Assembly (NCBI RefSeq): GCF_000092205.1
Contig: NC_014216.1
Coordinates: 2,299,742 to 2,363,741, forward strand
DNA: 64,000 bases
Reading direction: 5' to 3'
Source: Desulfurivibrio alkaliphilus AHT 2
Lineage (GTDB): Bacteria > Desulfobacterota > Desulfobulbia > Desulfobulbales > Desulfurivibrionaceae
Positions 1 through 64,000 of the stretch are shown piece after piece. The notes under the pieces were generated by a model. It was given only the letters and a program-made list of their open reading frames with translations, had not been told where the DNA came from and did not search any database. The first letter of the stretch is position 1. Each line of letters opens with the position of its first letter. Made by a program: the position numbers and the translations under genes.

Positions 1-1647
1 GGCAAGGACGGCAAGGCCCTGAAGCGCAAACCCGCCGCCACCCGCACCATTTCCGCCCGCTCTCTGGATCAGCTCATCGGCGACTGGCACCTTGACCCGC
101 CGGTGGAAAAGCGTTTTCTCAAACTCGATCCTCCCACCATGGAGAACAATATTCCCGATCTCCAGCGGCTGATGCGGGCCATCCGCCAGGATTGCCACGA
201 CTGCAAGGAGCCCACCTTCGATCACCCCGACTTGCTCAAGGAGTTGCCCTTTACCCTGCGAGAGGCCGGCTGGCAGGTAACGGTGATTTTGCTCAAAGGC
301 CGCCGGGCCGAGGAACCGGCCCGGATCATCGCCGTGGAACCGGGCGACACCACCGCCAGCCTGTACGGCCTGGCAGTGGATATCGGCACCACCACGGTCT
401 GCGGCATGCTGGTCGACCTTAACAGCGGCAAGATCATCGCCGAGGCCTCGGCCTACAACGACCAGATCTCCTGCGGCGAAGACGTCATTTCCCGGATCGT
501 CTACTCCCAGCGGGGCGACGGCCTGCGCACCCTGCAGGGCAAAGTGGTGCGGACCATCAACAACATTATCGAAACGCTCTGCAAGACCGTGATCATCAGC
601 CCCAGCGACATCAGTTATATCATGGCGGCGGGTAACACCATCATGAGCCATCTGCTGCTGGGGCTGGACCCCAAGTTTATCCGGGAAGCGCCCTATGTAC
701 CCACCTGCAGCCATTTCCCCCTGACCAAGGCGGCGGAACTGGGGGTGCTGGCCCACCCTTCGGTGCGGCTTTTTCTCTACCCGGCGGTGGCCAGTTATGT
801 GGGCGGCGACATCATCGCCGGGGTGCACGCCTGCCGGATGTATAAAAGCCCGGAATTGACCCTGTTCATCGACATCGGCACCAACGGGGAAATCGTGGTG
901 GGCAATGAAGAATGGATGGTCTGCGCCGCCTGCTCGGCCGGCCCGGCCTTCGAGGGCGGCGGCATCCGCCATGGCATGCGGGCCAACTCCGGGGCCATCG
1001 AAAACTTCCATATCCACCCCGAAACCCTGGAGCCGATGATCATTACCATCGACCGCATCAAGCCTTGCGGCATTTGCGGCTCCGGCCTGATCGCCATCGT
1101 GGCCGAACTGCTCAACGCCGGGGTCATCGACCCCCAGGGCAAATTCAACCGCAGCCTGGAGCACCACCGGATCCGCCAGGGTGAAGATGGCTGGGAATAC
1201 GTGCTGGCCTGGGGCAAAGACGCCCTGCTGGGCCAGGATGTAGCCATCAGCGAGGTTGACCTGGACAATCTGATCCGGGCCAAGGGGGCCATGTATGCCG
1301 GCTATCAAACCCTGCTGGAGTCGGTGGGCATGGATTTTGCCGATTTGGACCGGGTGATTCTGGCCGGCAATTTCGGCGCCTACATCGACCTGGAACGGGC
1401 CATCACCATCGGCCTGCTGCCGGATATCCCGCGGGAGCGCTTTTTCTACCTGGGCAACGGCTCTTTGCTGGGCTGCCGGGTCAGCCTCAGCGATAATCAG
1501 CGTTTCCGGGAGCGGATGCTGGTCTCCGAGCTGGTCACCAACCTGGAATTGGCGGAAAACGCCCAGTTCATGGACCATTACATGGCCGCCCTGTTCCTGC
1601 CCCACACCAACCTGAGCCTGTTTCCCACGGTGGCCAAAACGCGCTGA
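1..1647 (+). CDS. ASKHA-domain corrinoid-activation (RACo-like) protein, 5'-truncated by the window edge
   Basis: The frame is open from base 1, so the GTG at 103 is probably an internal valine codon and the gene begins outside the window. The paralogue at 32661 supports this: its residues PPVEKFFLEL align with PPVEKRFLKL here, and it carries about 110 further N-terminal residues with a [2Fe-2S] domain. The visible part is the ASKHA/DUF4445 ATPase domain, with the phosphate motif AVDIGTTTVCGML, the motif FIDIGTNGEIVVG, a CAACSAGPAFEGGGI stretch and a C-terminal VILAGNFGAY motif. Family members use ATP to drive reductive reactivation of corrinoid proteins from Co(II) to Co(I). The acsE-like gene at 9162 makes the corrinoid iron-sulfur protein a plausible partner, by inference. 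The glycosyltransferase gene follows after 26 bases. Confidence 0.85.
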   Translation, partial: GKDGKALKRKPAATRTISARSLDQLIGDWHLDPPVEKRFLKLDPPTMENNIPDLQRLMRAIRQDCHDCKEPTFDHPDLLKELPFTLREAGWQVTVILLKGRRAEEPARIIAVEPGDTTASLYGLAVDIGTTTVCGMLVDLNSGKIIAEASAYNDQISCGEDVISRIVYSQRGDGLRTLQGKVVRTINNIIETLCKTVIISPSDISYIMAAGNTIMSHLLLGLDPKFIREAPYVPTCSHFPLTKAAELGVLAHPSVRLFLYPAVASYVGGDIIAGVHACRMYKSPELTLFIDIGTNGEIVVGNEEWMVCAACSAGPAFEGGGIRHGMRANSGAIENFHIHPETLEPMIITIDRIKPCGICGSGLIAIVAELLNAGVIDPQGKFNRSLEHHRIRQGEDGWEYVLAWGKDALLGQDVAISEVDLDNLIRAKGAMYAGYQTLLESVGMDFADLDRVILAGNFGAYIDLERAITIGLLPDIPRERFFYLGNGSLLGCRVSLSDNQRFRERMLVSELVTNLELAENAQFMDHYMAALFLPHTNLSLFPTVAKTR

Positions 1648-1673
1648 GGGCAGGTACCGGTGGAGCAGCTTTT

Positions 1674-2474
1674 ATGGCAATTGACGTCGATATCTCCTTC
1701 TGCCTGGCGGAACCGGTCACGGCGGTCGAATTACGGGGGTTTCTGGCGGCCGTGGAAGAACATGCCGACCCGGTGGCCTACGAGGTTATCGTCGCCGGGC
1801 TGGACTGCTCGCCACAAAGCCCGGAAGGACGGAGCCTGCAGGCCGATTTTCCCCAGCTTACCATCTATGAAAACCCGCCGCCCACCCCTGGCCGCCGCCT
1901 CAACCATGCCATGGGACTGGCTGTCGGCCGCTATCTGGCCCCTTGGTCGCCCCGGATCTACCCGCTGGCCGGCTGCCTGTTCAACCTCGTGCAATTCATG
2001 GACGAAAACCCTGAAAGCGGGCTGGCTGCTCCCCGGTTGCTCGACAGCGACAGCCACCTGCTGCCATCCCGCCGCCGAGTTCCTGGGCTGGCGGTAATTT
2101 TGCTGCTCCATACCCTGCTGGGCGGCAGCGGCTTGGGCGGCCCGTTGCTTAAACGCCATTACCATGCCGGCGAACCGCCGGTATTCCAGCAGGCCGCCGC
2201 CGGTTTTCTGAGCGCTCGCGCCCTGCTGCTGCGCAGGGAGACCCTGGAGGAGATCGGTCCTTTCGACGAGGGCTTTAAAATTTTTTATTTCGATGCCGAT
2301 TACTGCCGCCGGGCCGCCAAGGCCGGCTGGCACTGCCACTACCTGGCCGGGGCGCCGGCCCGTGATCTGGCGCCGGAGTGCTTCTATCTCGATTTCATCC
2401 GGCGCACCAGCCCCCCAGGCCACCTGGCCGATGCCACCAGAGTGCTACTGAAAAAATGGCTGCAGATCAACTGA
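1674..2474 (+). CDS. Family 2-like glycosyltransferase
   Basis: A 266-aa cytoplasmic or membrane-associated protein. The best-preserved signature is near the C-terminus, FDEGFKIFYFDADYCRRAAKAGW at residues about 198-220, which matches the acceptor-side FDE...F..D.D...R....G block of GT2 rhamnosyltransferase-like enzymes. The N-terminal nucleotide-sugar half is weak: no clear DxD motif is visible in the usual place, and the protein is shorter than most GT2 members. The ATG has a GGAG about 8 bases upstream and lies 26 bases after the RACo-like gene. It overlaps the start of the metallopeptidase gene by 19 bases. Substrate and acceptor cannot be told. An inactive GT-A-fold protein is possible. 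Confidence 0.7.
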   Translation: MAIDVDISFCLAEPVTAVELRGFLAAVEEHADPVAYEVIVAGLDCSPQSPEGRSLQADFPQLTIYENPPPTPGRRLNHAMGLAVGRYLAPWSPRIYPLAGCLFNLVQFMDENPESGLAAPRLLDSDSHLLPSRRRVPGLAVILLLHTLLGGSGLGGPLLKRHYHAGEPPVFQQAAAGFLSARALLLRRETLEEIGPFDEGFKIFYFDADYCRRAAKAGWHCHYLAGAPARDLAPECFYLDFIRRTSPPGHLADATRVLLKKWLQIN

Positions 2475-3604
2475 ACTGGCAACGCCAACTGCTGCGGGAA
2501 CATGAGCAGCTTTGCCGCTATTACCGGCTTTCTTTGCCCACCCCGCTGCTGGTCATCAGCGATGGGGCGAGCCGGGCCGGCGCCTGGCGCTCCCAGCCCT
2601 TTCCCGGGGTCATGCAGATCGCCGCCTGGCTGATCCGCAAGCATGGCTGGGAGGTGGTGCTGGAGGTACTCAAACATGAGATGGCCCACCAGTATGTGGA
2701 CCAGGTTCTACAGCCATTCAACGAGCCGCCCCATGGGCCGGCCTTTCGGGAAGCCTGCCGGCGCCTGGGCGTCCACCCCCTCTTTCGCCGGGCCGGCGGC
2801 GCCATCCCGGAGCAACTGGCCGCCGGCCGACCCGCCGGATTTTGCTCCCCGGTGCTGAACAAAATCGAAAAGCTGCTGGCCCTGGCCGGCAGCGCCAACG
2901 AACACGAGGCCGCCCTGGCCATGGCCAAGGCCGGTGAATTAATGCGCCGGCACAACCTGCAGCAATTGCCCAACCGCCGCAATGCCGCCGGTATCGCCCC
3001 CGACGATGGTTGCGACTACCTGGTAATCAGCACCGGCCGCCGCCGCCGGCCGCCGCACCATCTCCACCTGGCCGCTTTGCTGCAAGATTTTTTTTATGTA
3101 AAAACCATTAGCTACCAGCTTTACAGCCCGGCTCACGACCAGCTGCACCGGGTGCTGGAACTGCTGGGCCGCCGGGAAAACCTGGCCGTTGCCGAGTATG
3201 TCTTTCACTTTCTGGAAGAGCGGTTACCCCACCTCTGGCAGCAGCACCGGCGGCTTACCCGGACCCCGGGGCGGGAGAAAAACTCTTACTATATCGGGGT
3301 GCTAAGTGGCCTGAGAGATAAACTGCAGCGCCAGGAGGGGTGTGCCGCCAGCCGCCGGCCAGGACCGGCGGAGAGCGGCGGTCAAAACCGGGAGGTAACC
3401 TGCAGCAGTCTGATCTGTGCCGGCGACCGGGAACTCCAGCACTTTTTCAGCCAGCGTTACCCCTATCTGCGCAACATCCGCGGCCGCGGCCGCAAACTTT
3501 ACGCTTCCAGCTACCAGGCCGGCCAGGAGGAAGGGAGCCGCCTGATTATCCACCAGGGGCTTACCCAGCGTCAGGGCAACCGGGGCAAGCTGCTGAACAG
3601 GTAA
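2456..3604 (+). CDS. SprT-like zinc metallopeptidase with DUF2786-type region
   Basis: A 382-aa protein when started at the ATG at 2456, which overlaps the glycosyltransferase gene end by 19 bases; a longer frame opens at 2378 but buries most of that gene. A zinc-binding helix HEMAHQYVDQVLQ lies at residues about 76-88, followed by GPAFREACRRLG, the layout of SprT-like proteases (HExxH plus a downstream ligand). A second region beginning near residue 135 (LNKIEKLLALAGSANEHEAALAMAKA) matches the DUF2786 pattern. The remainder contains basic helical segments. A role in protein-DNA crosslink handling is known for SprT relatives but is only inference here. It ends 24 bases before the convergent DUF3786 gene. 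Confidence 0.75.
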   Translation: MAADQLNWQRQLLREHEQLCRYYRLSLPTPLLVISDGASRAGAWRSQPFPGVMQIAAWLIRKHGWEVVLEVLKHEMAHQYVDQVLQPFNEPPHGPAFREACRRLGVHPLFRRAGGAIPEQLAAGRPAGFCSPVLNKIEKLLALAGSANEHEAALAMAKAGELMRRHNLQQLPNRRNAAGIAPDDGCDYLVISTGRRRRPPHHLHLAALLQDFFYVKTISYQLYSPAHDQLHRVLELLGRRENLAVAEYVFHFLEERLPHLWQQHRRLTRTPGREKNSYYIGVLSGLRDKLQRQEGCAASRRPGPAESGGQNREVTCSSLICAGDRELQHFFSQRYPYLRNIRGRGRKLYASSYQAGQEEGSRLIIHQGLTQRQGNRGKLLNR

Positions 3605-3616
3605 GCGGTCACGGGG
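3601..3616 (+). repeat. Half copy of the GTAAGCGGTCACGGGG palindromic repeat
   Basis: The 16 bases are identical to the left arm of the hairpin at 61396-61411. Here the right arm is missing, and the sequence sits between two convergent genes, starting inside the stop region of the metallopeptidase gene. Shorter related pieces occur at 16739-16751 (inverted) and 61352-61366. Confidence 0.5.
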
Positions 3617-3628
3617 GTTAACATCCGT

Positions 3629-4435
3629 TCAGCAGGCAGACTGGCGCTTGAGGATTTTTTCCACCATGGCGGCCATCCCGGTGCCCAGAAAGTGCAGCAT
3701 CTCCGGGTTGGCGTTCTGTTCGGCGCAGCGGTCAAAGGTGATCCGCAGGGCCGACGCCAAACCCTCTTCCGGGGGTTGGTAGGCCAGCCGGAAGGGAACC
3801 ATCGGCAACGGGTAAAAGATCATCTCCCGGTTCTCCTCGCTGCTTGCCGGGCTCTCCACGGCTCCAAACATTTCCAGCAGGGCAAAAAAATCTGCGCTGT
3901 AGGCGTCGGCCAGTTGTCGCAGGGGCTCCTCGCAGCGCTTGGCAAACAGCGCCGCCCCCGCCTGTCCCCCCGGCAGGCCGGCAAAGGGCAGCCACTCGCC
4001 GGTGGCCTCCTTCCCTTGGCAAACCAGCAGGTAGCGCAACAGTGGCAGCTGAATCCAGGGGTTTACATGACACTGGGAGGCCATCCGGCCATCGGGCTCA
4101 AGAAAAAAATCTTTGCCCAAACAGGGAATGGCCAGCCGCTCACCCTGTAGGCGCCCTCCCACCCGAGCCGCCGTCTGGGGGTAATCCAGCGCCGCCACCT
4201 GGGCCTGCAGTTCGGCGGCCGCCTCTTCCTGCTCCTGATCAAGTCCCCGCCGGGGTTGCAACTCCGCCTCCAGGCGGGCCAGCACCTCCGGCGCCAGGGC
4301 CGGGCACTCGGCGGCTCGCTTGTCCCCCCGAATTACCGCGGCGGCAAAGGCCATACAGGAGGGCAAAACGCAGCGACCGCAATTATCGCCGGGCAACAAC
4401 TTGTACAACGCGTAGGGATTATTTTTTACCGACAT
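3629..4435 (-). CDS. DUF3786 protein with N-terminal [4Fe-4S]-type cysteine motif
   Basis: A 268-aa soluble protein. The N-terminus carries NPYALYKLLPGDNCGRCVLP and further cysteines (C19, C22, C27 and C44 by counting), the pattern of the small Fe-S domain also found at the N-terminus of the corrinoid iron-sulfur protein large subunit and related redox proteins. The rest matches the DUF3786 type: a PCLGKDFFLEPDGR stretch and a C-terminal FDRCAEQNANPEMLHFLGTGM segment. DUF3786 proteins occur in anaerobes with the Wood-Ljungdahl pathway and have no established activity. It is transcribed towards the metallopeptidase gene from its own 250-base upstream gap, in which no clear promoter stands out. 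Confidence 0.7.
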   Translation of the reverse strand: MSVKNNPYALYKLLPGDNCGRCVLPSCMAFAAAVIRGDKRAAECPALAPEVLARLEAELQPRRGLDQEQEEAAAELQAQVAALDYPQTAARVGGRLQGERLAIPCLGKDFFLEPDGRMASQCHVNPWIQLPLLRYLLVCQGKEATGEWLPFAGLPGGQAGAALFAKRCEEPLRQLADAYSADFFALLEMFGAVESPASSEENREMIFYPLPMVPFRLAYQPPEEGLASALRITFDRCAEQNANPEMLHFLGTGMAAMVEKILKRQSAC

Positions 4436-4685
4436 GAATTTCTCCAGCTACCTGCTTTTTCCGGTCCGACGGCTATGGGGACCGGATAAAGGTTAACTTA
4501 TCGTAATATTTCTTGGAAAACCAGTCAGGATTGGTTATCATGGTAATTAACCGCCGGTTGAGTACCCCCGGCGGCGGGCATTGTCGCACCCTGCAAAATC
4601 ACCTTTTTGGGTGATGCCTCACCCCACTGATTTCTGTTACGCTTGCCGTTATGGGGATCAAGTAAATTGCGAGGAGGGCTGTTTC

Positions 4686-5108
4686 ATGCAGGGTAACACA
4701 ATGGCAAGACAAAAAAACCTTAATCATGTTCCCCGGCAAGACCGTAATCGGTTGCTGGAAGGACTGGAAGTCTACGACTACGACAACGGCGAGCTACTCG
4801 GGTACCTGGTGGAGATCAGCCACCAGGGAATGCAGCTTAATAGCCGCCGGGCGATGATCCCGGCCCGGCGTTATCGGATGCGCATCAAGCTGCCACCGGA
4901 CCATTTCCCCTCGCCGGAACTGCATTGCACGGCCGTAACCCGCTGGAGCCAGCCCGCCGGCAGCGAGGGTTTTCAAGCGGGTTTCGCCCTGGCGGAATCT
5001 TCCACCGAAATTCTGGACACCATCTGCAAACTGATCAATATGTTCGGTTTTCAGGAGCGCGAAACAAGATTTCTGGCCACCTTGCAAGAGTTTGACCGGC
5101 GCTGCTGA
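4686..5108 (+). CDS. PilZ-domain protein
   Basis: A 140-aa protein. The ATG at 4686 is chosen because GAGGAGGG lies about 8 bases upstream; an in-frame TTG at 4581 gives a longer version without a comparable ribosome-binding site. The single domain shows a PilZ-like layout, with basic RQDRNR near residue 17, a GYLVEISHQGMQLNSRR strand-turn region (the D/NxSxxG element appears as EISHQG) and a C-terminal hydrophobic helix. PilZ domains bind cyclic di-GMP. The RxxxR plus (D/N)xSxxG signature is only partly kept, so binding is uncertain. The next gene, an HD-GYP-like protein, starts 41 bases later in the same direction, and both fit one c-di-GMP signalling unit. Confidence 0.65.
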   Translation: MQGNTMARQKNLNHVPRQDRNRLLEGLEVYDYDNGELLGYLVEISHQGMQLNSRRAMIPARRYRMRIKLPPDHFPSPELHCTAVTRWSQPAGSEGFQAGFALAESSTEILDTICKLINMFGFQERETRFLATLQEFDRRC

Positions 5109-5149
5109 ACCCCTATGATTTGCCGTCCACAAGCATCAGGCCTTCACCC

Positions 5150-6607
5150 ATGACACAAAACATCAACACCGGGTCATCACTTGGGCAACAGTCTGCGGTC
5201 ACCGCCAACGGACCGCCCATGATCTCCATTGACCGCTTGATCGACCTGGTGCGCCAGGGAGGGACGGTCCGCACCGGGGTGGATATCGTCAGCAAGCAGG
5301 GCAAACTGCTGCTGGAAAAGGATGTTCCGGTAACCGATATTGAAACCCTGGAGCGGGTGAAACGGCTGGGTATCGGCCAGATTCCCATCATCGCCACCGC
5401 CAAAGGCGGCATGTGGGACGCCCAGGGGGTGCCGCTGGCCTTACCGTCTTCACCGCCGGCCACGACGCCGGCCAATGCCGTTCCAGGGCGTCGCCCTCGG
5501 AGTGAAATCGACCAACAGCTGCAACAGATCACCGAAATTAAAGAAATAGCCACCGCCAAGTACGAAAAGGCCAAAGGCTGCATTAAACAAGCCTTGCACT
5601 CCATTCAGCAAAACGACGGTGAGTTTGACGTCTCCCCGGTGGCCGACATGGTGACCGACCTGGTGGATTTCGTCTCCCAGAACGAAAACTCCTTTTCCTA
5701 CATGACCCGGGAGATTTTCTCTTACGACGACTACCTCTACAACCACTCCATCAATGTCTGCACCATCGGTACGGTGGTGATGAAAAAATTTAATGAAAAC
5801 TTCAGCGCCGCGGTCAACACCTTCCTCAATAACACCCCGGCCACCGTGTTCGATGACAAGGCAGGCAATGAGCACTCTTTCAGCTACTTCCAGCCCGCCG
5901 AATTACGGGACATTTCCATCGGGTTTTTCATGCACGACCTGGGAAAAGTGTTGATCGACCCCAAAATACTTAACAAAAACGGCAAACTGAGTGAAAGCGA
6001 GTTTGAAGAAATAAAGACCCATACCGCCGAAAAGGCGATGACCGTTCTCGAAAAGAACTGCCTGGCCAACCCCTATATCACCAACGTCTGCCTCTACCAC
6101 CATGCCAAACTTTATGACGATGAACCCCGCTGCTATCCCGAGCGGGTTCACACCACCGTCCCCCCCTATGTAAAGGTTTGCAAACTGGCGGACATTTACG
6201 ATGCCATGACCTCCAAAAGGGCCTACAAAGAGGCACTAAACCCGGTGGGCGTGGTAACCGAAATCTTCAACCACTACGCCAGGAAGGATCCGCTACTGCA
6301 GTACATTTTGCACTCATTTGTCAGCTCGGTGGGTATCTATCCGCCGGGCAGCGTGGTGGCCCTCACCGATGGTCGCCAGTGCTACGTGCTGGACAGCAAA
6401 GGCCCGGTGCTGCTGCCGATTACCGACGACAACGGCAGAACCTTAAACCAGAAACAGGATCCCATTAAAATGGTCAAGGGCGTGGCGAAGCCGGATATCA
6501 AGATCGATCGCCGTCGACCGCCTTTGGCCCCCTTGGCGGCCTACAAAATTCTGCCCGACTATCTCCGCCGCATCGTCAAACCTCCCGGCACCGGTGAGGC
6601 GTCTTAG
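5150..6607 (+). CDS. HD-GYP-like phosphodiesterase protein with degenerate GYP motif
   Basis: A 485-aa protein from ATG 5150 (a TTG at 5120 is the longer alternative). The N-terminal 100 residues resemble the DUF3391-type domain that often precedes HD-GYP domains. A Pro/Ala-rich linker follows, then the HD domain: YNHSINVCT, FFMHDLGKVLI with the HD pair, a HTAEKAM histidine and VCLYHHAKL. The metal ligands of the HD core are therefore present. The signature HHExxDGxGYP reads HHAKLYDDEPRCYP, losing both the glutamate and the GYP tripeptide. HD-GYP enzymes hydrolyse c-di-GMP; here catalysis may be altered or lost. Preceded by the PilZ gene, it probably shares its transcript. Confidence 0.8.
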   Translation: MTQNINTGSSLGQQSAVTANGPPMISIDRLIDLVRQGGTVRTGVDIVSKQGKLLLEKDVPVTDIETLERVKRLGIGQIPIIATAKGGMWDAQGVPLALPSSPPATTPANAVPGRRPRSEIDQQLQQITEIKEIATAKYEKAKGCIKQALHSIQQNDGEFDVSPVADMVTDLVDFVSQNENSFSYMTREIFSYDDYLYNHSINVCTIGTVVMKKFNENFSAAVNTFLNNTPATVFDDKAGNEHSFSYFQPAELRDISIGFFMHDLGKVLIDPKILNKNGKLSESEFEEIKTHTAEKAMTVLEKNCLANPYITNVCLYHHAKLYDDEPRCYPERVHTTVPPYVKVCKLADIYDAMTSKRAYKEALNPVGVVTEIFNHYARKDPLLQYILHSFVSSVGIYPPGSVVALTDGRQCYVLDSKGPVLLPITDDNGRTLNQKQDPIKMVKGVAKPDIKIDRRRPPLAPLAAYKILPDYLRRIVKPPGTGEAS

Positions 6608-6674
6608 AAAAAAACCAAGCTGCAGCCAGCCGGCTCCCGGATGCTTTTTTACCTGGCTTTGACCGCCTTTTTTC

Positions 6675-6700
6675 GTTACCATTACCGGCGGGTAACTTTT
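6675..6700 (+). terminator. Possible weak terminator after the HD-GYP-like gene
   Basis: GTTACC (6675-6680) pairs with GGTAAC (6691-6696) around a GC-containing loop, followed by TTTT. The stem is only six pairs. The 215-base gap before the DUF1538 operon shows nothing else definite. Confidence 0.3.
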
Positions 6701-6822
6701 ATCACTCCCCTTTGGCCTGTGGCGTAAACGCCGGCAATTGCGTTGTGCATTCTTGCTCGCCAAGCACCCCGCGATCGCTTACGCTCTAATTAACGGCAAC
6801 AAGCTTATACCCTCTGGGACCG

Positions 6823-7515
6823 ATGCAAGACATCAAGGAAACCGCTCAGGAAGTATTTTACGCCGTACTGCCGATTACGGCGGTGGTGCTGGTCCTGCAG
6901 TTCACCCTGATCTGGCTCCCTTTGGCCGACTTTTTACAGTTTATGGTCGGCCTGGTGATGGTCAGCACCGGGCTGACCCTGTTTCTGTGGGGGGTGCAGG
7001 TGGCCATGCTGCCCATTGGCGAGATGATCGGCTCCTCTTTGCCCCGGCTGGGAAAAAGCTGGCTGGTGGTTTTCTTCGGTCTGCTGCTGGGTTTTGCCGC
7101 CACAGTGGCAGAGCCCGATGTCCGGGTGCTGGCCATGCAGGTAGACCAGGTGTCAGGTGGTGATATCTCTCAAAATATCCTGATTTATACCGTGGCCGCC
7201 GGGGTGGCGTTTTTTGTGGGGCTGGCCATGCTGCGCATCATCCTCAGTATCCCGATTACCTACCTGCTGGTTACCGGTTACGCTTTAGTGTTCCTGCTGG
7301 CCGCCTTCACCCCCGCCCACTTCGTCCCGGTTTCCTTCGACGCCGGTGGGGTGACCACCGGCCCCATGACCGTGCCCTTTATTTTGGCCCTGGGGGTCGG
7401 GGTGGCGTCGGTGCTGGGAGGCAAGACCGCCTCCGCCGACGGTTTCGGGCTAGTGGCCCTGGCCTCCATCGGCCCGATTCTGGCGGTTATGCTGCTGGGT
7501 ATTTTTTACAACTAG
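6823..7515 (+). CDS. DUF1538 integral membrane protein (first of pair)
   Basis: A 230-aa polytopic membrane protein with about six or seven hydrophobic segments. Two conserved loops define the DUF1538 type: GFAATVAEPDVRVLAMQV at residues about 90-107, and FDAGGVTTGPMTVPFI at about 172-187. The second looks like a re-entrant, glycine-rich substrate or gate region. A second DUF1538 gene starts 26 bases later and a double PII gene overlaps that one, so the three are one operon. DUF1538 proteins have no established substrate. The linked PII suggests a transporter or channel gated by a nitrogen/carbon-type signal, by inference. Its ATG has only a weak purine stretch upstream. Confidence 0.8.
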   Translation: MQDIKETAQEVFYAVLPITAVVLVLQFTLIWLPLADFLQFMVGLVMVSTGLTLFLWGVQVAMLPIGEMIGSSLPRLGKSWLVVFFGLLLGFAATVAEPDVRVLAMQVDQVSGGDISQNILIYTVAAGVAFFVGLAMLRIILSIPITYLLVTGYALVFLLAAFTPAHFVPVSFDAGGVTTGPMTVPFILALGVGVASVLGGKTASADGFGLVALASIGPILAVMLLGIFYN

Positions 7516-7541
7516 CTAATCCCCCAAGGTGAGATCGCGGC

Positions 7542-8270
7542 GTGGAAATTAAAATATTTGCTGGATTCGGCCATATCTTGCTGGAGGTGGGGTTTGCCCT
7601 GTTACCCCTGCTGGGCTTTTTTCTTTTTTTCCAAATTTTCATTTTACGTCTGCCCTGGCCCCAGTTATTAAACATCCTGAAAGGGCTGGTGCCGACCTTT
7701 CTGGGGCTGGCGCTTTTTCTGCAGGGGGTTAAAGTAGGATTTTTCCCCGTGGGCTCCGAAATGGGGGCCATCCTGGCCGGGATGCACCACAACTGGCTGC
7801 TGATACCCATCGGTTTTGTGCTGGGCTTTGTCGCCACCTTCGCCGAGCCGGCGGTGCGGATCCTCAACCTGGAAGTGGAAAAGACCTCCAGCGGCTCGAT
7901 TCCGCAGAGCATTATGCTTTACACCTTGTCTCTGGGGGTGGGTCTTTCCATCGCCATCTCCATGGCCCGGATGCTGCTGGGGATTCCCCTGTGGTATCTC
8001 ATTATTCCCGGCTACCTGCTGGCCATGCTGCTGATGCGTTACTCCAGCAAAACCTTTACCTCCATCGCCTTTGACTCGGGAGGGGTGGCCACCGGGCCCA
8101 TGACCGTAACCTTTATCATGGCCGTTTCCGTTGGCGCCGCCGGGGTTATGGAGGGGCGCAATCCGCTGCTGGACGGCTTCGGAATGATCACCCTGGTCGC
8201 CTTGGCCCCCATTCTGGCCGTTTTGATTCTGGGCCTGCTGTTCAACCGCCGTCGGAGGGAACAGGCATGA
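7542..8270 (+). CDS. DUF1538 integral membrane protein (second of pair)
   Basis: A 242-aa membrane protein starting at GTG with AAGGTGAG upstream. It is homologous to the preceding gene and repeats its two signature loops, GFVATFAEPAVRILNLEVEK and FDSGGVATGPMTVTFI. The two probably form a heteromeric complex, since each family unit looks like half of a transporter; in some genomes DUF1538 units are reported to be fused. Several long hydrophobic segments alternate with short basic loops, and the C-terminus is cytoplasmic-looking (NRRRREQA). Its stop overlaps the ATG of the PII gene by four bases (ATGA), showing translational coupling and supporting a functional PII-transporter pair. Confidence 0.8.
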   Translation: MEIKIFAGFGHILLEVGFALLPLLGFFLFFQIFILRLPWPQLLNILKGLVPTFLGLALFLQGVKVGFFPVGSEMGAILAGMHHNWLLIPIGFVLGFVATFAEPAVRILNLEVEKTSSGSIPQSIMLYTLSLGVGLSIAISMARMLLGIPLWYLIIPGYLLAMLLMRYSSKTFTSIAFDSGGVATGPMTVTFIMAVSVGAAGVMEGRNPLLDGFGMITLVALAPILAVLILGLLFNRRRREQA

Positions 8271-8971
8271 ACCATATTTCATGTTATAAGCTGTTGATAA
8301 CCGTGGTTAGAAAAGGCCGGGCCAAAACCATCGTGAAGGCCTCCAAGGAGGCGGGAGCTGAAGGGGGCACCACCTTCATTGGCAAAGGCATCGGCATTTA
8401 CGAAAAAAAATTTTGGGGTATTCCGGTAAATCAGGATAAAGAGATAGTTTTCACCCTTTTTCCGGAAAAAATAATCGACCCTCTGTTCAACGCGGTGACG
8501 GAAGCGGGCCGACTTGAAGAAACCGGCCAGGGTATTGCTTTGGTCATCGACGTAACCAACCTGGCCGGTATTGCTCATTTCTGTGATCTGGACGCCAAAA
8601 AGAGGCACAACATGCAACAGGCAAGCGGTTTTGAACTGATCGTAACCGTAGTCAACAAAGGCAACTCCGAGGCGGTGGTCTCGGCCAGCAAACGGGCCGG
8701 GGCCGAAGGGGGTACCATCCTTTACGGCCGCGGCACCGGCATTCACGAAAAGGAAACCCTGTTTTCCATTCCCATTGAGCCGGAAAAAGAGGTAGTGCTG
8801 ACCTTAATCGCGGCCGACAAAACCGAAGCGGTACTGCAGGCCATAAGGCAGGATACCGGCCTGGACGAGCCCGGCCGAGGCATCGCCTTTGTGTTGCCGG
8901 TGGACAAAACCACCGGCATCAAGCGCCTGGAAGCGGAAGCCAAAAGCGGTGGCGCTGTTTTTTCTTCCTGA
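8267..8971 (+). CDS. Double-domain PII-like regulatory protein
   Basis: A 234-aa protein made of two tandem PII-type domains (residues about 5-105 and 115-222), whereas GlnB/GlnK are single domains of about 112 residues. Each half keeps the fold pattern: a first strand (CYKLLITVVRKGRAKTIV, FELIVTVVNKGNSEAVV), the AGAEGGT turn and a GKGIGIYEKK or GRGTGIHEKE T-loop region. The T-loops are shorter than in GlnB and the usual uridylylated tyrosine context is not visible, so control is probably by ligand binding alone. It overlaps the DUF1538 gene by four bases. By analogy with GlnK-AmtB it may plug or gate the DUF1538 pair; this is inference. Confidence 0.8.
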   Translation: MNHISCYKLLITVVRKGRAKTIVKASKEAGAEGGTTFIGKGIGIYEKKFWGIPVNQDKEIVFTLFPEKIIDPLFNAVTEAGRLEETGQGIALVIDVTNLAGIAHFCDLDAKKRHNMQQASGFELIVTVVNKGNSEAVVSASKRAGAEGGTILYGRGTGIHEKETLFSIPIEPEKEVVLTLIAADKTEAVLQAIRQDTGLDEPGRGIAFVLPVDKTTGIKRLEAEAKSGGAVFSS

Positions 8972-9007
8972 ACGTTTACCGAGCCAGCGGAACTTTTGCA
9001 CATTCGA

Positions 9008-9036
9008 TTGACATCCACACCATTTAAGGCTATTTT
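9008..9036 (+). promoter_or_regulatory. Sigma-70-type promoter candidate upstream of acsE
   Basis: TTGACA at 9008-9013 and TATTTT at 9031-9036 are separated by exactly 17 bases. The pair lies 126 bases before the acsE-like ATG, in the only gap between it and the PII operon. The long leader shows no riboswitch that I recognise. Confidence 0.5.
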
Positions 9037-9161
9037 TCCACGGTTTCCGGCAGGGGTGACGTCAATCGACAGCGGTTGCACGTGCCCCGCAAGCAAAACG
9101 GTTTAATGCGAAATTCAGTTATTCGTTTAACCTTATTCAACGTTTTCCAAGGAGGGCATCA

Positions 9162-10052
9162 ATGAAGGTACAGGCAATCGCCGAGAGCATCAATATCATG
9201 GGCACGCGCAGCGGGACGGCTATGAAGGAACGCAATCCCGGGCCGATTCAAGAAATGGCCAAAGAAGAGGCCGCCGCCGGCGCCTCTTTTCTCGACCTCA
9301 ACATCGGCCCGGCCCGCAAGGACGGTACCGAGTTGATGCCCTGGGTGGTCCAAACCGTAGAAGCGGCCACCGACGTGCCGCTGTGCCTGGACACCACCAA
9401 CGCCGATGCCATGGCCGCCGGGTTTAAAGCCCTGAAAAACAAGGAAGCGGCCATCATGAACTCCATTTCCGCCCAGCCCGAGCGGATGGAGAAACTGATC
9501 CCGGTGGCCGCCGAAGCCGGCTGCTACGTGATCGCCCTGCTCTGGGGCCCCGACGGCATGCCCCGCGACTCCAACGAGCGGGCCGCCATGGCGGTTGACT
9601 TGATGATGGCCCTCACCGAGGCCGGGATCCCCAACGAAAAAATCCTCTTTGATCCCATCGGCACCCCCATCACCCTGGGGGCCGACCAGATCAACTCGGG
9701 GCTGGAGTTCATGAGCATGCTGCAGGAGATTGCCCCGGGCTCCGGCTCCACCGTGGGCCTGTCCAACGTCAGCAACGGCGTGGCCGAGCACCTGCGCAAG
9801 TACCTGGATCGCACCTACCTGATTATGCTGATGAAATACGGTATCACCACCGCTATCGTCAACTCCTACGATGAAGAGCTGATGGCCATCTGCAAAGGCG
9901 AGCGCCAGGAGCTGGTGGACATGGTGCACGGCATGATGGACGGCAACGACCCTGATCCGGCCACGCTTTCCGGCACCGCCCTGGAGCATTACAAGACTTA
10001 CAAGGTGCTCTCCGGCCAGAACGTCTTCTCGGAATCCTGGCTGGAACTATAA
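9162..10052 (+). CDS. acsE: Methyltetrahydrofolate:corrinoid/iron-sulfur protein methyltransferase
   Basis: A 296-aa pterin-binding TIM-barrel protein. Family features in order: ESINIMGTRSGTAM near the N-terminus, ASFLDLNIGPARKDG (the DxxxGP pterin-binding strand), PLCLDTTNADAM, MNSISAQPER and LFDPIGTPITLG. It matches the DHPS-like methyltransferase fold of AcsE, which moves the methyl group from methyl-H4folate to the corrinoid iron-sulfur protein in the Wood-Ljungdahl pathway. The protein is somewhat longer than the classic enzyme (about 262 aa), with a C-terminal extension. A strong AAGGAGGG lies 8-10 bases before the ATG, and a terminator follows. MtrH- or MetH-like methyltransferases are relatives, but the corrinoid-activation gene nearby favours AcsE. 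Confidence 0.8.
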   Translation: MKVQAIAESINIMGTRSGTAMKERNPGPIQEMAKEEAAAGASFLDLNIGPARKDGTELMPWVVQTVEAATDVPLCLDTTNADAMAAGFKALKNKEAAIMNSISAQPERMEKLIPVAAEAGCYVIALLWGPDGMPRDSNERAAMAVDLMMALTEAGIPNEKILFDPIGTPITLGADQINSGLEFMSMLQEIAPGSGSTVGLSNVSNGVAEHLRKYLDRTYLIMLMKYGITTAIVNSYDEELMAICKGERQELVDMVHGMMDGNDPDPATLSGTALEHYKTYKVLSGQNVFSESWLEL

Positions 10053-10084
10053 GCGGCTAAACGGGATAATTGCAGTATCCGGGA

Positions 10085-10116
10085 GGGGAAGAGACCACAG
10101 CAGACTCTTCCCCTTT
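10085..10116 (+). terminator. Rho-independent terminator after acsE
   Basis: GGGGAAGAG (10085-10093) and CTCTTCCCC (10105-10113) form a perfect nine-pair stem with an 11-base loop, followed by TTTCT. Confidence 0.7.
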
Positions 10117-10177
10117 CTCCGTTGGTACGACAGTTCCGGAATCGCGCTGGTAATCATGATGAGTTGTTTTAGGGGCC

Positions 10178-10753
10178 ATGGCGAAAATTGACTCCCACCA
10201 TATGATTTACGGTCATCTCCAGGACTTTCTAACCGGAGAAACCCTGGTGGATACCGATGATGAGCGCTATCGCCAGCGCCTGGCCAGGCTGCTGGTGGAA
10301 GAGAAAGGCTTTGCCAAAGCGGAGATCAAGCCCCGGCTGAAGATTGAAACCTTGTTTGCCGGCCGCTTCGTACTCTCCCGGATCGACTTTGTGGTCAGCC
10401 TGGCCGGCCGACGCCTGATGTTGTTGCGTTATGGTCCCGGCTCCCTGGTTACCCGCCAGCGCCCGGCTCTGGCGGCGGCCCGGGTGCTGGACGCCGAGGG
10501 GATCATTCCCCTGACCGTGGTCAGCAACGGTCAGGATGCCGAGGTTCTGGACAGTTACAGCGGCAAGGTGCTGGCCCAGGGGCTGGCGGCCATTCCGGAG
10601 CGCCGGGAGCTGGAGCGGCAGGCGGCCAGCCTGGAAAACCGCCCCCTGCCCGCCGGCCGCCGGGAGCCGGAGTTACGCATTTTAAACGCCTTTGATTACG
10701 AGGCCTGCTGCGCCGGTGATCCCTGCGCCCTACCCAACGCCCGCGAGGGGTAA
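10178..10753 (+). CDS. Orphan type I restriction HsdR N-terminal domain protein
   Basis: A 191-aa protein consisting of one HsdR-N-type (PD-(D/E)XK nuclease fold) domain. Visible elements are an ARLLVEEKGFAKAEIKPRLKIE helix-strand region, RIDFVVSLAGRRLMLLRYGPG in the position of the catalytic D...ExK strands, and an ARVLDAEGIIPLTVVSNGQDAEVLD segment. The expected E-x-K reads L-L-R, so the nuclease centre seems incomplete. There is no helicase domain and no hsdM or hsdS next to it. Such stand-alone proteins are common in sulfate-reducer-type genomes and have no established role. It ends four bases before a large inverted repeat. It lies between acsE and DAHP synthase, with separate signals on both sides. 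Confidence 0.65.
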   Translation: MAKIDSHHMIYGHLQDFLTGETLVDTDDERYRQRLARLLVEEKGFAKAEIKPRLKIETLFAGRFVLSRIDFVVSLAGRRLMLLRYGPGSLVTRQRPALAAARVLDAEGIIPLTVVSNGQDAEVLDSYSGKVLAQGLAAIPERRELERQAASLENRPLPAGRREPELRILNAFDYEACCAGDPCALPNAREG

Positions 10754-10756
10754 ATG

Positions 10757-10863
10757 GTAAGCGTTCAGCAGCACCGCATCTTCGGGCGATCAGCCAGGCT
10801 TACGTACTGATGTACGCTGCGCCTGGCTGATCGCCCGAAGATGCGGCACTGCTGAACGCTTAC
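10757..10863. repeat. Large palindromic repeat (43-bp arms)
   Basis: The arms 10757-10799 and 10821-10863 are inverted copies differing at two adjacent bases. The 21-base loop contains a further small palindrome, CGTAC-TGAT-GTACG (10803-10816). The outer ends read GTAAGCG. The element starts four bases after a stop codon and can act as a strong transcript end. The element at 57952-58058 has the same design, with the inner core in the opposite orientation. Confidence 0.85.
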
Positions 10864-10966
10864 GGCCCATTATACCGGCAGGTTAGAACCCCTGGTGAAC
10901 ATTTACCACCTGTTTTTAGCTGCATGAAAGTGAAGGATTGATACCAAAAATAAATGGAGTTTTACC

Positions 10967-12316
10967 ATGAGTGAACGTAGCAACTGGAGCAAAGATAGCT
11001 GGCACAGTTTCAAGGCCCTGCAACAGCCCAACTGGCCCGACGGGCAGGAGTTGCAAAGCGCCCTGGCCACCATTTCCGAGCTGCCGCCTCTGGTTTTTGC
11101 CGGTGAAATCCGGGATCTTAAACAGCAACTGGCCAAGGTTGCCCGAGGCGAGGCCTTTTTGCTCCAGGGAGGCGACTGCGCCGAGAGTTTTTCTTACTGC
11201 ACCGCCCCGGCGGTGCGGGAGCTGCTTAAGGTTATCCTGCAGATGACGGTGATTTTGGGTTATGCCGGCGGCAAGCCGGTGGTCAAGGTGGGACGCATGG
11301 CCGGCCAGTACGCCAAGCCCCGTTCCGCCGACACCGAGATGGTCGACGGAGTGGAACTGCCCAGCTACCGCGGCGACATGGTCAACAGCAGCGAGCCCAA
11401 CCCCGAGGCCCGGCGCCCCGACCCGCAGCGGATGGTCAAGGGTTATTTCCTCTCCTGCGCCACCATGAATATCCTGCGGGCCTTCACCCGGGGCGGCTAC
11501 GCGGCCCTGGACCGGGTTCATGCCTGGAACAACGAATTTGTTAAAAACTCTCCCCAGGGCCAGATGTACGAACGGCTGGCCTCCCACATCGAGCAGGCCA
11601 TCAACTTCATGCGGGTGGTGGGGCTGGACACCAACATGCCGCAACTCACCCAGGCCAGTTTTTTCACCTCCCACGAGGCCCTGCTGCTGGGTTACGAGGA
11701 GGCCCTGACCCGCCAAGATTCCACCACCGGCGACTGGTACGACTGCTCCGCCCACATGCTGTGGATCGGCGAGCGCACCCGCCAGGTGGACGGCGCCCAT
11801 GTGGAATTTTTCCGCGGGGTCCACAACCCCATTGGGGTCAAAATCGGCCCCAGCCACGACATTGACGATGTTAAACGGCTGGTGAGCACCTTAAACCCGG
11901 ATAATGAACCGGGCAAGCTGACCCTGATTACCCGCTTCGGGATCAAAAAAATCGCCGAAGGGCTCACCCCGCTGGTGCAAGCCCTGAAAAAAGAGGGGTT
12001 CAACCTGGTCTGGAGTTGCGACCCCATGCACGGCAACACCTACACCTCCTCCACCGGGCTGAAAACCCGCAATTTCATCAATATCCTGGAGGAAATCCGG
12101 GCCTTTTTCGAGATTCACTGGCAGGAGGGAACGGTGCCGGGCGGGGTGCATTTTGAAATGACTGGGGCCGATGTCACCGAGTGCGTGGGCGGCGGCCGGG
12201 AGATCATGGACCAGCAGCTGAGCCGCAACTACCAGACCATGTGCGACCCCCGGCTCAACGCCGAGCAGAGCCTGGAACTGGCCTTCCAGATTGCCGAAAT
12301 GCTAAGGGAAAAATAA
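10967..12316 (+). CDS. Class II 3-deoxy-7-phosphoheptulonate (DAHP) synthase
   Basis: A 449-aa enzyme that condenses phosphoenolpyruvate and erythrose 4-phosphate, the first step of the shikimate pathway. The class II hallmarks are all visible: FLLQGGDCAESF at residues about 62-73 with the metal cysteine, VKVGRMAGQYAKPRS, WIGERTRQVDGAHVEFFRGV, GVKIGPSHD, LVWSCDPMHGNT and GGVHFEMTGADVTECVGG. Length agrees with plant and mycobacterial class II enzymes. GGAG lies eight bases before the ATG. The gene is flanked upstream by the large hairpin and downstream by a convergent gene 14 bases away, so it is probably monocistronic. Allosteric behaviour cannot be judged from sequence. Confidence 0.95.
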   Translation: MSERSNWSKDSWHSFKALQQPNWPDGQELQSALATISELPPLVFAGEIRDLKQQLAKVARGEAFLLQGGDCAESFSYCTAPAVRELLKVILQMTVILGYAGGKPVVKVGRMAGQYAKPRSADTEMVDGVELPSYRGDMVNSSEPNPEARRPDPQRMVKGYFLSCATMNILRAFTRGGYAALDRVHAWNNEFVKNSPQGQMYERLASHIEQAINFMRVVGLDTNMPQLTQASFFTSHEALLLGYEEALTRQDSTTGDWYDCSAHMLWIGERTRQVDGAHVEFFRGVHNPIGVKIGPSHDIDDVKRLVSTLNPDNEPGKLTLITRFGIKKIAEGLTPLVQALKKEGFNLVWSCDPMHGNTYTSSTGLKTRNFINILEEIRAFFEIHWQEGTVPGGVHFEMTGADVTECVGGGREIMDQQLSRNYQTMCDPRLNAEQSLELAFQIAEMLREK

Positions 12317-12330
12317 GGTGATCTAAGCGT

Positions 12331-12939
12331 TCAGGGGCGCCGGGGTGGTCCTTGACAGATCATCTCGGCAATACTTTTTTTCACCCGGGCCCGGGCCAGG
12401 GCAGGCAAGCCGTGGGCGGCCCCCAAGTCCTGTTCCAGTTGCGCCAGTTCCCGGAGCAGGGAGGCCCGTTCCACGGTGGGCACCTTGTCACGACCGGCAA
12501 CCAGCTCCTGGCAACGAAAACAGCCGGGGAACTGCTGCCGCCGGCCATCGGGGAAAGTCAGGCTGGAGGGCACCCCGTGCAGGCGGCAGATCATCAGGCG
12601 ATGATCATAGAGTATGCAGCGGCCCTCTTCATTCAAGGGGCACATGATTTCCGGCCGGCGGCCGGCGGCCAGCGCCGCCTGCTCCTGCTGCCGGTACGCT
12701 TCGGCCCGCCGTTGCACTGCAGCCAACTGCTCGGCGGGCAGAGCCCGCAGGCCTTCCCATAACCAGGCCCACTCCAGCCTGGTATGGTGGAGAAAGTAAG
12801 AGTTGCAGCAGTTATCCGGGCAGCCTTGGCAGGAAAAATCAAGCTGCCGGGCCACCACGTCATAGGCCTCCTGCATGCGGCGGTAAAGATCCCGGATGCT
12901 GGCCGCCAACTCCGGCGGAATAGTCAGTTCGTCGTTCAT
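12331..12939 (-). CDS. YkgJ-type cysteine-cluster protein
   Basis: A 202-aa protein from the ATG at 12939; a longer frame to 13020 would overlap the divergent gluQ gene. Cysteines occur in the order CQGCPDNCC (residues about 36-44), CPLNEEGRCILYDHRLMICR (about 98-117) and PGCFRCQ, the pattern of the YkgJ/UPF0153 cysteine clusters thought to bind zinc or an Fe-S cluster. Function is unknown. The start is divergent from gluQ with only 55 bases between them, so a shared control region is possible. It ends 14 bases from the convergent DAHP synthase gene. A C-terminal basic tail (VKKSIAEMICQGPPRRP) carries one more cysteine. Confidence 0.7.
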   Translation of the reverse strand: MNDELTIPPELAASIRDLYRRMQEAYDVVARQLDFSCQGCPDNCCNSYFLHHTRLEWAWLWEGLRALPAEQLAAVQRRAEAYRQQEQAALAAGRRPEIMCPLNEEGRCILYDHRLMICRLHGVPSSLTFPDGRRQQFPGCFRCQELVAGRDKVPTVERASLLRELAQLEQDLGAAHGLPALARARVKKSIAEMICQGPPRRP

Positions 12940-12994
12940 GCCGGCTATCTTACCGGATAAGTTAAGAAGCAGCAAGAAATCGAAGACACCCGCC

Positions 12995-13948
12995 ATGCTC
13001 CGTTCCCGGCTCGCTCCCACGCCCAGCGGTTATCTCCACCTGGGCAACGCCGTCAATTTCATTCTTACCTGGCTGCTGGTACGCCGGGCTGATGGGCGGC
13101 TCAAGCTGCGAATCGACGATGCCGATGCCGGCCGCAGCCGGCCCGAGTACATCGAAGATATCTTCCGGCAACTTGAATGGCTGGGGTTGGACTGGGACCT
13201 GGGACCCGCCGGCCCCGATGAGTTCACCGCCCGCTACTCTCAGCTCCAGCGCCTGGAACGGTACCGGGCAGGACTGAACGCCCTGCAGGCGCAGCAGGTG
13301 CTGTTTTTTTGCCACTGCACCCGGCGACAGATCAAAAAAATCAGTGCCGACCACCTTTACCCCGGCACCTGCCGGTCCCGTTTCCAGGCCCCGGTGGAGC
13401 CGCACACGGTGCGCATCAGGGTGCCCCACCGGTGGGTCTTTGATCCCGCCTCCCAGGAAGCGGCCTGGCCTTTTGCAGCCGCCTGGCCAACTTCCGGCGA
13501 GCAGGCACCGAAGACCCTTCTTCGGGAAACGCCCAGCTTGCCCCCGGTATTGCTGGCCACCGAGATGGGCGACTTTATTCTCTGGCGGCGGGACAACCTG
13601 CCGGCCTACCAGCTGGCCAGCCTGCTGGACGACCTGGACGATGAAATCAACCTCATCGTCCGCGGCCTGGACCTGCTGCCCTCCACCGCCGCCCAGGTCT
13701 TCCTGGCCGAGCAGTTGGGACCGGCCGGTGCCGCCTTTCTTGGCGCCGAATTCCTTCACCACCCCCTGTTGACCGACCGGCAGGGACGAAAACTGGCCAA
13801 ATCCGACCAGGCCCTTTCCCTGGCCGCCATGCGCGCCGCCGGCACCTCCCCGGCGGCCGTTTATCGCCGGGCGGCTCGCTTCCTGGGCCTGCCTGCCGAC
13901 GAAATCAACACCCTGGCCGACCTGCTGGCCGCGGTCACGGCCCCTTGA
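12995..13948 (+). CDS. gluQ: Glutamyl-Q tRNA(Asp) synthetase
   Basis: A 317-aa truncated class I GluRS paralogue without the anticodon-binding domain, as expected for GluQ, which attaches glutamate to queuosine of tRNA(Asp). The HIGH-like motif is APTPSGYLHLGNAV near residue 8, and the KMSKS-like motif is GRKLAKSDQA near residue 268. The zinc ligands are present as CHC...YPGTC around residues 107-128. The ATG at 12995 gives the usual N-terminus LRSRLAPTPSG; an upstream in-frame start at 12896 lies inside the divergent gene. A charged insertion near residues 140-180 is longer than usual. The 3' end overlaps the convergent membrane-protein gene by 14 bases. Confidence 0.88.
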   Translation: MLRSRLAPTPSGYLHLGNAVNFILTWLLVRRADGRLKLRIDDADAGRSRPEYIEDIFRQLEWLGLDWDLGPAGPDEFTARYSQLQRLERYRAGLNALQAQQVLFFCHCTRRQIKKISADHLYPGTCRSRFQAPVEPHTVRIRVPHRWVFDPASQEAAWPFAAAWPTSGEQAPKTLLRETPSLPPVLLATEMGDFILWRRDNLPAYQLASLLDDLDDEINLIVRGLDLLPSTAAQVFLAEQLGPAGAAFLGAEFLHHPLLTDRQGRKLAKSDQALSLAAMRAAGTSPAAVYRRAARFLGLPADEINTLADLLAAVTAP

Positions 13949-14819
13949 TTCTGGGCTGCTCCAGCCCCGGCGGCCCAGCGCTGAAGACCGTATAGGCATA
14001 GATGATGGCCAGGGCAAACAGGGCGGTGCCGCCGCCCAGCATGGCACCGATCATAGGCGGGGCAATCAGGGCCAGCCGCAGCAGCACCGTCACCACCGCA
14101 AACCCGGAGTTGCGAAAGGCCACCAGGTAACCGCGGCTGTATCGCAGGGAGATCAACACCAGCAGCACATCGCTGAAAACCAGCAGGGTATAGAATTTCT
14201 CGAAAATACTTTCCGGGTTGCCATGGAGAAAATATTCCCCGATATCATGCAGCACGATCACCACAAAGCCGGCCAGCAACAGCAGGGCGATGTTCTTTTT
14301 GGTAAGAATAAACCTCGTTTTGTCCACAATGCGGTCACCGCCGCTGGGATAAGTGCTGTGTACCCGATAATAAAAACCCAGCACCACAAAGATCATCAAG
14401 GCCCCCAGGGCCGACGAAACCATGGGTACCAGGACGGGTTCCACCTGCTCCCACAGCAGCGGTTCATCTAAATGACTGATTTCCTTGAAGGTGTTTCGTA
14501 GCAAAATCAGCGACAGGATTTCCAACTGCTTGCCCACCGAAATGGAAACCGACTTGGACAACGCCAGGGTCAACCCCACCACTTCCAGGATCAACAGCAG
14601 CGTAAAGGCCCACTCAATGGCCACCAGGTGATTGCTGGGAACCACCGCAGCCAACTGGGCGGGCAGCCAGCCCTGGCGATTGCCCTCGATGAGCAACACC
14701 GAACCGACAAAAAAGATCACCAGAAAAAAGGCGCTGCGCCGGCGCCCGGCAGCGCTTTCCCAGCCTTCTTCCAACCGGTCAAAGAGCCAGCCGCCATGGT
14801 TGATCAAGCCGTGTCGCAT
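13935..14819 (-). CDS. Polytopic membrane protein of unknown function
   Basis: A 294-aa protein from the ATG at 14819. Hydrophobic segments include FFLVIFFVGSVLLIEG, an LLLILEVVGLTLAL stretch, VSSALGALMIFVVLGFYY, NIALLLLAGFVVIVLHD, LLVFSDVLLVLISL, and two near the C-terminus (AVVTVLLRLALIA, ALFALAIIYAYTVF), giving about seven spans. Between spans 2 and 3 an amphipathic region (LLRNTFKEISHLDEPLLWEQ) could face the cytoplasm. I do not recognise a family. It starts 88 bases after the end of the upstream MBL gene on the same strand and may share its transcript. Its last bases overlap gluQ convergently. Confidence 0.65.
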   Translation of the reverse strand: MRHGLINHGGWLFDRLEEGWESAAGRRRSAFFLVIFFVGSVLLIEGNRQGWLPAQLAAVVPSNHLVAIEWAFTLLLILEVVGLTLALSKSVSISVGKQLEILSLILLRNTFKEISHLDEPLLWEQVEPVLVPMVSSALGALMIFVVLGFYYRVHSTYPSGGDRIVDKTRFILTKKNIALLLLAGFVVIVLHDIGEYFLHGNPESIFEKFYTLLVFSDVLLVLISLRYSRGYLVAFRNSGFAVVTVLLRLALIAPPMIGAMLGGGTALFALAIIYAYTVFSAGPPGLEQPRIKGP

Positions 14820-14907
14820 TTTACGCTCTCCTTCGCCCACCCGGGCGTCGGTAGGGGTTATCTTGTCAGTCCGTTATAAAACGGGGCTGGCTTTTGCAAC
14901 TGTAGGG

Positions 14908-16584
14908 TTACGGTGCCGCCGGCAGGACAAGCCGGTAACGTTTCTGCGGTTCCGGCAACAATACCCTGGTTTGCAACTCCCGGCGATACCGTTGCGCCAG
15001 GTGCCGGCCCTTTTCCCCCTCCAGGTGGACCAGGAAAACCTTTTGCGGCGCGGTTTCGGCAAAGATGGTCAGCATCGCCGCCGGATCGGCATGGCCGGCA
15101 AAGGCGCCGGTCTGGTGAATGGCAGCCCTTACCAGGCGCCGCTGCGCGCCGATGGCCAGGCTCTCCGGCGGACGGTCGCCGGCGGTGAGGTGGCCGCCAA
15201 GGCTGTTCGGCGCCTGATAACCGACAAAATAAAAAACGGTGTCCGGATCTTCCAGGTAATCGAGCAGTGCCTGGCGGGCTGCCGAGTAATCAGCCATGCT
15301 TGAGGCCATGATGCCGATTTCACCCGGTTGCAGGCCCAGCGGGTTGTCCGGCTCATGGCCAACGCACTCATCTTTGTAGCCCGGGGGTAAAAAATCGGCC
15401 CGAGCCAGGGCCGGGGCGAAATAGCGGCCATAGTTTTGCCTGCCCGTCGCCGGGTCGGCGAGCTCAAGGCGATAACGACGGGCAAAATCGTCGTATAAAC
15501 GCAACAGCCGGTTGGCGGCGGGGCTGCAAACCCTGATGACCTGGTGGGGTGGCAACTTGCCCTGGTCGATGGCCCGGCTCAACTCAAACATCACCTGCTG
15601 GCTGCGATCCAGGACTGCCGCCGGGATCACCACCCGTTTGCCGGCGTTGATCATGGCCGCCACCTCCCGCCGAAATTGTTGCCGCTGCCGGGCCAAATCG
15701 GCATCAGCCCGATCATAAAGCATGGTGCCTTCCAAAAACAGGAAGTCCACTTCCGTTGTTAAGACAGGGTTGGGGGGCAGCATAGGGGAGGAGCCGGCTC
15801 CGACATCACCGCTGAAGAGGATGCGGTAATCACCGTAGGTGAGCCGGACCATGGCGGAACCGGGAATATGGGGGGTCAGCAGAAACTCGGCCTGCAAGCC
15901 GGAGTCCGCCACCATCACCGGCCGGCCGGGATCAACCACCACCACCTGCCGGTCCAACCGTTGCTTCAGCTTTGCCGCCAGCTTGTCCCGCTGGGGTCGG
16001 GCCAGATAATACCCCTTGGCGGACAACTCTCCCCGCCTGGCCGTAAAATACACCCGGTTGTCCGGTTGCACCGTCCGATGACCGAAATCATACCCCTCCA
16101 GGTAAACGGGAATACGACTTCGGCCGGCATTGTGCCGGGAATAATAAAAGCGCTCCGGCCCCAAATCGGCAAAAGCCAGGTTGTCGGGCAGGGTTTGCCG
16201 GGCCAGTTCATAGGTTATTCCGGTCATGTAAATGGGACCCCGATAGCCTTCCCGCAACAGCAGGGGCAACCGCCCCAGGTGATCGGCATGAGCGTGGCTG
16301 ATGAATACCGCCTGCACGGCCTCCACCGCCACTTCTTCCGGCCAGGGGTAGTTATCGCCATCCCCCCCGAAAAAAGTACCGACATCGATTAAAAACAGGG
16401 CGGCGCCGATTTCCAGCACATGCAAAGATCCGCTGACCACCCCCTGGCCGCCATAACCGCGATAGACCGGGGTCGGCTCTTCCCCGGCATCAGCCGCCCC
16501 GGCCGCTCCCGGGCCTGCAACCATCAACACCAGCACGGCCAGCCAGAATCCGCAACGCCCCAAAAAACACCACCCTGTTTGCAT
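14908..16584 (-). CDS. Exported MBL-fold beta-CASP hydrolase-like protein
   Basis: About 558 aa. The start is followed by a hydrophobic N-terminus (FLGRCGFWLAVLVLMVAGPG) and AGAADA, a signal-peptide-like region with a plausible cleavage site. Core metallo-beta-lactamase motifs follow: VFISHAHADHLGRLP (HxHxDH), LTPHIPGSAMVRL (motif 3) and ILFSGDVGAGSSP (motif 4). The C-terminal AFAGHADPAAMLTIF and KVFLVHLEGEKGRH match the last beta-CASP motifs of CPSF73-type RNases. Family members are normally cytoplasmic RNA nucleases, so an export signal is odd. It could be a periplasmic hydrolase with another substrate. The gap of 328 bases upstream is shared with the divergent LysM-peptidase gene. Confidence 0.8.
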   Translation of the reverse strand: MQTGWCFLGRCGFWLAVLVLMVAGPGAAGAADAGEEPTPVYRGYGGQGVVSGSLHVLEIGAALFLIDVGTFFGGDGDNYPWPEEVAVEAVQAVFISHAHADHLGRLPLLLREGYRGPIYMTGITYELARQTLPDNLAFADLGPERFYYSRHNAGRSRIPVYLEGYDFGHRTVQPDNRVYFTARRGELSAKGYYLARPQRDKLAAKLKQRLDRQVVVVDPGRPVMVADSGLQAEFLLTPHIPGSAMVRLTYGDYRILFSGDVGAGSSPMLPPNPVLTTEVDFLFLEGTMLYDRADADLARQRQQFRREVAAMINAGKRVVIPAAVLDRSQQVMFELSRAIDQGKLPPHQVIRVCSPAANRLLRLYDDFARRYRLELADPATGRQNYGRYFAPALARADFLPPGYKDECVGHEPDNPLGLQPGEIGIMASSMADYSAARQALLDYLEDPDTVFYFVGYQAPNSLGGHLTAGDRPPESLAIGAQRRLVRAAIHQTGAFAGHADPAAMLTIFAETAPQKVFLVHLEGEKGRHLAQRYRRELQTRVLLPEPQKRYRLVLPAAP

Positions 16585-16820
16585 CTCGCACCACCGCTTA
16601 ATAATCAATTACGCCAACGTGATTGCCATTTTACCGATAGCCCACGGCTACCGGTGCCCTGCTTCTTCCAAGTATGCCCAACCCCCTCAATAATTCAAGC
16701 GAATATAAGGTAAAGAGGTGCGTGCTACCCCGTGCACTCGTGATCAGTTACTAAGATGGAAGCAGCATGCTGCCGGGCGCGGAGGGCCGTAAAAACCGCC
16801 AGCGACGGCTTCCTGAAAAT

Positions 16821-16836
16821 TGGCATGCAACCTGCA
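16821..16836 (+). promoter_or_regulatory. Sigma-54-type promoter candidate
   Basis: TGGCATGCAACCTGCA has the GG-N10-GC spacing of -24/-12 promoters (TGGCAYG-N4-TTGCA consensus, one mismatch in the -12 box). It lies 77 bases before the ATG of the LysM-M23 gene. The rest of the 16585-16912 gap holds an inverted fragment of a palindromic repeat at 16739-16751 and nothing else I can support. Confidence 0.5.
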
Positions 16837-16912
16837 TTAACCCTGTGGGCAGCCAATCGGTCCCTGCCGGCCATGGATAAATCGTCAAAAATATGAACAA
16901 AGGAATTTGAGC

Positions 16913-18046
16913 ATGGATCTGACCACTATTTTTTCATCTTATCCTGCAAAACCTGGTATTTCCCGGCCCCACACGGCTACCGACCCGGTGGGCAAGACGG
17001 ATTTTGCCGAAATGATGGCGGCCGGTCTCAGGCAACCGCCGGCGGCCGGCACTCCCTTCCGCCCTGACCAGGCCGGTCAGGGCTTGCCAAGGCCCGACGC
17101 AACGACGCCGGTTTGGCCGGATACCCCGGAACCACGGCCTTATACCGTCCGTCCCGGCGATACCCTGTCGGGTATTGTCGCCGGCAAGCTGCGGCAAAAC
17201 AGCGTCGCCCATTCCCGGGGGGAACTTTACCGGCTGGTCAACCTGGTGGCCTCCGACAATAATTTGACTAATCCCGACCGGATTTTTCCCGGGCAAAAGT
17301 TGGACGTGGCCAGCATTCCGCAATTTGCGGCCAGCAACCGGTTGCCGGCCATTGCTACTCCCAGCGCCGTACAACAGCAGGGCACCAGTAGCGAGTTGCA
17401 GCCCCCGGCCATGGGGCGGATCAGCTCTTCCTTCGGCATCCGGCTGCACCCGGTCACCGGCCAGGAACAGCATCATGACGGGGTGGATATTGTGCTGCCC
17501 CATGGTACTCCCATTAAGCCCGTGGCCGCAGGGAGGGTAATTGCCGCCGGCGAAAACGGCAATTACGGCCTGACCGTGGATATTGACCACGGCGACGGCC
17601 TTACCTCTCGCTATGCCCATCTCTCACGGGTTCTGGTTGAGCCGGGCCAACAGATCCAGGCCGGGCAGACCATCGCCCGCTCAGGGGCCACCGGCCTGGC
17701 CAACGGACCGCATCTGCACCTGGAAATTCACCAGGACCGCCAACCGGTCAATCCCCTGGCGCTGCTGAGCCGTGACGACATTGAACGGGGACCGCTGCTG
17801 GCCGACGGGACCCGACCCGGCGACCCGGACCCGGAAACCGGTGAGTATACCGTGCAGCCCGGCGACACGCTGTCCACCATCGCCGCCCGGGAACTGCATC
17901 GGCGGGGAGTCGATTTCTCCCCGCAGGAGTTGTACCGGCAGGTGCAGCACCTGGCCGCCACCAACAACCTGAGCAATCCGGACCAGATTGTCTCCGGCCA
18001 ACGGATCAATCTCAGCAGCCTGCTAAGCGACCGGTTCCACGTTTGA
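16913..18046 (+). CDS. LysM-M23-LysM peptidoglycan endopeptidase-like protein
   Basis: A 377-aa protein from ATG 16913. Order of parts: a low-complexity N-terminus (about 75 residues) without a signal peptide; LysM 1 (YTVRPGDTLSGIVAG) near residue 80; an M23 peptidase domain with HHDGVDIVLPHGTPIKP (HxxxD zinc ligands) and GPHLHLEIH (HxH) in the middle; LysM 2 (YTVQPGDTLSTIAAREL) near the C-terminus. M23 enzymes cut peptidoglycan cross-bridges. Absence of a signal peptide and the sigma-54-like promoter suggest export by a flagellar-type route, as for FlgJ-like hydrolases; this is inference, as no flagellar gene lies in the window. It is a lone gene with gaps on both sides. Confidence 0.82.
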   Translation: MDLTTIFSSYPAKPGISRPHTATDPVGKTDFAEMMAAGLRQPPAAGTPFRPDQAGQGLPRPDATTPVWPDTPEPRPYTVRPGDTLSGIVAGKLRQNSVAHSRGELYRLVNLVASDNNLTNPDRIFPGQKLDVASIPQFAASNRLPAIATPSAVQQQGTSSELQPPAMGRISSSFGIRLHPVTGQEQHHDGVDIVLPHGTPIKPVAAGRVIAAGENGNYGLTVDIDHGDGLTSRYAHLSRVLVEPGQQIQAGQTIARSGATGLANGPHLHLEIHQDRQPVNPLALLSRDDIERGPLLADGTRPGDPDPETGEYTVQPGDTLSTIAARELHRRGVDFSPQELYRQVQHLAATNNLSNPDQIVSGQRINLSSLLSDRFHV

Positions 18047-18171
18047 TCCGCCCCGTTTGCCAGGCCGGTGGCCAACCCCCTTTTTGCTTGACGATGGCTT
18101 CCAATTACAGTCAATTAGCGGCAAGTTGCAGGGCTTGGCCTGCGGCATTAGCCTGAAAGGAACCAACAACC

Positions 18172-18666
18172 ATGAATGCAGAAAGCTATACCTACGGCTG
18201 GAACGAAGAGCTGGAAACCTTCCTGCTGGTTAAACTGAAAAACGACCTTAAACAGGCCATGCGGGCCCATGATGAGCAGCGCAAAAACACCATCCGCCAG
18301 ATTATCAGCGAGTTTCCCAAACTTACCGTGCCCATCACCCTTGAGTCTGGGAAAAAGAGCACCCGCCTGAAAAGCGACGAGGAGATTAGCAACGATGATA
18401 TCCAGGGGATTATCAGCGGCCTGGTAAAATCGGAAAAAACCACTCTGGAGCTGCAGGGGCGGGAAAGCTCGCCCTATCTGGAAATTCTTTATTCCTACCT
18501 GCCACAGCCGGCCAGCGCCGCCGAGATAGAAGACTGGATTGCGGCCAACCTGGATCTTGGCCAGTTTAAATCCCCCATAGAGGCCATGGGGCCGATCATG
18601 AAACACTTCGGCAAAAAGGCCGACGGCAACCTGGTTAAGCAGATTCTAGCCCAAAAAACCGGGTGA
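18172..18666 (+). CDS. GatB/YqeY domain protein
   Basis: A 164-aa helical protein. The N-terminal LVKLKNDLKQAMRAHDEQRKNTIRQII and the C-terminal SPIEAMGPIMKHFGKKADGNLVKQILAQK match the YqeY family, which shares the C-terminal helical domain of the GatB subunit of tRNA amidotransferase. YqeY proteins bind tRNA-like substrates by analogy and have no proven enzymatic role. The ATG follows AAAGGAACC. The ComF-like gene starts ten bases after the stop, so the two are probably co-transcribed. The N-terminus carries about 15 residues more than short family members. Confidence 0.85.
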   Translation: MNAESYTYGWNEELETFLLVKLKNDLKQAMRAHDEQRKNTIRQIISEFPKLTVPITLESGKKSTRLKSDEEISNDDIQGIISGLVKSEKTTLELQGRESSPYLEILYSYLPQPASAAEIEDWIAANLDLGQFKSPIEAMGPIMKHFGKKADGNLVKQILAQKTG

Positions 18667-18675
18667 GCAGCCACC

Positions 18676-19443
18676 ATGGCACTTCGCTTGGCGACCATAG
18701 CGCAAGCGGTTTTCGCAGCCTGCCAGGACATTCTCTTTCCGTCCAGCTGCCTGGGTTGCCGAGCCCCACTGCCGGCCTCGCGACTGCCACTTTTCTGCCC
18801 GCCCTGCCGACAACAATTTCAGTGGCTGAACTCGCCGCTTTGCCCCGCTTGCGGCCGCCCCTGGCCGGCCGGCGCCGGGGAAGATCATCTTTGCGGACCT
18901 TGTCTGCAAAAGCCCCCTCTTTTCCAGCGGGCCCGCGCGGCGGTGGTTTACCGGGACCCGGTGGCCGCCGCGATTCAGGCTTGTAAATACCAGGGCGATC
19001 TCGCTGCCCTAAGCTCGCTGGCCGCGCTGGCCCTCCACTCCCCGGCCTTGGATGCAACCCGATCGGCGGCCATTGCGGCGTCCGGTTATGACTTTATTGT
19101 GCCGGTCCCGCTGCACTTAAAGCGCCTGCGTCAACGGGGGTTCAACCAGGCCTTGCTGCTGGCCCGGTCGATTTTTACCGCACAACAGGGCAAAATCCGC
19201 TTTGACCTGCTTAGCCGTGAACGTATGACCCAGCCCCAGACCGGGATGACCGGCAGCCAGCGGCGGCGGAACCTTAAAGGCGCCTTTGTGGCGCCGCAGC
19301 CGGCCATGGTCAGAAAACGTTCACTGTTGCTGGTGGATGATGTTTTTACCACCGGCGCCACGGTTAATGAGTGCGCCAAGGTGTTACGGCAGGCCGGCGC
19401 CGCCAGGGTGGACGTGTTCACCCTGGCCCGGGTCCGTGAATAG
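18676..19443 (+). CDS. ComF-family phosphoribosyltransferase-like protein
   Basis: A 255-aa protein. The N-terminal part holds zinc-finger-type cysteines: CLGC near residue 25, CPPC near 40, CPACGRPW and CGPCLQKPP. Then comes a YRDPVAAAIQACKYQGD helix and a type I phosphoribosyltransferase domain with VPVPLHLKRLRQRGFNQA and the PRPP-binding loop LLLVDDVFTTGATVNECAK near residue 220. This is the full ComF layout. In naturally transformable bacteria ComF supports DNA uptake; elsewhere the role is unclear. It follows the YqeY gene by nine bases and precedes mtnA by 62 bases, all in one direction. Confidence 0.88.
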   Translation: MALRLATIAQAVFAACQDILFPSSCLGCRAPLPASRLPLFCPPCRQQFQWLNSPLCPACGRPWPAGAGEDHLCGPCLQKPPLFQRARAAVVYRDPVAAAIQACKYQGDLAALSSLAALALHSPALDATRSAAIAASGYDFIVPVPLHLKRLRQRGFNQALLLARSIFTAQQGKIRFDLLSRERMTQPQTGMTGSQRRRNLKGAFVAPQPAMVRKRSLLLVDDVFTTGATVNECAKVLRQAGAARVDVFTLARVRE

Positions 19444-19505
19444 CCATACCGTTGCCACCAGCCCTTTTTTTCCCAGCGGGATATTAACGCCAAAGGATAG
19501 ACCAC

Positions 19506-20615
19506 ATGAAAATCAACGGCCGTCACTATCGTACCATCTGGCTGGACAATGATGATCCTGGTTTGGTCAGGATTATCGATCAGCGCCGGTTACCCCATGC
19601 GCTGGTGCTGGAGGACTTGCGCACGGTTGATGATTTCTGCCGGGCCATCAAGGAGATGCATGTCCGCGGCGCCGGCCTGATCGGGGCCACCGCCGGCTTT
19701 GCCATGTACAGCGCTACCCTGGCCGCTTGCGGGGATGACTGCAACCAGTTTCTGCAACAGGCCGCCGCCGCTCTTAAGGCCACCCGCCCCACCGCCAGCA
19801 ACTTGGCCTGGGCCGTGGAGCGGCAACTGGCAACTTTGCTGCCACTGGAAACGTTAGCTGCCAAACAGGCAGCGGCCAAAGCAACCGCCCAGGCCATTGC
19901 CGATGAAGACGCCGCCGCCTGCCGCATGATCGGCGAGCACGGGCGGGAGTTAATCGCCGCCATCAGTCGGCGCAAGGGTGGCCAACCGGTCAATATTCTA
20001 ACCCATTGTAACGCCGGTTGGCTGGCCTTTGTCGATTATGGCTCTGCCACCGCCCCCATTTATGCCGCCCACCAGGCCGGCATTCCGGTCCATGTCTGGG
20101 TGGATGAAACCCGGCCCTGGCTGCAGGGGGCCCGGCTGACCGCCTGGGAACTGGCCGGCGAGGGGGTACCCCATACCCTGATTACCGATAATGCCGGTGG
20201 CCACTTGATGCAGCACGGAAAGGTCGACCTGGTACTGGTCGGTACCGACCGCACCACACGACAGGGTGATGTGGCCAACAAAATCGGGACCTACCTTAAA
20301 GCCCTGGCCGCGCAAGACAATTCCGTGCCCTTTTACGTCGCCCTGCCCTCTTCCACTTTTGACTGGCACTGCCGAGACGGGGTAAGAGAAATACCCATTG
20401 AAGAACGCTCCGGTGATGAGGTAAAATTCGTAACAGGTGTTAACCACCAGGGGCTGGACCAAGAGGTTTTAGTGGCGCCGGCCGCAACGCCGGCGGCCAA
20501 CCCCGGTTTCGACGTCACCCCGGCACGACTGATTACTGCCCTGATCAGTGAGCGGGGGATCATGAAGGCTGAGGAGGCCGAGATTTTGCGACTATACCCT
20601 GAACAGCAAAGATAA
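19506..20615 (+). CDS. mtnA: S-methyl-5-thioribose-1-phosphate isomerase-like protein
   Basis: A 369-aa protein of the eIF2B-like isomerase family. Conserved elements: an HVRGAGLIGATAGFAM loop near residue 52, TRPTASNLAWAV near 93, catalytic cysteine C168 in ILTHCNAGWLA, VWVDETRPWLQGARLTAWEL, and catalytic aspartate D248 in VGTDRTTRQGDVANKIGTY. MtnA converts methylthioribose 1-phosphate to the ribulose form in methionine salvage. The usual VRGAPAIG loop reads VRGAGLIG here, a variant that could reflect another sugar-phosphate substrate such as a 5-deoxyribose or ribose bisphosphate. No other salvage gene is nearby. Length is typical. Confidence 0.85.
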   Translation: MKINGRHYRTIWLDNDDPGLVRIIDQRRLPHALVLEDLRTVDDFCRAIKEMHVRGAGLIGATAGFAMYSATLAACGDDCNQFLQQAAAALKATRPTASNLAWAVERQLATLLPLETLAAKQAAAKATAQAIADEDAAACRMIGEHGRELIAAISRRKGGQPVNILTHCNAGWLAFVDYGSATAPIYAAHQAGIPVHVWVDETRPWLQGARLTAWELAGEGVPHTLITDNAGGHLMQHGKVDLVLVGTDRTTRQGDVANKIGTYLKALAAQDNSVPFYVALPSSTFDWHCRDGVREIPIEERSGDEVKFVTGVNHQGLDQEVLVAPAATPAANPGFDVTPARLITALISERGIMKAEEAEILRLYPEQQR

Positions 20616-20656
20616 TTCGTGTGTACCGCAACACTTCATAGACCAGGAGAATAACA

Positions 20657-20770
20657 ATGGCTGGCTCCGAACACCATCATGAACCCGAAGATCCCACGGT
20701 TTGCTTTAAGGCAGGTATCTTTTTTATTTGCGTCACGGTTGTCCTTGCCATACTGGCTTGGTACAATTAA
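20657..20770 (+). CDS. 37-aa single-span membrane miniprotein
   Basis: The ATG has an AGGAG about nine bases upstream. The first 15 residues are polar and His/Glu-rich (AGSEHHHEPEDPT). The rest forms one hydrophobic span (FKAGIFFICVTVVLAILAW) ending YN. The length and ribosome-binding site make a real gene plausible, but no family is recognised. It follows mtnA by 41 bases in the same direction and precedes a 179-base gap. The N-terminal histidines could bind a metal, which is speculative. Coding potential rests only on the start signal and composition. Confidence 0.5.
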   Translation: MAGSEHHHEPEDPTVCFKAGIFFICVTVVLAILAWYN

Positions 20771-20949
20771 ACAACGTTATTGCGTGTTTTTTTATTGGGC
20801 ACTAACAGCAGTATTTACTTGATAAAACCTACTGAGATCTGTATATTCGGAACAGATTGATATCAACAAAAGGTGACCAATTGTCTCCTGCACTCACCTG
20901 TAAATTGTAGCGCAAAATCAGCAGTATACTTTTTTGGACAAAAAAAGAA

Positions 20950-21909
20950 ATGAAAACCTGGCAGCTTGGCATAGCCCTTCTGGGTGGCGCAGCTTTGCTG
21001 TCCGTGCCCGCCTTGGCATCGGCCGATGAAGCGGCAACGGACAGCAGTGGTGGCCTGTTCAGCACTTCAGTGCTGAGCCGCTTTTTGCCCTCTGCCGGCT
21101 CGCAAGAGGATGCTCCCCCCCGCCAGAGCCTGCCTACCCGTTTCAGCCTGGGTTTTTTTACCACTGGTCAAACTGCCCGCGCAGACACAGCACTCGAAGA
21201 AGATTTTTTAGCCTCATCTTATCTGCAGGACGGCCAGCCTACGCAAATCACTGCCTTGGCAAATTTTGGCTATGGTTCTTACTACGGGGTCTCTCGCCTG
21301 GACACCACCAGTCTTTACCTGTTGCCCGGTCTGGCCGGCCTGGATGAGCTGCCGCGCAGCAGCGAGGTTCCCCGAGATGAGAGCCTGGCTTTAAGCCTGG
21401 AAGCTGGAGTACGTCATCACGATCTCAACACCGGGGTACTCTACGCCTATCAGAGCGGCTACCCTGCTTTGCACCGTCCACACGGGGCCACCGCCCTGCC
21501 CTCCTATATCTTTACCCCCTTGGGTCCGTTGACCGAACAAAACCGTGACCAGCGTGGCCCCAATGGTCATGCCGTCTTTCTCTACCTTGGCTACAACCAC
21601 TCACCCCAGCTGAATCTGCGGGGTAGCGTGGGGCTGGCCAAAACCGGAATCAACAGCAGCGATAGCGAGACCGGTCATCTGCTCAGCGAACAGAGCCGCC
21701 GCTGGGGGATTGACATCGCAGCAACATACAAGCTCCTCGACAACCTGGTCTATCATGCCCATCTGGGCTATGTCAGCATCGATGAAACCCCTTCCACCGC
21801 CGACGCTCCCACCCTGCACACCGGTAGCGACGCCACTCCCCAGTCCGCCGGCGGCCAAGGCCCCGATTCGATCTTTCATATCGGCAGCCATATCCGGATG
21901 ACCTTTTAA
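20950..21909 (+). CDS. Exported, probable outer-membrane protein
   Basis: A 319-aa protein with an N-terminal signal peptide (KTWQLGIALLGGAALLSVPA, cleavage near ALASA-DE). The mature part is rich in alternating hydrophobic/polar segments, for example LANFGYGSYYGVSRLDTTSLY and HAVFLYLGYNHSPQLNLRG, and ends in FHIGSHIRMTF with a terminal phenylalanine, as in beta-barrel outer-membrane proteins. It shows no family I can name. The 179-base region upstream includes an AT-rich stretch but no confident promoter. It is convergent with the HAD gene, 36 bases away. A periplasmic substrate-handling role cannot be excluded. Confidence 0.65.
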   Translation: MKTWQLGIALLGGAALLSVPALASADEAATDSSGGLFSTSVLSRFLPSAGSQEDAPPRQSLPTRFSLGFFTTGQTARADTALEEDFLASSYLQDGQPTQITALANFGYGSYYGVSRLDTTSLYLLPGLAGLDELPRSSEVPRDESLALSLEAGVRHHDLNTGVLYAYQSGYPALHRPHGATALPSYIFTPLGPLTEQNRDQRGPNGHAVFLYLGYNHSPQLNLRGSVGLAKTGINSSDSETGHLLSEQSRRWGIDIAATYKLLDNLVYHAHLGYVSIDETPSTADAPTLHTGSDATPQSAGGQGPDSIFHIGSHIRMTF

Positions 21910-21945
21910 TACCTTTGCCTTTTTACCTGCACCCCTTCGCGACTG

Positions 21946-22635
21946 CTAATTTTGTGCCTGGCGATGGGAGGGTATCAGTTCACTGAAGTAGATAATGGAG
22001 GGGTACTTGCGGGAATAGATCCGGGGGGCCCGACTGCTGGCCCTGGCGACATGAATAAGCTGGCCCAGGCCATGGGTGTTGGCCGCATCCAGGACCCGTT
22101 CGGTGTCGTCGACCAGCATGGTGCGCTCTTTGTCGTAATTAAGCGAGCGCTCAAGCCGGGGCCAGAAATCGGTTTCTTCTTTGGCCAGTCCTATTTCTTC
22201 GGCGCAGACCACCTGATCCCAGTAGCCAGCCAGAGAGGTTTTCCCCAGCTTAATGGCCAGGGTTTTGTGGTGGGCATTGGTGACCAGGTAAATCTGCTTT
22301 TTTAGCCTCCGACAAAACAGCAAAAACTCGACAACATGAGGGTGAACCGCGATCAGCGCGTCCACCCGGCGTTTCAGCGCCGGGATATCCATCCCCAGTT
22401 CCTGAGACCAGTGGTCAAGGTCCGCCCAGGCCAAGGTGCCCTGCAATTGGTCAAATTTGGCCACCAGCCGGCGCCGGGCCTCGTCTATGTCCAGGTTATG
22501 GATCAAGGCGTAGTTTTCCGGCACATAACAGTGCCAGAAGTAATCATCAAAATGGCGATCCAGCAGGGTGCCGTCCAGATCCAGCAGCACGGTGCCAATG
22601 GCTTGCCAGTCTATTTGCGGGGTTATTCTGCTCAT
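21946..22635 (-). CDS. HAD-family nucleotidase-like hydrolase (YrfG type)
   Basis: A 229-aa HAD phosphatase. Motif I is VLLDLDGTLLDRHFDDYFW (nucleophile and acid aspartates), motif II lies near LVTNAHHKT, motif III is the lysine near GLAKEETDFW, and motif IV is TMLVDDTERVL. The DRHFDDYFW continuation and helical cap agree with the GMP/IMP nucleotidase YrfG subgroup. It dephosphorylates small phosphate esters; the natural substrate is not determinable. Its ATG lies two bases after the pyrD stop, so it belongs to the pyrK-pyrD transcript, consistent with a nucleotide role. It ends convergent to the outer-membrane-like gene. Confidence 0.82.
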   Translation of the reverse strand: MSRITPQIDWQAIGTVLLDLDGTLLDRHFDDYFWHCYVPENYALIHNLDIDEARRRLVAKFDQLQGTLAWADLDHWSQELGMDIPALKRRVDALIAVHPHVVEFLLFCRRLKKQIYLVTNAHHKTLAIKLGKTSLAGYWDQVVCAEEIGLAKEETDFWPRLERSLNYDKERTMLVDDTERVLDAANTHGLGQLIHVARASSRAPRIYSRKYPSIIYFSELIPSHRQAQN

Positions 22636-22637
22636 TA

Positions 22638-23564
22638 TCAGGTGATCAGGGTGTTGCGCAATTGATTGATCGACTTTAAGCCCTGTTTGGCCAGGTAGGC
22701 GGCAATGCCCTCGACTATTTCTTCCGTGGCCCCGGGGTTAACGAAATTGGCCGTTCCCACCTGCACCGCATGTGCTCCCGCAACGATAAACTCCAGGGCA
22801 TCCTCGGCGGTCATAATGCCGCCAATGCCAATGACTGGAATCTTTACCGCCTGGGCTGCCTGCCAGACCATCCGCAGGGCCACCGGCTTGATGGCCGGAC
22901 CGGAAAGCCCCCCCACCACATTGGCCAGTCTGGGGCGACGACCGGCCAGATCAATGGCCATGCCCAGCAAGGTATTGATCAGGGAAACGGCATCGGCCCC
23001 GGACTCGGCCACGCTTCTGGCCATCAGTTGGATATCGGTAACATTGGGTGAAAGTTTGATGATTAACGGCAGCTTGCTGGCTCGGCGCACGGCTGCGGTG
23101 ACGGCAGAGGCCATCAGCGGATCGGTGCCAAAGGCCACACCGCCTTCTTTGACGTTGGGACAGGAGATATTGACCTCCAGGGCAGTGACCCCCTCGATTC
23201 CGTCCAGGCGCCTGGCCAATTGCGCGTATTCATCCACCGTGTTGCCGAGAATGTTGACCACCACGGTGGCTCCCAACTCAACCAGCCACGGCAACTTTTC
23301 ATGCAGGAAGGCCTCCACCCCAACATTCTCCAGGCCAATGGCGTTAAGCATTCCGCAGGGCGTTTCCACCACCCGGGGCGGCGGATTACCCGCCCGGGGC
23401 AGCAAGGAGACACCCTTGACCACCACCGCCCCCAGGCGGCTTACATTGACGAAATCCTCGAATTCGCGGCCATAGCCAAAGGTACCAGAGGCGGTCATTA
23501 CCGGGTTGCGGAAGGTGCACCCGGCTATTTCTACTTGCAGATCAACGTCAGTTTCCACCGTCAT
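22638..23564 (-). CDS. pyrD: Dihydroorotate dehydrogenase, class 1B catalytic subunit
   Basis: A 308-aa FMN enzyme from the ATG at 23564, seven bases after pyrK stops; the longer frame to 23648 lies inside pyrK. Motifs: [32 protein letters not shown], the active-site loop [15 protein letters not shown] with the class 1 cysteine, [42 protein letters not shown] and the phosphate site VQVGTANF. It oxidises dihydroorotate to orotate in pyrimidine synthesis, passing electrons to PyrK and on to NAD+. An AGTAAGG-type ribosome site lies upstream, overlapping the pyrK stop region. The next gene is the HAD nucleotidase. Confidence 0.95.
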
Positions 23565-23571
23565 GGTCACC

Positions 23572-24372
23572 TTACTCCCAGCTAATGTCTGCGGCGTTGA
23601 ACACCGGCCCATCTTTGCAAACGTGAAAATACCGCTCTCTTTGACCACTGCCGGCCACAGCGCAACCCAGGCAGGCAGAAAAACCGCAGGCCATCATGGT
23701 TTCCAGCGAGACCTGGCAACTCCAGTCCCGCTCTCGGCAGCGCTGAGCCACCGCCGCCATCATCGGCCAGGGGCCACAGCAAAAGACCTGGCGGAGCTTG
23801 CCATCTTTGCCCCACTCTTTTTCGATCAGCTCCGGCACCAGTCCATGGTGCCCCAGTGACCCATCGTCGGTGGCCACTCGGGGCTCAATCTTCAGGGGGC
23901 CAAAATCGATCAGCAACTGCTCTAATTCCTGCTTGGCACGAGCCCCCAGTAAAACATCCAGGCCAAATTCCGGCAAACGACGCTGGATTTCGCGGGCCAG
24001 GAAGAACAGCGGGGCCACGCCCATCCCGCCGCCAATCAGCCCCAGGCGAGCTCCCGCCCGCGGCGCTGCCAGGTCAAAACCCCGCCCCAACGGCCCCACT
24101 ATCCCCAGTGGTTCACCGGCGCCCAGGGCCGCCAGTTTCCTGGTCCCTTCGCCAAGTACCTTGAACAAGACTTGAATTCGCCCGTGGGGGAAAGTCTGGT
24201 GCAACGAAAAGGGGCGGCTCAAAAGAGGGTCCAGCCCTCTACCGGAGCGCAGCATGACAAATTGTCCCGGTTGCCCTGCCGCCGCTATTTCGGGAGCCAG
24301 AATGGTCAACCGGCATATTGCCGGGCCGAGAGACTCGTTTTTCTCCACTGTTGCCAAAAACTGTCCGGGCAT
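23572..24372 (-). CDS. pyrK: Dihydroorotate dehydrogenase electron-transfer subunit
   Basis: A 266-aa ferredoxin-reductase-type protein. The FAD part holds [12 protein letters not shown] (RxFS motif) and [12 protein letters not shown]; the NAD part holds [17 protein letters not shown]. The C-terminal [2Fe-2S] cysteines are [15 protein letters not shown] and, 14 residues later, [11 protein letters not shown]. This is the full PyrK arrangement that links PyrD to NAD+. It starts the pyrK-pyrD-HAD unit on the minus strand. The 184-base gap to parB upstream holds a small CCATGC/GCATGG palindrome near 24492, no clear promoter. Confidence 0.93.
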
Positions 24373-24556
24373 TTTTCTGCGCCTCGTAAGGAGTATTGCA
24401 ATGATTTCTTAAAGTTGCCCAAAGCGACCTGTGGCCAACCGTTAGTCAAAAGACCATGCTCACAGGCTTTTTCAACGGACTGCTCAACAACCATGCCCAG
24501 GGAGCATGGTGTCAATCATCCGGAGCCGGGCCAGGTCCATTCAGCCGCTGTTATTA

Positions 24557-25432
24557 CTACTTGCTATCGGGTTGCAACAAGCCGATTAAACGCTCCAGAT
24601 CATCCGGCGAGTAGTATTCTATCTCCAGCTTGCCCCGTTTGCCGTTTTGCACAATTTTCACCCGGGTGTCGTAGTTTCGCCCCAACTCGGCCGCCAGAGC
24701 CCGGCAATATGATTCCGGCAGGCCATGGCTGGACGATCGATTACTTTTGCCCCCGCCGGCACTGCTTCTTTTTTTGCGCCGCCGTGCCGCCTCTTCCGCC
24801 TGGCGGACACTCAACCCTTTGCTGATGATCTCATCCCGCAACTGCCGCATCTGCTGCTCGTCCTGCAAGCCCAGCAGCACACGGGCATGCCCCATGCTGA
24901 TACGCTCGGCCGCCAGGTCGTCTTTGGCAAAATCAGGCAGTTGATTGATGCGCAGAGCGTTGGCCACGGTGGAACGCTCCTTGCCCACCCGCCGGGCCAC
25001 CTCTTCCTGGGTCAAGCCATACTCCTGGACCAGGCGGAGATAGGCCTCGGCCTCTTCCAGGGGGTTAAGGTCCTGGCGCTGAATATTTTCCACCAGGGCC
25101 AACTCCAGTTGATCCTGGGGGGAGACATCTTTAATTAACACCGGCACTTCGGCCAGGCCTGCCAGCCCAGCCGCCCGCCAGCGTCGCTCCCCGGCGATAA
25201 TTTCGTAACGCTCGTCGTCCAGCCGGCGCACCACCAGGGGCAGCAACACCCCTTTTTCGCGGATCGACTCCGCCAACTGCGCCAGGGCGCCATCGTCAAC
25301 CTTCTTTCTGGGCTGATGGGGGTTGGGCACAATGGCCTGCAGCGGGCAAACCAGATACGGCCTTTTCCCGTCTTCATCATGGGATGGCAGCAGGGCCCCC
25401 AACCCTTTGCCCAGAGGATTTCTTTTTACCAT
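24557..25432 (-). CDS. parB: Chromosome-partitioning protein ParB
   Basis: A 291-aa protein from the ATG at 25432. N-terminal CTP/nuclease-fold domain: PLQAIVPNPHQPRKK, LLPLVVRRLDDERYEIIAGE then RRWRA (the GERRWRA box), and LELALVENIQRQDLNP. The helix-turn-helix is GLTQEEVARRVGKERSTVAN, followed by SMGHARVLLGL and a C-terminal dimerisation tail. A basic linker (AARRRKKRSSAGGGKSNRSS) separates the parts. ParB binds parS and loads SMC/segregation machinery with ParA. A perfect parS lies at 26609-26624. The gene is 124 bases after parA in the same direction. A stretch of Arg/Lys makes the linker unusually charged. Confidence 0.93.
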   Translation of the reverse strand: MVKRNPLGKGLGALLPSHDEDGKRPYLVCPLQAIVPNPHQPRKKVDDGALAQLAESIREKGVLLPLVVRRLDDERYEIIAGERRWRAAGLAGLAEVPVLIKDVSPQDQLELALVENIQRQDLNPLEEAEAYLRLVQEYGLTQEEVARRVGKERSTVANALRINQLPDFAKDDLAAERISMGHARVLLGLQDEQQMRQLRDEIISKGLSVRQAEEAARRRKKRSSAGGGKSNRSSSHGLPESYCRALAAELGRNYDTRVKIVQNGKRGKLEIEYYSPDDLERLIGLLQPDSK

Positions 25433-25556
25433 TGCTCTTGCCCTCTCGGTTCCTTGGCAAGCAACGAGGGGGCTCCCCTGATGCCTGCTCTTTTGCAGTA
25501 CAAGCTTTATGCCCGGCACCCTTCTGCCGGTCTCCCGGCCAAGCGGTTAACCATGT

Positions 25557-26369
25557 TCAGGATTTTTTTTGGTGCCGCAGAAACTCTTTCGCCAGTTGCA
25601 GGTAACTGACGGCCCCGCTGGAGCGCCGGTCATACAGCAGGGCCGGCTTACCGTAGCTGGGCGCCTCACTTAGCCTGACGTTGCGCGGGATCACAGTCTT
25701 GTACAGCCGTCCCTTGAAGTGCTCGTTGACCTCCGAGGCAACCTGATGCGTCAAGCGGTTGCGGCCGTCAAACATGGTCAGCAAAACCCCCTCGATAACC
25801 AGGCGTTCATTGTAGGAGTTTTTGACCAAGCGAATGGTTCTAACCAGTTGGCTCAAACCTTCCAGGGCAAAATACTCGCACTGCAGCGGGATAATCACCG
25901 AGTCCGCGGCGGTAAGGGCATTGATGGTCAACAACCCCAGCGACGGTGGGCAATCTACGAAAACATAATCGTACTCGTCCATCACCGGGTCCAACAGGTT
26001 TTCCAGGTAGCGTTCCCGCTTGCTGGCGCCCATCAGCTCCACTTCAACCCCGATCAGATCGATACGGCTTGGCAGCACCCCCAGCTTCCCTTTCAGGTCG
26101 GCCACCGTCACGATGGCCTCCCGGGCTGGAACGCCATCCAGCAGACAGTGATAAAGGTGCAGCGCCTCTTCCTCCCCCCCCTGAGAGGACTGCTTATCCC
26201 ACCCCAAGCCGCTGGAGGCATTTCCCTGGGGGTCCGAGTCCACCACCAGTACCCTCTTGCCCAGCGCGGCCACCGAAGCGGCGAGGTTGATGGCGGTGGT
26301 GGTTTTCCCCACCCCCCCTTTCTGGTTTGCCATGGCCACCACCTTGGCCCGCCGTTCATTGAGCACCAT
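25557..26369 (-). CDS. parA: ParA/Soj-family partitioning ATPase
   Basis: A 270-aa ATPase from the ATG at 26369, which has GGGGG eight bases upstream; ORF extension to 26444 has no ribosome site. The deviant Walker A is ANQKGGVGKTTTAINLAAS near the N-terminus, with VLVVDSDPQGNASSGLG (A') and YVFVDCPPSLGLLTINA (Walker B). Later motifs include ADSVIIPLQCEYFALEGLSQL and a ParA-type C-terminus. It positions the ParB-parS complex for chromosome segregation. The upstream region to 26686 is 317 bases long, contains the perfect parS, and no ORF that I would defend. Confidence 0.94.
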   Translation of the reverse strand: MVLNERRAKVVAMANQKGGVGKTTTAINLAASVAALGKRVLVVDSDPQGNASSGLGWDKQSSQGGEEEALHLYHCLLDGVPAREAIVTVADLKGKLGVLPSRIDLIGVEVELMGASKRERYLENLLDPVMDEYDYVFVDCPPSLGLLTINALTAADSVIIPLQCEYFALEGLSQLVRTIRLVKNSYNERLVIEGVLLTMFDGRNRLTHQVASEVNEHFKGRLYKTVIPRNVRLSEAPSYGKPALLYDRRSSGAVSYLQLAKEFLRHQKKS

Positions 26370-26608
26370 TCCGCGCACCCCCATGTGGTAAAATTCAGGC
26401 ACCCCGCAACCACTTAACCCGTTGACCCATGTGGTCAACCGCAAGCCTCAAACAGCACCGCGGCGCGGCCACAGGCCCGTTAAACCGGCAAGTTATCAGC
26501 CCCAGTGCATGCCAACAGTCGCAGCGGCTCAACCCCCTGCCATTGCCGATGGCCTACAGGTCATTAATACCCTGCTTTGGCAACTCGCACAACAGACACT
26601 TTAGGCGC

Positions 26609-26624
26609 TGTTTCACGTGAAACA
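26609..26624. other. parS centromere site
   Basis: TGTTTCACGTGAAACA, a perfect match to the 16-bp parS consensus and fully palindromic. It lies 240 bases upstream of parA, in the gap to the M20 peptidase gene. No second copy was noticed in the window. Confidence 0.92.
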
Positions 26625-26686
26625 AAGCAATTAACAATACAACATCAACCCGATATAGATATCACCAAACAGGTTTGGCAAAAAAA

Positions 26687-27847
26687 TTAATCGTTTTGGG
26701 AGAGTCGATACATGGCCAGCAGCAGCTCAGTGGTTCGCACCAGAGCAGTGAGGGTTACAGACTCATCGGTGGTGTGAACATCGGTCATGCCGGTGCCTAA
26801 AATGGCGGTGGGGAAACCGTGGGCGGAAAAAATGTTGGCATCGCTGCCACCACCGGCCACGGTAAATTCCAGACGACGGCGCAACTGGTCAGCTGCCTGG
26901 CGCAAACGCTGCAACACCGGGTCGCCCTGCTTCAGCTTCATGGCCGGAAACTGCTCTTCAATGGTGAACGAAAACTCGGCCGCCCCACGCGGAGGTCCGG
27001 AAGTGGGCGCGAGGCTGCCGTACTTGCTGACGGTGCGGTGAAAAACATCTTTAATATGCTGTGTATGGTGGGCAAGCTTGTCGGGATCATGGCTGCGCAC
27101 CTCGCCCTCCATGGTCACCAGATCGGGTACGATATTGGTGGCCTTGCCACCGGCAATCACCCCGATATTGGCGGTACTCTCATCATCCAGGCGCCCCAGG
27201 GATAAATCGGCCAGAGCGCGTGAGGCCAGTTGAATGGCGTTGATCCCGGTTTCAGGATGGAGCCCGGCATGGGCTGCCAGACCATGTACTCGCGCGGTAA
27301 AGTGATTGGCGGCGGGCGCAGCCACCACCGCCAAGTCGAAACCGGCACTGTCCAGGGCATAGCCGGTGTCGGCCCGCAGCAGAGAGAAATCAAAGTTCTT
27401 GGCCCCCAGCAGGCCAATTTCTTCGCAGGTGGTAAAAACAAACTCTAAAGGGGACCACAGAAGGCCATCTTCTTTAAGCGAGCGAGCCATCTCAACCAGC
27501 ATGGCAATCCCCGCCTTGTCATCGGCCCCCAAAACCGTGGCCCCGGCGCTGGTGAAGGTTTCCCCCTGGCGGCGCACCTTAACCCCGCAGGCCGGCTCCA
27601 CCACATCAAGGTGACAGTTGCAGAAAAAAGGGGGCAGCCCCCCTCGCCGGCCGGGAATCCTGATCACCAGATTGCCGGTGTCGGAGCCGGTGAAAGGGGC
27701 AGAATTATCTTCAAGGATTTCCGCGTTAAACTCGGTGGCAAACAATCCCTTCAAAAAAGCAGCCACCCTCCCTTCCTGCCGCGAAGGGCTGTCTATTTCA
27801 CACAGGCGAACAAAGATTTCCGCCAGGCGTTCCGGTTGCAGAGACAT
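26687..27847 (-). CDS. M20-family peptidase (PepT/tripeptidase-like)
   Basis: A 386-aa metallopeptidase from the ATG at 27847, which has GGGAGA upstream; the frame opens further at 27922. Motifs: ICEIDSPSRQEGRV-type N-terminus (LCEIDSPSRQEG), NCHLDVVEPACGVKV (first zinc histidine and aspartate), VLGADDKAGIAMLVEMA (bridging aspartate), VFTTCEEIGLLGAKNF (catalytic glutamate pair), a GLAAHAGLHPETGINAIQ dimerisation region, and the C-terminal AGGGSDANIFSAHG. This is the aminotripeptidase/M20 arrangement. It cleaves short peptides or acyl-amino acids; which one is not determinable. It has no close operon partner. Confidence 0.9.
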   Translation of the reverse strand: MSLQPERLAEIFVRLCEIDSPSRQEGRVAAFLKGLFATEFNAEILEDNSAPFTGSDTGNLVIRIPGRRGGLPPFFCNCHLDVVEPACGVKVRRQGETFTSAGATVLGADDKAGIAMLVEMARSLKEDGLLWSPLEFVFTTCEEIGLLGAKNFDFSLLRADTGYALDSAGFDLAVVAAPAANHFTARVHGLAAHAGLHPETGINAIQLASRALADLSLGRLDDESTANIGVIAGGKATNIVPDLVTMEGEVRSHDPDKLAHHTQHIKDVFHRTVSKYGSLAPTSGPPRGAAEFSFTIEEQFPAMKLKQGDPVLQRLRQAADQLRRRLEFTVAGGGSDANIFSAHGFPTAILGTGMTDVHTTDESVTLTALVRTTELLLAMYRLSQND

Positions 27848-28383
27848 CAATTTCTCCCTGGTATAGCGGTTTATAGCTGATGAAACAGTTGTTGGCAGTC
27901 GACGACATGACGACCAACACATCAGCCAGCTAAAGCGTTATCGCCCAACATGCCCTGTGGCTGCACAGGGCCCAAAAACAAAGAGCGTATGCAACAAAAG
28001 TACACTTGCTTTATACGAATAGGCGAGGCTGACCAAGAGCGGCGCCGACCGGTCGATTTTAAAAAAAGCATGGTTTTTTCAACAGACAAATAGGCACAAG
28101 CAAAACCGGGTGCCATTATACTACAATGAAGTTGGCTGACGGCAAAGCAGGAAAACCGCACTTATTGCTTGGCCACCACCCTGCCGGGGCAAAGCTCCCG
28201 CCATGCGCTACCAAAAGCTGGGTTACGGCCGTCGGATTAGCTTGACGAATCCATTAACAGCATGGATTTGTCACTTGCCGTAACGACCAGGAGAAGGCTA
28301 TGATGCTAAAACAGCAAAAATTAGCCGCCGGCCACGCGCCGGCCACGCTTGCAAGCAAATACCAAAACTTAGGAGAGTGCAAA
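27848..28383. other. Intergenic region between M20 peptidase and RCKP gene
   Basis: 536 bases without a gene I can defend. It holds the 5' leader of the metal-protein gene, including a small stem AATCCAT/ATGGATT (28248-28254 and 28262-28268, 7-base loop), and a second in-frame ATG at 28300 with its own AGGAG. Confidence 0.5.
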
Positions 28384-28539
28384 ATGGCTGTATTCAAATG
28401 CGAAAAATGTGGCGCCACCAAAGAGGGACGATGCAAACCCAAAAAATGCCCGCAGTGCGGCGAATTGGGCTGCATGCTGAAGAATGAGGCCGCCGCCCCG
28501 GCCAAAAAATGCGGCGGCGGTTGCAAGAGCAAAAAGTAA
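28384..28539 (+). CDS. RCKP-type rubredoxin-like metal-binding protein
   Basis: A 51-aa protein from the ATG at 28384, which has TAGGAGAG just upstream. The cysteines lie as FKCEKCGATKEGRCKPKKCP then QCGELGC and a final CGGGC, giving two CxxC knuckles plus extra cysteines, the pattern of the small rubredoxin-like RCKP family that binds iron or zinc with four thiolates. An in-frame ATG at 28300, also with an AGGAG, would add 28 residues; the short form matches the family start. It lies 27 bases before the formate dehydrogenase gene and could share its transcript. The C-terminal Ala/Lys-rich tail is common in this type. Confidence 0.7.
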   Translation: MAVFKCEKCGATKEGRCKPKKCPQCGELGCMLKNEAAAPAKKCGGGCKSKK

Positions 28540-28566
28540 CATCATAGCTGGGGAGACCGCAGGGCT

Positions 28567-30750
28567 TTGAGCGAAAACGTCTTCACCATCTGCCCATACT
28601 GCGGCTGCGGCTGCGGGCTGTACCTGCGCCGTGAAGGCGAGCAGATAACCGGGGTGCTCCCCAGCCGCCGGCATCCGGTTTCCCGGGGCAACCTGTGCGT
28701 TAAGGGGTGGCAGTTGCCGGAGATCATCAGCCACCCCGAGCGCCTCACCTCTCCCCTTATGCGCCAAAACGGCCGGCTGGTGCCGGTGAGCTGGGATGAG
28801 GCCCTGGACTTCTGCGCCGCCGAGTTGGGTCGCGTCGGCGCCGGGCACGGGCCCTCGGCCCTGGGGGTGTTGGCCTCGGCCAAGTGCACCAGCGAGGAGA
28901 ATTACCTGCTGCAGAAATTCACCCGGGCGGTGCTCAAGACCAACAACATCGATCACTGCGCCCGGCTCTGACACGCCCCCACGGTGGCCGGTCTGGCCAC
29001 CACCTTCGGCAGCGGGGCGATGACCAATTCCATCAACGAAATCGAGGGCGCCGAGGTTATCCTGATCTCCGGCTCCAACACCACCGAGGCCCACCCCCAA
29101 GTGGCGCGACGGATTTATGCCGCCAGGGATCGCGGCGCCAAGGTGATCGTCATCGACCCGCGTTACACCACCATCGCCCGGCTGGCCGACCTGCACCTGG
29201 ACCTCAGGCCCGGCAGCGACATCCCGCTGATCAACGGCCTGATGAAGATCATCCTCGATGAAAACCTGGCCGACGACCTGTTCATCGAACTGCGCACGGA
29301 AAATTTCTTCGCCCTGCGGGATTACCTTTATCGGCTGGACCTGGAAGAAGTTTACCGGCAGACCGGCCTTACCGCCGAAAAGCTGCGCCAGGCCGCCCTG
29401 CTTTACGGCCGGGCCGGCAAGGCGGTGATCTGCTACTGCCTGGGGGTTACCCAGCATGTCTGCGGCACGGCCAACGTCGAGGCCCTGGCCAACCTGGCCA
29501 TGCTCACCGGCAACGTGGAAAAGGAAGAGGCCGGGGTGGACCCGCTGCGGGGTCAGAACAACGTGCAGGGGGCCTGCGACATGGGAGCCCTGCCGGGAAT
29601 GTTGCCGGGCTACCAGCCGGTGACCGACGCGACGGCCAGGCAGCGCTTTGCCGCCGCCTGGGGAGTGGAACCGCCGGCTTCTCCGGGGTGCACCCTGCTG
29701 GCCATGACCCACGGCCGCGAACCGGACAGCCCCGAAAACGGTAATCAGCAAGCCGGCACCGTTCGCGCCCTGCTGATCATGGGCGAAAACCCGCTGCTCA
29801 GCGACCCCGACCTCAACGGTGTGGCGGCAAATTTCCGCCGGCTCGACTTCCTGGCGGTCAGCGATATCTTCCTCACCGAAACCGCCGCCCAAGCCGACGT
29901 GGTCTTCCCCGCCGCCTGTTTTGCCGAAAAAGAGGGCTGCTTCACCAACACCGAACGCCGGGTGCAGTTGATCAACCGCGCCGTGGCGCCGCCGGGGCAG
30001 GCCAGAAGCGACCTGGAGATCATCGCCGCTTTAAGCGGCAAAATGGGCTACCCCATGGATTACCAGTCGGCGGCGGAGGTAATGGAAGAGATCGCCCTGC
30101 TGACCCCCATCTACGGCGGCATCTACCACGACCGGCTGGCCGGCGGCCATGGTTTGCAATGGCCCTGCTGGGATCGGCAGCACCCCGGCACCCCGTTTTT
30201 GCACAAGTACTACTTTACCCGCGGCCGGGGCCGCTTTGCCGTGGTGGAGCACCAGCCCCCGGCGGAAACGCCCGATGCCGACTATCCCCTGCTGTTCAAC
30301 ACCGGCCGGGCCTACCACCACTACCACACCGGGAGCATGACCCGGCGCAGCGCCATCCTCAACCGGGAATGCCGCCGGGCCCGGCTGCAGATCAACCCCC
30401 AAGACGCCAACGCCTACCAGGTCACCGATGGTGAGCCGGTAAGGCTGCACTCCCGCCGGGGGCAAGTGGAACTTGCGGCGGAGTTGACCGACACCGTTCC
30501 CCCCGGCATGGTCTACGGCAATTTTCACTTCGCCGAGGCCCCCATCAACAACCTCACCACCACCGCCAGCGACCGGCGGGCCCGCTGCCCGGAATACAAA
30601 ATCTGCGCGGTGCGGCTGGAGAAAATCTCCACGCCAACCCAGGAAGGGAAAGAGAGCCAAGGAGACCAAAAGGGTAACGGGGGTACAAAGAGCCAAAGGG
30701 GCCAAGGGGACCATGGCAACCAAGGGGACAAAGGAGGCGACGATGAGTGA
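28567..30750 (+). CDS. Selenocysteine formate dehydrogenase, catalytic subunit (FdhF/FdhA-like)
   Basis: The frame runs 728 codons with one in-frame TGA at 28969-28971 (residue 135), read as selenocysteine: context CARL-U-HAPTVAGL, as in FdhF. A TTG start at 28567 follows GGGGAGA. The N-terminal [4Fe-4S] cysteines are C9, C12, C16 and C44 (CPYCGCGC). Sec135 and His136 sit at the molybdenum or tungsten site, and PLRGQNNVQGACDMG and the C-terminal MGD-binding regions follow. It oxidises formate or reduces CO2 in the cytoplasm. A bacterial SECIS-like stem lies directly after the TGA. Redox partners follow at once (30743, 31810). The C-terminal 35 residues are an odd Gly/Gln/Asp-rich tail. The overlap with the next gene is eight bases. 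Confidence 0.93.
28983..29001 (+). promoter_or_regulatory. bSECIS stem-loop for selenocysteine insertion
   Basis: GGTGGCC (28983-28989), loop GGTCT (28990-28994) and GGCCACC (28995-29001) form a perfect seven-pair hairpin whose loop carries the GGUCU element bound by SelB in E. coli fdhF. The TGA lies 11 bases before the stem, the spacing seen in bacterial selenoprotein messages. The hairpin is inside the reading frame. Confidence 0.85.
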
Positions 30751-31780
30751 ACAGTACCTGCTCAGCCGCGACCACCTCCCTCCCCTGCTCCGCCGCCTGG
30801 GCAAGGAATACCGGCTGGTGGCCCCGGTTACCAACGACTACGGCGATACCCTGTTCCAGGAAATCGCCGACCCGGTGGCCACCGCGCCGGACTTACAGCG
30901 GCAACCGCAAAACTCGTTGAAAGATTTTCTTTTTCCCCAGCGGGAGCTCCTCTATGATTACCGGGTGGACGAGCAGGGTGGCTACCACTTCCGGGAACCG
31001 GCCACCGACATCCCCGCCACCCTCTTTTTCGGGGTCCGCCCCTGCGACCTCAACGCCGTGCTCTACCTGGACGTAATCTTTTTGCCCGGCCGGCGGGAGC
31101 CGGGTTACCGCCGGCGGCGGGAAAACAGCCTGCTGATCGGGCTCAACTGCAACCAGCCCTTTGCCGACTGCTTTTGCGCCGCGGTCAAGGCCGGGCCTTT
31201 CCTGGAGGATGGCAGCGACCTGCAGCTCACCGACCTGGGGCGGGAGTTTCTGGTGGAGGTGGGGCGCGCCCGAGGGGCGGAGATCATCAAACGCTGGCCC
31301 CACTTTTTCCGCCCGGCCCCGGCCGAAGAGCGCAACCGCCGCTTTCAGCTTTACCTGGAAGCGCGCGGCAGCTTCCTCCGCCAGGTGCATGCCGACCAGG
31401 CCATCAAACGGCTGGCGGCCAACGCCACCCCGCCGGGGGTCTGGGAAGAAGTGGCGAGCCGCTGCCAGGACTGCAACGGCTGCGCCTACCTCTGCCCCAC
31501 CTGCAGTTGCTTCACCATTGTCGATGAGGCGCAAAACCAGCGGCAAGGCCGGCGCTGGCGGCTCTGGGACGCCTGCACCGCCACCGGCTTCACCGCCATG
31601 GCCGGCGGCCACAACCCGGTACAACCGGCCAAGGACAAGCTACGCCAACGTTTCCGGCACAAGCTGGAACTGGATGTAAAGAAACACGGCCGGCCCAGTT
31701 GCATGGGCTGCGGCCGCTGCGTGGGGGTCTGCTTCGGCGGCACCGATATCCTGCACTTTATCAACCTGGCGGGAAGATGA
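30743..31780 (+). CDS. 4Fe-4S electron-transfer subunit, sulfhydrogenase beta / AsrA-like
   Basis: A 345-aa protein starting at an ATG with AAGGAGG spaced about six bases upstream, overlapping the formate dehydrogenase gene by eight bases. The N-terminal part carries ATLFFGVRPCDLNAVLYLD, the signature of the HydB/AsrA family. Two ferredoxin-type clusters follow in the C-terminal third: SRCQDCNGCAYLCPTCSCF (residues about 236-254) and RPSCMGCGRCVGVCFGG near the end. It would pass electrons between the formate dehydrogenase and the flavin subunit that follows. The protein is cytoplasmic. In sulfhydrogenases and anaerobic sulfite reductase these subunits form the NAD(P)H-linked electron module; here they are joined to a formate dehydrogenase. 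Confidence 0.85.
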   Translation: MSEQYLLSRDHLPPLLRRLGKEYRLVAPVTNDYGDTLFQEIADPVATAPDLQRQPQNSLKDFLFPQRELLYDYRVDEQGGYHFREPATDIPATLFFGVRPCDLNAVLYLDVIFLPGRREPGYRRRRENSLLIGLNCNQPFADCFCAAVKAGPFLEDGSDLQLTDLGREFLVEVGRARGAEIIKRWPHFFRPAPAEERNRRFQLYLEARGSFLRQVHADQAIKRLAANATPPGVWEEVASRCQDCNGCAYLCPTCSCFTIVDEAQNQRQGRRWRLWDACTATGFTAMAGGHNPVQPAKDKLRQRFRHKLELDVKKHGRPSCMGCGRCVGVCFGGTDILHFINLAGR

Positions 31781-31809
31781 ACAACCAAGCCCAGCAATCC
31801 GGAGGAACG

Positions 31810-32655
31810 ATGATCGATCCCTACCGCCCCGGGCGGGCGGTGATCAGCGAGATCATCGAGGAAAACCAGCGGATCAAAACCTTCGTGCTCGAGCCCCTGG
31901 AGGCCTGGCCGGCGGCTTCCGACCAGGCGACGACCTCGGCTTACCAGCCGGGACAATTTGTAATGGTGTCGGTACCCCACTGCGGCGAAGCGCCCATTTC
32001 CCTGGCCTCTTCGCCCCAGGAGCCCAAGCTGCGCCTCAGCGTGCTCAAGGTGGGGCTGCTGACCTCCGCCCTGCACCGGCTGCCGGTGGGAGCGGAAGTG
32101 GGCCTGCGGGGGCCCTATGGCCGCCCCTTCCCCATGGCGGCGCTAAAGGGCCGCCGGCTGGTGTTTGTGGCCGGCGGCATCGGCCTGGCCCCCTTGCGGT
32201 CGGTGCTGGAAAGCTGCCTGGCCCGGCCGGATGATTTTGGCCCCCTCACCCTGCTCTACGGCAGCCGCACCCCGGATGACATTGCCTTCAGCGCCGACCT
32301 GGCCCGCTGGCAGGCCGGGCGGCAGGTGGACTGCCGGCTCACCGTGGACCAGGGGGGACCGGGCTGGAACGGAGCGGTGGGGCTGGTCTCCGACCTGCTG
32401 GCCGACCTGCAGCTGGAGCCGGAACAGAGCAGCGTCCTGATCTGCGGCCCGCCGCCGATGATCCGGGCCGTCTGCCGGCAAGCCGCCCAAGCCGGGGTTG
32501 CCCCCGAACAGATCATCACCACCCTGGAGCGCCAGATGAAATGCGGCCTCGGCCTCTGCCGCCACTGCCACCTGGACCACCACCTGGTCTGCGTCGATGG
32601 CCCGGTGTACACCCTGGCCCAGTTGCGGCAACTGGAAATCATGGAACTGGGTTAA
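31810..32655 (+). CDS. FAD/NAD(P)-binding electron-transfer subunit, sulfhydrogenase gamma / AsrB-like
   Basis: A 281-aa ferredoxin-reductase-type protein. The ATG at 31810 is chosen for its GGAGG; an upstream in-frame ATG at 31777 overlaps the preceding stop but lacks one. The FAD part contains YQPGQFVMVSVPHCGEAPIS. The NAD(P) part contains VFVAGGIGLAPLRSVLE, LLYGSRTPDDIAF, and LICGPPPMIRAV. The C-terminal [2Fe-2S] cysteines lie in MKCGLGLCRHCHLDHHLVC followed by VDGPV. It exchanges electrons between a pyridine nucleotide and the Fe-S subunit. With the two preceding genes it would make a three-subunit, nucleotide-linked formate dehydrogenase, which is inference from gene order. Confidence 0.88.
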   Translation: MIDPYRPGRAVISEIIEENQRIKTFVLEPLEAWPAASDQATTSAYQPGQFVMVSVPHCGEAPISLASSPQEPKLRLSVLKVGLLTSALHRLPVGAEVGLRGPYGRPFPMAALKGRRLVFVAGGIGLAPLRSVLESCLARPDDFGPLTLLYGSRTPDDIAFSADLARWQAGRQVDCRLTVDQGGPGWNGAVGLVSDLLADLQLEPEQSSVLICGPPPMIRAVCRQAAQAGVAPEQIITTLERQMKCGLGLCRHCHLDHHLVCVDGPVYTLAQLRQLEIMELG

Positions 32656-32660
32656 GGCCA

Positions 32661-34670
32661 ATGAACCAACAGCAGCCAGCGTCATACCGTATCACCTTTG
32701 AGCCCGGCAACCGGACGGTAACCGCCGCCGGCGGCGAAACCCTGCTGGAGGCCGCCCGGCGGCTGGGGCTGCATGTCAACGCTTCCTGCGGCGGCGACGG
32801 CACCTGCGGCCGCTGCCGGGTTATTATCGAGCAAGGGGCGGTGAACGGGGGGGCCAGCGAGAAGATCAGCCCGGCGGATTTTCAGCAGGGCCACCGCCTG
32901 GCCTGCGGGGCTGAAATCACCGGCGACACGGTGGTGCGGATCCCGGTGGAATCGGGCCTGGGCAAGGGCGGCCTGACCACCGGCGGGCGGGGGGAAGTGG
33001 CGGGCCGCAACCGAGCCCGGATGCATGTTTACGACATTGAAGAGCTGCGTGAACACGGGCTGTTCCTGCCGCCGGTGGAAAAATTTTTCCTGGAACTGCC
33101 CCGCCCCGGCCACGCCGACAACATGGCCGACGCCGGCCGGATCATCAACAGCTTAAGCAGCCAGTACGACGAACACCGGATGGTGATCACCCTGCCGGTG
33201 CTGAAAAAAATTCCCGCCGCCCTGCGGGCCGACGATTTCCGGGCCACCGTCACCGTGGCCCGACCGGTGCACAGCGGGAAAAATTTCGTCATGGACATCC
33301 AGCCCGGCAACTGGACCCGCCGCAACTTCGCCCTGGCCTTCGACCTGGGCACCACCTCCATCTACGGCATCCTGGTGGACCTGGAAAGCGGCAAGGTCCT
33401 GGCCCGGGACGGGGCTTACAACGGCCAGCTCAGCTACGGCGAAGACGTGATCTCGCGGATCATTTACGCCGAAAAACCCCAGGGGCTGGAACGGATGCAG
33501 GAGCTGGCGGTCAACACCATCAACCAGGTGCTGGATAAATTGCTGGCCAAAGCCCACCCGCCGGAAGAGGCGGCCCGGGGCGCGGTGCGCCGCGAGGAAA
33601 TCAGCTCCATCACCATCGCCGCCAACACCACCATGACCCATCTGCTGCTGGGGCTGGACCCCAGCCACATCCGCCGGGCCCCTTACGTGCCGGCCAGCAC
33701 CTTCCTGCCGCCGGTGCGGGCCGCCGATTTGGGACTCAAACTCGACCAGCACGCGGTGGCGCTTTGTTACCCGGCGGTCTCCAGCTACGTGGGCGGCGAT
33801 ATCGTGGCCGGGGTGATGGGCTCGGGCATGTACCGCACCGACAAGCTGACCCTTTATCTCGACATCGGCACCAACGCCGAGATCGTCATCGGCAGCCGGG
33901 AATGGCTGGTCTGCGCCGCCTGCTCGGCGGGGCCGGCCTTTGAAGGCGGCGGCATCACCCACGGGATGCGGGCGGCCCAAGGGGCCATCGAGGATGTGGC
34001 CATCGACCCCCAGACCCTGGAGCCCCTGCTAACCACCGTGGGCAACCGGCCGCCGGTGGGAATTTGCGGCTCGGGGCTGCTCAACCTGGTGGCCGCCCTT
34101 TTCACCTGCGGGGTGCTGGACAGCCGGGGGCGTTTTCAGCGGGAACTTGCCACCGACCGCCTGCGGGAGGGGCGCAGCGGCTGGGAATACGTGCTGGTCC
34201 GGCAGCAGGAGGCCGGGGTGGAGCACGATATCGTGCTTAACGAGGTGGATATTCAAAACTTCATGCGGGCCAAGGCGGCCATCTTTGCCGGGGTCAAGAC
34301 CCTGGTGGAGGAGGTGGGGCTGGCCATCGGCGACTTGGAGCAGGTGATCCTGGCCGGGGCCTTCGGCAGCTACCTGGACCTGGATGCCGCCATGACCGTG
34401 GGGCTGCTGCCGGAAATCGCCCCGGAGAAATTCCTTTATGTGGGCAACGGCTCGTTAATGGGGGCCTGGATGAGCGCCATGAGCAACCATATCCGCCGGG
34501 ACGTGGTGGCGGTGGTGCGCAAGCTCACCAGCTTCGAGCTCTCCGAGGTCACCGCCTTCCAGGAGCAGTACACTGCCTCCCAATTCCTCCCCCACACCGA
34601 CCTGGAGCTGTTCCCCGGCGTAAAAAAACGCCTGAACGAGCAGGCGGCGACATCCATCCCGGCACCCTGA
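32661..34670 (+). CDS. ASKHA-domain corrinoid-activation (RACo-like) protein with [2Fe-2S] domain
   Basis: A 669-aa protein from the ATG at 32661, five bases after the flavin subunit. The N-terminal ferredoxin domain has CGGDGTCGRCRVI (C43, C49, C52) and a later LACGAEI cysteine. A middle linker follows, then the ASKHA ATPase: AFDLGTTSIYGILVDLE, YLDIGTNAEIVIG, CAACSAGPAFEGGGI and VILAGAFGSYLDLD. RACo-type proteins reactivate corrinoid proteins reductively with ATP. The partner here is not obvious, as no corrinoid gene lies in the cluster. It is paralogous to the gene at the window's left edge (many shared blocks). The tight spacing suggests it is co-transcribed with the formate dehydrogenase set. 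A stem follows at 34678. Confidence 0.87.
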   Translation: MNQQQPASYRITFEPGNRTVTAAGGETLLEAARRLGLHVNASCGGDGTCGRCRVIIEQGAVNGGASEKISPADFQQGHRLACGAEITGDTVVRIPVESGLGKGGLTTGGRGEVAGRNRARMHVYDIEELREHGLFLPPVEKFFLELPRPGHADNMADAGRIINSLSSQYDEHRMVITLPVLKKIPAALRADDFRATVTVARPVHSGKNFVMDIQPGNWTRRNFALAFDLGTTSIYGILVDLESGKVLARDGAYNGQLSYGEDVISRIIYAEKPQGLERMQELAVNTINQVLDKLLAKAHPPEEAARGAVRREEISSITIAANTTMTHLLLGLDPSHIRRAPYVPASTFLPPVRAADLGLKLDQHAVALCYPAVSSYVGGDIVAGVMGSGMYRTDKLTLYLDIGTNAEIVIGSREWLVCAACSAGPAFEGGGITHGMRAAQGAIEDVAIDPQTLEPLLTTVGNRPPVGICGSGLLNLVAALFTCGVLDSRGRFQRELATDRLREGRSGWEYVLVRQQEAGVEHDIVLNEVDIQNFMRAKAAIFAGVKTLVEEVGLAIGDLEQVILAGAFGSYLDLDAAMTVGLLPEIAPEKFLYVGNGSLMGAWMSAMSNHIRRDVVAVVRKLTSFELSEVTAFQEQYTASQFLPHTDLELFPGVKKRLNEQAATSIPAP

Positions 34671-34677
34671 GCTTAAT

Positions 34678-34703
34678 GGCAAGGTATTGACTCAAACCTT
34701 GCC
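34678..34703 (+). terminator. Stem-loop after the formate dehydrogenase cluster
   Basis: GGCAAGGT and ACCTTGCC pair over eight bases with a ten-base loop. There is no T-run after it, so it may be a processing or rho-type end. Confidence 0.4.
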
Positions 34704-34826
34704 AGCCAGGGCTTCCCTGTCCGCGTACCAAACGAAAATTCAAAGGCGAGCAAAATCAGTTTGGATTATATAAGATTACCCCTTTCCATACGATTCTGTC
34801 GTTGAGCAATAAACAAAGGCCCCTGC

Positions 34827-36065
34827 ATGGCGTTAAAAAAATCCGAACTCTACTCTTCCCTCTGGCGCTCTTGCGATGAACTGCGGGGCGGCATGGATGC
34901 CAGCCAGTACAAGGACTACGTCCTGGTGCTGCTCTTTGTCAAATACGTCTCCGACAAGTACGCCGGCGACCCCGACGCCCTGATCGAGGTGCCGACCGGC
35001 GGCAGCTTTGCCGACATGGTGGCGGCCAAGGGCGACAAGGAGATCGGCGACAAAATCAACAAGATCATCGGCCGCCTGGCCGATGCCAACGAGAGCCTCA
35101 AGGGCGCGATCAACGTCGCCGACTTCAACGACGAGGAGAAGCTTGGCAAGGGCAAAGCGATGGTGGACCGGCTGAGCAAGCTGGTGGCCATCTTCGAGGG
35201 GCTGGATTTCAACGGCAACCGCGCCGACGGCGACGAGTTGCTGGGCGACGCCTACGAATACCTGATGCGCCACTTTGCCACCCAGTCGGGCAAGAGCAAG
35301 GGCCAGTTCTACACCCCGGCGGAGGTTTCCCGGGTGATGGCCATGGTCATCGACCTGAACCGGGCCAAAAGCGGGCTGCAATCCATCTACGACCCGACCT
35401 GCGGCTCCGGCTCACTGCTGCTCAAGGTCCACGACGAGGCGAAAGGCCGCACCGGCTTCGACCTGGCCCTCTATGGCCAGGAGTGGGACAACGCCACCTG
35501 CGCCCTGGCCCGGATGAACATGGTGCTACACGACTGCCCGACAGCAGTAATCTGGCAGGACAACTCCCTCTCCGACCCCCATTTCACCAACCCCGACGGC
35601 AGCCTCAAGGCCTTCGATTTCGTGGTCGCCAATTTCCCCTTCTCCAACAAGAACTGGACCAGCGGCCTGGATCCGGCCAACGATCCTTACGGCCGCTTCC
35701 AGTACGGCACCCCCCCGGCTAAGAATGGCGACTACGCCTTTCTTCTGCATATCCTGGCCAGTCTCAAAAGCACCGGCAAGGGGGCGGTCATTCACCCCCA
35801 TGGCGTTTTGTTCCGTGGCGGGGCCGAGGCGGCCATCCGCAAGCGAATCATCAAGCAGGGCTTTATCAAGGGGATCATCGGCCTGCCTGCCAACCTCTTT
35901 TACGGTACCGGCATCCCCGCCTGCATCCTGGTGCTGGACAAGGAGGGCGCGGCCGGCCGCAAGGGAATCTTCATGGTGGACGCCAGCAAGGGCTTCGTCA
36001 AGGACGGCAACAAGAACCGGCTGCGCTCCCAGGACATTCACAAGATCGTCGACACCTTCAACCGC
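34827..36065 (+). pseudogene. hsdM: hsdM, 5' part (type I methyltransferase, split by IS21-type element)
   Basis: 413 codons of a type I restriction-modification N6-adenine methyltransferase. Visible parts: an N-terminal helical HsdM domain, a GQFYTPAEVSRVMA motif, SAM motif I YDPTCGSGSLLL near residue 188, and a catalytic NFPF (an NPPF variant) near residue 269. The frame ends in the IS with codons CGC TGT TAA. Without the element and one copy of the ACCGC target repeat, it continues exactly in frame at 38722: DTFNR joins QLEIPKYARMVPL. The restored protein is 798 aa. The truncated product keeps most of the SAM domain but lacks the C-terminal subunit contacts, so methylation is probably lost. 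Confidence 0.92.
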
Positions 36066-36215
36066 TGTTAATGATCACCCCTATGGAGCCACTTCGTGAT
36101 CAGCTAATGGAGCCAGTTAAGGATCAGCTTAATGGAGCCATGGCGTGATCAGCTAATGGAGCCATGGCGTGATCAGCTAATGGAGCCACTTGCGGATCAG
36201 CTAATGGCGCCACCC
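36066..36215 (+). repeat. Six tandem end repeats of the IS21-type element
   Basis: Units of about 24 bases share GATCAGCTAATGGAGCCA, with small variations, in the order left tip to istA. Multiple end repeats that bind IstA are a hallmark of IS21 elements. Two further units lie at the right end before 38716. Confidence 0.8.
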
Positions 36216-36301
36216 CTTCCCTTAAGTTCATAAACGGGTCCCGGACTTTCTGCGGATCGGCTATATCCCCCTGAAAAACCCATTTTCAGGAGGGATAGCC
36301 G

Positions 36302-37831
36302 ATGGCCAACAGGAGGTTCGAGATGTTTCAATACCGTCAAGTTCTTACCCAAATGCGGTCGGTTCAATCCGACCGCCAGATCGCCAAGGCTAAGCTGATG
36401 GGCCGCCGCAAGGCCGCGCAGTTACGGGCCTTGGCTCAGCAGCAGGGCTGGCTCGATCCCGCCCAAGAGTTGCCGGATGATGCCGAGCTGGCCAAGGTGC
36501 TCGCGCTGCCGGCCCCGGGCGAATCGGCGGTGCCGATGCTGCTGCCGTACCAGGAGCAGCTCAAGACCTGGCAGGCGGCCGGGATCAACGGCACCACCAT
36601 GTACCAGGCCCTGGTGCGTGAGCATGGCTTTACCGGCAGCTACTCCTCGGTCAGACGTTTTCTTAAGACCCTCAAAGAGGACAACCCTCAAGCCACGGTA
36701 ATGCTGGACTTTGCTCCCGGCGAAGCGGCCCAGGTGGACTTCGGTTCCGGCCCCAAGCTGCTTGATTCCCAGACCGGCAAGCCGTTTTCCACCTGGGTGT
36801 TCGTCATGACCCTGGCCTTCAGCCGGCACCAGTACGCCGAGATCGTCCGCGACCAGAAGGTGGCGACCTGGCTGGGTTGTCACCGCCGGGCCTTCGAGTT
36901 CTTCGGCGGGGTGCCGGCCAAGGTGATGATCGACAACCTCAAGGCCGGGATCATCAAGGCCTGCTGGCACGATCCGGCGGTGAACCGTTCCTACGCCGAG
37001 TTTGCCGAAGGTTACGGCTTTCTGATCTCGCCCTGCCCGCCGCGCCAACCCCAGATGAAGGGGCGGGTGGAATCCGGCGTCAAATACGTCAAAAACAACT
37101 TCCTGCCCTTGCGCGAGTTCCGTAGCTTGGTCGACGCCAATCGTCAGCTTAAGGAGTGGGTGCTGGCAACGGCCGGCAACCGTAGCCACGGCACCACCAA
37201 GCAAAAGCCGCTGGTCATGTTCGCCGAGGCGGAGAAGGCTTTTCTTAAACCTTTGCCCGCCGTGGCCCCGGAGTTGGCGGTTTGGGCCGAGCACAAGCTG
37301 CACGGCAACTGCCATCTCCAGTTCGACAAAGCCTACTACTCCGCCCCCTTCAAGCTGGTGCACAAAAAGCTGTGGGTCAAGGCGACGGAAACCACCGTCA
37401 AGATCTACCACCAGCATCAACAGGTGGCGGTCCATCCCCGCTGTGCCCGACCCGGCCAGAAGGCCACCTGTGTCGACCACCTACCACCGGACGCCGTCGC
37501 CTACCTGATGCGCGATCCCCAGTGGTGCCTCAAACAGGCCGGTGAGATCGGTCCCCGCTGCCACCACCTGGTCAAGCGGCTGTTGAGCCACCGGGTGGTT
37601 GATCATCTCCGGGCGGCCCAGGGGGTGCTCCGGTTGGCCGGCAAATACGGCCCGGAGCGGCTGGAAGCCGCCTGTCACCGGGCGCTGATCTACGACAGCC
37701 CCCAATACATCACGGTCAAAACCATCCTCGGCAAGGGGCTTGACCAACAGCCCCCGGAAACGGAACCGGTGGCGGCCGGCGTGGCCTACCGCGGCCAGGG
37801 CCGCTTCCAGCGCCAACAACTTTTTCACTGA
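36302..37831 (+). CDS. istA: IS21-family transposase IstA
   Basis: A 509-aa transposase with AGGAGGG nearby upstream. A helix-turn-helix-type N-terminus binds the end repeats. The DDE core is visible: AQVDFGSGPKL (first D), MIDNLKAGIIKA (second D) and KGRVESGVKYVKNNF (E), spaced as in the rve integrase fold. A basic C-terminal part follows. It inserts and excises the element together with the helper IstB, whose gene begins 15 bases later. The gene is full-length with no frameshift, so the element looks capable of moving. Confidence 0.95.
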   Translation: MANRRFEMFQYRQVLTQMRSVQSDRQIAKAKLMGRRKAAQLRALAQQQGWLDPAQELPDDAELAKVLALPAPGESAVPMLLPYQEQLKTWQAAGINGTTMYQALVREHGFTGSYSSVRRFLKTLKEDNPQATVMLDFAPGEAAQVDFGSGPKLLDSQTGKPFSTWVFVMTLAFSRHQYAEIVRDQKVATWLGCHRRAFEFFGGVPAKVMIDNLKAGIIKACWHDPAVNRSYAEFAEGYGFLISPCPPRQPQMKGRVESGVKYVKNNFLPLREFRSLVDANRQLKEWVLATAGNRSHGTTKQKPLVMFAEAEKAFLKPLPAVAPELAVWAEHKLHGNCHLQFDKAYYSAPFKLVHKKLWVKATETTVKIYHQHQQVAVHPRCARPGQKATCVDHLPPDAVAYLMRDPQWCLKQAGEIGPRCHHLVKRLLSHRVVDHLRAAQGVLRLAGKYGPERLEAACHRALIYDSPQYITVKTILGKGLDQQPPETEPVAAGVAYRGQGRFQRQQLFH

Positions 37832-37846
37832 TAAGGAGGAAGCTTA

Positions 37847-38632
37847 ATGAACCCCATGCCCGAACTGATCCCCATGCTCAAACAGTTGCGACTCTCCGGC
37901 ATCCTTGATTCCCTGGAAGCCAGAAACCGCCAGGCCATCGAGGAAAAGCTGGCCTACACCGACTTCCTGGCCATGCTGGTACAGGACGAAGTCGCCCGCC
38001 GTTCCCAGCGCAAGTTCGCCATGCGTGTCCGCCGGGCCAACTTCCGTAACCACAAAACCCTGGAGGAGTTCGACTTCTCCTTCAACCCCAACATCAACCG
38101 CGCCCTGATCATGGACTTGGCCACCTGCCGTTTCCTGGAAGAGGGCGCCAACCTGCTGGTGGTCGGCCCCTGCGGCACCGGCAAGAGCCATATCGCCCAG
38201 GCCATCGGCCACTGCGCGGTCAGAATGGGCTACGATGTGCTCTTCACCACCCAGACCAAGATGCTGGGCCAACTCCACGCCGCCCGCGCCACCAACGCCT
38301 ATGAACGGCGGCTTAACGCCCTGGCCAAGGTCGACCTGCTGATCATTGACGACTTTGGCCTCAAACCCCTGCGTACCCCCCAGGATGAGGATATCCATGA
38401 TCTGATTGGAGAACGTTACGAGCGCCGTTCCACCATCATCACCAGCAACCTGGATCTCAACGAGTGGGGCGACGCCTTCCCCAATAAACTGCTGGGCTCG
38501 GCCACCATCGACCGCATCCGCCACGGCGCTTACTCCCTGCTCTTGGACGGCAAAAGTTTTCGAGCGGCCAGGCCGCTGCCCAAATACCCCAAAAACGAGG
38601 TTGCCGAAAACGTTAAAAAAGGCAAAAATTAA
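37847..38632 (+). CDS. istB: IS21-family helper ATPase IstB
   Basis: A 261-aa AAA+ protein. Walker A is LLVVGPCGTGKSHIAQAIG near residue 105, Walker B is VDLLIIDDFGLKPL, and sensor-like residues STIITSNLDLNEW follow. IstB selects target DNA and activates IstA. ATG with AAGGAGG upstream. The stop is 84 bases before the right inverted end. Both subunits are intact, so a mobile copy is plausible. Confidence 0.95.
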   Translation: MNPMPELIPMLKQLRLSGILDSLEARNRQAIEEKLAYTDFLAMLVQDEVARRSQRKFAMRVRRANFRNHKTLEEFDFSFNPNINRALIMDLATCRFLEEGANLLVVGPCGTGKSHIAQAIGHCAVRMGYDVLFTTQTKMLGQLHAARATNAYERRLNALAKVDLLIIDDFGLKPLRTPQDEDIHDLIGERYERRSTIITSNLDLNEWGDAFPNKLLGSATIDRIRHGAYSLLLDGKSFRAARPLPKYPKNEVAENVKKGKN

Positions 38633-38721
38633 AAACCGTCCGGAGCCCCAAAATGGCCACTTGAGGGTGGCTCCATTAGCTGATCATGGGTGGCTCCATT
38701 AGGGTGATCATTAACAACCGC

Positions 38722-39879
38722 CAACTGGAAATCCCCAAATACGCCCGGATGGTGCCGTTGGCCGAGATCGAGGGCCACGACTTCAACCTCAACCTGCCAC
38801 GCTACATCGACAGCAGCGAGCCCGAAGACCTGCAAGATATCGACGCCCATCTCAACGGCGGCATCCCCAGCCGCGACCTTGACGGCCTGGCCGCCTACTG
38901 GCAGGTCTTTCCCGCCGTGCGCGAGGCGCTGTTCCATAACGGCGACCGGCCCGGCTACCATCAGCTCGGAGTGGATATCGGTGAGGTGAGAAGTACCATC
39001 TTCGACCACCCGGAGTTTGCCGCATTCAAGCAGCAAGTGAACCAGTGCTTTGCCGGCTGGCGCACGGACAACACCCCTCTGCTCACCGGGATTCAGATCG
39101 GCGACCGGCCTAAACTGCTGATCGAAACGGTTTCCGAGGCCCTGCTGGAAGCCTTCCGCCCGCTGCCGCTGCTCGACCCTTACGATGTTTATCAGCACCT
39201 GATGGAGTACTGGGCCGAAACCATGCAGGATGATGTCTGGATGCTGGTCCGCGACGGCTGGCAGGCCCAGCAGGGAGGTAAGCCCAACTTCGATCTGATT
39301 CCGCCCGAGTTGATCGTGGCCCGCTACTTTGCCGCCGAACGGGCCGCCATCGAGGAGCTGGAAGCGCGGCGGGATACCATCGCCCGCCAACTGGAGGAAC
39401 TGGAGGAGGAGCATGGCGGCGAAGAGGGGTTGCTGGCCGAGGCCAAAACCGACAAGGGCAAACTGACCAAGGCCACCGTCAAAGCCCGCCTCAGCGCCGT
39501 CCAAGCTGCCGGCCCCGGGGCCGCCGAACCGGAGGAAATTGCTCTGCTGCAACAGTGCCTGGACTTGATGGACCAGGCGACCGCTGCCGGCAAGATGGTG
39601 AAAGAGGCGCAAAAGGCCCTCGATAAAAAGGTAAACGCCCGCTATGGCAAGTTGGGTGAAGTCGAGGTCAAGACGCTGGTGGTGGAGGACAAATGGCTGG
39701 CCACCCTGGCAGCCAGGGTTGAGGGCGAACTGGAACGGGTCAGCCAGGCCCTGGCCGGCCGTATCCGCCAACTGGCCGAGCGCTACGCCACTCCGTTGCC
39801 AAAGCTGGAGGCGGAGGTGGAGGCCGCCGGCGCCCGGGTGGAGAAGCACCTGAAACAGATGGGGTTCGCATGGAATTAA
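38722..39879 (+). pseudogene. hsdM: hsdM, 3' part (after the IS21-type element)
   Basis: 385 codons plus stop that continue the same frame as the 5' part after removal of the element. The region begins QLEIPKYARMVPLAEIEG, includes ESRPR-like LNLPRYIDSSEP, and ends in a long helical section (ELEARRDTIARQLEELEEEHG, then coiled-coil-like stretches) usual for HsdM C-termini that contact HsdS and DNA. No start codon with a clear ribosome site precedes it inside the IS. Its stop overlaps hsdS by ten bases. A late reading frame from 38686 inside the IS end could give a separate C-terminal fragment. Confidence 0.88.
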
Positions 39880-41189
39880 AAGAGGCCAGCCCCGAATATC
39901 TGGCTCAACAGGCGGCGCAGGTACCCAAGGGCTATAAGCTGACCGAGGTTGGAGTGATCCCGGAGGATTGGGAGCTCGCGCCTTTGGGTAAAGAAGTCGA
40001 ACAGCTAGAAGCTGGTGTCAGCGTCAATTCTGTTGATGAAGACATTCGTAGCTACGCACATTATCAAGCCATTCTAAAAACCTCGGCCGTTATTGGTGGA
40101 CGATTCCTGCCACACGAAAACAAGAAAATAGCACCGCGAGACATTGGGCGCGCGAGGCTGAATCCGCGCTTCGACACAATCATCATAAGCAGGATGAACA
40201 CGCCGGACCTCGTTGGAGAGTGTGGCTACGTGTTTGCCGATTTCCCAAATCTTTTTCTTCCAGATCGGTTGTGGATGACACACATCCGTTCAGGAAGCAA
40301 AGTCAATGTCAGATGGCTCAACTACCTGTTGAGCAGCAGACCCTATAAGAGCCAAATCAAGGAACTCGCCACTGGGACGAGCGGAAGTATGAAAAACATC
40401 GCAAAGGATTCTCTTCTTGCGATGCCCGTTGCGTATCCACCGCCGCTCGAACAACGCGCCATTGCCGCCGCCCTGACGGATGTAGATGCCCTGCTGGCCA
40501 AGCTCGACCAGCTTATCGCCAAAAAGCGCGACCTCAAACAGGCCACCATGCAGCAACTCCTCACCGGCCAGACCCGCCTGCCGAGCTTCAGCGGGGAGTG
40601 GGAGACAAAGCTGTTGGGAGAAATCGGGGATTTTATCAAAGGCAAGGGAGTATCTCGAGACCAAGCGCAAAGTGGTCGACTACCTTGTGTGCGATATGGA
40701 GAAATTTACACGATCCATAACGACCTCATCCGAGAGTTTCATTCCTGGATTTCAAAGGAAGTAGCTGAAACGGCAACGAGTCTAAAGAGCGGTGATCTTC
40801 TGTTTGCAGGATCTGGCGAGACGAAAGAAGAGATTGGAAAGTGTGTCGCATTTATTGATGACACGGAAGCCTATGCGGGCGGCGATATAGTTGTTTTAAG
40901 ACCACGCAGTGTAAACTCCATTTTTCTGGGGTACGCTTTAAATTCCCCGGCCGTTAACCGCCAAAAAGCCAGTCTTGGACAAGGTGATGCGGTCGTTCAC
41001 ATCAGCGCAAAAGCATTGGCAGATATTACTATATTCCTGCCTGGAGATGCTGAACAAACCGCCATCGCCGCCGTCCTCTCCGACATGGACGCCGAAATCG
41101 CCGCCTTGGAGCGGCGGCGAGAAAAAACCAGATTCATCAAGCAGGGCATGATGCAGGAACTACTCACGGGGAGGATCAGGTTCGTATGA
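39870..41189 (+). CDS. hsdS: Type I restriction-modification specificity subunit HsdS
   Basis: A 439-aa subunit that reads the bipartite DNA target. Two target-recognition domains (residues about 25-190 and 240-400) are separated and followed by the conserved helices ALTDVDALLAKLDQLIAKKRDLKQA, then MQQLLTGQTRLP, and at the end VLSDMDAEIAALERRREKT...MMQELLTGRIR. The recognition domains are visibly more AT-rich than the helices, the usual sign of exchange by recombination. The ATG overlaps the hsdM stop by ten bases. A terminator follows at 41222. Complete, unlike hsdM. Confidence 0.93.
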   Translation: MELKEASPEYLAQQAAQVPKGYKLTEVGVIPEDWELAPLGKEVEQLEAGVSVNSVDEDIRSYAHYQAILKTSAVIGGRFLPHENKKIAPRDIGRARLNPRFDTIIISRMNTPDLVGECGYVFADFPNLFLPDRLWMTHIRSGSKVNVRWLNYLLSSRPYKSQIKELATGTSGSMKNIAKDSLLAMPVAYPPPLEQRAIAAALTDVDALLAKLDQLIAKKRDLKQATMQQLLTGQTRLPSFSGEWETKLLGEIGDFIKGKGVSRDQAQSGRLPCVRYGEIYTIHNDLIREFHSWISKEVAETATSLKSGDLLFAGSGETKEEIGKCVAFIDDTEAYAGGDIVVLRPRSVNSIFLGYALNSPAVNRQKASLGQGDAVVHISAKALADITIFLPGDAEQTAIAAVLSDMDAEIAALERRREKTRFIKQGMMQELLTGRIRFV

Positions 41190-41221
41190 AAGCCTCAACC
41201 ATCCTCAATTATATTGACAGT

Positions 41222-41240
41222 GGCCGTATCGGCCTTTTTT
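41222..41240 (+). terminator. Rho-independent terminator between hsdS and the NTPase gene
   Basis: GGCCG (41222-41226), loop TAT, CGGCC (41230-41234) then six T. This separates hsdS from the downstream NTPase gene, which therefore probably has its own promoter in the 50 bases before 41288. Confidence 0.7.
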
Positions 41241-41287
41241 GTGCCGCAAAGCTCAAATGCTAAACAGCTAGGATCTTATTTTTCTGT

Positions 41288-41733
41288 ATGTACAAAGTTA
41301 ACCAGATTCAGCAAGCCCTTCTTGAGATGGACGGCAGCGCGTTTCAGAAACTTGCTGACGCCTATCTTGTTGAGAAAGGGATCGGTCGAGTCAACTCTAT
41401 CGGTTCCGTCATCGCAGCCAACAAGGTGAAAAAGGGTACGCCGGATACCCTTTTTGCAACACCAGAGGGGAAATACATCTTTGCAGAATACACCACTCAG
41501 CAGTCGAGCCTGTTGCACAAGATGAAGGGCGACCTTGATAAATGCTTTGACGAAAATAAAACCGGAGTGCCAATCGAGAAGATTGAGCGGGTAGTTTTCT
41601 GCTTTACGGGTAAGCTCGATGCAGCGGAAGAAAATGAGTTGGCTGAAGTTTGCGGGCGAATGGGCGTAAATCTCGATCTCTTTGGTATCGACGCCCTTGC
41701 TTTCGACTTTTACAATAAGTACCCTGGTCTCGC
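41288..41733 (+). pseudogene. Split nuclease-STAND NTPase gene, segment 1 (N-terminal domain)
   Basis: Codons 1-149 of a gene of 1261 codons once both insertion sequences are removed (446 + 2641 + 699 bases, in frame). This segment carries a PD-(D/E)XK-like nuclease domain: GTPDTLFATPEGKYIFAEYT, with D53 and E67 in the right order but T instead of K after E-x. It ends at YPGL, continuing as ARDFLGVQIDTG in segment 2. Base composition is lower in GC than hsdM and hsdR. The short product of this segment alone ends in IS sequence. Assignment to a restriction-like nuclease fold is inference from the motif. Confidence 0.75.
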
Positions 41734-43118
41734 GAGTTATTGTCAAATCTGGTGTACGGAGTCCTCAGGCGGCCATCCGCATAGGTTGATCTGACACCTT
41801 GATTCCGTTTTTGAATTGTATGCCGGTGACGACCTCAGCCAGCCGGCGAAATCCCTTGATCTTTTTCCATCTTTTTTCAGCGCTTTGCAGCAGCTTAAAG
41901 ACCATGGTCAGGGTGGTGTCCCTGGAACCGCAGTTCCGTGATCTCTTGCTGCGCAGGCGCACAGTGGCAAAGGCCGACTCGATGGGGTTGGTGGTCCTGA
42001 TATGCACCCAGTGTTCGGCTGGAAAATCGTAAAAAGCCAGCAACTCGTCCCGGTCCTTGGCCAGGCACTCCATGGCCTTGGGGTATTTGTCTTCGAAACG
42101 GGCCAGCATACGATCAAAAGCCTGGCTGGCATCTTCCTTGGTCTCAGCCATCCAGATATCATGCAAATCAGCCTTGGCCTTGAGCTGAAGCTTTTTGGGC
42201 ATCTTGTTCAGCACGTTGGCCGTTTTGTGAACCCAGCAGCGTTGGTGGCGGGTCTTCGGATAGACCCTGCCCAAGGCGTTCCAGAACCCCAAGGAACCAT
42301 CGCCAACCGCCAACTCGGGGCCTGTGGTCAGGCCCCGAGCCCGCAGCCCGGCGAGAAGTTCATACCAGCTGTCGCTTGACTCCCGGTAGCCATCCTCCAC
42401 CGCTATCAGTTCCTTGTGCCCCTGGTCGGTAACTCCAATGATCACCAGCAGGCAAAGCTTGTCATCCATGCGGACGTTGCTGTAGATGCCATCCACCCAC
42501 CAGTAAACGTAGCGTTTTCCGTTCAGGTCACGTTGCCGCCATTTGGTGTGCTCGGCCAGCCATTTGGCTTTCAAGCGGGAGATGGTGTTGGCCGACAACC
42601 CCTTGGCCTGTTCCCCGAGGAGTGCGGCCAGGGCCTCCTGGTAATCGCCGGTGGAAATTCCTCGCAGGTAAAGCCAGGGCAGCAACTCATCGACACTGCG
42701 CGCCCGCTTCAGATAAGGCGGCAACAAACTGCTGTTGAACTTGAGGCCTTGGCCGCTACGATCTCGCACCTTGGGAACTTTGACCTCGACATCGCCGATT
42801 CCGGTCTGGATCGTGCGACCGGGAAGATAGCCGTTTCGGACCACTGTCCTGCGGCCATCTTCCAAGCGGCTGGAGTATTGGGCCATGAAGGCCTGTAATT
42901 CAGCTTCTACGGCCTGGGCAATCAGCATCCTGGCACCATCGCGCAAAAGGTCGGTAAGCGGGTCGGCGACATTGTTTCCTTGTTGTGAAAGAGCGGTTGG
43001 GGTAGACTTGGTCATGGCGTATCCTCCTGTGTTGGCTGTGATCGTCGTGGTGATCAATCAACCTGGATGATACGCCATTTTCCTCAGTTATCCCATACAC
43101 CAGATTTGACTATAACCC
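41734..43118 (-). mobile_element. IS256-family element, copy 1 (inverted)
   Basis: 1385 bp. Ends GAGTTATTGTCAAATCTGG (left) and the inverse of GGGTTATAGTCAAATCTGG (right). Flanking TGGTCTCGC (41725-41733 and 43119-43127) is a 9-bp target duplication. It is the same length as copy 2 at 45769 and its transposase protein is identical. The transposase is on the minus strand. Confidence 0.93.
41765..43015 (-). CDS. IS256-family (mutator-type) transposase, copy 1
   Basis: 416 aa from the ATG at 43015 (frame opens to 43057). Family features: MEKKTLT-like N-terminus replaced by TKSTPTALSQQG, an EAELQAFMAQYSSRLEDGRR helix, NGYLPGRTIQTGIGDVEVKVPKVRDR, and the DDE-type core VDGIYSNVRM (D), ELAVGDGSLGFWNAL (D), then HIRTTNPIESAF (E). 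The protein is identical to copy 2 and intact. It moves the 1385-bp element by cut-and-paste. AGGAGG lies upstream of the start. Confidence 0.95.
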   Translation of the reverse strand: MTKSTPTALSQQGNNVADPLTDLLRDGARMLIAQAVEAELQAFMAQYSSRLEDGRRTVVRNGYLPGRTIQTGIGDVEVKVPKVRDRSGQGLKFNSSLLPPYLKRARSVDELLPWLYLRGISTGDYQEALAALLGEQAKGLSANTISRLKAKWLAEHTKWRQRDLNGKRYVYWWVDGIYSNVRMDDKLCLLVIIGVTDQGHKELIAVEDGYRESSDSWYELLAGLRARGLTTGPELAVGDGSLGFWNALGRVYPKTRHQRCWVHKTANVLNKMPKKLQLKAKADLHDIWMAETKEDASQAFDRMLARFEDKYPKAMECLAKDRDELLAFYDFPAEHWVHIRTTNPIESAFATVRLRSKRSRNCGSRDTTLTMVFKLLQSAEKRWKKIKGFRRLAEVVTGIQFKNGIKVSDQPMRMAA

Positions 43119-43127
43119 TGGTCTCGC

Positions 43128-45768
43128 ACGTGACTTCCTTGGAGTGCAGATTGACACCGGCCAGATTGTGCCCCCCGAGCAGTTTGTGTCGCTCTACAAC
43201 AGCAGCAGGCTCGCGACTCGCCTCGACCTTGGCTTTCACTTCCGTGAAGAAGAACTCGGTCGCCTGTCTGATGCGCTAGAAGCTGGACAACTCGTGTTTC
43301 TTTCGGGGCAAGCTGGGGTCGGGAAATCGCGGCTGGCTTTGGAGGTATGCCGTAGGTTTGGTGCCGAGCACCCTGAATATGAGGTGCTGTGCGTCTTCGG
43401 GCGGAATCGCGACTTGTGGGAGGACATGCAAGTGCAATTCCGGAAACCCGGCCGCTTTCTTATCTTTGTGGACGATGCGAACAGGATAAACCAGTTCGAT
43501 TATGTCGTCGATCTTCTACAGCGCCAACGCAGTGATCAGCAGATCAAAGTCTTGGCCACTGTGAGGGACTATGCCTTTAAAAAGGTTCAGCATGTTGCGC
43601 GCCCTCTTGGCGGTGGCCTTGAGGTGGAATTGGATCCCTTTAGGGACGAGCAGATTAAAAAATTGATCACCGACGAGTTCGGCATCAAAAACTATCATTA
43701 TCTGGAGCGCATCGCCAGTATCGCACGGGGAAACCCTCGGTTGGCCGTAATGGCCGCGGAGATTGCGAAAGCGGGGACCCTGGGCAGTATTCAGGACGTG
43801 TCAGCTCTTTACGACAGTTATTTTTCTTCAGTATGGGAGGATCTTAAAGACGATTGTGTCGACCTCAGAAGGGCCGACATAATGAGGGTGGCCGCTATTG
43901 TCTCCTTTTTCAAGGCCGTAGACCGAGCAAACGAGGAGATGATGAAGTCTATCGAGGGGGCGTTCGGCATTACTCCCGCAGTCTTCTGGGAGCTGGCTAC
44001 CCACCTTCACGAGTTGGAATTGCTGGACATGTTTGAAAACGAGGTGGTTCGGGTATCGGATCAGGTCCTCGGCACCTACCTTTTCTACTTGGCCACCTTT
44101 AAGGAGACTGCTCTCGACTTTGGTGCATTGCTGAGTCACTTTTTCCCCAAGCTGCGATACCGAATTGTCGATTCCATCAACCCGGTGCTTGACGCTTTTG
44201 ACAGCGAGAGAAGCATAGACTCAATGCGTCCTCATGTGGATCGCGTCTGGTCGGAATACACGAAGGCAGGCGACGAAGAGAGTTTCCTGCACCTGCTTGA
44301 CGTTTTTGGGTTCGTCAAGTGCACGGACACGTTGATATGGGCACGTGACCGAATTGATGAATTGGCTCACGACCCTTTGGGTGTTCCCGATATAACGTAT
44401 GAGAAAGACAAGAACACATTGCCTTCACCCTCCATCTTGAGCGTGCTCAGGTCTTTCGTGTTTGCTGGAGAGGAAGATTTCCGAATAGCCCTTAATCTTA
44501 TTTTGGATTATTTCGTTAAACAACCATCGAAAATTCCTCTATTGCTCCGGCTATTGATCGATGATTACGGCTTCAGCGTCGATTCCTATTTAAGGAACTT
44601 CGAGGTTCAGGGTGCGGTGGTTGATGCGTTATGGAAGCGTGTGGAGCAGGGAGATGCTCTTTTCTCGCGAGTATTCATAGCCGTCGCCAACGACTATTTG
44701 GGCACCAGCTTTGAAACCCGCACGATGAAGGATTCGCGTCATCTCCTGATCAGCCGTTTTGATCTTCCCGCAATCCCTGAGCTTGCGGTTCTGCGGAAGT
44801 CAATATGGGAGCGGCTGTTCACCCTTTATGAAGATGAGGCGTTACGGCAAGACGTGCTGGAGGTTATCAGCCGCTACAGCACTGATCCTTTCCGGGTAAG
44901 CAACAGTGAAGTGATCAATGATGATACCAAGCATCTCTTGCCCTTTTTGGCATCTACCCTCGATCCGAGTAGCTACCGGGATTGTTCAATAATGCACGCA
45001 TACCTCGACCTCCTTGAAAACAACGATTTGGAAGTTCAGAAAAGTTTACGAGATCGGTACCAAAACGAGACATATCTACTTGCAGATATTCTTTTATCCG
45101 ATTGGCCAGAAAAGAGGAGCCTAAAATTATCCTTTGCAGAATACGAACAATACAAGCATGAAAGGCTGAAAGAGTACACGGCGAAGTTCTCGTTTGACGA
45201 CTACGCCCGCTTTTTTGAGCACTGCCTTGATATTAGGGAGCTGCCTGGCAAAAATCGTAACGAGTACCTGCTCCAGAATGGTGTGCTTAGTGCTCTTTTA
45301 CTGCTTGCTGAGCGAGATGTTGATCTTTTCGAGCAGGTGATGATGCACTATCTCGAACGCCAAGATCCACTCCAGCTGAGGTCTCCTCATGCTTTAGTTC
45401 AAAAGCTTGTGGAGCGAATAGGTTACGAGAGAACGCTTAAACTGTTGCAGGGGGCGGATTACCCAACGAAAAAACGTTGGCTGTTCAGCATCCATGAGGT
45501 GCTGCCGGTCAGCCTAGTAAATGAAAAAGTACTTACAGATCTATATGAACTCTACGAAACAGCAGAGCGGGGAGATCTCCCTTTTGGGATGGAATATCTG
45601 CTCAAATATATCCCTCTGGACTCGCAGGTGGTAACCAAAGTTGTGGCAACAGTGCTGGAGAAGACAAAAAAAGAACCAGACAACGCATATACTCTCATGG
45701 TGTTGTTTGAGCCCAGAACAGAAGCAACCAAGCGTTTGCTCGACCTCTTGGCCGCTGATCTCGATCTG
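43128..45768 (+). pseudogene. Split nuclease-STAND NTPase gene, segment 2 (NTPase and helical region)
   Basis: The central 2641 bases, bounded by the two IS256-type copies. Walker A is FLSGQAGVGKSRLALEVCRR (ancestral residues about 206-225), Walker B FLIFVDDANRINQFDYVVDL, then VLATVRDYAFKKV (arginine sensor) and IARGNPRLAVMAAEIAK (the GxP region of STAND ATPases), followed by a long helical region with no recognised repeats. It resembles the STAND NTPases used as infection sensors (Avs-like, nSTAND), by motif only. Start GTG at 43144 gives an open frame of 877 codons that ends in IS sequence. Confidence 0.8.
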
Positions 45769-47153
45769 GGGTTATAGTCAAATCTGGTGTATGGGATAAC
45801 TGAGGAAAATGGCGTATCATCCAGGTTGATTGATCACCACGACGATCACAGCCAACACAGGAGGATACGCCATGACCAAGTCTACCCCAACCGCTCTTTC
45901 ACAACAAGGAAACAATGTCGCCGACCCGCTTACCGACCTTTTGCGCGATGGTGCCAGGATGCTGATTGCCCAGGCCGTAGAAGCTGAATTACAGGCCTTC
46001 ATGGCCCAATACTCCAGCCGCTTGGAAGATGGCCGCAGGACAGTGGTCCGAAACGGCTATCTTCCCGGTCGCACGATCCAGACCGGAATCGGCGATGTCG
46101 AGGTCAAAGTTCCCAAGGTGCGAGATCGTAGCGGCCAAGGCCTCAAGTTCAACAGCAGTTTGTTGCCGCCTTATCTGAAGCGGGCGCGCAGTGTCGATGA
46201 GTTGCTGCCCTGGCTTTACCTGCGAGGAATTTCCACCGGCGATTACCAGGAGGCCCTGGCCGCACTCCTCGGGGAACAGGCCAAGGGGTTGTCGGCCAAC
46301 ACCATCTCCCGCTTGAAAGCCAAATGGCTGGCCGAGCACACCAAATGGCGGCAACGTGACCTGAACGGAAAACGCTACGTTTACTGGTGGGTGGATGGCA
46401 TCTACAGCAACGTCCGCATGGATGACAAGCTTTGCCTGCTGGTGATCATTGGAGTTACCGACCAGGGGCACAAGGAACTGATAGCGGTGGAGGATGGCTA
46501 CCGGGAGTCAAGCGACAGCTGGTATGAACTTCTCGCCGGGCTGCGGGCTCGGGGCCTGACCACAGGCCCCGAGTTGGCGGTTGGCGATGGTTCCTTGGGG
46601 TTCTGGAACGCCTTGGGCAGGGTCTATCCGAAGACCCGCCACCAACGCTGCTGGGTTCACAAAACGGCCAACGTGCTGAACAAGATGCCCAAAAAGCTTC
46701 AGCTCAAGGCCAAGGCTGATTTGCATGATATCTGGATGGCTGAGACCAAGGAAGATGCCAGCCAGGCTTTTGATCGTATGCTGGCCCGTTTCGAAGACAA
46801 ATACCCCAAGGCCATGGAGTGCCTGGCCAAGGACCGGGACGAGTTGCTGGCTTTTTACGATTTTCCAGCCGAACACTGGGTGCATATCAGGACCACCAAC
46901 CCCATCGAGTCGGCCTTTGCCACTGTGCGCCTGCGCAGCAAGAGATCACGGAACTGCGGTTCCAGGGACACCACCCTGACCATGGTCTTTAAGCTGCTGC
47001 AAAGCGCTGAAAAAAGATGGAAAAAGATCAAGGGATTTCGCCGGCTGGCTGAGGTCGTCACCGGCATACAATTCAAAAACGGAATCAAGGTGTCAGATCA
47101 ACCTATGCGGATGGCCGCCTGAGGACTCCGTACACCAGATTTGACAATAACTC
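45769..47153 (+). mobile_element. IS256-family element, copy 2
   Basis: 1385 bp, inverted relative to copy 1. Flanked by CTCGATCTG (45760-45768 and 47154-47162), a 9-bp target duplication unrelated to that of copy 1. Ends GGGTTATAGTCAAATCTGG and the inverse of GAGTTATTGTCAAATCTGG. Transposase on the plus strand. Confidence 0.93.
45872..47122 (+). CDS. IS256-family transposase, copy 2
   Basis: 416 aa from the ATG at 45872, eight to nine bases after AGGAGG. The protein is identical to copy 1, with the same DDE residues (WVDGIYSNVRM, VGDGSLGFWNAL, RTTNPIESAF) and an intact frame. Both copies look functional, so further movement or recombination between them is possible. Confidence 0.95.
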   Translation: MTKSTPTALSQQGNNVADPLTDLLRDGARMLIAQAVEAELQAFMAQYSSRLEDGRRTVVRNGYLPGRTIQTGIGDVEVKVPKVRDRSGQGLKFNSSLLPPYLKRARSVDELLPWLYLRGISTGDYQEALAALLGEQAKGLSANTISRLKAKWLAEHTKWRQRDLNGKRYVYWWVDGIYSNVRMDDKLCLLVIIGVTDQGHKELIAVEDGYRESSDSWYELLAGLRARGLTTGPELAVGDGSLGFWNALGRVYPKTRHQRCWVHKTANVLNKMPKKLQLKAKADLHDIWMAETKEDASQAFDRMLARFEDKYPKAMECLAKDRDELLAFYDFPAEHWVHIRTTNPIESAFATVRLRSKRSRNCGSRDTTLTMVFKLLQSAEKRWKKIKGFRRLAEVVTGIQFKNGIKVSDQPMRMAA

Positions 47154-47162
47154 CTCGATCTG

Positions 47163-47861
47163 TTTAGACAGGCCTACCTTGCAGTGGGGTTTACAGGGCA
47201 TCACGTCGACCATGACGGGCAAGTTTTTGGCCGGCTCCTGGACCTTGATCCCGCTTTTATCGAAGAATATATAGCATGGAGGTACCGGACCACGGAGCGC
47301 GGGTGGCTAAGTAGTCGAGATGACCACCGAAATTATGCTTTTATCTGGGCACGATCTGATCACCAAAACGTCATGGACAGGGTGGTCGATAGCATTTATA
47401 CCCACGAGCTGGATCGTTACACTTCTCTGGATCCTTTCCTCAATAAGTTTCTCCAGATCAAGGGGCTCAACGGAGAAGAGCTTCGTGAATTGCAGGAGAA
47501 ACAGGATGCTTACCTTCTGCGCCTTGTCGAAAAACGGGGTTGCGATGAAAGTTTTATGGAATGGCTTTTCAAGGTTGTCGCGCAGTTTTCTATTGAAAGA
47601 AAGCACAGATTTGTCGCGCAGTTTGTCAGGCGCAATAAAAAGTTAGAGGCGTTTAAGCGCCTTTCTCTAGAGCCTCGCGAGAGGAGCTCTTCCGGAAGTT
47701 GGGTGCCTGTCCTGCAGGAGCGGGTGGAATATTGGGAGTCAATGCTACCTATCGTGAACACTGTGGAGCTTCTTGGGCATAAACAGTATATCGAGCGTCG
47801 CATACAGGCTCTACGCTCTGCAATCGAGCAGGAAAAGAAGAACGATTTTATAGGTGATTGA
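47163..47861 (+). pseudogene. Split nuclease-STAND NTPase gene, segment 3 (C-terminal region)
   Basis: The last 233 codons. Segment 2 ends DLDL and joins FRQAYLAVGFTGHHVDHDGQ here, with the frame restored when one 9-bp repeat is removed. The sequence is helical and charged (for example ELRELQEKQDAYLLRLVEKR, and EQEKKNDFIGD at the end), with no domain I recognise. A GTG at 47184 could start a separate 225-aa product. The gap to hsdR is 71 bases in the same direction, so the gene and hsdR may share a transcript. Confidence 0.8.
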
Positions 47862-47932
47862 GTGGGAAAATCTGGTCCTGCAACAACAAGCGGCGCCATT
47901 GAACTCATAGGGAGTTTCGGAGAACTGTGATT

Positions 47933-50900
47933 ATGAACACTGTCGGTCAGATCGAGAAAAAGACCCAGGAGCGGGTAAAGGCGCTGTTTCGCCAACGGCT
48001 GGGCTACGATTATCTCGGCAACTGGATCGACCGCGACAATCGCAACATCGAAACCGAGTACCTCACCGCCTGGCTGCGGCGGCAGGGGGGCGACGACACC
48101 CTGATCAATCGTGCCCTGCACGAACTCAACAAGACCGCCGGCGACACCAGCAAAAGCCTCTACGACCGTAACCGGGCGGTTTACGAACTGCTGCGCTACG
48201 GGATCAAGGTCCAGCCCGGAGCCGGCGAAAACCGGAAGACAATCTGGCTGATCGACTGGAAAAATCCGGATAACAATCATTTTGCCATTGCCGAGGAGGT
48301 GACGGTACGGGGGGCGGAGCTGGCCAATGCCGCCAAGGCCAGCAACAAACGGCCTGATCTTGTTCTGTACGTCAATGGCATCGCCCTCGGGGTGCTGGAA
48401 CTCAAGCGTTCCACCGTTTCCGTGGCCGAAGGGATTCGCCAGAACCTGGACAATCAGAAAAAGGAGTTCATCCGGCCCTTCTTTACCACCATGCAATGGC
48501 TGATGGCCGGCAACGACAGCGAGGGTCTGCGCTATGGCGCCATCGAAACCCCGGAGAAATATTATCTCCGCTGGGTGGAAGAAAATGGCCCCCATGCCGG
48601 AGAAGAGAACCTGCTCGACCGGCATCTCCTGCAGCTCTGCGAGAAGCGGCGGTTTCTGGAACTGATTCACGACTTCGTAGTGTATGACGCCGGGATCAAG
48701 AAACTGGCCCGCCCCAACCAGTACTTCGGGGTCAAGACGGCCCAGGCCTTTATTGGCCGCCGGGAAGGGGGGATCATCTGGCACACCCAGGGCAGCGGCA
48801 AGTCGCTGACCATGGTCTGGCTGGCCAAGTGGATCCGGGAGAACCGGCCGGAGGCAAGGGTGCTGATCATCACCGACCGCACCGAACTGGACGAGCAGAT
48901 TGAAAAGGTCTTCAAGGGGGTCAGCGAAGAGATCTGCCGGAGCAAAAGCGGAGCCGATCTGATTACCCAGCTCAACAGCAGCGAACAATCACTGCTTTGT
49001 TCACTGGTCCACAAGTTCGGTGGCAAGGGCAACGGCGGTCGGGAGGAGAGCGAAGGCGCCAAGGATTTCATCGCGGCTATTCGGCAACTGCCGCCGGGGT
49101 TTCAGGCCAAGGGTGACCTCCATGTCTTTGTGGATGAGTGCCATCGCACCCAGTCGGGTGAACTGCACCAGGCGATGAAGGCGCTGCTGCCCAACGCCCT
49201 CTTCGTCGGTTTCACCGGTACCCCGCTGCTCAAGGCGGACAAGGCCAAAAGCATCGAGGTCTTTGGCCCTTACATCCATACCTACAAGTTTGACCAGGCG
49301 GTACGCGAGGGAGTGGTGCTGGATCTGCGCTACGAAGCCCGGGACATCGACCAGAAGCTGACCAACAAGGCCAGGATCGACCAGTGGTTCGAGGCCAAGA
49401 CCCAGGGGTTGAACGACCTGGCCAAGGCCCAGCTCAAGCAGAAATGGGGCACCATGCAGCGGGTGCTCTCCAGCCGGGACCGACTGGAGAAGATCGTGGC
49501 CGACATCCTGCTCGACATGAACACCAAGCCCCGCCTGCTGGACGGCCACGGTAACGCCCTGCTGGTGGCCGGCAGCATTTATGAGGCGTGCAAATTCTAC
49601 GCGCTGTTTGCCAACAGCGAACTGAAAGGCAAATGCGCCATCATCACCAGTTACGCGCCGGCGCTGGCCGACACCAAGGGCGAAAGCACCGGCGATGGCG
49701 ACACCGACAACCTCCTGAAGTATGGGATCTATGCCCAGATGCTGGCCGACTGGTTTAATGAACCGGCGGAGCGGGCCGTCAACAAGGTGGAGCTGTTCGA
49801 GCAGCAGGTGAAGAAGAAGTTTGTTGAAGAGCCGGGGCAGATGAAGCTGCTGATCGTGGTGGACAAGCTGCTGACCGGCTTTGATGCGCCATCGGCCACC
49901 TACCTCTATATCGACAAGCAGATGCGGGACCATGGCCTGTTCCAGGCGATCTGCCGGGTGAACCGGCTTGATGGCGAGAGCAAGGATTACGGTTACATTA
50001 TCGACTACAAGGATTTGTTCAAGAGCCTGGAGGGGGCGGTTCAGGACTACACCGGCGGTGCCTTTGACGGCTACGACCGGGAAGACGTGGCCGGCCTGCT
50101 GGAAAATCGGCTGGAGAAGGCCCGGCAGGATCTGGAGAACGCCCGGGAAGCGGTCAAAGCTCTGTGCGAGCCGGTGGCGGCCCCGCAGCAGGAGCTGGAT
50201 TATTTCCATTTTTTCTGTGCCCGGGATTCCGGCAACGCCGGGCAGTTGAAGGAAAACGAGCCCAAACGGTTGAAGCTTTACAAGTTTTCCGCCGCCCTGG
50301 TGCGGACCTATGCCAACCTGGCCAACGAACTGGCAGAGGCCGGGTACCAACCCCAGGAGATTGCCAAGATCAAAGCCGAAGTTGACCACTACAGCAAGGT
50401 CAGCGACGCGGTGAGGCGCAACAGCGGCGATTACATCGACCTCAAGGCCTATGAGCCGGCGATGCGCTACCTGATAGATACCTATATTCGGGCCGAGGAG
50501 AGCGAGAAAATTTCCGCCTTCGACGACCTGAGTCTGATCCAGTTGATCGTCGAGCGGGGGCCGGAGGCGGTGGAGGCCCTGCCCAAGGGGATCAGGAAGA
50601 GCGAGGAGGCAGTGGCCGAGACCATCGAGAACAACGTCCGCAAGTTGATTATCAACGAGTCGCCGGTGGACCCGGCTTACTACGAGAAAATGTCCAAGCT
50701 GTTGGATGCCCTGATCGAGCAGCGGCGCAAAGGGGTATTGAGTTACAAGAACTACCTGGAAAAGATTGCCCGACTTACTCGGGATGCCACCACGCCGGGG
50801 GGCGGTCCGGGGGGCTATCCGCCGGGGGTTAAGAGTGCTGCCCAGCGGGCGCTGTTCAACAACCTGAACGGGAACGAGGAACTGGCCCTGGCGGTGGACG

Positions 50901-51145
50901 CGGCGATTCTGGCCAGCCGCATGGATGGCTGGCGGGACAACGCGATGAAGACCAAGAAGGTGCGGCTGGCGATCCGCAAGGCTTTGCTGGCCGAGATTGA
51001 TTTTGCGCCTCCTTCGACCGGCCAACCGGCAATCCCTGCCGGTGATAGCGGCCTGGAGGGCGGTTATGAAACCGGACGTACGACCGCCGAGGAGGCCAGG
51101 GTGGATGAGATTTTGGAACTGGCCAGGCACCAAGTTGAATACTGA
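47933..51145 (+). CDS. hsdR: Type I restriction enzyme HsdR subunit
   Basis: 1070 aa from the ATG at 47933 (a GTG at 47927 is two codons earlier). The N-terminal nuclease motif is DLVLYVNGIALGVLELKRS (D, E-L-K). The SF2 translocase follows: IWHTQGSGKSLTMVWLAKW (Walker A), VFVDECHRTQSG (DEAH-type box), LFVGFTGTPLL (motif III) and QAICRVNRLDGESKDYG (motif VI). It translocates and cuts DNA in complex with HsdM and HsdS; without methyltransferase the complex cannot form. The frame is uninterrupted. Its stop overlaps the next gene by 11 bases. Confidence 0.94.
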   Translation: MNTVGQIEKKTQERVKALFRQRLGYDYLGNWIDRDNRNIETEYLTAWLRRQGGDDTLINRALHELNKTAGDTSKSLYDRNRAVYELLRYGIKVQPGAGENRKTIWLIDWKNPDNNHFAIAEEVTVRGAELANAAKASNKRPDLVLYVNGIALGVLELKRSTVSVAEGIRQNLDNQKKEFIRPFFTTMQWLMAGNDSEGLRYGAIETPEKYYLRWVEENGPHAGEENLLDRHLLQLCEKRRFLELIHDFVVYDAGIKKLARPNQYFGVKTAQAFIGRREGGIIWHTQGSGKSLTMVWLAKWIRENRPEARVLIITDRTELDEQIEKVFKGVSEEICRSKSGADLITQLNSSEQSLLCSLVHKFGGKGNGGREESEGAKDFIAAIRQLPPGFQAKGDLHVFVDECHRTQSGELHQAMKALLPNALFVGFTGTPLLKADKAKSIEVFGPYIHTYKFDQAVREGVVLDLRYEARDIDQKLTNKARIDQWFEAKTQGLNDLAKAQLKQKWGTMQRVLSSRDRLEKIVADILLDMNTKPRLLDGHGNALLVAGSIYEACKFYALFANSELKGKCAIITSYAPALADTKGESTGDGDTDNLLKYGIYAQMLADWFNEPAERAVNKVELFEQQVKKKFVEEPGQMKLLIVVDKLLTGFDAPSATYLYIDKQMRDHGLFQAICRVNRLDGESKDYGYIIDYKDLFKSLEGAVQDYTGGAFDGYDREDVAGLLENRLEKARQDLENAREAVKALCEPVAAPQQELDYFHFFCARDSGNAGQLKENEPKRLKLYKFSAALVRTYANLANELAEAGYQPQEIAKIKAEVDHYSKVSDAVRRNSGDYIDLKAYEPAMRYLIDTYIRAEESEKISAFDDLSLIQLIVERGPEAVEALPKGIRKSEEAVAETIENNVRKLIINESPVDPAYYEKMSKLLDALIEQRRKGVLSYKNYLEKIARLTRDATTPGGGPGGYPPGVKSAAQRALFNNLNGNEELALAVDAAILASRMDGWRDNAMKTKKVRLAIRKALLAEIDFAPPSTGQPAIPAGDSGLEGGYETGRTTAEEARVDEILELARHQVEY

Positions 51146-51878
51146 AATCAAAAAAATAACGGTGGCCGGCTTCAGGGTCGAGGTGGTGCGCAAGGATATT
51201 AAAAACCTGCACCTGGGCGTCTATCCTCCCCATGGCCGGGTGCGGGTGGCGGCACCGCTGGTGGTGAGCGATGAGGCGGTGCGCCTGGCGGTGCTCGACA
51301 AGCTGGGTTGGATCAAGCAGCGCAAGGCCGAGTTCGAGAGGCAGCCGCGCCAGTCCAGGCGTGAGATGGTCAGTGGCGAGAGCCATTATTTCCTGGGCCG
51401 ACGCTATCGGCTACGGGTCCACGAACGACCTGGGCCGGCCCGGGTGGCGGTGCGGGGGGTGGACAACCTGGAGCTGTTTGTCCGCCCCGGCCTGAGCAGT
51501 GAGCAGCGGGAAGAGATTCTACACCGCTGGTATCGAGCGCAACTAAAGGAGTTGATTCCACCCTTGCTGGAGAAATGGCAGGACGCTCTGGGCGTGGAAG
51601 CGTCGGACTGGGGCATCAAAAAAATGAAAACCAAGTGGGGCAGTTGTACGGTGGCGGCCAGGCGAATCTGGTTCAACCTGGAGCTGGCCAGAAAACCGGT
51701 ACAATGCTTGGAGTACATCATGGTCCACGAACTGCTCCATCTGCTGGAGCGCCACCACAATGAGCGCTTCAGTGAACTGATGAACCGCCACTTGCCCCTG
51801 TGGAAAAATTACCGGGCAATGTTGAACGGCTTACCATTGGGGCATGAGGAGTGGAAAGAGGAAACTGAGAACGCTTAG
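51135..51878 (+). CDS. YgjP-like zinc metallopeptidase (DUF45 type)
   Basis: About 247 aa from TTG 51135, which overlaps the hsdR stop; an ATG at 51105 is an alternative. The motif VHELLHLLERHHNERFSELM (HExxH plus downstream ligand) is in the C-terminal third, after MKTKWGSCTVAARRIWFNLEL. The N-terminal VRKDIKNLHLGVYPPHGRVR matches the YgjP/DUF45 family. These proteins often lie beside type I restriction genes, with no proven function. The next gene begins 11 bases after its stop, so an operon with hsdR is likely. Confidence 0.85.
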   Translation: MNTEIKKITVAGFRVEVVRKDIKNLHLGVYPPHGRVRVAAPLVVSDEAVRLAVLDKLGWIKQRKAEFERQPRQSRREMVSGESHYFLGRRYRLRVHERPGPARVAVRGVDNLELFVRPGLSSEQREEILHRWYRAQLKELIPPLLEKWQDALGVEASDWGIKKMKTKWGSCTVAARRIWFNLELARKPVQCLEYIMVHELLHLLERHHNERFSELMNRHLPLWKNYRAMLNGLPLGHEEWKEETENA

Positions 51879-51889
51879 GAGCTACCGGT

Positions 51890-53362
51890 ATGGCCGTATT
51901 TTTTGATAAAGAAAAGCATGTATTGATTCAGTTGGAAGGTGACGCAGACTGGGATGCTTTTTTCAATAATTGTGAGGGGTTCATAACCCACCGGGATGCT
52001 CAACTGATCAAAAATTACCTCGAAGGCGTGGCCAAAACGGTTGTTATTGAGAAGGGCTATGTGGATGCCGATTACCGGGATACCTATTTTAATTTTTTCT
52101 CTCGAAAGTTTGCCCAATATCCGAGCAAGACCATCAGGGCAAATTTTTTCACTGCCAAAATCTCACCCCGAATGCTGTTCAAGCTTGACAGGTACCAAGA
52201 GGACTACATCGGGTTCATCGTTCTCAAACCCAACCGCGTTTTAAGCATCGGCCGCACCATCCTTGACCCTGAAAAATTGCCGTTTGTGCAAGGCCATATC
52301 TGCACCGCCCAGTACCCTGTCCATATTCTAGGCGCAGAATTGGCCGCAAAGGGCTTCCCCTACATGAGCCAGGACAGTGATGTGACTATCTGTGCTCACG
52401 CCGCATGCTGGATGATCTTCCGCTACTTCAGCCAGCGCTACAACCGCTATGCGGAAAAATGGCCTTTTGAGGTTTCACAGCTTACCAGGGATGTCTCAAC
52501 GGGTCGGCTGGTGCCGTCTAAGGGCCTGACCGCCTTTCAGGTAACCGAGATGTTTAGCAATTTTGGCTTTTCACCTGAGATTTATAGCCGTAATTTTCAC
52601 AAAAAAATGTTCGACCAACTCCTCTATATGTATGTCGAGTCCGGGCTGCCGGTGGTGGCGGCCATGCATGGCCGGCAGCATGCCATAACCATTATCGGTC
52701 ATCGGTCGGATTACACGCTGCCTGTGCCGAAAACCCCGGCATCCAGTGATATCTATCTTGTCGGGCTTATTGCCAATGATGACAATCATCTTCCCTATCA
52801 TGCAATCAGGAAGAGTGACCCCAAGCCAGACGACGGTTACTGGTCAAAGATAAAAGCAAGTGAAATTGATACCTTTATCGTACCCCTCTATGAAAAAATC
52901 CATCTTTCTGCCGAGCATATTATTGAATTATCGAGGCATATTTTGAGCCATGAGGTCTTCGGGCTCAATGCCTGCTCAAAGCTGCTGAGCCCTGATGAAA
53001 TTATCACGCGGACCTTCCTGACATCCTCAAAGTCGTTTAAGCGAATGAGAAGAGGGGATGCGGTGCCATTCGGCATCTCGGATGTGTATTGTGAAATGGC
53101 TATGCCTAAATTTGTCTGGGTCTGTGAAATATCTACCCCTGAACTATTCAAAAAAGGTGAAATTGCCGGGGAAATTCTGTTTGACGCCACTGCGAACTGG
53201 CTCGACAGAATGGCATTTCTGGCCATCCATTATCCTGATTTTTTCCTCCTCAACGACCGGGATTTCTTGACTGACGACCCCAAAAGGTTTACGATCGGGA
53301 ATCTTGACACGGACAATATTATTCCATACCGTTGTTATGTGAATAATCTCAACAAGGTCTGA
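51890..53362 (+). CDS. Unknown protein with papain/C39-like Cys-His pattern
   Basis: 490 aa, ATG 11 bases after the YgjP-like gene. Base composition is clearly lower in GC than the chromosome around it. A peptidase-like core spans residues about 158-305: SQDSDVTICAHAACWM with Gln161 and Cys168 (Q-x6-C, at a helix start), AMHGRQHAITIIGHRSDY with His264, and LIANDDNHLPYHAI with candidate Asn/Asp near 298. This order (Gln, Cys, His, Asn/Asp) is that of papain-like or C39-like peptidases; activity is not proven. The N-terminal 150 residues and the C-terminal part have no recognised family. It may be an effector or regulator of the defence island. Confidence 0.6.
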   Translation: MAVFFDKEKHVLIQLEGDADWDAFFNNCEGFITHRDAQLIKNYLEGVAKTVVIEKGYVDADYRDTYFNFFSRKFAQYPSKTIRANFFTAKISPRMLFKLDRYQEDYIGFIVLKPNRVLSIGRTILDPEKLPFVQGHICTAQYPVHILGAELAAKGFPYMSQDSDVTICAHAACWMIFRYFSQRYNRYAEKWPFEVSQLTRDVSTGRLVPSKGLTAFQVTEMFSNFGFSPEIYSRNFHKKMFDQLLYMYVESGLPVVAAMHGRQHAITIIGHRSDYTLPVPKTPASSDIYLVGLIANDDNHLPYHAIRKSDPKPDDGYWSKIKASEIDTFIVPLYEKIHLSAEHIIELSRHILSHEVFGLNACSKLLSPDEIITRTFLTSSKSFKRMRRGDAVPFGISDVYCEMAMPKFVWVCEISTPELFKKGEIAGEILFDATANWLDRMAFLAIHYPDFFLLNDRDFLTDDPKRFTIGNLDTDNIIPYRCYVNNLNKV

Positions 53363-53363
53363 T

Positions 53364-53537
53364 ATGCGCTCATTAAAGAGAGTAAGGATGCAAAAAGCAA
53401 AGGGCGTACTTTCCTCAAAAGAGGAGGTGCGGAAGGCTCGCGCTTCCTTGGAAAAGAAGACTGAGCAGGCATTTGCCGATTTTGCAAAGTCAAAGCAAAA
53501 AGCTATTGAGGTGGCTCACCTCAAGTATCTTGATTGA
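53364..53537 (+). CDS. 57-aa charged helical protein
   Basis: ATG one base after the stop of the papain-like gene, so translation is probably coupled. The product is basic and helical (EEVRKARASLEKKTEQAFAD, then KSKQKAIEVAHLKYLD), with no cysteines or membrane span. No family recognised. Its GC content is like the preceding gene. It ends the accessory block; an acylphosphatase remnant and a transposase follow. It could be a small partner of the papain-like protein. Confidence 0.55.
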   Translation: MRSLKRVRMQKAKGVLSSKEEVRKARASLEKKTEQAFADFAKSKQKAIEVAHLKYLD

Positions 53538-53591
53538 CCCCTCACCACTTTTGATAACCTGATCTTGACCCTGTCCACCGCCGTTTGAAGG

Positions 53592-53613
53592 CCGCCGACA
53601 ATTATTGCGGCGG
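53592..53613 (+). terminator. Possible terminator of the accessory block
   Basis: CCGCCG (53592-53597) and CGGCGG (53608-53613) pair with a ten-base loop. No T-run directly after, so evidence is weak. The 53538-53737 gap contains nothing else that I can name. Confidence 0.3.
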
Positions 53614-53737
53614 TTCGCCTTTGGGCCAGTCAAGCCGCCGGAAAATTTTCCATCTCGCCCTCAATCGTTACGAAACACCCCATTTTTTATCACGGATGAT
53701 GACAAAAATGAGGATTCACTCCTGAGCCTGTGGTCAA

Positions 53738-53922
53738 TCAGGCATAGCGGATGGTGAAATCGGGGAGACCCTCCGGCTCTTGCCACTGGATGGCGATATC
53801 ATCCACCCGGGAGGCCGGGGGGCCCTGCCGGAGCCGGGCAATGGCCTGCTCGACGTCTCCCCGGGGGCCTTCCAGCACCGCCTCCACCCGGCCGTCGGGC
53901 AGGTTGCGGGTCCAGCCTTTGA
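53738..53922 (-). pseudogene. Acylphosphatase gene, 3' part (split by IS1634-type element)
   Basis: On the minus strand the frame reads GWTRNLPDGRVEAVLEG and ends PDFTIRYA-stop, the C-terminal half of an acylphosphatase with the catalytic asparagine (TRN). It joins the part at 55880 to give a 92-aa protein with an unbroken frame. Acylphosphatase hydrolyses carboxyl-phosphate bonds. The interrupted gene cannot make enzyme. The TTTGA repeat flanks the element. Confidence 0.9.
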
Positions 53923-55879
53923 CAGGAGTTTAACCGCAGCAGGTCGTTCACAACATCATAACAACGTAAAATCAGCACATTACCGACCGTAAATCCGTAA
54001 GACCCCTCAAGCTTAACCCCCGAAAACACTTTTTCTTTTTGTTTTTGCAAAAATAATTCATTTTTTACTTGACAGCGTGAGCCCCTACTTAATAAGCTGG
54101 GGCATGGCACACATACACAAAAAAATCAAAAAAGGCAGACCCTACTATTACCTGCGGGAGACCGCCCGGGTTGATGGCAAACCCAAGGTGGTCAACCAGG
54201 TCTATCTCGGCAGCCCCGAGCGGTTGCTGGAGCTGGCCAAGGGTGCTGGTAGCCGGGAGGTCGAGCGGATCCAGGTGCAGGAGTTCGGCTCGCTGTGGCT
54301 GGCCGAGCTGCTGGACCGGGAGGTCAACATCGCCGGCCTGGTCGATTCGGTGCTGTCGCCGGCGGAAAGAAAGGGCTCGCCTTCGGTGGGGGATTATTTC
54401 TTCTATGCCATCGCCAATCGGATGGTGGCCCCCAAGTCCAAACGGGCCTTGGCGGAGTGGTATCGCACCACCGCCATCCAGCAGATCCGGCCGGTGGCCC
54501 TTGATGCCTTGAGCTCCCAGGCCTACTGGAAGCAGTGGGAGAAGATGGACAGTGCCAAGCTGGCGGCGGTGGCCGATCTCTTTTTCCGTAAGCTGGCGGA
54601 ATTGGAGCCATCATCGGCGGATGCGGTGATGTTCGATACCACCAACTATTACACCTTCATGGCCGGCAACACCTCTTCGGAACTGGCCCAACGAGGTCGA
54701 AACAAGGAGGGGCGTCACTGGCTGCGGCAGGTCGGGGTGGCTTTGCTGGTGGCCAGGGACAACCGGTTGCCGCTATTTTACCGGGAGTATGAAGGCAACC
54801 GGCACGATTCCAAGGTGTTCCTCAAGCTGGCCCAGGAACTGTTCGAAGTTGCCGGCCGGGGCGACCAAGGCACCATGACTATTGTTTTCGACAAGGGGAT
54901 CAACGCCGAGGAGAATATCGCCGCCATCGACGCCAATGACCGGCTCCATTTCGTCACCAGCTATTCACCCCATTACGCCGAAGAGCTGATCCATGTGGAT
55001 CGCAAGCATTTCCAGGTAGTCGATACCGCCAAGAACCGGCAGCTCAAGGCCAAAGGCCGCGATGACGACCTGTTGCTGGCCTGGCGTACCAGCCGAGAGT
55101 TGTGGGGCAGAGAGCGCAGTGTGGTGGTCACCTATAATCCCCGCACCGCCACCAAGCAGCGTTACGCCTTCGAGCAGAAAATGCTGCGTTTGGAGGAAGA
55201 GGTGCACCTGATGCGCCACAAGGTCAACGGCCAGGCAGCCCAGTGGCGTAACCCCGCGACAGTGCAGGAGCGTTATCTCAACCTCTGCCGGGAACTGCAC
55301 CTGCCGGATGATCTATACCGAGTGGAGCTGTTTCGAGACGGCAAGCGCTTACAGATGAACTGTCGCAAAAACCACTATCGGATCGGCCGCCACATCGACT
55401 ACTTCGGCAAGAACATCCTGGTGACCGATCATCCTGACTGGAACACCGACGAGATCGTCCAGGCCGGCCTGGACCGCTACGTGGTGGAGCAGAGCTTCCG
55501 CCAGAGCAAGGATCATGAAATGGTGGCCATGCTGCCCCTGCGCCACTGGACCGACGGCAAGATCAGGTGCCATATCTTCACCTGCGTAGTTGCCCTGGCC
55601 TATCTGCGTCTGCTGGAAATTCGCCTGGCCCGTAACGGGCTCAGGATCTCCGCCGCCGAGGCCATGGAGCGCCTGCGCACCCTGCATTCCTGCCTGCTCT
55701 GGCCCACCGGTGCACGAAAGGCCCAACGACGCCTGGAGGAACCCAACGAAAAACAGGCGGCAATTCTTCGGGCTTTGGGCTATAAAGTTGTGAATGGGGT
55801 CTTACAGCCTGAGCAGGAATAGCTTTTTGAATATGCGTTATTTTGTCGCTTAATACTGGGCTGAGTGGTTAAACTCCTG
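53923..55879 (+). mobile_element. IS1634-type insertion sequence in the acylphosphatase gene
   Basis: 1957 bp, ends CAGGAGTTTAACC with the inverse GGTTAAACTCCTG on the right. The 5-bp TTTGA repeats at 53918-53922 and 55880-55884 mark the target duplication. A single transposase occupies the inside. Confidence 0.9.
54104..55822 (+). CDS. IS1634-family transposase
   Basis: 572 aa from ATG 54104 (frame opens at 54077). N-terminal AHIHKKIKKGRPYYYLRETAR resembles the family start, with LYRE-like FYREYEGNRHDSKVF and the DDE core around MFDTTNYYTF, TIVFDKGINAEENI and YVVEQSFRQSKDHEMVAM. The IS4-superfamily transposase moves the element. No frameshift, so probably active. Confidence 0.9.
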   Translation: MAHIHKKIKKGRPYYYLRETARVDGKPKVVNQVYLGSPERLLELAKGAGSREVERIQVQEFGSLWLAELLDREVNIAGLVDSVLSPAERKGSPSVGDYFFYAIANRMVAPKSKRALAEWYRTTAIQQIRPVALDALSSQAYWKQWEKMDSAKLAAVADLFFRKLAELEPSSADAVMFDTTNYYTFMAGNTSSELAQRGRNKEGRHWLRQVGVALLVARDNRLPLFYREYEGNRHDSKVFLKLAQELFEVAGRGDQGTMTIVFDKGINAEENIAAIDANDRLHFVTSYSPHYAEELIHVDRKHFQVVDTAKNRQLKAKGRDDDLLLAWRTSRELWGRERSVVVTYNPRTATKQRYAFEQKMLRLEEEVHLMRHKVNGQAAQWRNPATVQERYLNLCRELHLPDDLYRVELFRDGKRLQMNCRKNHYRIGRHIDYFGKNILVTDHPDWNTDEIVQAGLDRYVVEQSFRQSKDHEMVAMLPLRHWTDGKIRCHIFTCVVALAYLRLLEIRLARNGLRISAAEAMERLRTLHSCLLWPTGARKAQRRLEEPNEKQAAILRALGYKVVNGVLQPEQE

Positions 55880-55978
55880 TTTGAGGCCGAACTTGTGTGC
55901 CGTTTCTTCGGTGAAGGCGCGGTAAAAGACACCCTGCACCCGGCCGGAGACCAATAAATGGGCACTGGCTGCATTCAT
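55880..55978 (-). pseudogene. Acylphosphatase gene, 5' part
   Basis: The minus-strand start at 55978 follows a strong AAGGAGG, and the frame reads LLVSGRVQGVFYRAF (catalytic arginine in FYR) to HKFGLK, where the IS begins. Joining to 53738-53922 after removing one TTTGA gives K-F-G-L-K-G-W-T-R, the exact family sequence. The gene was therefore intact recently. Confidence 0.9.
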
Positions 55979-56036
55979 GCTGATCCTCCTTTTGAGACAA
56001 CATCATTCTGCTGCTTGCTTATTTCTTGCCTTGCTT

Positions 56037-56606
56037 TCACGGTAACCGCTGCTGCAACTCCGCCAGTAATTCCGGCGGGGGCCGGTCGGTGTCGATGGTG
56101 GTCAGGCGGGAGGGGGGCAGTTCGGTGGGGGGCTGGTATTTCTCCCGCTGGCGCAGGTAGATCTCCCAGCGCCCGTCGGAAACCGCTGCCGGGTCTTGGG
56201 CCCGCTGGGCCAAGCGCTGTTGCTTGACCTGGTCGGAGCAGCGGCAGAGGATGAAGTGCCAGCCCACCCCCAAGGCCTCGGCCCGTTCCACCACCCGCCG
56301 GCGCTGGTCCCGGTGGTGATAGGAAGCGTCCAGAACCACGCTCCGGCCCCGGCGCAGCTCCTGCTCGGCCAGGCGAAGCAGTTCATCGTAGGTGCGGCGG
56401 CTGAATTCCGGGGTGTAAATACCCCGCCCTTCCTCTTCCCGGCGTTTGGCGCCGGCCGGCAAACCGGCCAGCTCCTTGCGCACCACATCGGAATTGTAAC
56501 AGGCCAGGCCCCGGCTGTCGGCCCAGGCCCGGGCCAGGGTGCTCTTGCCGGTGGCAATCAGGCCAAAAAAAACATACAAAACCGGTTCAGCAGAGTTCAT
56601 CGGCAT
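56037..56606 (-). CDS. P-loop kinase-like ATPase
   Basis: A 189-aa protein. Walker A is FFGLIATGKSTLARAWA near residue 14, with YNSDVVRKELAG and a VVLDASYHHRDQRRR strand after. It resembles AAA-type predicted kinases in gene fusions with aminoglycoside-phosphotransferase-like proteins. Substrate unknown. Its start overlaps the stop of the phosphotransferase-like gene by 20 bases, so the two are one operon and probably one complex. It lies next to the acylphosphatase remnant. The C-terminal part is Pro/Arg-rich. Confidence 0.75.
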   Translation of the reverse strand: MPMNSAEPVLYVFFGLIATGKSTLARAWADSRGLACYNSDVVRKELAGLPAGAKRREEEGRGIYTPEFSRRTYDELLRLAEQELRRGRSVVLDASYHHRDQRRRVVERAEALGVGWHFILCRCSDQVKQQRLAQRAQDPAAVSDGRWEIYLRQREKYQPPTELPPSRLTTIDTDRPPPELLAELQQRLP

Positions 56607-57627
56607 AGCATTGGGCCAGGGCGAAATAGCGGGCGGCCTGTTGTTGGGCCTGTTGGCGAGTGGTGTCGTCCACTTCCGGTTCGGCGGCAGTGAAGAGGTT
56701 GATCTTGCCCCGCACGTAAGCCCGGTAGCAGCAGTAAAAGGGGAGCATGGTCAGCACCTCCGGGTCATTGGCCAGGTGGGCGTAATACTCCACGAAATGG
56801 CGGGAAAGTTCGCCGAGATCGCGGAAATCCAGGTCCATGGCCAGAAAGGCGATATCCTCGGCCACGTCGGCGCAACGGAAACGGCGGTTGAATTCAATAC
56901 AGTCGAAGATATGGACCTGGTCACCGGCAAAGCAGATATTGGCGGCGTGGAGGTCGCCATGTCCCTCGCGGACCCGGCCTGCTTCCTGGCGGGCGGCAAA
57001 CAGCTCGGGGCGATCGAGAAAGGCCAGAGAGCCCTCCCGGATGCGCGCGAAGCGCTCTCGGCTTAAGGCCGGGGTGCCGACAAAGTCGACGGTCTGCTGA
57101 AAGTTTTCCTCGACGTTGAACCGTACCGCCGCAACCCCGCCCAGTTCCCGCACCTCCGGTGAATCGTCGGCCCGGCGGTAAAAGGGGACCAGCTTATGGA
57201 CAATCAAGTGCAGGTGCTCGGGCGTCAGTTCGCCCCGGTCGATAATCCGGGGCATCATGCCCTCCTGGGGCAGGCGCGCCATTTTTACCAGGTACTCCAC
57301 CGGCTCACCCGGCCCATCCTCCGACCCCTCCAAGGCCAGGCCGCCGGCGGCAGCCCGGTTGAGGCTGACCACCGCCAGGTAAATCTCCGGGCACAAACGG
57401 CGGTTAAGGCGCAACTCCTCGGCACAGTAATAGCGCCGCCGGTCCAGCTCGGTAAAATCGAGAAAGCCGAAATCCACCGGTTTTTTCATCTTGTAGACAA
57501 AATCTCCGGCCAGCAGCACATAGGAGATATGGGTCTGCACCAGCTCAACTTCGGCCACCGGATGGGGATAAACTGCGGGGTCCAACAGAAACCGCACCTC
57601 GGCCGGCAGCTCCCCGGCATTTGTCAT
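56587..57627 (-). CDS. Aminoglycoside phosphotransferase-like kinase
   Basis: A 346-aa protein from the ATG at 57627 (GGAGG about 8 bases upstream; the frame opens to 57648). Kinase-fold motifs: GDFVYKMKKPVDFGFLDF (lysine strand), then REGHGDLHAANICFAG (catalytic loop, HGDLHxxN) and VHIFDCIEFN (metal-binding D). A family of these proteins is fused to P-loop domains elsewhere, and here the P-loop gene overlaps it. Small-molecule or protein phosphorylation cannot be told apart. Confidence 0.8.
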   Translation of the reverse strand: MTNAGELPAEVRFLLDPAVYPHPVAEVELVQTHISYVLLAGDFVYKMKKPVDFGFLDFTELDRRRYYCAEELRLNRRLCPEIYLAVVSLNRAAAGGLALEGSEDGPGEPVEYLVKMARLPQEGMMPRIIDRGELTPEHLHLIVHKLVPFYRRADDSPEVRELGGVAAVRFNVEENFQQTVDFVGTPALSRERFARIREGSLAFLDRPELFAARQEAGRVREGHGDLHAANICFAGDQVHIFDCIEFNRRFRCADVAEDIAFLAMDLDFRDLGELSRHFVEYYAHLANDPEVLTMLPFYCCYRAYVRGKINLFTAAEPEVDDTTRQQAQQQAARYFALAQCYADELC

Positions 57628-57757
57628 AACCATAACCTCCAGCGTCACGTGGCAAAATCAGGCGATTAAGACCTGACCAGAGCTTATCACAGTCAAAGGA
57701 AGACAAACAAGAGCGGCACAACCAAAACGTCAAAGTCATTGGTTGTGGCACCGGGGT

Positions 57758-57888
57758 GGGGGCCGCGAAACCCGGTAGCGACTCATTCTCGGCCGACATC
57801 CTGTCGGCCTCCGAGGCGCCCGCCGCCTCCTGCGCGTCCATGCGCCCGGCGGCGGGCGAACCCGTCGCTACCGGGTTTCGCAGCCCCC
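57758..57888. repeat. Nested palindromic element
   Basis: Outer arms of 25 bases (57758-57782 and 57864-57888, one mismatch) enclose two inner hairpins: GGCCGACA-TCC-TGTCGGCC (57791-57809) and CGCCCGCCGCC/GGCGGCGGGCG (57817-57827 and 57848-57858). The transcript would fold as a three-way junction. The 57628-58054 gap contains this and the next repeat and nothing else. Confidence 0.85.
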
Positions 57889-57951
57889 GTCCAGTTCCCA
57901 GGCGACTTTAACGTTGCCCTGAACCCAAAAAACACACCACGGCAACGCCAA

Positions 57952-58058
57952 GTAAACGCGCAGCAGTGCCGCAGGTTGCGGCAAGCGGACCGGCGCCGCG
58001 TACATCAGTACGCAAGCCGGGCCGATCGCCGCAAGATGCGGTTCTGCGGCGCGTTTAC
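57952..58058. repeat. Large palindromic repeat, same family as 10757
   Basis: Arms of about 43 bases with several mismatches around a loop holding CGTAC-ATCA-GTACG (57999-58012), the inverse of the core at 10803-10816. The outer ends GTAAACGCG resemble the GTAAGCG ends there. The right end overlaps the aspS stop codon. Confidence 0.75.
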
Positions 58059-59836
58059 TGCCAGTCGGGTTTCAGACTCAGCTCCGTCAACTGCCGCCGG
58101 GCCACCGGGGCCGGGGCGTTGGTCAGCGGGCAGGTGGCCTTCTGGGTTTTGGGGAAGGCGATCACGTCGCGGATGCTGTCGCGGCCGGCGATGATCATCA
58201 TCAGCCGGTCCAGGCCGAAGGCCAGCCCACCGTGGGGCGGGGCGCCCAGTTCCAAGGCGCGGACCAGGAAGTCGAACTTGTCGTTGATTTCCTCCTGGCT
58301 GATCCCCAAGGCGGCGAAGACCCGCTCCTGCATCTCTTTGTGGTGAATACGAATGGAACCGCCGCCGATCTCGGTGCCGTTGAGCACCAAGTCGTAGGCC
58401 CGGCTGCGCACCTTGCCCGGCTCGCTGTCCAGCAGCGCCAGGTCTTCTTCGCGGGGGGCGGTGAAGGGGTGGTGCACGGCCACGTGCCGCTTGGCCTCGT
58501 GGTCGTACTCCAGCAGGGGAAAATCGGTGACCCAGACAAAGGAAAAGTCCTCTTTGCTGACCAGCTCAAGCCGCCGGGCCAGCTCCAGGCGCAACTCCGC
58601 CAGGGCGCCGTGGACGATGGCCGGCTGGTCGGCGACGAAGAAGAGCAGGTCATCCTTTTCGGCCTGCATGGTGTCCATCATCGCCTGCCGTTCCTCCTCG
58701 GTGAAGAACTTGGCGATGGGCGACTGCCACTCACCGCCCTCCTTGATCTTGACCCAGGCCAGCCCCTTGGCCCCGAACTGGCCGGCATAGGCGGTGAGGT
58801 CATCGAGGTCCTTGCGGGAAAAGTCGGCACAGCCCTTGGCGTTGATGCTCTTGATCATGCCGCCCTTGTCGGCGATCTCGCGGAACACTTTCAGGCCGCA
58901 GTTTTTCACCACCTCGGTCAACTCCACCAGTTCCAGGCCAAAGCGGGTGTCGGGCCGGTCGGTGCCGAAGCGGGCCATGGCCTCGGCGTAGGTCATGCGG
59001 GGGAAGGGGGGGGCCAGCTCGCGGCCCAGGGTGGCGGCAAAGAGGGCCTTCATCATCCCCTCAGCCACCGCCATCACCTCTTCTTCCCCGACAAAGGAAA
59101 GCTCCATATCCACCTGGGTGAACTCCGGCTGGCGGTCGGCCCGCAGATCCTCGTCGCGAAAGCAGCGGACGATCTGGTAATAACGCTCCATGCCCGCCAC
59201 CATCAGCAACTGCTTGAAAAGCTGCGGCGATTGGGGCAGGGCGAAAAAACGGCCCGGGTTGACCCGGCTGGGCACCAGGTAGTCGCGGGCGCCCTCCGGG
59301 GTGGAGCGGGTCAGCACCGGGGTTTCGATCTCCAGGAAATCCTCGCCGTTGAGGTACTGGCGGATGGCCTGGCAGGCCTGGTGGCGCAACAGCAGATTGT
59401 GGGCCATGGCCGGCCGGCGCAGATCCAGGTAGCGGTACTGCAGGCGCAGGTTATCGGAAATTTCAATTTCCTCGTCCAGAGGGAAGGGCGGGGTCTGGCT
59501 CTGGTTGAGGATCTTCAACTCGGAGACCATCACCTCGATCTCGCCGGTCTTGAGCTTGGGGTTTGCCATGCCCTCGGGCCGGGCCCGGACCGTGCCCTTC
59601 ACCGCCAGCACCCACTCGCTGCGCAGGGCATGGGCCTTGGCATGGACCTCCGGGTTGGTCTCCGGGTTGAAGACCACCTGGGTGATCCCCCGGCGGTCCC
59701 GCAGGTCGATAAAGATCACCCCGCCGTGGTCCCGGCGCCGCAGCACCCAGCCCATCAGGGTTACTTCCCGGCCGATATGCTCGGCGTTCAAAATATTGCA
59801 GTGATGGCTGCGCCGCAGGTTGCCCATGGCTTCCAT
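58055..59836 (-). CDS. aspS: Aspartyl-tRNA synthetase
   Basis: 593 aa from the ATG at 59836 (AAGGAG upstream). N-terminal anticodon OB fold: GWVLRRRDHGGVIFIDLRD. Class II motifs: FLEIETPVLTRSTPEGARDYL, FRDEDLRADRQPEFTQVDMEL (motif 2), and the C-terminal GLAFGLDRLMMIIAG (motif 3) with the SIRDVIAFPKTQ tail. The 'bacterial insert' GAD domain lies in the middle. Charges tRNA(Asp), possibly also tRNA(Asn) as no asnS is seen. It lies 118 bases after hisS; the two are often linked. Confidence 0.96.
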   Translation of the reverse strand: MEAMGNLRRSHHCNILNAEHIGREVTLMGWVLRRRDHGGVIFIDLRDRRGITQVVFNPETNPEVHAKAHALRSEWVLAVKGTVRARPEGMANPKLKTGEIEVMVSELKILNQSQTPPFPLDEEIEISDNLRLQYRYLDLRRPAMAHNLLLRHQACQAIRQYLNGEDFLEIETPVLTRSTPEGARDYLVPSRVNPGRFFALPQSPQLFKQLLMVAGMERYYQIVRCFRDEDLRADRQPEFTQVDMELSFVGEEEVMAVAEGMMKALFAATLGRELAPPFPRMTYAEAMARFGTDRPDTRFGLELVELTEVVKNCGLKVFREIADKGGMIKSINAKGCADFSRKDLDDLTAYAGQFGAKGLAWVKIKEGGEWQSPIAKFFTEEERQAMMDTMQAEKDDLLFFVADQPAIVHGALAELRLELARRLELVSKEDFSFVWVTDFPLLEYDHEAKRHVAVHHPFTAPREEDLALLDSEPGKVRSRAYDLVLNGTEIGGGSIRIHHKEMQERVFAALGISQEEINDKFDFLVRALELGAPPHGGLAFGLDRLMMIIAGRDSIRDVIAFPKTQKATCPLTNAPAPVARRQLTELSLKPDWQ

Positions 59837-59954
59837 GGTTGGTGCTCCTTTGTTGAATAAATCCGGGTACATTAAACGGCCGCTACTGGTTGGCCACTCA
59901 GTTCTTACTGTTGCTCGAAATTTCCTTAAAACCGTGCTGCCGCTTACCTACTTA

Positions 59955-61220
59955 CTAAATGTCGCTTCCGGCCTTGACGGAGGCGGCCAGCAGCCCGGCC
60001 AGCCGGTCGTCCAGGTTGAGCTGGTGCTCTTCCTTGCTGTTCAGGTCGCGCAGCACCGCCTGCCCGGCGTTGAGTTCATCCTCGCCGATGATCAGCACCT
60101 GGCGGGCATTCAGCCGGTCAGCCTGCTTCATCTGGCTTTTCAGGCCGCGACCCTGGATATCCATCTGGGCGCTCAAGCCCGCCTGCCGGCACTGCTGGAG
60201 CAGGGTAAAGCCATAGGCGGCGGCGGGCTCGCCCAGGCAGGCCAGAAAAAGATCGGGGCCATCAGCGGCGGTAGCGGCCTGTTCCTGCAGCAACAACACC
60301 AACCGTTCCATGCCCGTTGCAAAACCGATGCCGGGCAGGTCCGGCCCACCCAACTGCTTGATCAGGCCATCGTAACGGCCGCCGGCTCCCACCGCGCTCT
60401 GGGCGCCCAGGGCGTCGGTGAGCAACTCGAAGGTGGTGCGGGTATAGTAATCCAGCCCCCGCACCATGAAAGGGTTCATGGTATAGGGGATCTGCAGGGC
60501 GTCAAGATCACGGCGTACCTGGGCCAGGTGTTCCTCGCAGGGGGTACAGAGGGAGTCCAAAATGGCCGGAGCGTCGGCATTGAGCCGCCGACAGTTGGCG
60601 CTTTTACAATCCAGCACCCGCAGGGGGTTGCTTTCCACCCGGCGCCGGCAGTCATCGCACAACTGCTCTTGGTGCCCGCGCAGAAATTCCACCAGCCGGG
60701 TGCGATAAGCCGGCCGACAGGCTGGGCAGCCCAGCGAGTTGAGCTGCAACTCGGCCTGCAGTTGCAGTTCAACCAGAAGCTGGTGGGCCATGGCGACCAC
60801 CTCGGCGTCCAGCCGCGGGTGGTCGGTCCCCAGGGCCTCGACACTCAACTGGTGAAACTGCCGCAGGCGCCCTTTCTGGGGTCGTTCGTGGCGAAACATG
60901 GGGCCCACGGTGAAGAGCCGGTTGATGGGCCGGCGCAAGTGCAAGGAGTGCTCGATAAAGGCCCGTAACACCGGGGCCGTGCCCTCGGGCCGCATGGTGA
61001 TCGATTCCCCGTTGCGGTCGGTGAAGGTGTACATCTCCTTTTCCACGATATCGGTGGCCTCGCCGATGGAACGGGCAAACAGCCCGGTCTTTTCCAGGAT
61101 CGGCACCTTGATTTCGTCGAAACCGTAGCGGCGAAAAACCTCCCGGGCCGTACGCTCAACCCGCTGCCACAGCACTGCCTCATCGGGCAGAATATCTTTG
61201 AAGCCTTTCAGGGCCTGCAT
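59955..61220 (-). CDS. hisS: Histidyl-tRNA synthetase
   Basis: 421 aa. Class II motifs: GFKDILPDEAVLWQRVE, FTDRNGESITMRPEGTAPVLRAF (motif 2 area), GPMFRHERPQKGRLRQFHQ (motif 2), the HisA motif FMVRGLDYYTRTTFEL and VGAGGRYDGLIKQLGG, plus IGFATGMERLV (motif 3). A C-terminal anticodon domain ends the protein. Upstream of aspS on the same strand, so one operon is likely. The 175-base gap upstream contains parts of palindromic repeats. Confidence 0.96.
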   Translation of the reverse strand: MQALKGFKDILPDEAVLWQRVERTAREVFRRYGFDEIKVPILEKTGLFARSIGEATDIVEKEMYTFTDRNGESITMRPEGTAPVLRAFIEHSLHLRRPINRLFTVGPMFRHERPQKGRLRQFHQLSVEALGTDHPRLDAEVVAMAHQLLVELQLQAELQLNSLGCPACRPAYRTRLVEFLRGHQEQLCDDCRRRVESNPLRVLDCKSANCRRLNADAPAILDSLCTPCEEHLAQVRRDLDALQIPYTMNPFMVRGLDYYTRTTFELLTDALGAQSAVGAGGRYDGLIKQLGGPDLPGIGFATGMERLVLLLQEQAATAADGPDLFLACLGEPAAAYGFTLLQQCRQAGLSAQMDIQGRGLKSQMKQADRLNARQVLIIGEDELNAGQAVLRDLNSKEEHQLNLDDRLAGLLAASVKAGSDI

Positions 61221-61395
61221 AAATACCGTCTACCTGTCGTCCATATGAGTAATCAACTTTCCCATCGCGCTGAGCACGAAAAACACGGACTAGTAGCGCA
61301 CCCCAAGCAAAATGTCAAGAAATGTCGCCACGGCTCAACATAAGTCATTGCGTAACTGATCACGGGATACCCCCTGCGCGACGATCTTCCAAGGA

Positions 61396-61429
61396 GTAAG
61401 CGGTCACGGGGTGCCCCGTGATCGCTTAC
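61396..61429. terminator. Palindromic repeat/terminator-like hairpin
   Basis: GTAAGCGGTCACGGGG (61396-61411) and CCCCGTGATCGCTTAC (61414-61429) form a 16-pair stem with one G-T pair and a two-base loop. It sits right behind the CoA-binding gene's stop (61431). A half copy lies at 3601 and a similar sequence at 61352-61366. Confidence 0.7.
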
Positions 61430-61430
61430 G

Positions 61431-61889
61431 TCATTGCTTGTTGCACCGGGTTGGGGGCCACAGTTGCTGGTGGATGGTCTTGAGGCACTGGTCCATGATG
61501 ACTTCCAGACCGGCGGCCTCGGCCTCTCCGGCCGCCTCCGGGTTAACCACCCCTTCCTGCATCCAGATGCCACCAGCGCCAATGGCGATGGCCTCCCGCA
61601 CGATCGGCCCGACCAACTCGGCGCGGCGGAAAATATTCACCAGATCAATGCCAACCCCCAGCTCATTGACCGCCGTGGTCAGATCGGGGAAGCAGGGCAG
61701 GCCCAAAATCTGGTCCTGGCCGGGATTGATCGGTATCACCACAAAACCCCGGGCCACCAGATAGCGGGCCACTTGGTTGCTGGGACGCGCCTCTTTGGGC
61801 GACAGCCCGACCACTGCGATATGGTTGGCGGCGGCCAGCATCCGGCGGGCCTTGGTTAAATCACACCAGGGTTGAGATATTTTTTGCAT
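61431..61889 (-). CDS. CoA-binding domain protein (YccU-like)
   Basis: A 152-aa Rossmann-type protein. N-terminal HIAVVGLSPKEARPSNQVAR fits the CoA-binding family, and later segments VVIPINPGQ, ILGLPCFPDLT and IWMQEGVVNPEAAG follow that family's order. CoA-binding is a fold assignment; no enzymatic function is established. It is divergent from the CooT gene with 168 bases between them. A TATAAT-like hexamer at 61950 lies in that gap, without a matching -35 box. Confidence 0.85.
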   Translation of the reverse strand: MQKISQPWCDLTKARRMLAAANHIAVVGLSPKEARPSNQVARYLVARGFVVIPINPGQDQILGLPCFPDLTTAVNELGVGIDLVNIFRRAELVGPIVREAIAIGAGGIWMQEGVVNPEAAGEAEAAGLEVIMDQCLKTIHQQLWPPTRCNKQ

Positions 61890-62057
61890 ATTTTTGTCAC
61901 CATTTCATGCCGGTAGCGGTTGCGTTCGGGCACGCTTTTTTGTATTGCTTATAATTGTCAGCTTCACGGTGCTCGCCTTGAACGGCCTGTTGCCAAGCGG
62001 CCTTTCAAGACCGGCGATGGCTCCTTTATAACGGACAATCACAGGAAACCACGATTC

Positions 62058-62252
62058 ATGTGCCAGATAAGCGTAGTCTACCAACAACAGGACAAGGAAG
62101 AACTGATCGCGGAAAACGTCTCCCTGCTGGAGGTGGAAAACAACGGGGTCAAAATCAGCACCCTGTTTGAGGAACCCAAGCTAATCGAGGGAGCGGCCGT
62201 CAGCCGCATCGATTTCCTGGCCGGCAAGGTCATTCTAACCAACAAACTTTAA
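62058..62252 (+). CDS. cooT: CooT-family nickel-binding protein
   Basis: A 64-aa protein. The N-terminus MCQISVVYQ carries the Cys2 typical of CooT, followed by small beta strands (VSLLEVENNGVKISTL, then LIEGAAVSRIDFLAGKVIL). In Rhodospirillum CooT binds nickel for maturation of CO dehydrogenase. No CO dehydrogenase lies in the window, but acsE and the corrinoid genes suggest one elsewhere. ATG 62058 is chosen as the family start; the frame opens further upstream. The His-rich gene begins 13 bases after. Confidence 0.8.
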   Translation: MCQISVVYQQQDKEELIAENVSLLEVENNGVKISTLFEEPKLIEGAAVSRIDFLAGKVILTNKL

Positions 62253-62265
62253 GGGACCGGTTAAC

Positions 62266-62517
62266 ATGACGGAAAAGCAGACAGAGGAAAAACTACGGGT
62301 TCTTTTGCCCCACTGGATCGAACACAACCAGGGGCATGCCACCGAGTTCCGCCGGTGGAGCGCCACCGCCCGCACCGAAAACCTTAACGAGGTGGCCAAG
62401 CTCATCGACCGGGCCGCCGACCTCATGGAAGACGCAGACCGGTTGCTGGGAGAGGCCCTGATCAAGGCCGGGGGGCCGACCCACCGGGGTCACCACCACC
62501 ACCACCACCAGGACTGA
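62266..62517 (+). CDS. His-rich-tail protein next to CooT
   Basis: An 83-aa protein. The N-terminal 65 residues are helical and acidic (LNEVAKLIDRAADLMEDADR), and the C-terminus has a run of six histidines in THRGHHHHHHQD. A metal-storage or chaperone role for nickel is suggested by the His tail and by the CooT gene 13 bases upstream; this is inference. ATG with GGACCGG-like weak site upstream. No family recognised. Confidence 0.6.
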   Translation: MTEKQTEEKLRVLLPHWIEHNQGHATEFRRWSATARTENLNEVAKLIDRAADLMEDADRLLGEALIKAGGPTHRGHHHHHHQD

Positions 62518-62521
62518 AGCC

Positions 62522-62553
62522 GTAACCGATCACAGGGCACCGTGATCGGTTAC
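62522..62553. terminator. Palindromic repeat/terminator-like hairpin
   Basis: GTAACCGATCAC (62522-62533) and GTGATCGGTTAC (62542-62553) form a perfect 12-pair stem with an eight-base loop, five bases after the His-rich gene. It is a variant of the repeat at 61396. Confidence 0.7.
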
Positions 62554-62645
62554 CTGAAGCCGGCCCCGTGGGCGGGCAGGGCGCCAAACCGGCTACCCCA
62601 GGCAGGTAGCCGGCGGTTACCGTGCCGCCGCAACGCAAAGGCTGC

Positions 62646-63146
62646 TCAGGATTCGAAGCGGCGCAACGAGCTGATCAACTGCCGTTGCCGGTCAACCCGC
62701 AATTCGCCGCGCACCGGCAACAGGTAATACTCGTCGGGGCATCGCCTGATCTCGCGCCCCAACGGCTCGGAGATCCAATGTGAATCCTCCACCAGGTTGA
62801 AAAAAGCGCTGTCGATGCCAAAAAAGCCGTCGAGCAGGTGGGTGGCGGTATGGGCCAGTTTGCTCTGATAGCCCTGCGGCAGCTCTACCAGGTCGTCAAT
62901 GGAGCGGATGCCGGCCTTTTTCATCTCCTCGATAATGTCCTGTAGAACCTGGCGGTTAAGGCTGATCGCCCGGTCGACAGCCGGCCAGAAAGCAGGATCG
63001 GAGGCGGCCAGCACCGACGACTCGGCCACCTCCACGATATCGTAACGAACCAGTTGAGTGCGGGCAAAAAAGCGGCGCACGGCCGCCTCCGCCCTGGAAG
63101 CGTCAGGGGCCAGCGCCAGCATCTGGTGATGATTTTCCAGTTTCAT
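62646..63146 (-). CDS. Unknown helical protein
   Basis: A 166-aa protein with KLENHHQMLALAPDASRAEA at the start, then a helical FPAVDRAISLNRQ-like region (FWPAVDRAISLNRQVLQDI) and a C-terminal YYLLPVRGELRVDRQRQLIS. No family recognised. It is followed on the same strand by nothing close, and the HAD gene lies 53 bases upstream. A single cysteine. Both could share a promoter upstream of the HAD gene. Confidence 0.55.
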   Translation of the reverse strand: MKLENHHQMLALAPDASRAEAAVRRFFARTQLVRYDIVEVAESSVLAASDPAFWPAVDRAISLNRQVLQDIIEEMKKAGIRSIDDLVELPQGYQSKLAHTATHLLDGFFGIDSAFFNLVEDSHWISEPLGREIRRCPDEYYLLPVRGELRVDRQRQLISSLRRFES

Positions 63147-63199
63147 AACCCAGCCGTCAGTTTAAAGGTGCGGGCAAAAGCCCGGGCAGGGGTTCAGGT

Positions 63200-63826
63200 T
63201 TAACCGCCAAAAGGCGGCAGCTCCGTAATTTCCATAAAACTGGCAACGTGGTACTCGGCTTGCAAGTCGGGGTTTTTAAAGGCGATCAGCGGCACCCCGG
63301 CGGCGGCGGTGTGATCCCGATCCACCTGGGAGTCGCCGATGTAAATGGTGTGCGCCGGCCCCACCCCCAGGTTTGCCATGATCCGCTCCAGGGCCTCGGG
63401 GTGCGGCTTTGGGTTGGCCACATCGTGGGCCGTCACCACCTGGTCGAAATAAGAGGCCAGTTGAAACATTTCGAGCACAACGGGCATGGTGGTGGTACGA
63501 TTGGTACTGATCGCGGTCTTGCGTTGCGGCCGCAGGTAATCCAAAAACCGGATCAGATCGGGTTCCATGTTCATGTAACGGAGAAACGGGGTATAGTCGA
63601 GCGTCCGATGGTAGCCTTCGGCGGCGGCCAGATCATCGGGGTAATGGCGAAAAATATAACGGACGGAGTCCTCCACCCGATGCATATGGACGTACTCCAG
63701 TTCCTCGTCGTCCATGGGCGGATGGCCGAAATGGGCCCGGATCTGGTTGTAATAAGCGCGGTTGGCCCCCCGGGAATCGAACATCACGCCATCGCAATCA
63801 AAAACCACCAGCCTGATTTCACTCAT
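63200..63826 (-). CDS. HAD-family phosphatase (phosphoglycolate phosphatase-like)
   Basis: 208 aa from the ATG at 63826 (frame opens to 63922). Motif I: LVVFDCDGVMFDSRGANRAY; motif II: TAISTNRTTTMP; motif III/IV: ANPKPHPEALERIM and YIGDSQVDRDHTAAAGVPLI. The layout fits phosphoglycolate phosphatase-type HAD enzymes; the exact substrate is not clear. It is divergent from the flavoprotein gene at the right window edge, 131 bases away. Confidence 0.8.
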   Translation of the reverse strand: MSEIRLVVFDCDGVMFDSRGANRAYYNQIRAHFGHPPMDDEELEYVHMHRVEDSVRYIFRHYPDDLAAAEGYHRTLDYTPFLRYMNMEPDLIRFLDYLRPQRKTAISTNRTTTMPVVLEMFQLASYFDQVVTAHDVANPKPHPEALERIMANLGVGPAHTIYIGDSQVDRDHTAAAGVPLIAFKNPDLQAEYHVASFMEITELPPFGG

Positions 63827-63957
63827 AAACATTATCCTGGTAAACTTAAAACCATCACGGCAATAGACCACATGGCAAAAGCACCGGCAGGGTGCGATGC
63901 TTTTGCTTACCGGTCTTTGCAACCTACCAGAAAGCTACCATAAAGGAAAGCAACGGC

Positions 63958-64000
63958 GTGGAAGAGCAAACGGATTTTCTGATCATCGGCAGCGGCATCT
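63958..64000 (+). CDS. N-terminus of a FAD-dependent oxidoreductase (L-aspartate oxidase-like), cut by window edge
   Basis: GTG start with AAAGGAAAG upstream. The 14 visible residues EEQTDFLIIGSGI show the start of a GxGxxG dinucleotide-binding strand, as in NadB and related flavoproteins. Assignment beyond 'FAD-binding' needs sequence past the edge. Confidence 0.45.
   Translation, partial: MEEQTDFLIIGSGI

What the first reader, a model, noticed from the sequence alone, without database searches (positions are those of the whole stretch)
6823..8971. Two DUF1538 membrane proteins plus a double PII protein in one operon
The PII gene overlaps the second DUF1538 gene by four bases and has two PII domains with short T-loops. 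A PII-gated transporter of unknown substrate is the simplest reading, an analogue of GlnK-AmtB.
Basis: partly seen in the sequence, partly recalled or inferred. Interest (0 to 1): 0.55.

Follow-up and report, generated by a model that had tools for sequence, protein, structure and literature searches.

The report
DUF1538 transporter with PII regulator
Two mirror-image membrane proteins, probably halves of a sodium or potassium antiporter, sit next to a gene for a PII-type sensor protein, and almost every relative examined in bacteria and archaea keeps the same pairing, so the sensor probably switches the transporter.

Summary
In detail: two DUF1538 genes (6823-7515, 7542-8270) and a gene with two PII domains (8267-8971, ATGA overlap). 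It is no local oddity: a PII gene lies directly downstream of DUF1538 in 156 of 164 loci examined from several bacterial groups, archaea and plasmids. Of the eight others, four stop at contig ends, three are DUF1538 fragments, one is an intact exception. No other gene recurs beside them. DUF1538 is not wholly uncharacterised: distant relatives UmpAB act as a Na+(Li+,K+)/H+ antiporter. New here: (i) first and second DUF1538 proteins carry opposite K+R bias, while eleven single-copy genes average near zero, the signature of a dual-topology ancestor; (ii) modules carry one, two or three PII domains; (iii) these PIIs have short T-loops, no Tyr51 and mostly lack the Lys90, Arg101 and Arg103 equivalents, so classical ATP/2-oxoglutarate sensing is not assured. 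Best reading: PII docks on and gates a cation/H+ antiporter. Physical interaction, ligand and this branch's substrate are untested. The GlnK-AmtB analogy is plausible, but the transporter looks like an antiparallel two-fold unit rather than a trimer.

The parts
6823..7515 (+). first DUF1538 protein (230 aa), K+R bias +5 (N-terminus predicted in the cytosol)
   Evidence: Pfam PF07556 262.7 bits; charge bias; falls in the 'first' clade
7108..7116 (+). Ala-Glu-Pro motif of the first DUF1538 protein
   Evidence: invariant in A1; the equivalent lies at a helix break in the model of a fused homologue
7339..7365 (+). Asp-Ala-Gly-Gly-Val-Thr-Thr-Gly-Pro motif of the first DUF1538 protein
   Evidence: Asp and Gly-Gly invariant in A1; in the model of a fused homologue the motif runs into the second helix break
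7542..8270 (+). second DUF1538 protein (242 aa, GTG start after AAGGTGA), K+R bias -5 (opposite topology)
   Evidence: Pfam PF07556 254.6 bits
7842..7850 (+). Ala-Glu-Pro motif of the second DUF1538 protein
8073..8099 (+). Asp-Ser-Gly-Gly-Val-Ala-Thr-Gly-Pro motif of the second DUF1538 protein
8267..8971 (+). double PII-like protein (234 aa), start overlaps the preceding stop (ATGA)
   Evidence: Pfam PF00543 42.7 bits; model pLDDT 85.3; Foldseek to solved PII chains
8285..8590 (+). first PII domain (about residues 7-108), the less typical of the two
8630..8944 (+). second PII domain (about residues 122-226), carries the GRGTGIHE...PEKE short T-loop

Best explanation
The three genes are a self-contained transport module. 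The two DUF1538 proteins (seven membrane segments each) insert in opposite orientations and form one antiparallel transport unit, most likely a Na+ or K+/H+ antiporter of the UmpAB kind, with the conserved Glu (AEP) and Asp (DxGG), at or near broken helices, as likely ion/proton sites. The double PII protein is its dedicated cytoplasmic regulator: it senses a small molecule at its domain interfaces and docks through its short T-loops on the cytoplasmic face, most likely inhibiting the antiporter. Shown: gene content, near-universal pairing, PII fold, inverted charge bias, loss of classical ligand residues. Inferred: ion selectivity, that PII binds the transporter, the sign of control, and that the ligand is a nucleotide or other metabolite.
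For: PII directly downstream in 156 of 164 loci, including 7 of 7 plasmid loci fetched (of 9 plasmid records with a match; the other two are second records of the same species). No other gene family recurs in the flanks: the best is in 8 of 120 loci. DUF1538 and PII distances correlate over 159 pairs (Mantel r 0.61, best of 999 permutations 0.105). UmpAB is reported as a Na+(Li+,K+)/H+ antiporter and heterodimer (PMC5484666, abstract, section 5 and passages). Charge bias: first +4.8/+7.4, second -5.4/-6.5, single genes +0.2. AEP lies at a helix break and DxGG runs into one in both halves of a model with pLDDT 86.9. Precedents for PII or PII-like control of transporters: AmtB-GlnK, SbtA-SbtB (PMC10710835, passages).
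Against: No direct test of binding. Adjacency and distance correlation also fit co-inherited genes whose products do not touch. UmpAB worked in E. coli from clones without a cognate PII, so PII is not an essential subunit. The window pair is far below the UmpA/UmpB cut-offs. Classical ligand residues are lost, so the PII could be inactive as a sensor. One intact locus (L076) has no PII. No DUF1538-PII fusion was found. Foldseek found no convincing solved fold. No known riboswitch points to an ion.
Confidence: 0.55

Rival explanations
1. PII-gated transporter, but not a monovalent cation antiporter: the DUF1538 pair of this branch moves another solute, and UmpAB's antiport is one member's property.
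For: Window proteins score 130-134 bits (UmpA) and 106-131 bits (UmpB) against cut-offs of 490/500. The UmpAB-like pairs placed in the tree come from a separate duplication (100/99 support). Carriers include many gut anaerobes as well as halophiles (record titles). Weak fold hints point at several transporter types, best Z 4.8.
Against: Invariant acidic residues at or near helix breaks are shared across the family. The closest named relatives include Virgibacillus, Lentibacillus, Planococcus and Oceanobacillus, known to me as halophiles or salt-tolerant (recalled).
Confidence: 0.25
2. The PII does not act on the transporter but reports on ion or energy state to other proteins; the operon only co-expresses them.
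For: No contact evidence. The genome holds two further PII-like orphans with similar short T-loops and no DUF1538 beside them.
Against: Pairing is nearly universal over large distances and on plasmids; in the genomes examined that have two intact modules each module has its own PII (L190; L191; L192; L155/L156; L157/L158; L188/L189).
Confidence: 0.12
3. PII is an activator or assembly factor rather than an inhibitor, for example holding the two-fold unit or several units together.
For: One to three PII domains occur per module; an added docking domain could help to hold a two-fold unit.
Against: UmpAB was active in E. coli from clones holding only umpA and umpB.
Confidence: 0.08

Closest known systems
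UmpAB of Halomonas zhaodongensis (DUF1538 Na+(Li+,K+)/H+ antiporter, PMC5484666)
   Same: Paired DUF1538 membrane proteins, seven segments each, heterodimer; co-expression needed for the full effect.
   Different: No PII is mentioned in the paper's main text. Window proteins score far below the UmpA and UmpB cut-offs. Closer, UmpAB-like pairs in Desulfobacterota (L040, L044, L046: 314-365 bits to their own subunit model, still below the cut-offs) belong to another duplication than the window pair; they and L041 are followed by one PII domain, the window by two.
GlnK-AmtB
   Same: A PII gene in an operon with a membrane transporter; likely docking by T-loop.
   Different: The transporter is of another family; T-loop shorter and without Tyr51; Lys90, Arg101, Arg103 replaced; PII domains duplicated or triplicated; transporter apparently an antiparallel two-fold unit, whereas AmtB is a trimer (PMC10710835).
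SbtB-SbtA
   Same: A PII family protein regulating a Na+-linked transporter; shows that PII need not sense nitrogen.
   Different: SbtA is trimeric and, as far as I recall, unrelated to DUF1538 (not tested); the R-loop of SbtB was not looked for.
Dual-topology families (SMR, CrcB/Fluc, DUF606)
   Same: Single gene with K+R bias near zero, gene pairs with opposite bias, and fused pairs, as reviewed in PMC3962082 (passages).
   Different: Seven segments per unit and a PII gene beside each stage of the series.

Membership tests
DUF1538 (PF07556) | Pfam score over the curated cut-off over the whole domain | tested here: met
   262.7 and 254.6 bits, cut-off 22.6
UmpAB equivalogs (NF041627/NF041628) | NCBIfam score over the equivalog cut-off | tested here: not met
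   First protein 134.1 (UmpA) and 131 (UmpB); second 129.6 and 106.4; cut-offs 490 and 500
UmpAB equivalogs (NF041627/NF041628) | Na+(Li+,K+)/H+ antiport | not testable with these tools
   needs a transport assay
PII (PF00543) | Pfam score over the cut-off and PII fold | tested here: met
   42.7 bits, cut-off 25; Foldseek to solved PII chains, for example 3bzq (TMt 0.68)
Classical GlnB/GlnK PII | Tyr51 in a long T-loop | tested here: not met
   Tyr51 column is a gap in 98% of 183 last/only domains and 99% of 79 first-of-two domains, and in both window domains
Classical GlnB/GlnK PII | Side chains contacting ATP/2-oxoglutarate (Gln39, Lys58, Lys90, Arg101, Arg103; residues from PMC8395244) | tested here: not met
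   Lys90 to Ile (74-87%), Arg101 to Gly (75-91%), Arg103 variable, Gln39 mostly Gly or Ala (alignment there uncertain by two residues); only Lys/Arg at 58 is kept (95-98%) (residue roles)
GlnK-AmtB type pair | PII gene in operon with its transporter | tested here: met
   4-base overlap; 156 of 164 loci
GlnK-AmtB type pair | Physical docking of T-loops on the transporter | not testable with these tools
   no complex prediction on offer; no fusion found
Dual-topology / antiparallel families | Opposite K+R bias in pairs, near zero in single genes | tested here: met
   first +4.77 (71 split) and +7.44 (73 fused), second -5.42 and -6.48, single +0.18 (11, range -3 to 2); a cruder count gives single +2.55, and 38 of 288 paired halves are within 3 of zero
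Dual-topology / antiparallel families | Both orientations found in the membrane | not testable with these tools
   needs topology reporters

The most novel reading that the evidence does not exclude
DUF1538-PII is a widespread, independent class of PII-gated ion transporter whose transport unit is an antiparallel dimer that evolved from a dual-topology single gene. A three-fold PII therefore meets a two-fold target, and the family answers the mismatch by duplicating or triplicating PII domains in one chain, up to a single-chain PII trimer. [quoted passage not shown]
Probability: 0.35. Interest if true: 0.78.

Novelty: new variant of a known kind. Interest (0 to 1): 0.64.

Why it matters
PII-controlled transport is textbook for ammonium and, in cyanobacteria, for nitrate, urea and bicarbonate. 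[quoted passage not shown] A PII-linked module with a predicted antiparallel two-fold transporter, found in gut Clostridia, Enterococcus, Bacillaceae, methanogens and on plasmids, would extend PII control to monovalent-cation and pH homeostasis and give a common set of genes of unknown purpose ('DUF1538' plus 'P-II family nitrogen regulator') a testable role. The single-gene, gene-pair and fused forms also make DUF1538 a fresh case of dual-topology evolution with seven segments.

Tried and rejected
Solved folds: Foldseek gave no match at E 0.001 or better for the fused DUF1538 model (best E 7e-3, TM 0.14). VIA-align's best rows were Z 4.8 or less (Pho90, NaCT, EAAT1, NCX_Mj among them), too weak to name a fold; this does not show a new fold. 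A sequence search of solved structures with the second DUF1538 protein found nothing up to E 1.

Riboswitches: in 36 loci scanned no known riboswitch lies on the DUF1538 strand just upstream of DUF1538. Nine matches in all: a T-box in L094 is about 340 bases upstream but on the other strand; the others (FMN, lysine, fluoride, cobalamin, two c-di-GMP-I, two tRNAs) are further away or downstream. So no Na+, K+ or c-di-AMP signal supports the substrate.

Substrate from neighbours: no gene recurs in more than 8 of 120 loci. Natural DUF1538-PII fusions: none among the loci scanned. Viral contigs: no relative of the PII protein, in a search that finds close relatives only.

Halomonas umpAB itself: I could not reach a genome of that group; whether a PII gene follows it is open. 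A census of Pseudomonadota was not possible because no centre genome was at hand; only two alphaproteobacterial plasmid loci stand for that phylum.

Contact-level coevolution was considered and left out: about 159 pairs and no control gene could not separate contact from co-inheritance.

Results against my reading: 38 of 288 paired halves have an absolute charge bias of 3 or less, so a single value does not prove dual topology; the cruder all-K/R count puts single genes at +2.55; the second halves of three insert-bearing loci (L042, L045, L049) show positive loop bias, probably because inserts break the alignment. L076 keeps intact DUF1538 genes without PII. Two loci counted as hits also carry a stray DUF1538 fragment without PII (L193 56 aa, L200 100 aa). 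In the stricter recount by domain distance L095 drops out (75 of 80 in its set) because unknown residues hide its first PII domain; its PII ORF starts 85 bases after DUF1538.

Rows dropped: L095 from the PII alignment before structure prediction, because it holds unknown residues; 44 of 52 double-PII proteins plus the window's went into that alignment; 36 of 41 fused DUF1538 proteins of suitable length went into A2; incomplete DUF1538 domains were left out; 106 of 299 halves were used for the tree. Of genomes with exactly one DUF1538 match, four (G334, G414, G425, G589) and one (G625) were not counted as single-gene cases, because the match is a fragment, at a contig edge or below the cut-off; one-match genomes (G268, G275, G296) were fragments or contig ends.

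Full report
What is there. Three genes on the + strand: DUF1538 (6823-7515), DUF1538 (7542-8270) and a protein with two PII domains (8267-8971) whose ATG overlaps the preceding stop by four bases. Pfam confirms all three. Upstream lie a PilZ-like ORF (below Pfam's cut-off) and an HD-domain gene, downstream a pterin-binding methyltransferase-like gene.

Pairing. I collected DUF1538 loci in five sets: 17 from a phylum sample around the window's genome (17 of 297 genomes positive; regions); 80 named loci from a genome scan that kept the best 80 of at least 586 matches; 20 regions from the phyla of a Balneolaceae and a Methanomicrobiales genome (8 of 198 and 32 of 196 genomes positive; 7 and 13 regions); 40 regions, 38 from the phylum of a Clostridiaceae genome (101 of 299 positive), picked to include weakly scoring and single-copy cases, and two more archaeal ones; and 7 plasmid loci from 9 plasmid records with a match. 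A PII gene follows directly on the same strand in 14 of 17, 76 of 80, 20 of 20, 39 of 40 and 7 of 7: 156 of 164. A recount by distance between domains gives the same sets except L095, whose first PII domain is hidden by unknown residues. Of the eight others, L050, L065, L102 and L109 stop at contig ends, L052, L053 and L180 are DUF1538 fragments, and L076 (Metabacillus lacus) is intact and lacks PII. L043 is counted as a hit although its PII is cut by the contig end; L051 is counted although its DUF1538 gene is broken. These sets are not a random sample, but they include distant members and archaea. Among 1002 flanking ORFs of 120 loci no family occurs in more than 8 loci.

Architecture. One DUF1538 gene with one PII domain (11 intact loci); two genes or a fusion with one or two PII domains, the two as one protein or two genes; and insert-bearing fusions with about three PII domains in one protein of 369-381 aa: the HMM count gives three for L045 and L143, and L042 and L049 look alike with weaker first or third stretches. 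No DUF1538-PII fusion was seen. In the genomes examined with two intact modules, each module has its own PII (L190; L191; L192; L155/L156; L157/L158; L188/L189).

Transporter. A fused homologue (L116, Papillibacter; 36-sequence alignment) was modelled with mean pLDDT 86.9. I read each half as seven spans, two of them broken. The first break falls at the invariant AEP motif (E97, E350); the second falls at the end of the DxGG motif, whose invariant Asp (D173, D427) lies about seven residues before it. Loop charges largely alternate as an inverted repeat requires, with weaker contrast in the second half. Scored over 299 halves, the K+R bias is +4.77 (71 first, split genes), +7.44 (73 first, fused), -5.42 (71 second, split), -6.48 (73 second, fused) and +0.18 (11 single genes, range -3 to 2). 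The window pair scores +5 and -5. The review PMC3962082 tabulates -2 to +1 for dual-topology proteins and 6-7 in absolute value for antiparallel partners. Caveats: 38 of 288 paired halves also have absolute values of 3 or less, a cruder count gives +2.55 for single genes against +5.65/+9.08 and -6.72/-8.36, and three insert-bearing second halves are positive. In an unrooted tree of 106 halves the single genes fall, with 100/96 support, in a group with the UmpAB-like and triple-PII pairs, between the main 'first' and 'second' clades; UmpA-like and UmpB-like proteins of L040, L044 and L046 are sister groups (100/99), so pairs arose at least twice. This fits a dual-topology ancestor; it is an inference from charge and phylogeny, not a membrane experiment.

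Function. UmpAB of Halomonas zhaodongensis, a DUF1538 pair, confers salt and alkaline tolerance on E. coli KNabc when co-expressed and shows pH-dependent Na+(Li+,K+)/H+ antiport (PMC5484666: abstract, section 5 and passages). Papers apparently of the same group report antiport for several unrelated families (listing, passage; 'same group' is recalled), so I give the ion assignment moderate weight. The window pair is not an UmpAB equivalog by score. Closer UmpAB-like pairs in Desulfobacterota (L040, L044, L046: 314-365 bits to their own subunit model, also below the cut-offs of 490 and 500; L041 was not scored) are followed by one PII domain. Because UmpAB worked from clones without a PII, the PII is more likely a modulator than a subunit.

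Regulator. The double PII model (pLDDT 85.3) matches solved PII chains. Against the genome's own canonical PII, 183 last/only and 79 first-of-two domains lack the Tyr51 column (98-99%), replace Lys90 by Ile (74-87%) and Arg101 by Gly (75-91%), vary at Arg103, and keep Lys/Arg at the Lys58 position (95-98%) and the Gly87-x-Gly89 turn in most; Thr29 is kept in 93% of last/only but only 54% of first-of-two domains. From Thr29 to Lys58 most domains measure 23-24 residues against 29 in the canonical protein. Residue roles are from PMC8395244 (passages). The alignment near Gly37 is uncertain by two residues. So a pocket may remain, but classical Mg-ATP/2-oxoglutarate binding cannot be assumed.

What is known. 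Searches for 'DUF1538' (five papers), 'UmpAB' (nine papers, some unrelated) and 'PII' with 'DUF1538' (one paper, where 'PII' is part of a peptide motif) found no report of this pairing in the held open-access library; other literature was not searched, and of these papers I saw passages of PMC5484666, PMC12093952 and PMC7221264 and only listings of the rest. Genome annotation already labels the neighbours 'DUF1538 domain-containing protein' and 'P-II family nitrogen regulator', so the pairing is visible but, in these searches, undescribed. [quoted passage not shown]

Judgement. The kind (PII beside a transporter it probably gates) is known; the pairing with a dual-topology-derived antiporter family, its spread, and the one-to-three PII domain series make it a new variant. 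Contact, ligand, sign of control and ion remain to be tested. The oligomeric state of DUF1538 is also unknown: a trimer of antiparallel units would remove the symmetry mismatch.

Noticed in passing
L054:4040-4360 and L055:3889-4194 (same genome as the window): Two further single-domain PII-like proteins with similar short T-loop motifs and no DUF1538 beside them (the genome's only DUF1538 matches are the window's two); their partners are unknown.
   Followed up: partly
L046:7718-8185 (relatives in L041 and L044): A protein that looks like a CBS-domain pair recurs in three of the four UmpAB-like Desulfobacterota loci, in L046 just downstream of the PII gene; no domain search was run on it.
   Followed up: no
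L138, L139 (plasmids of Methylocystis rosea and Chelativorans sp. AA-79): The DUF1538-PII cassette sits on a mobilizable and a conjugative plasmid; the first DUF1538 gene of the Chelativorans copy is annotated at only 273 bases.
   Followed up: partly
L190, L191, L192: Two DUF1538-PII modules stand head to tail, each with its own PII gene.
   Followed up: partly
L136:6710-7381 and 7571-8230: Two double-PII genes follow one fused DUF1538 gene in Clostridium sp. MAG28.
   Followed up: no
window whole: The genome is one contig of 3,097,763 bases; by recalled size it may be the haloalkaliphile Desulfurivibrio alkaliphilus, which would suit a Na+/H+ antiporter, but this was not tested.
   Followed up: no
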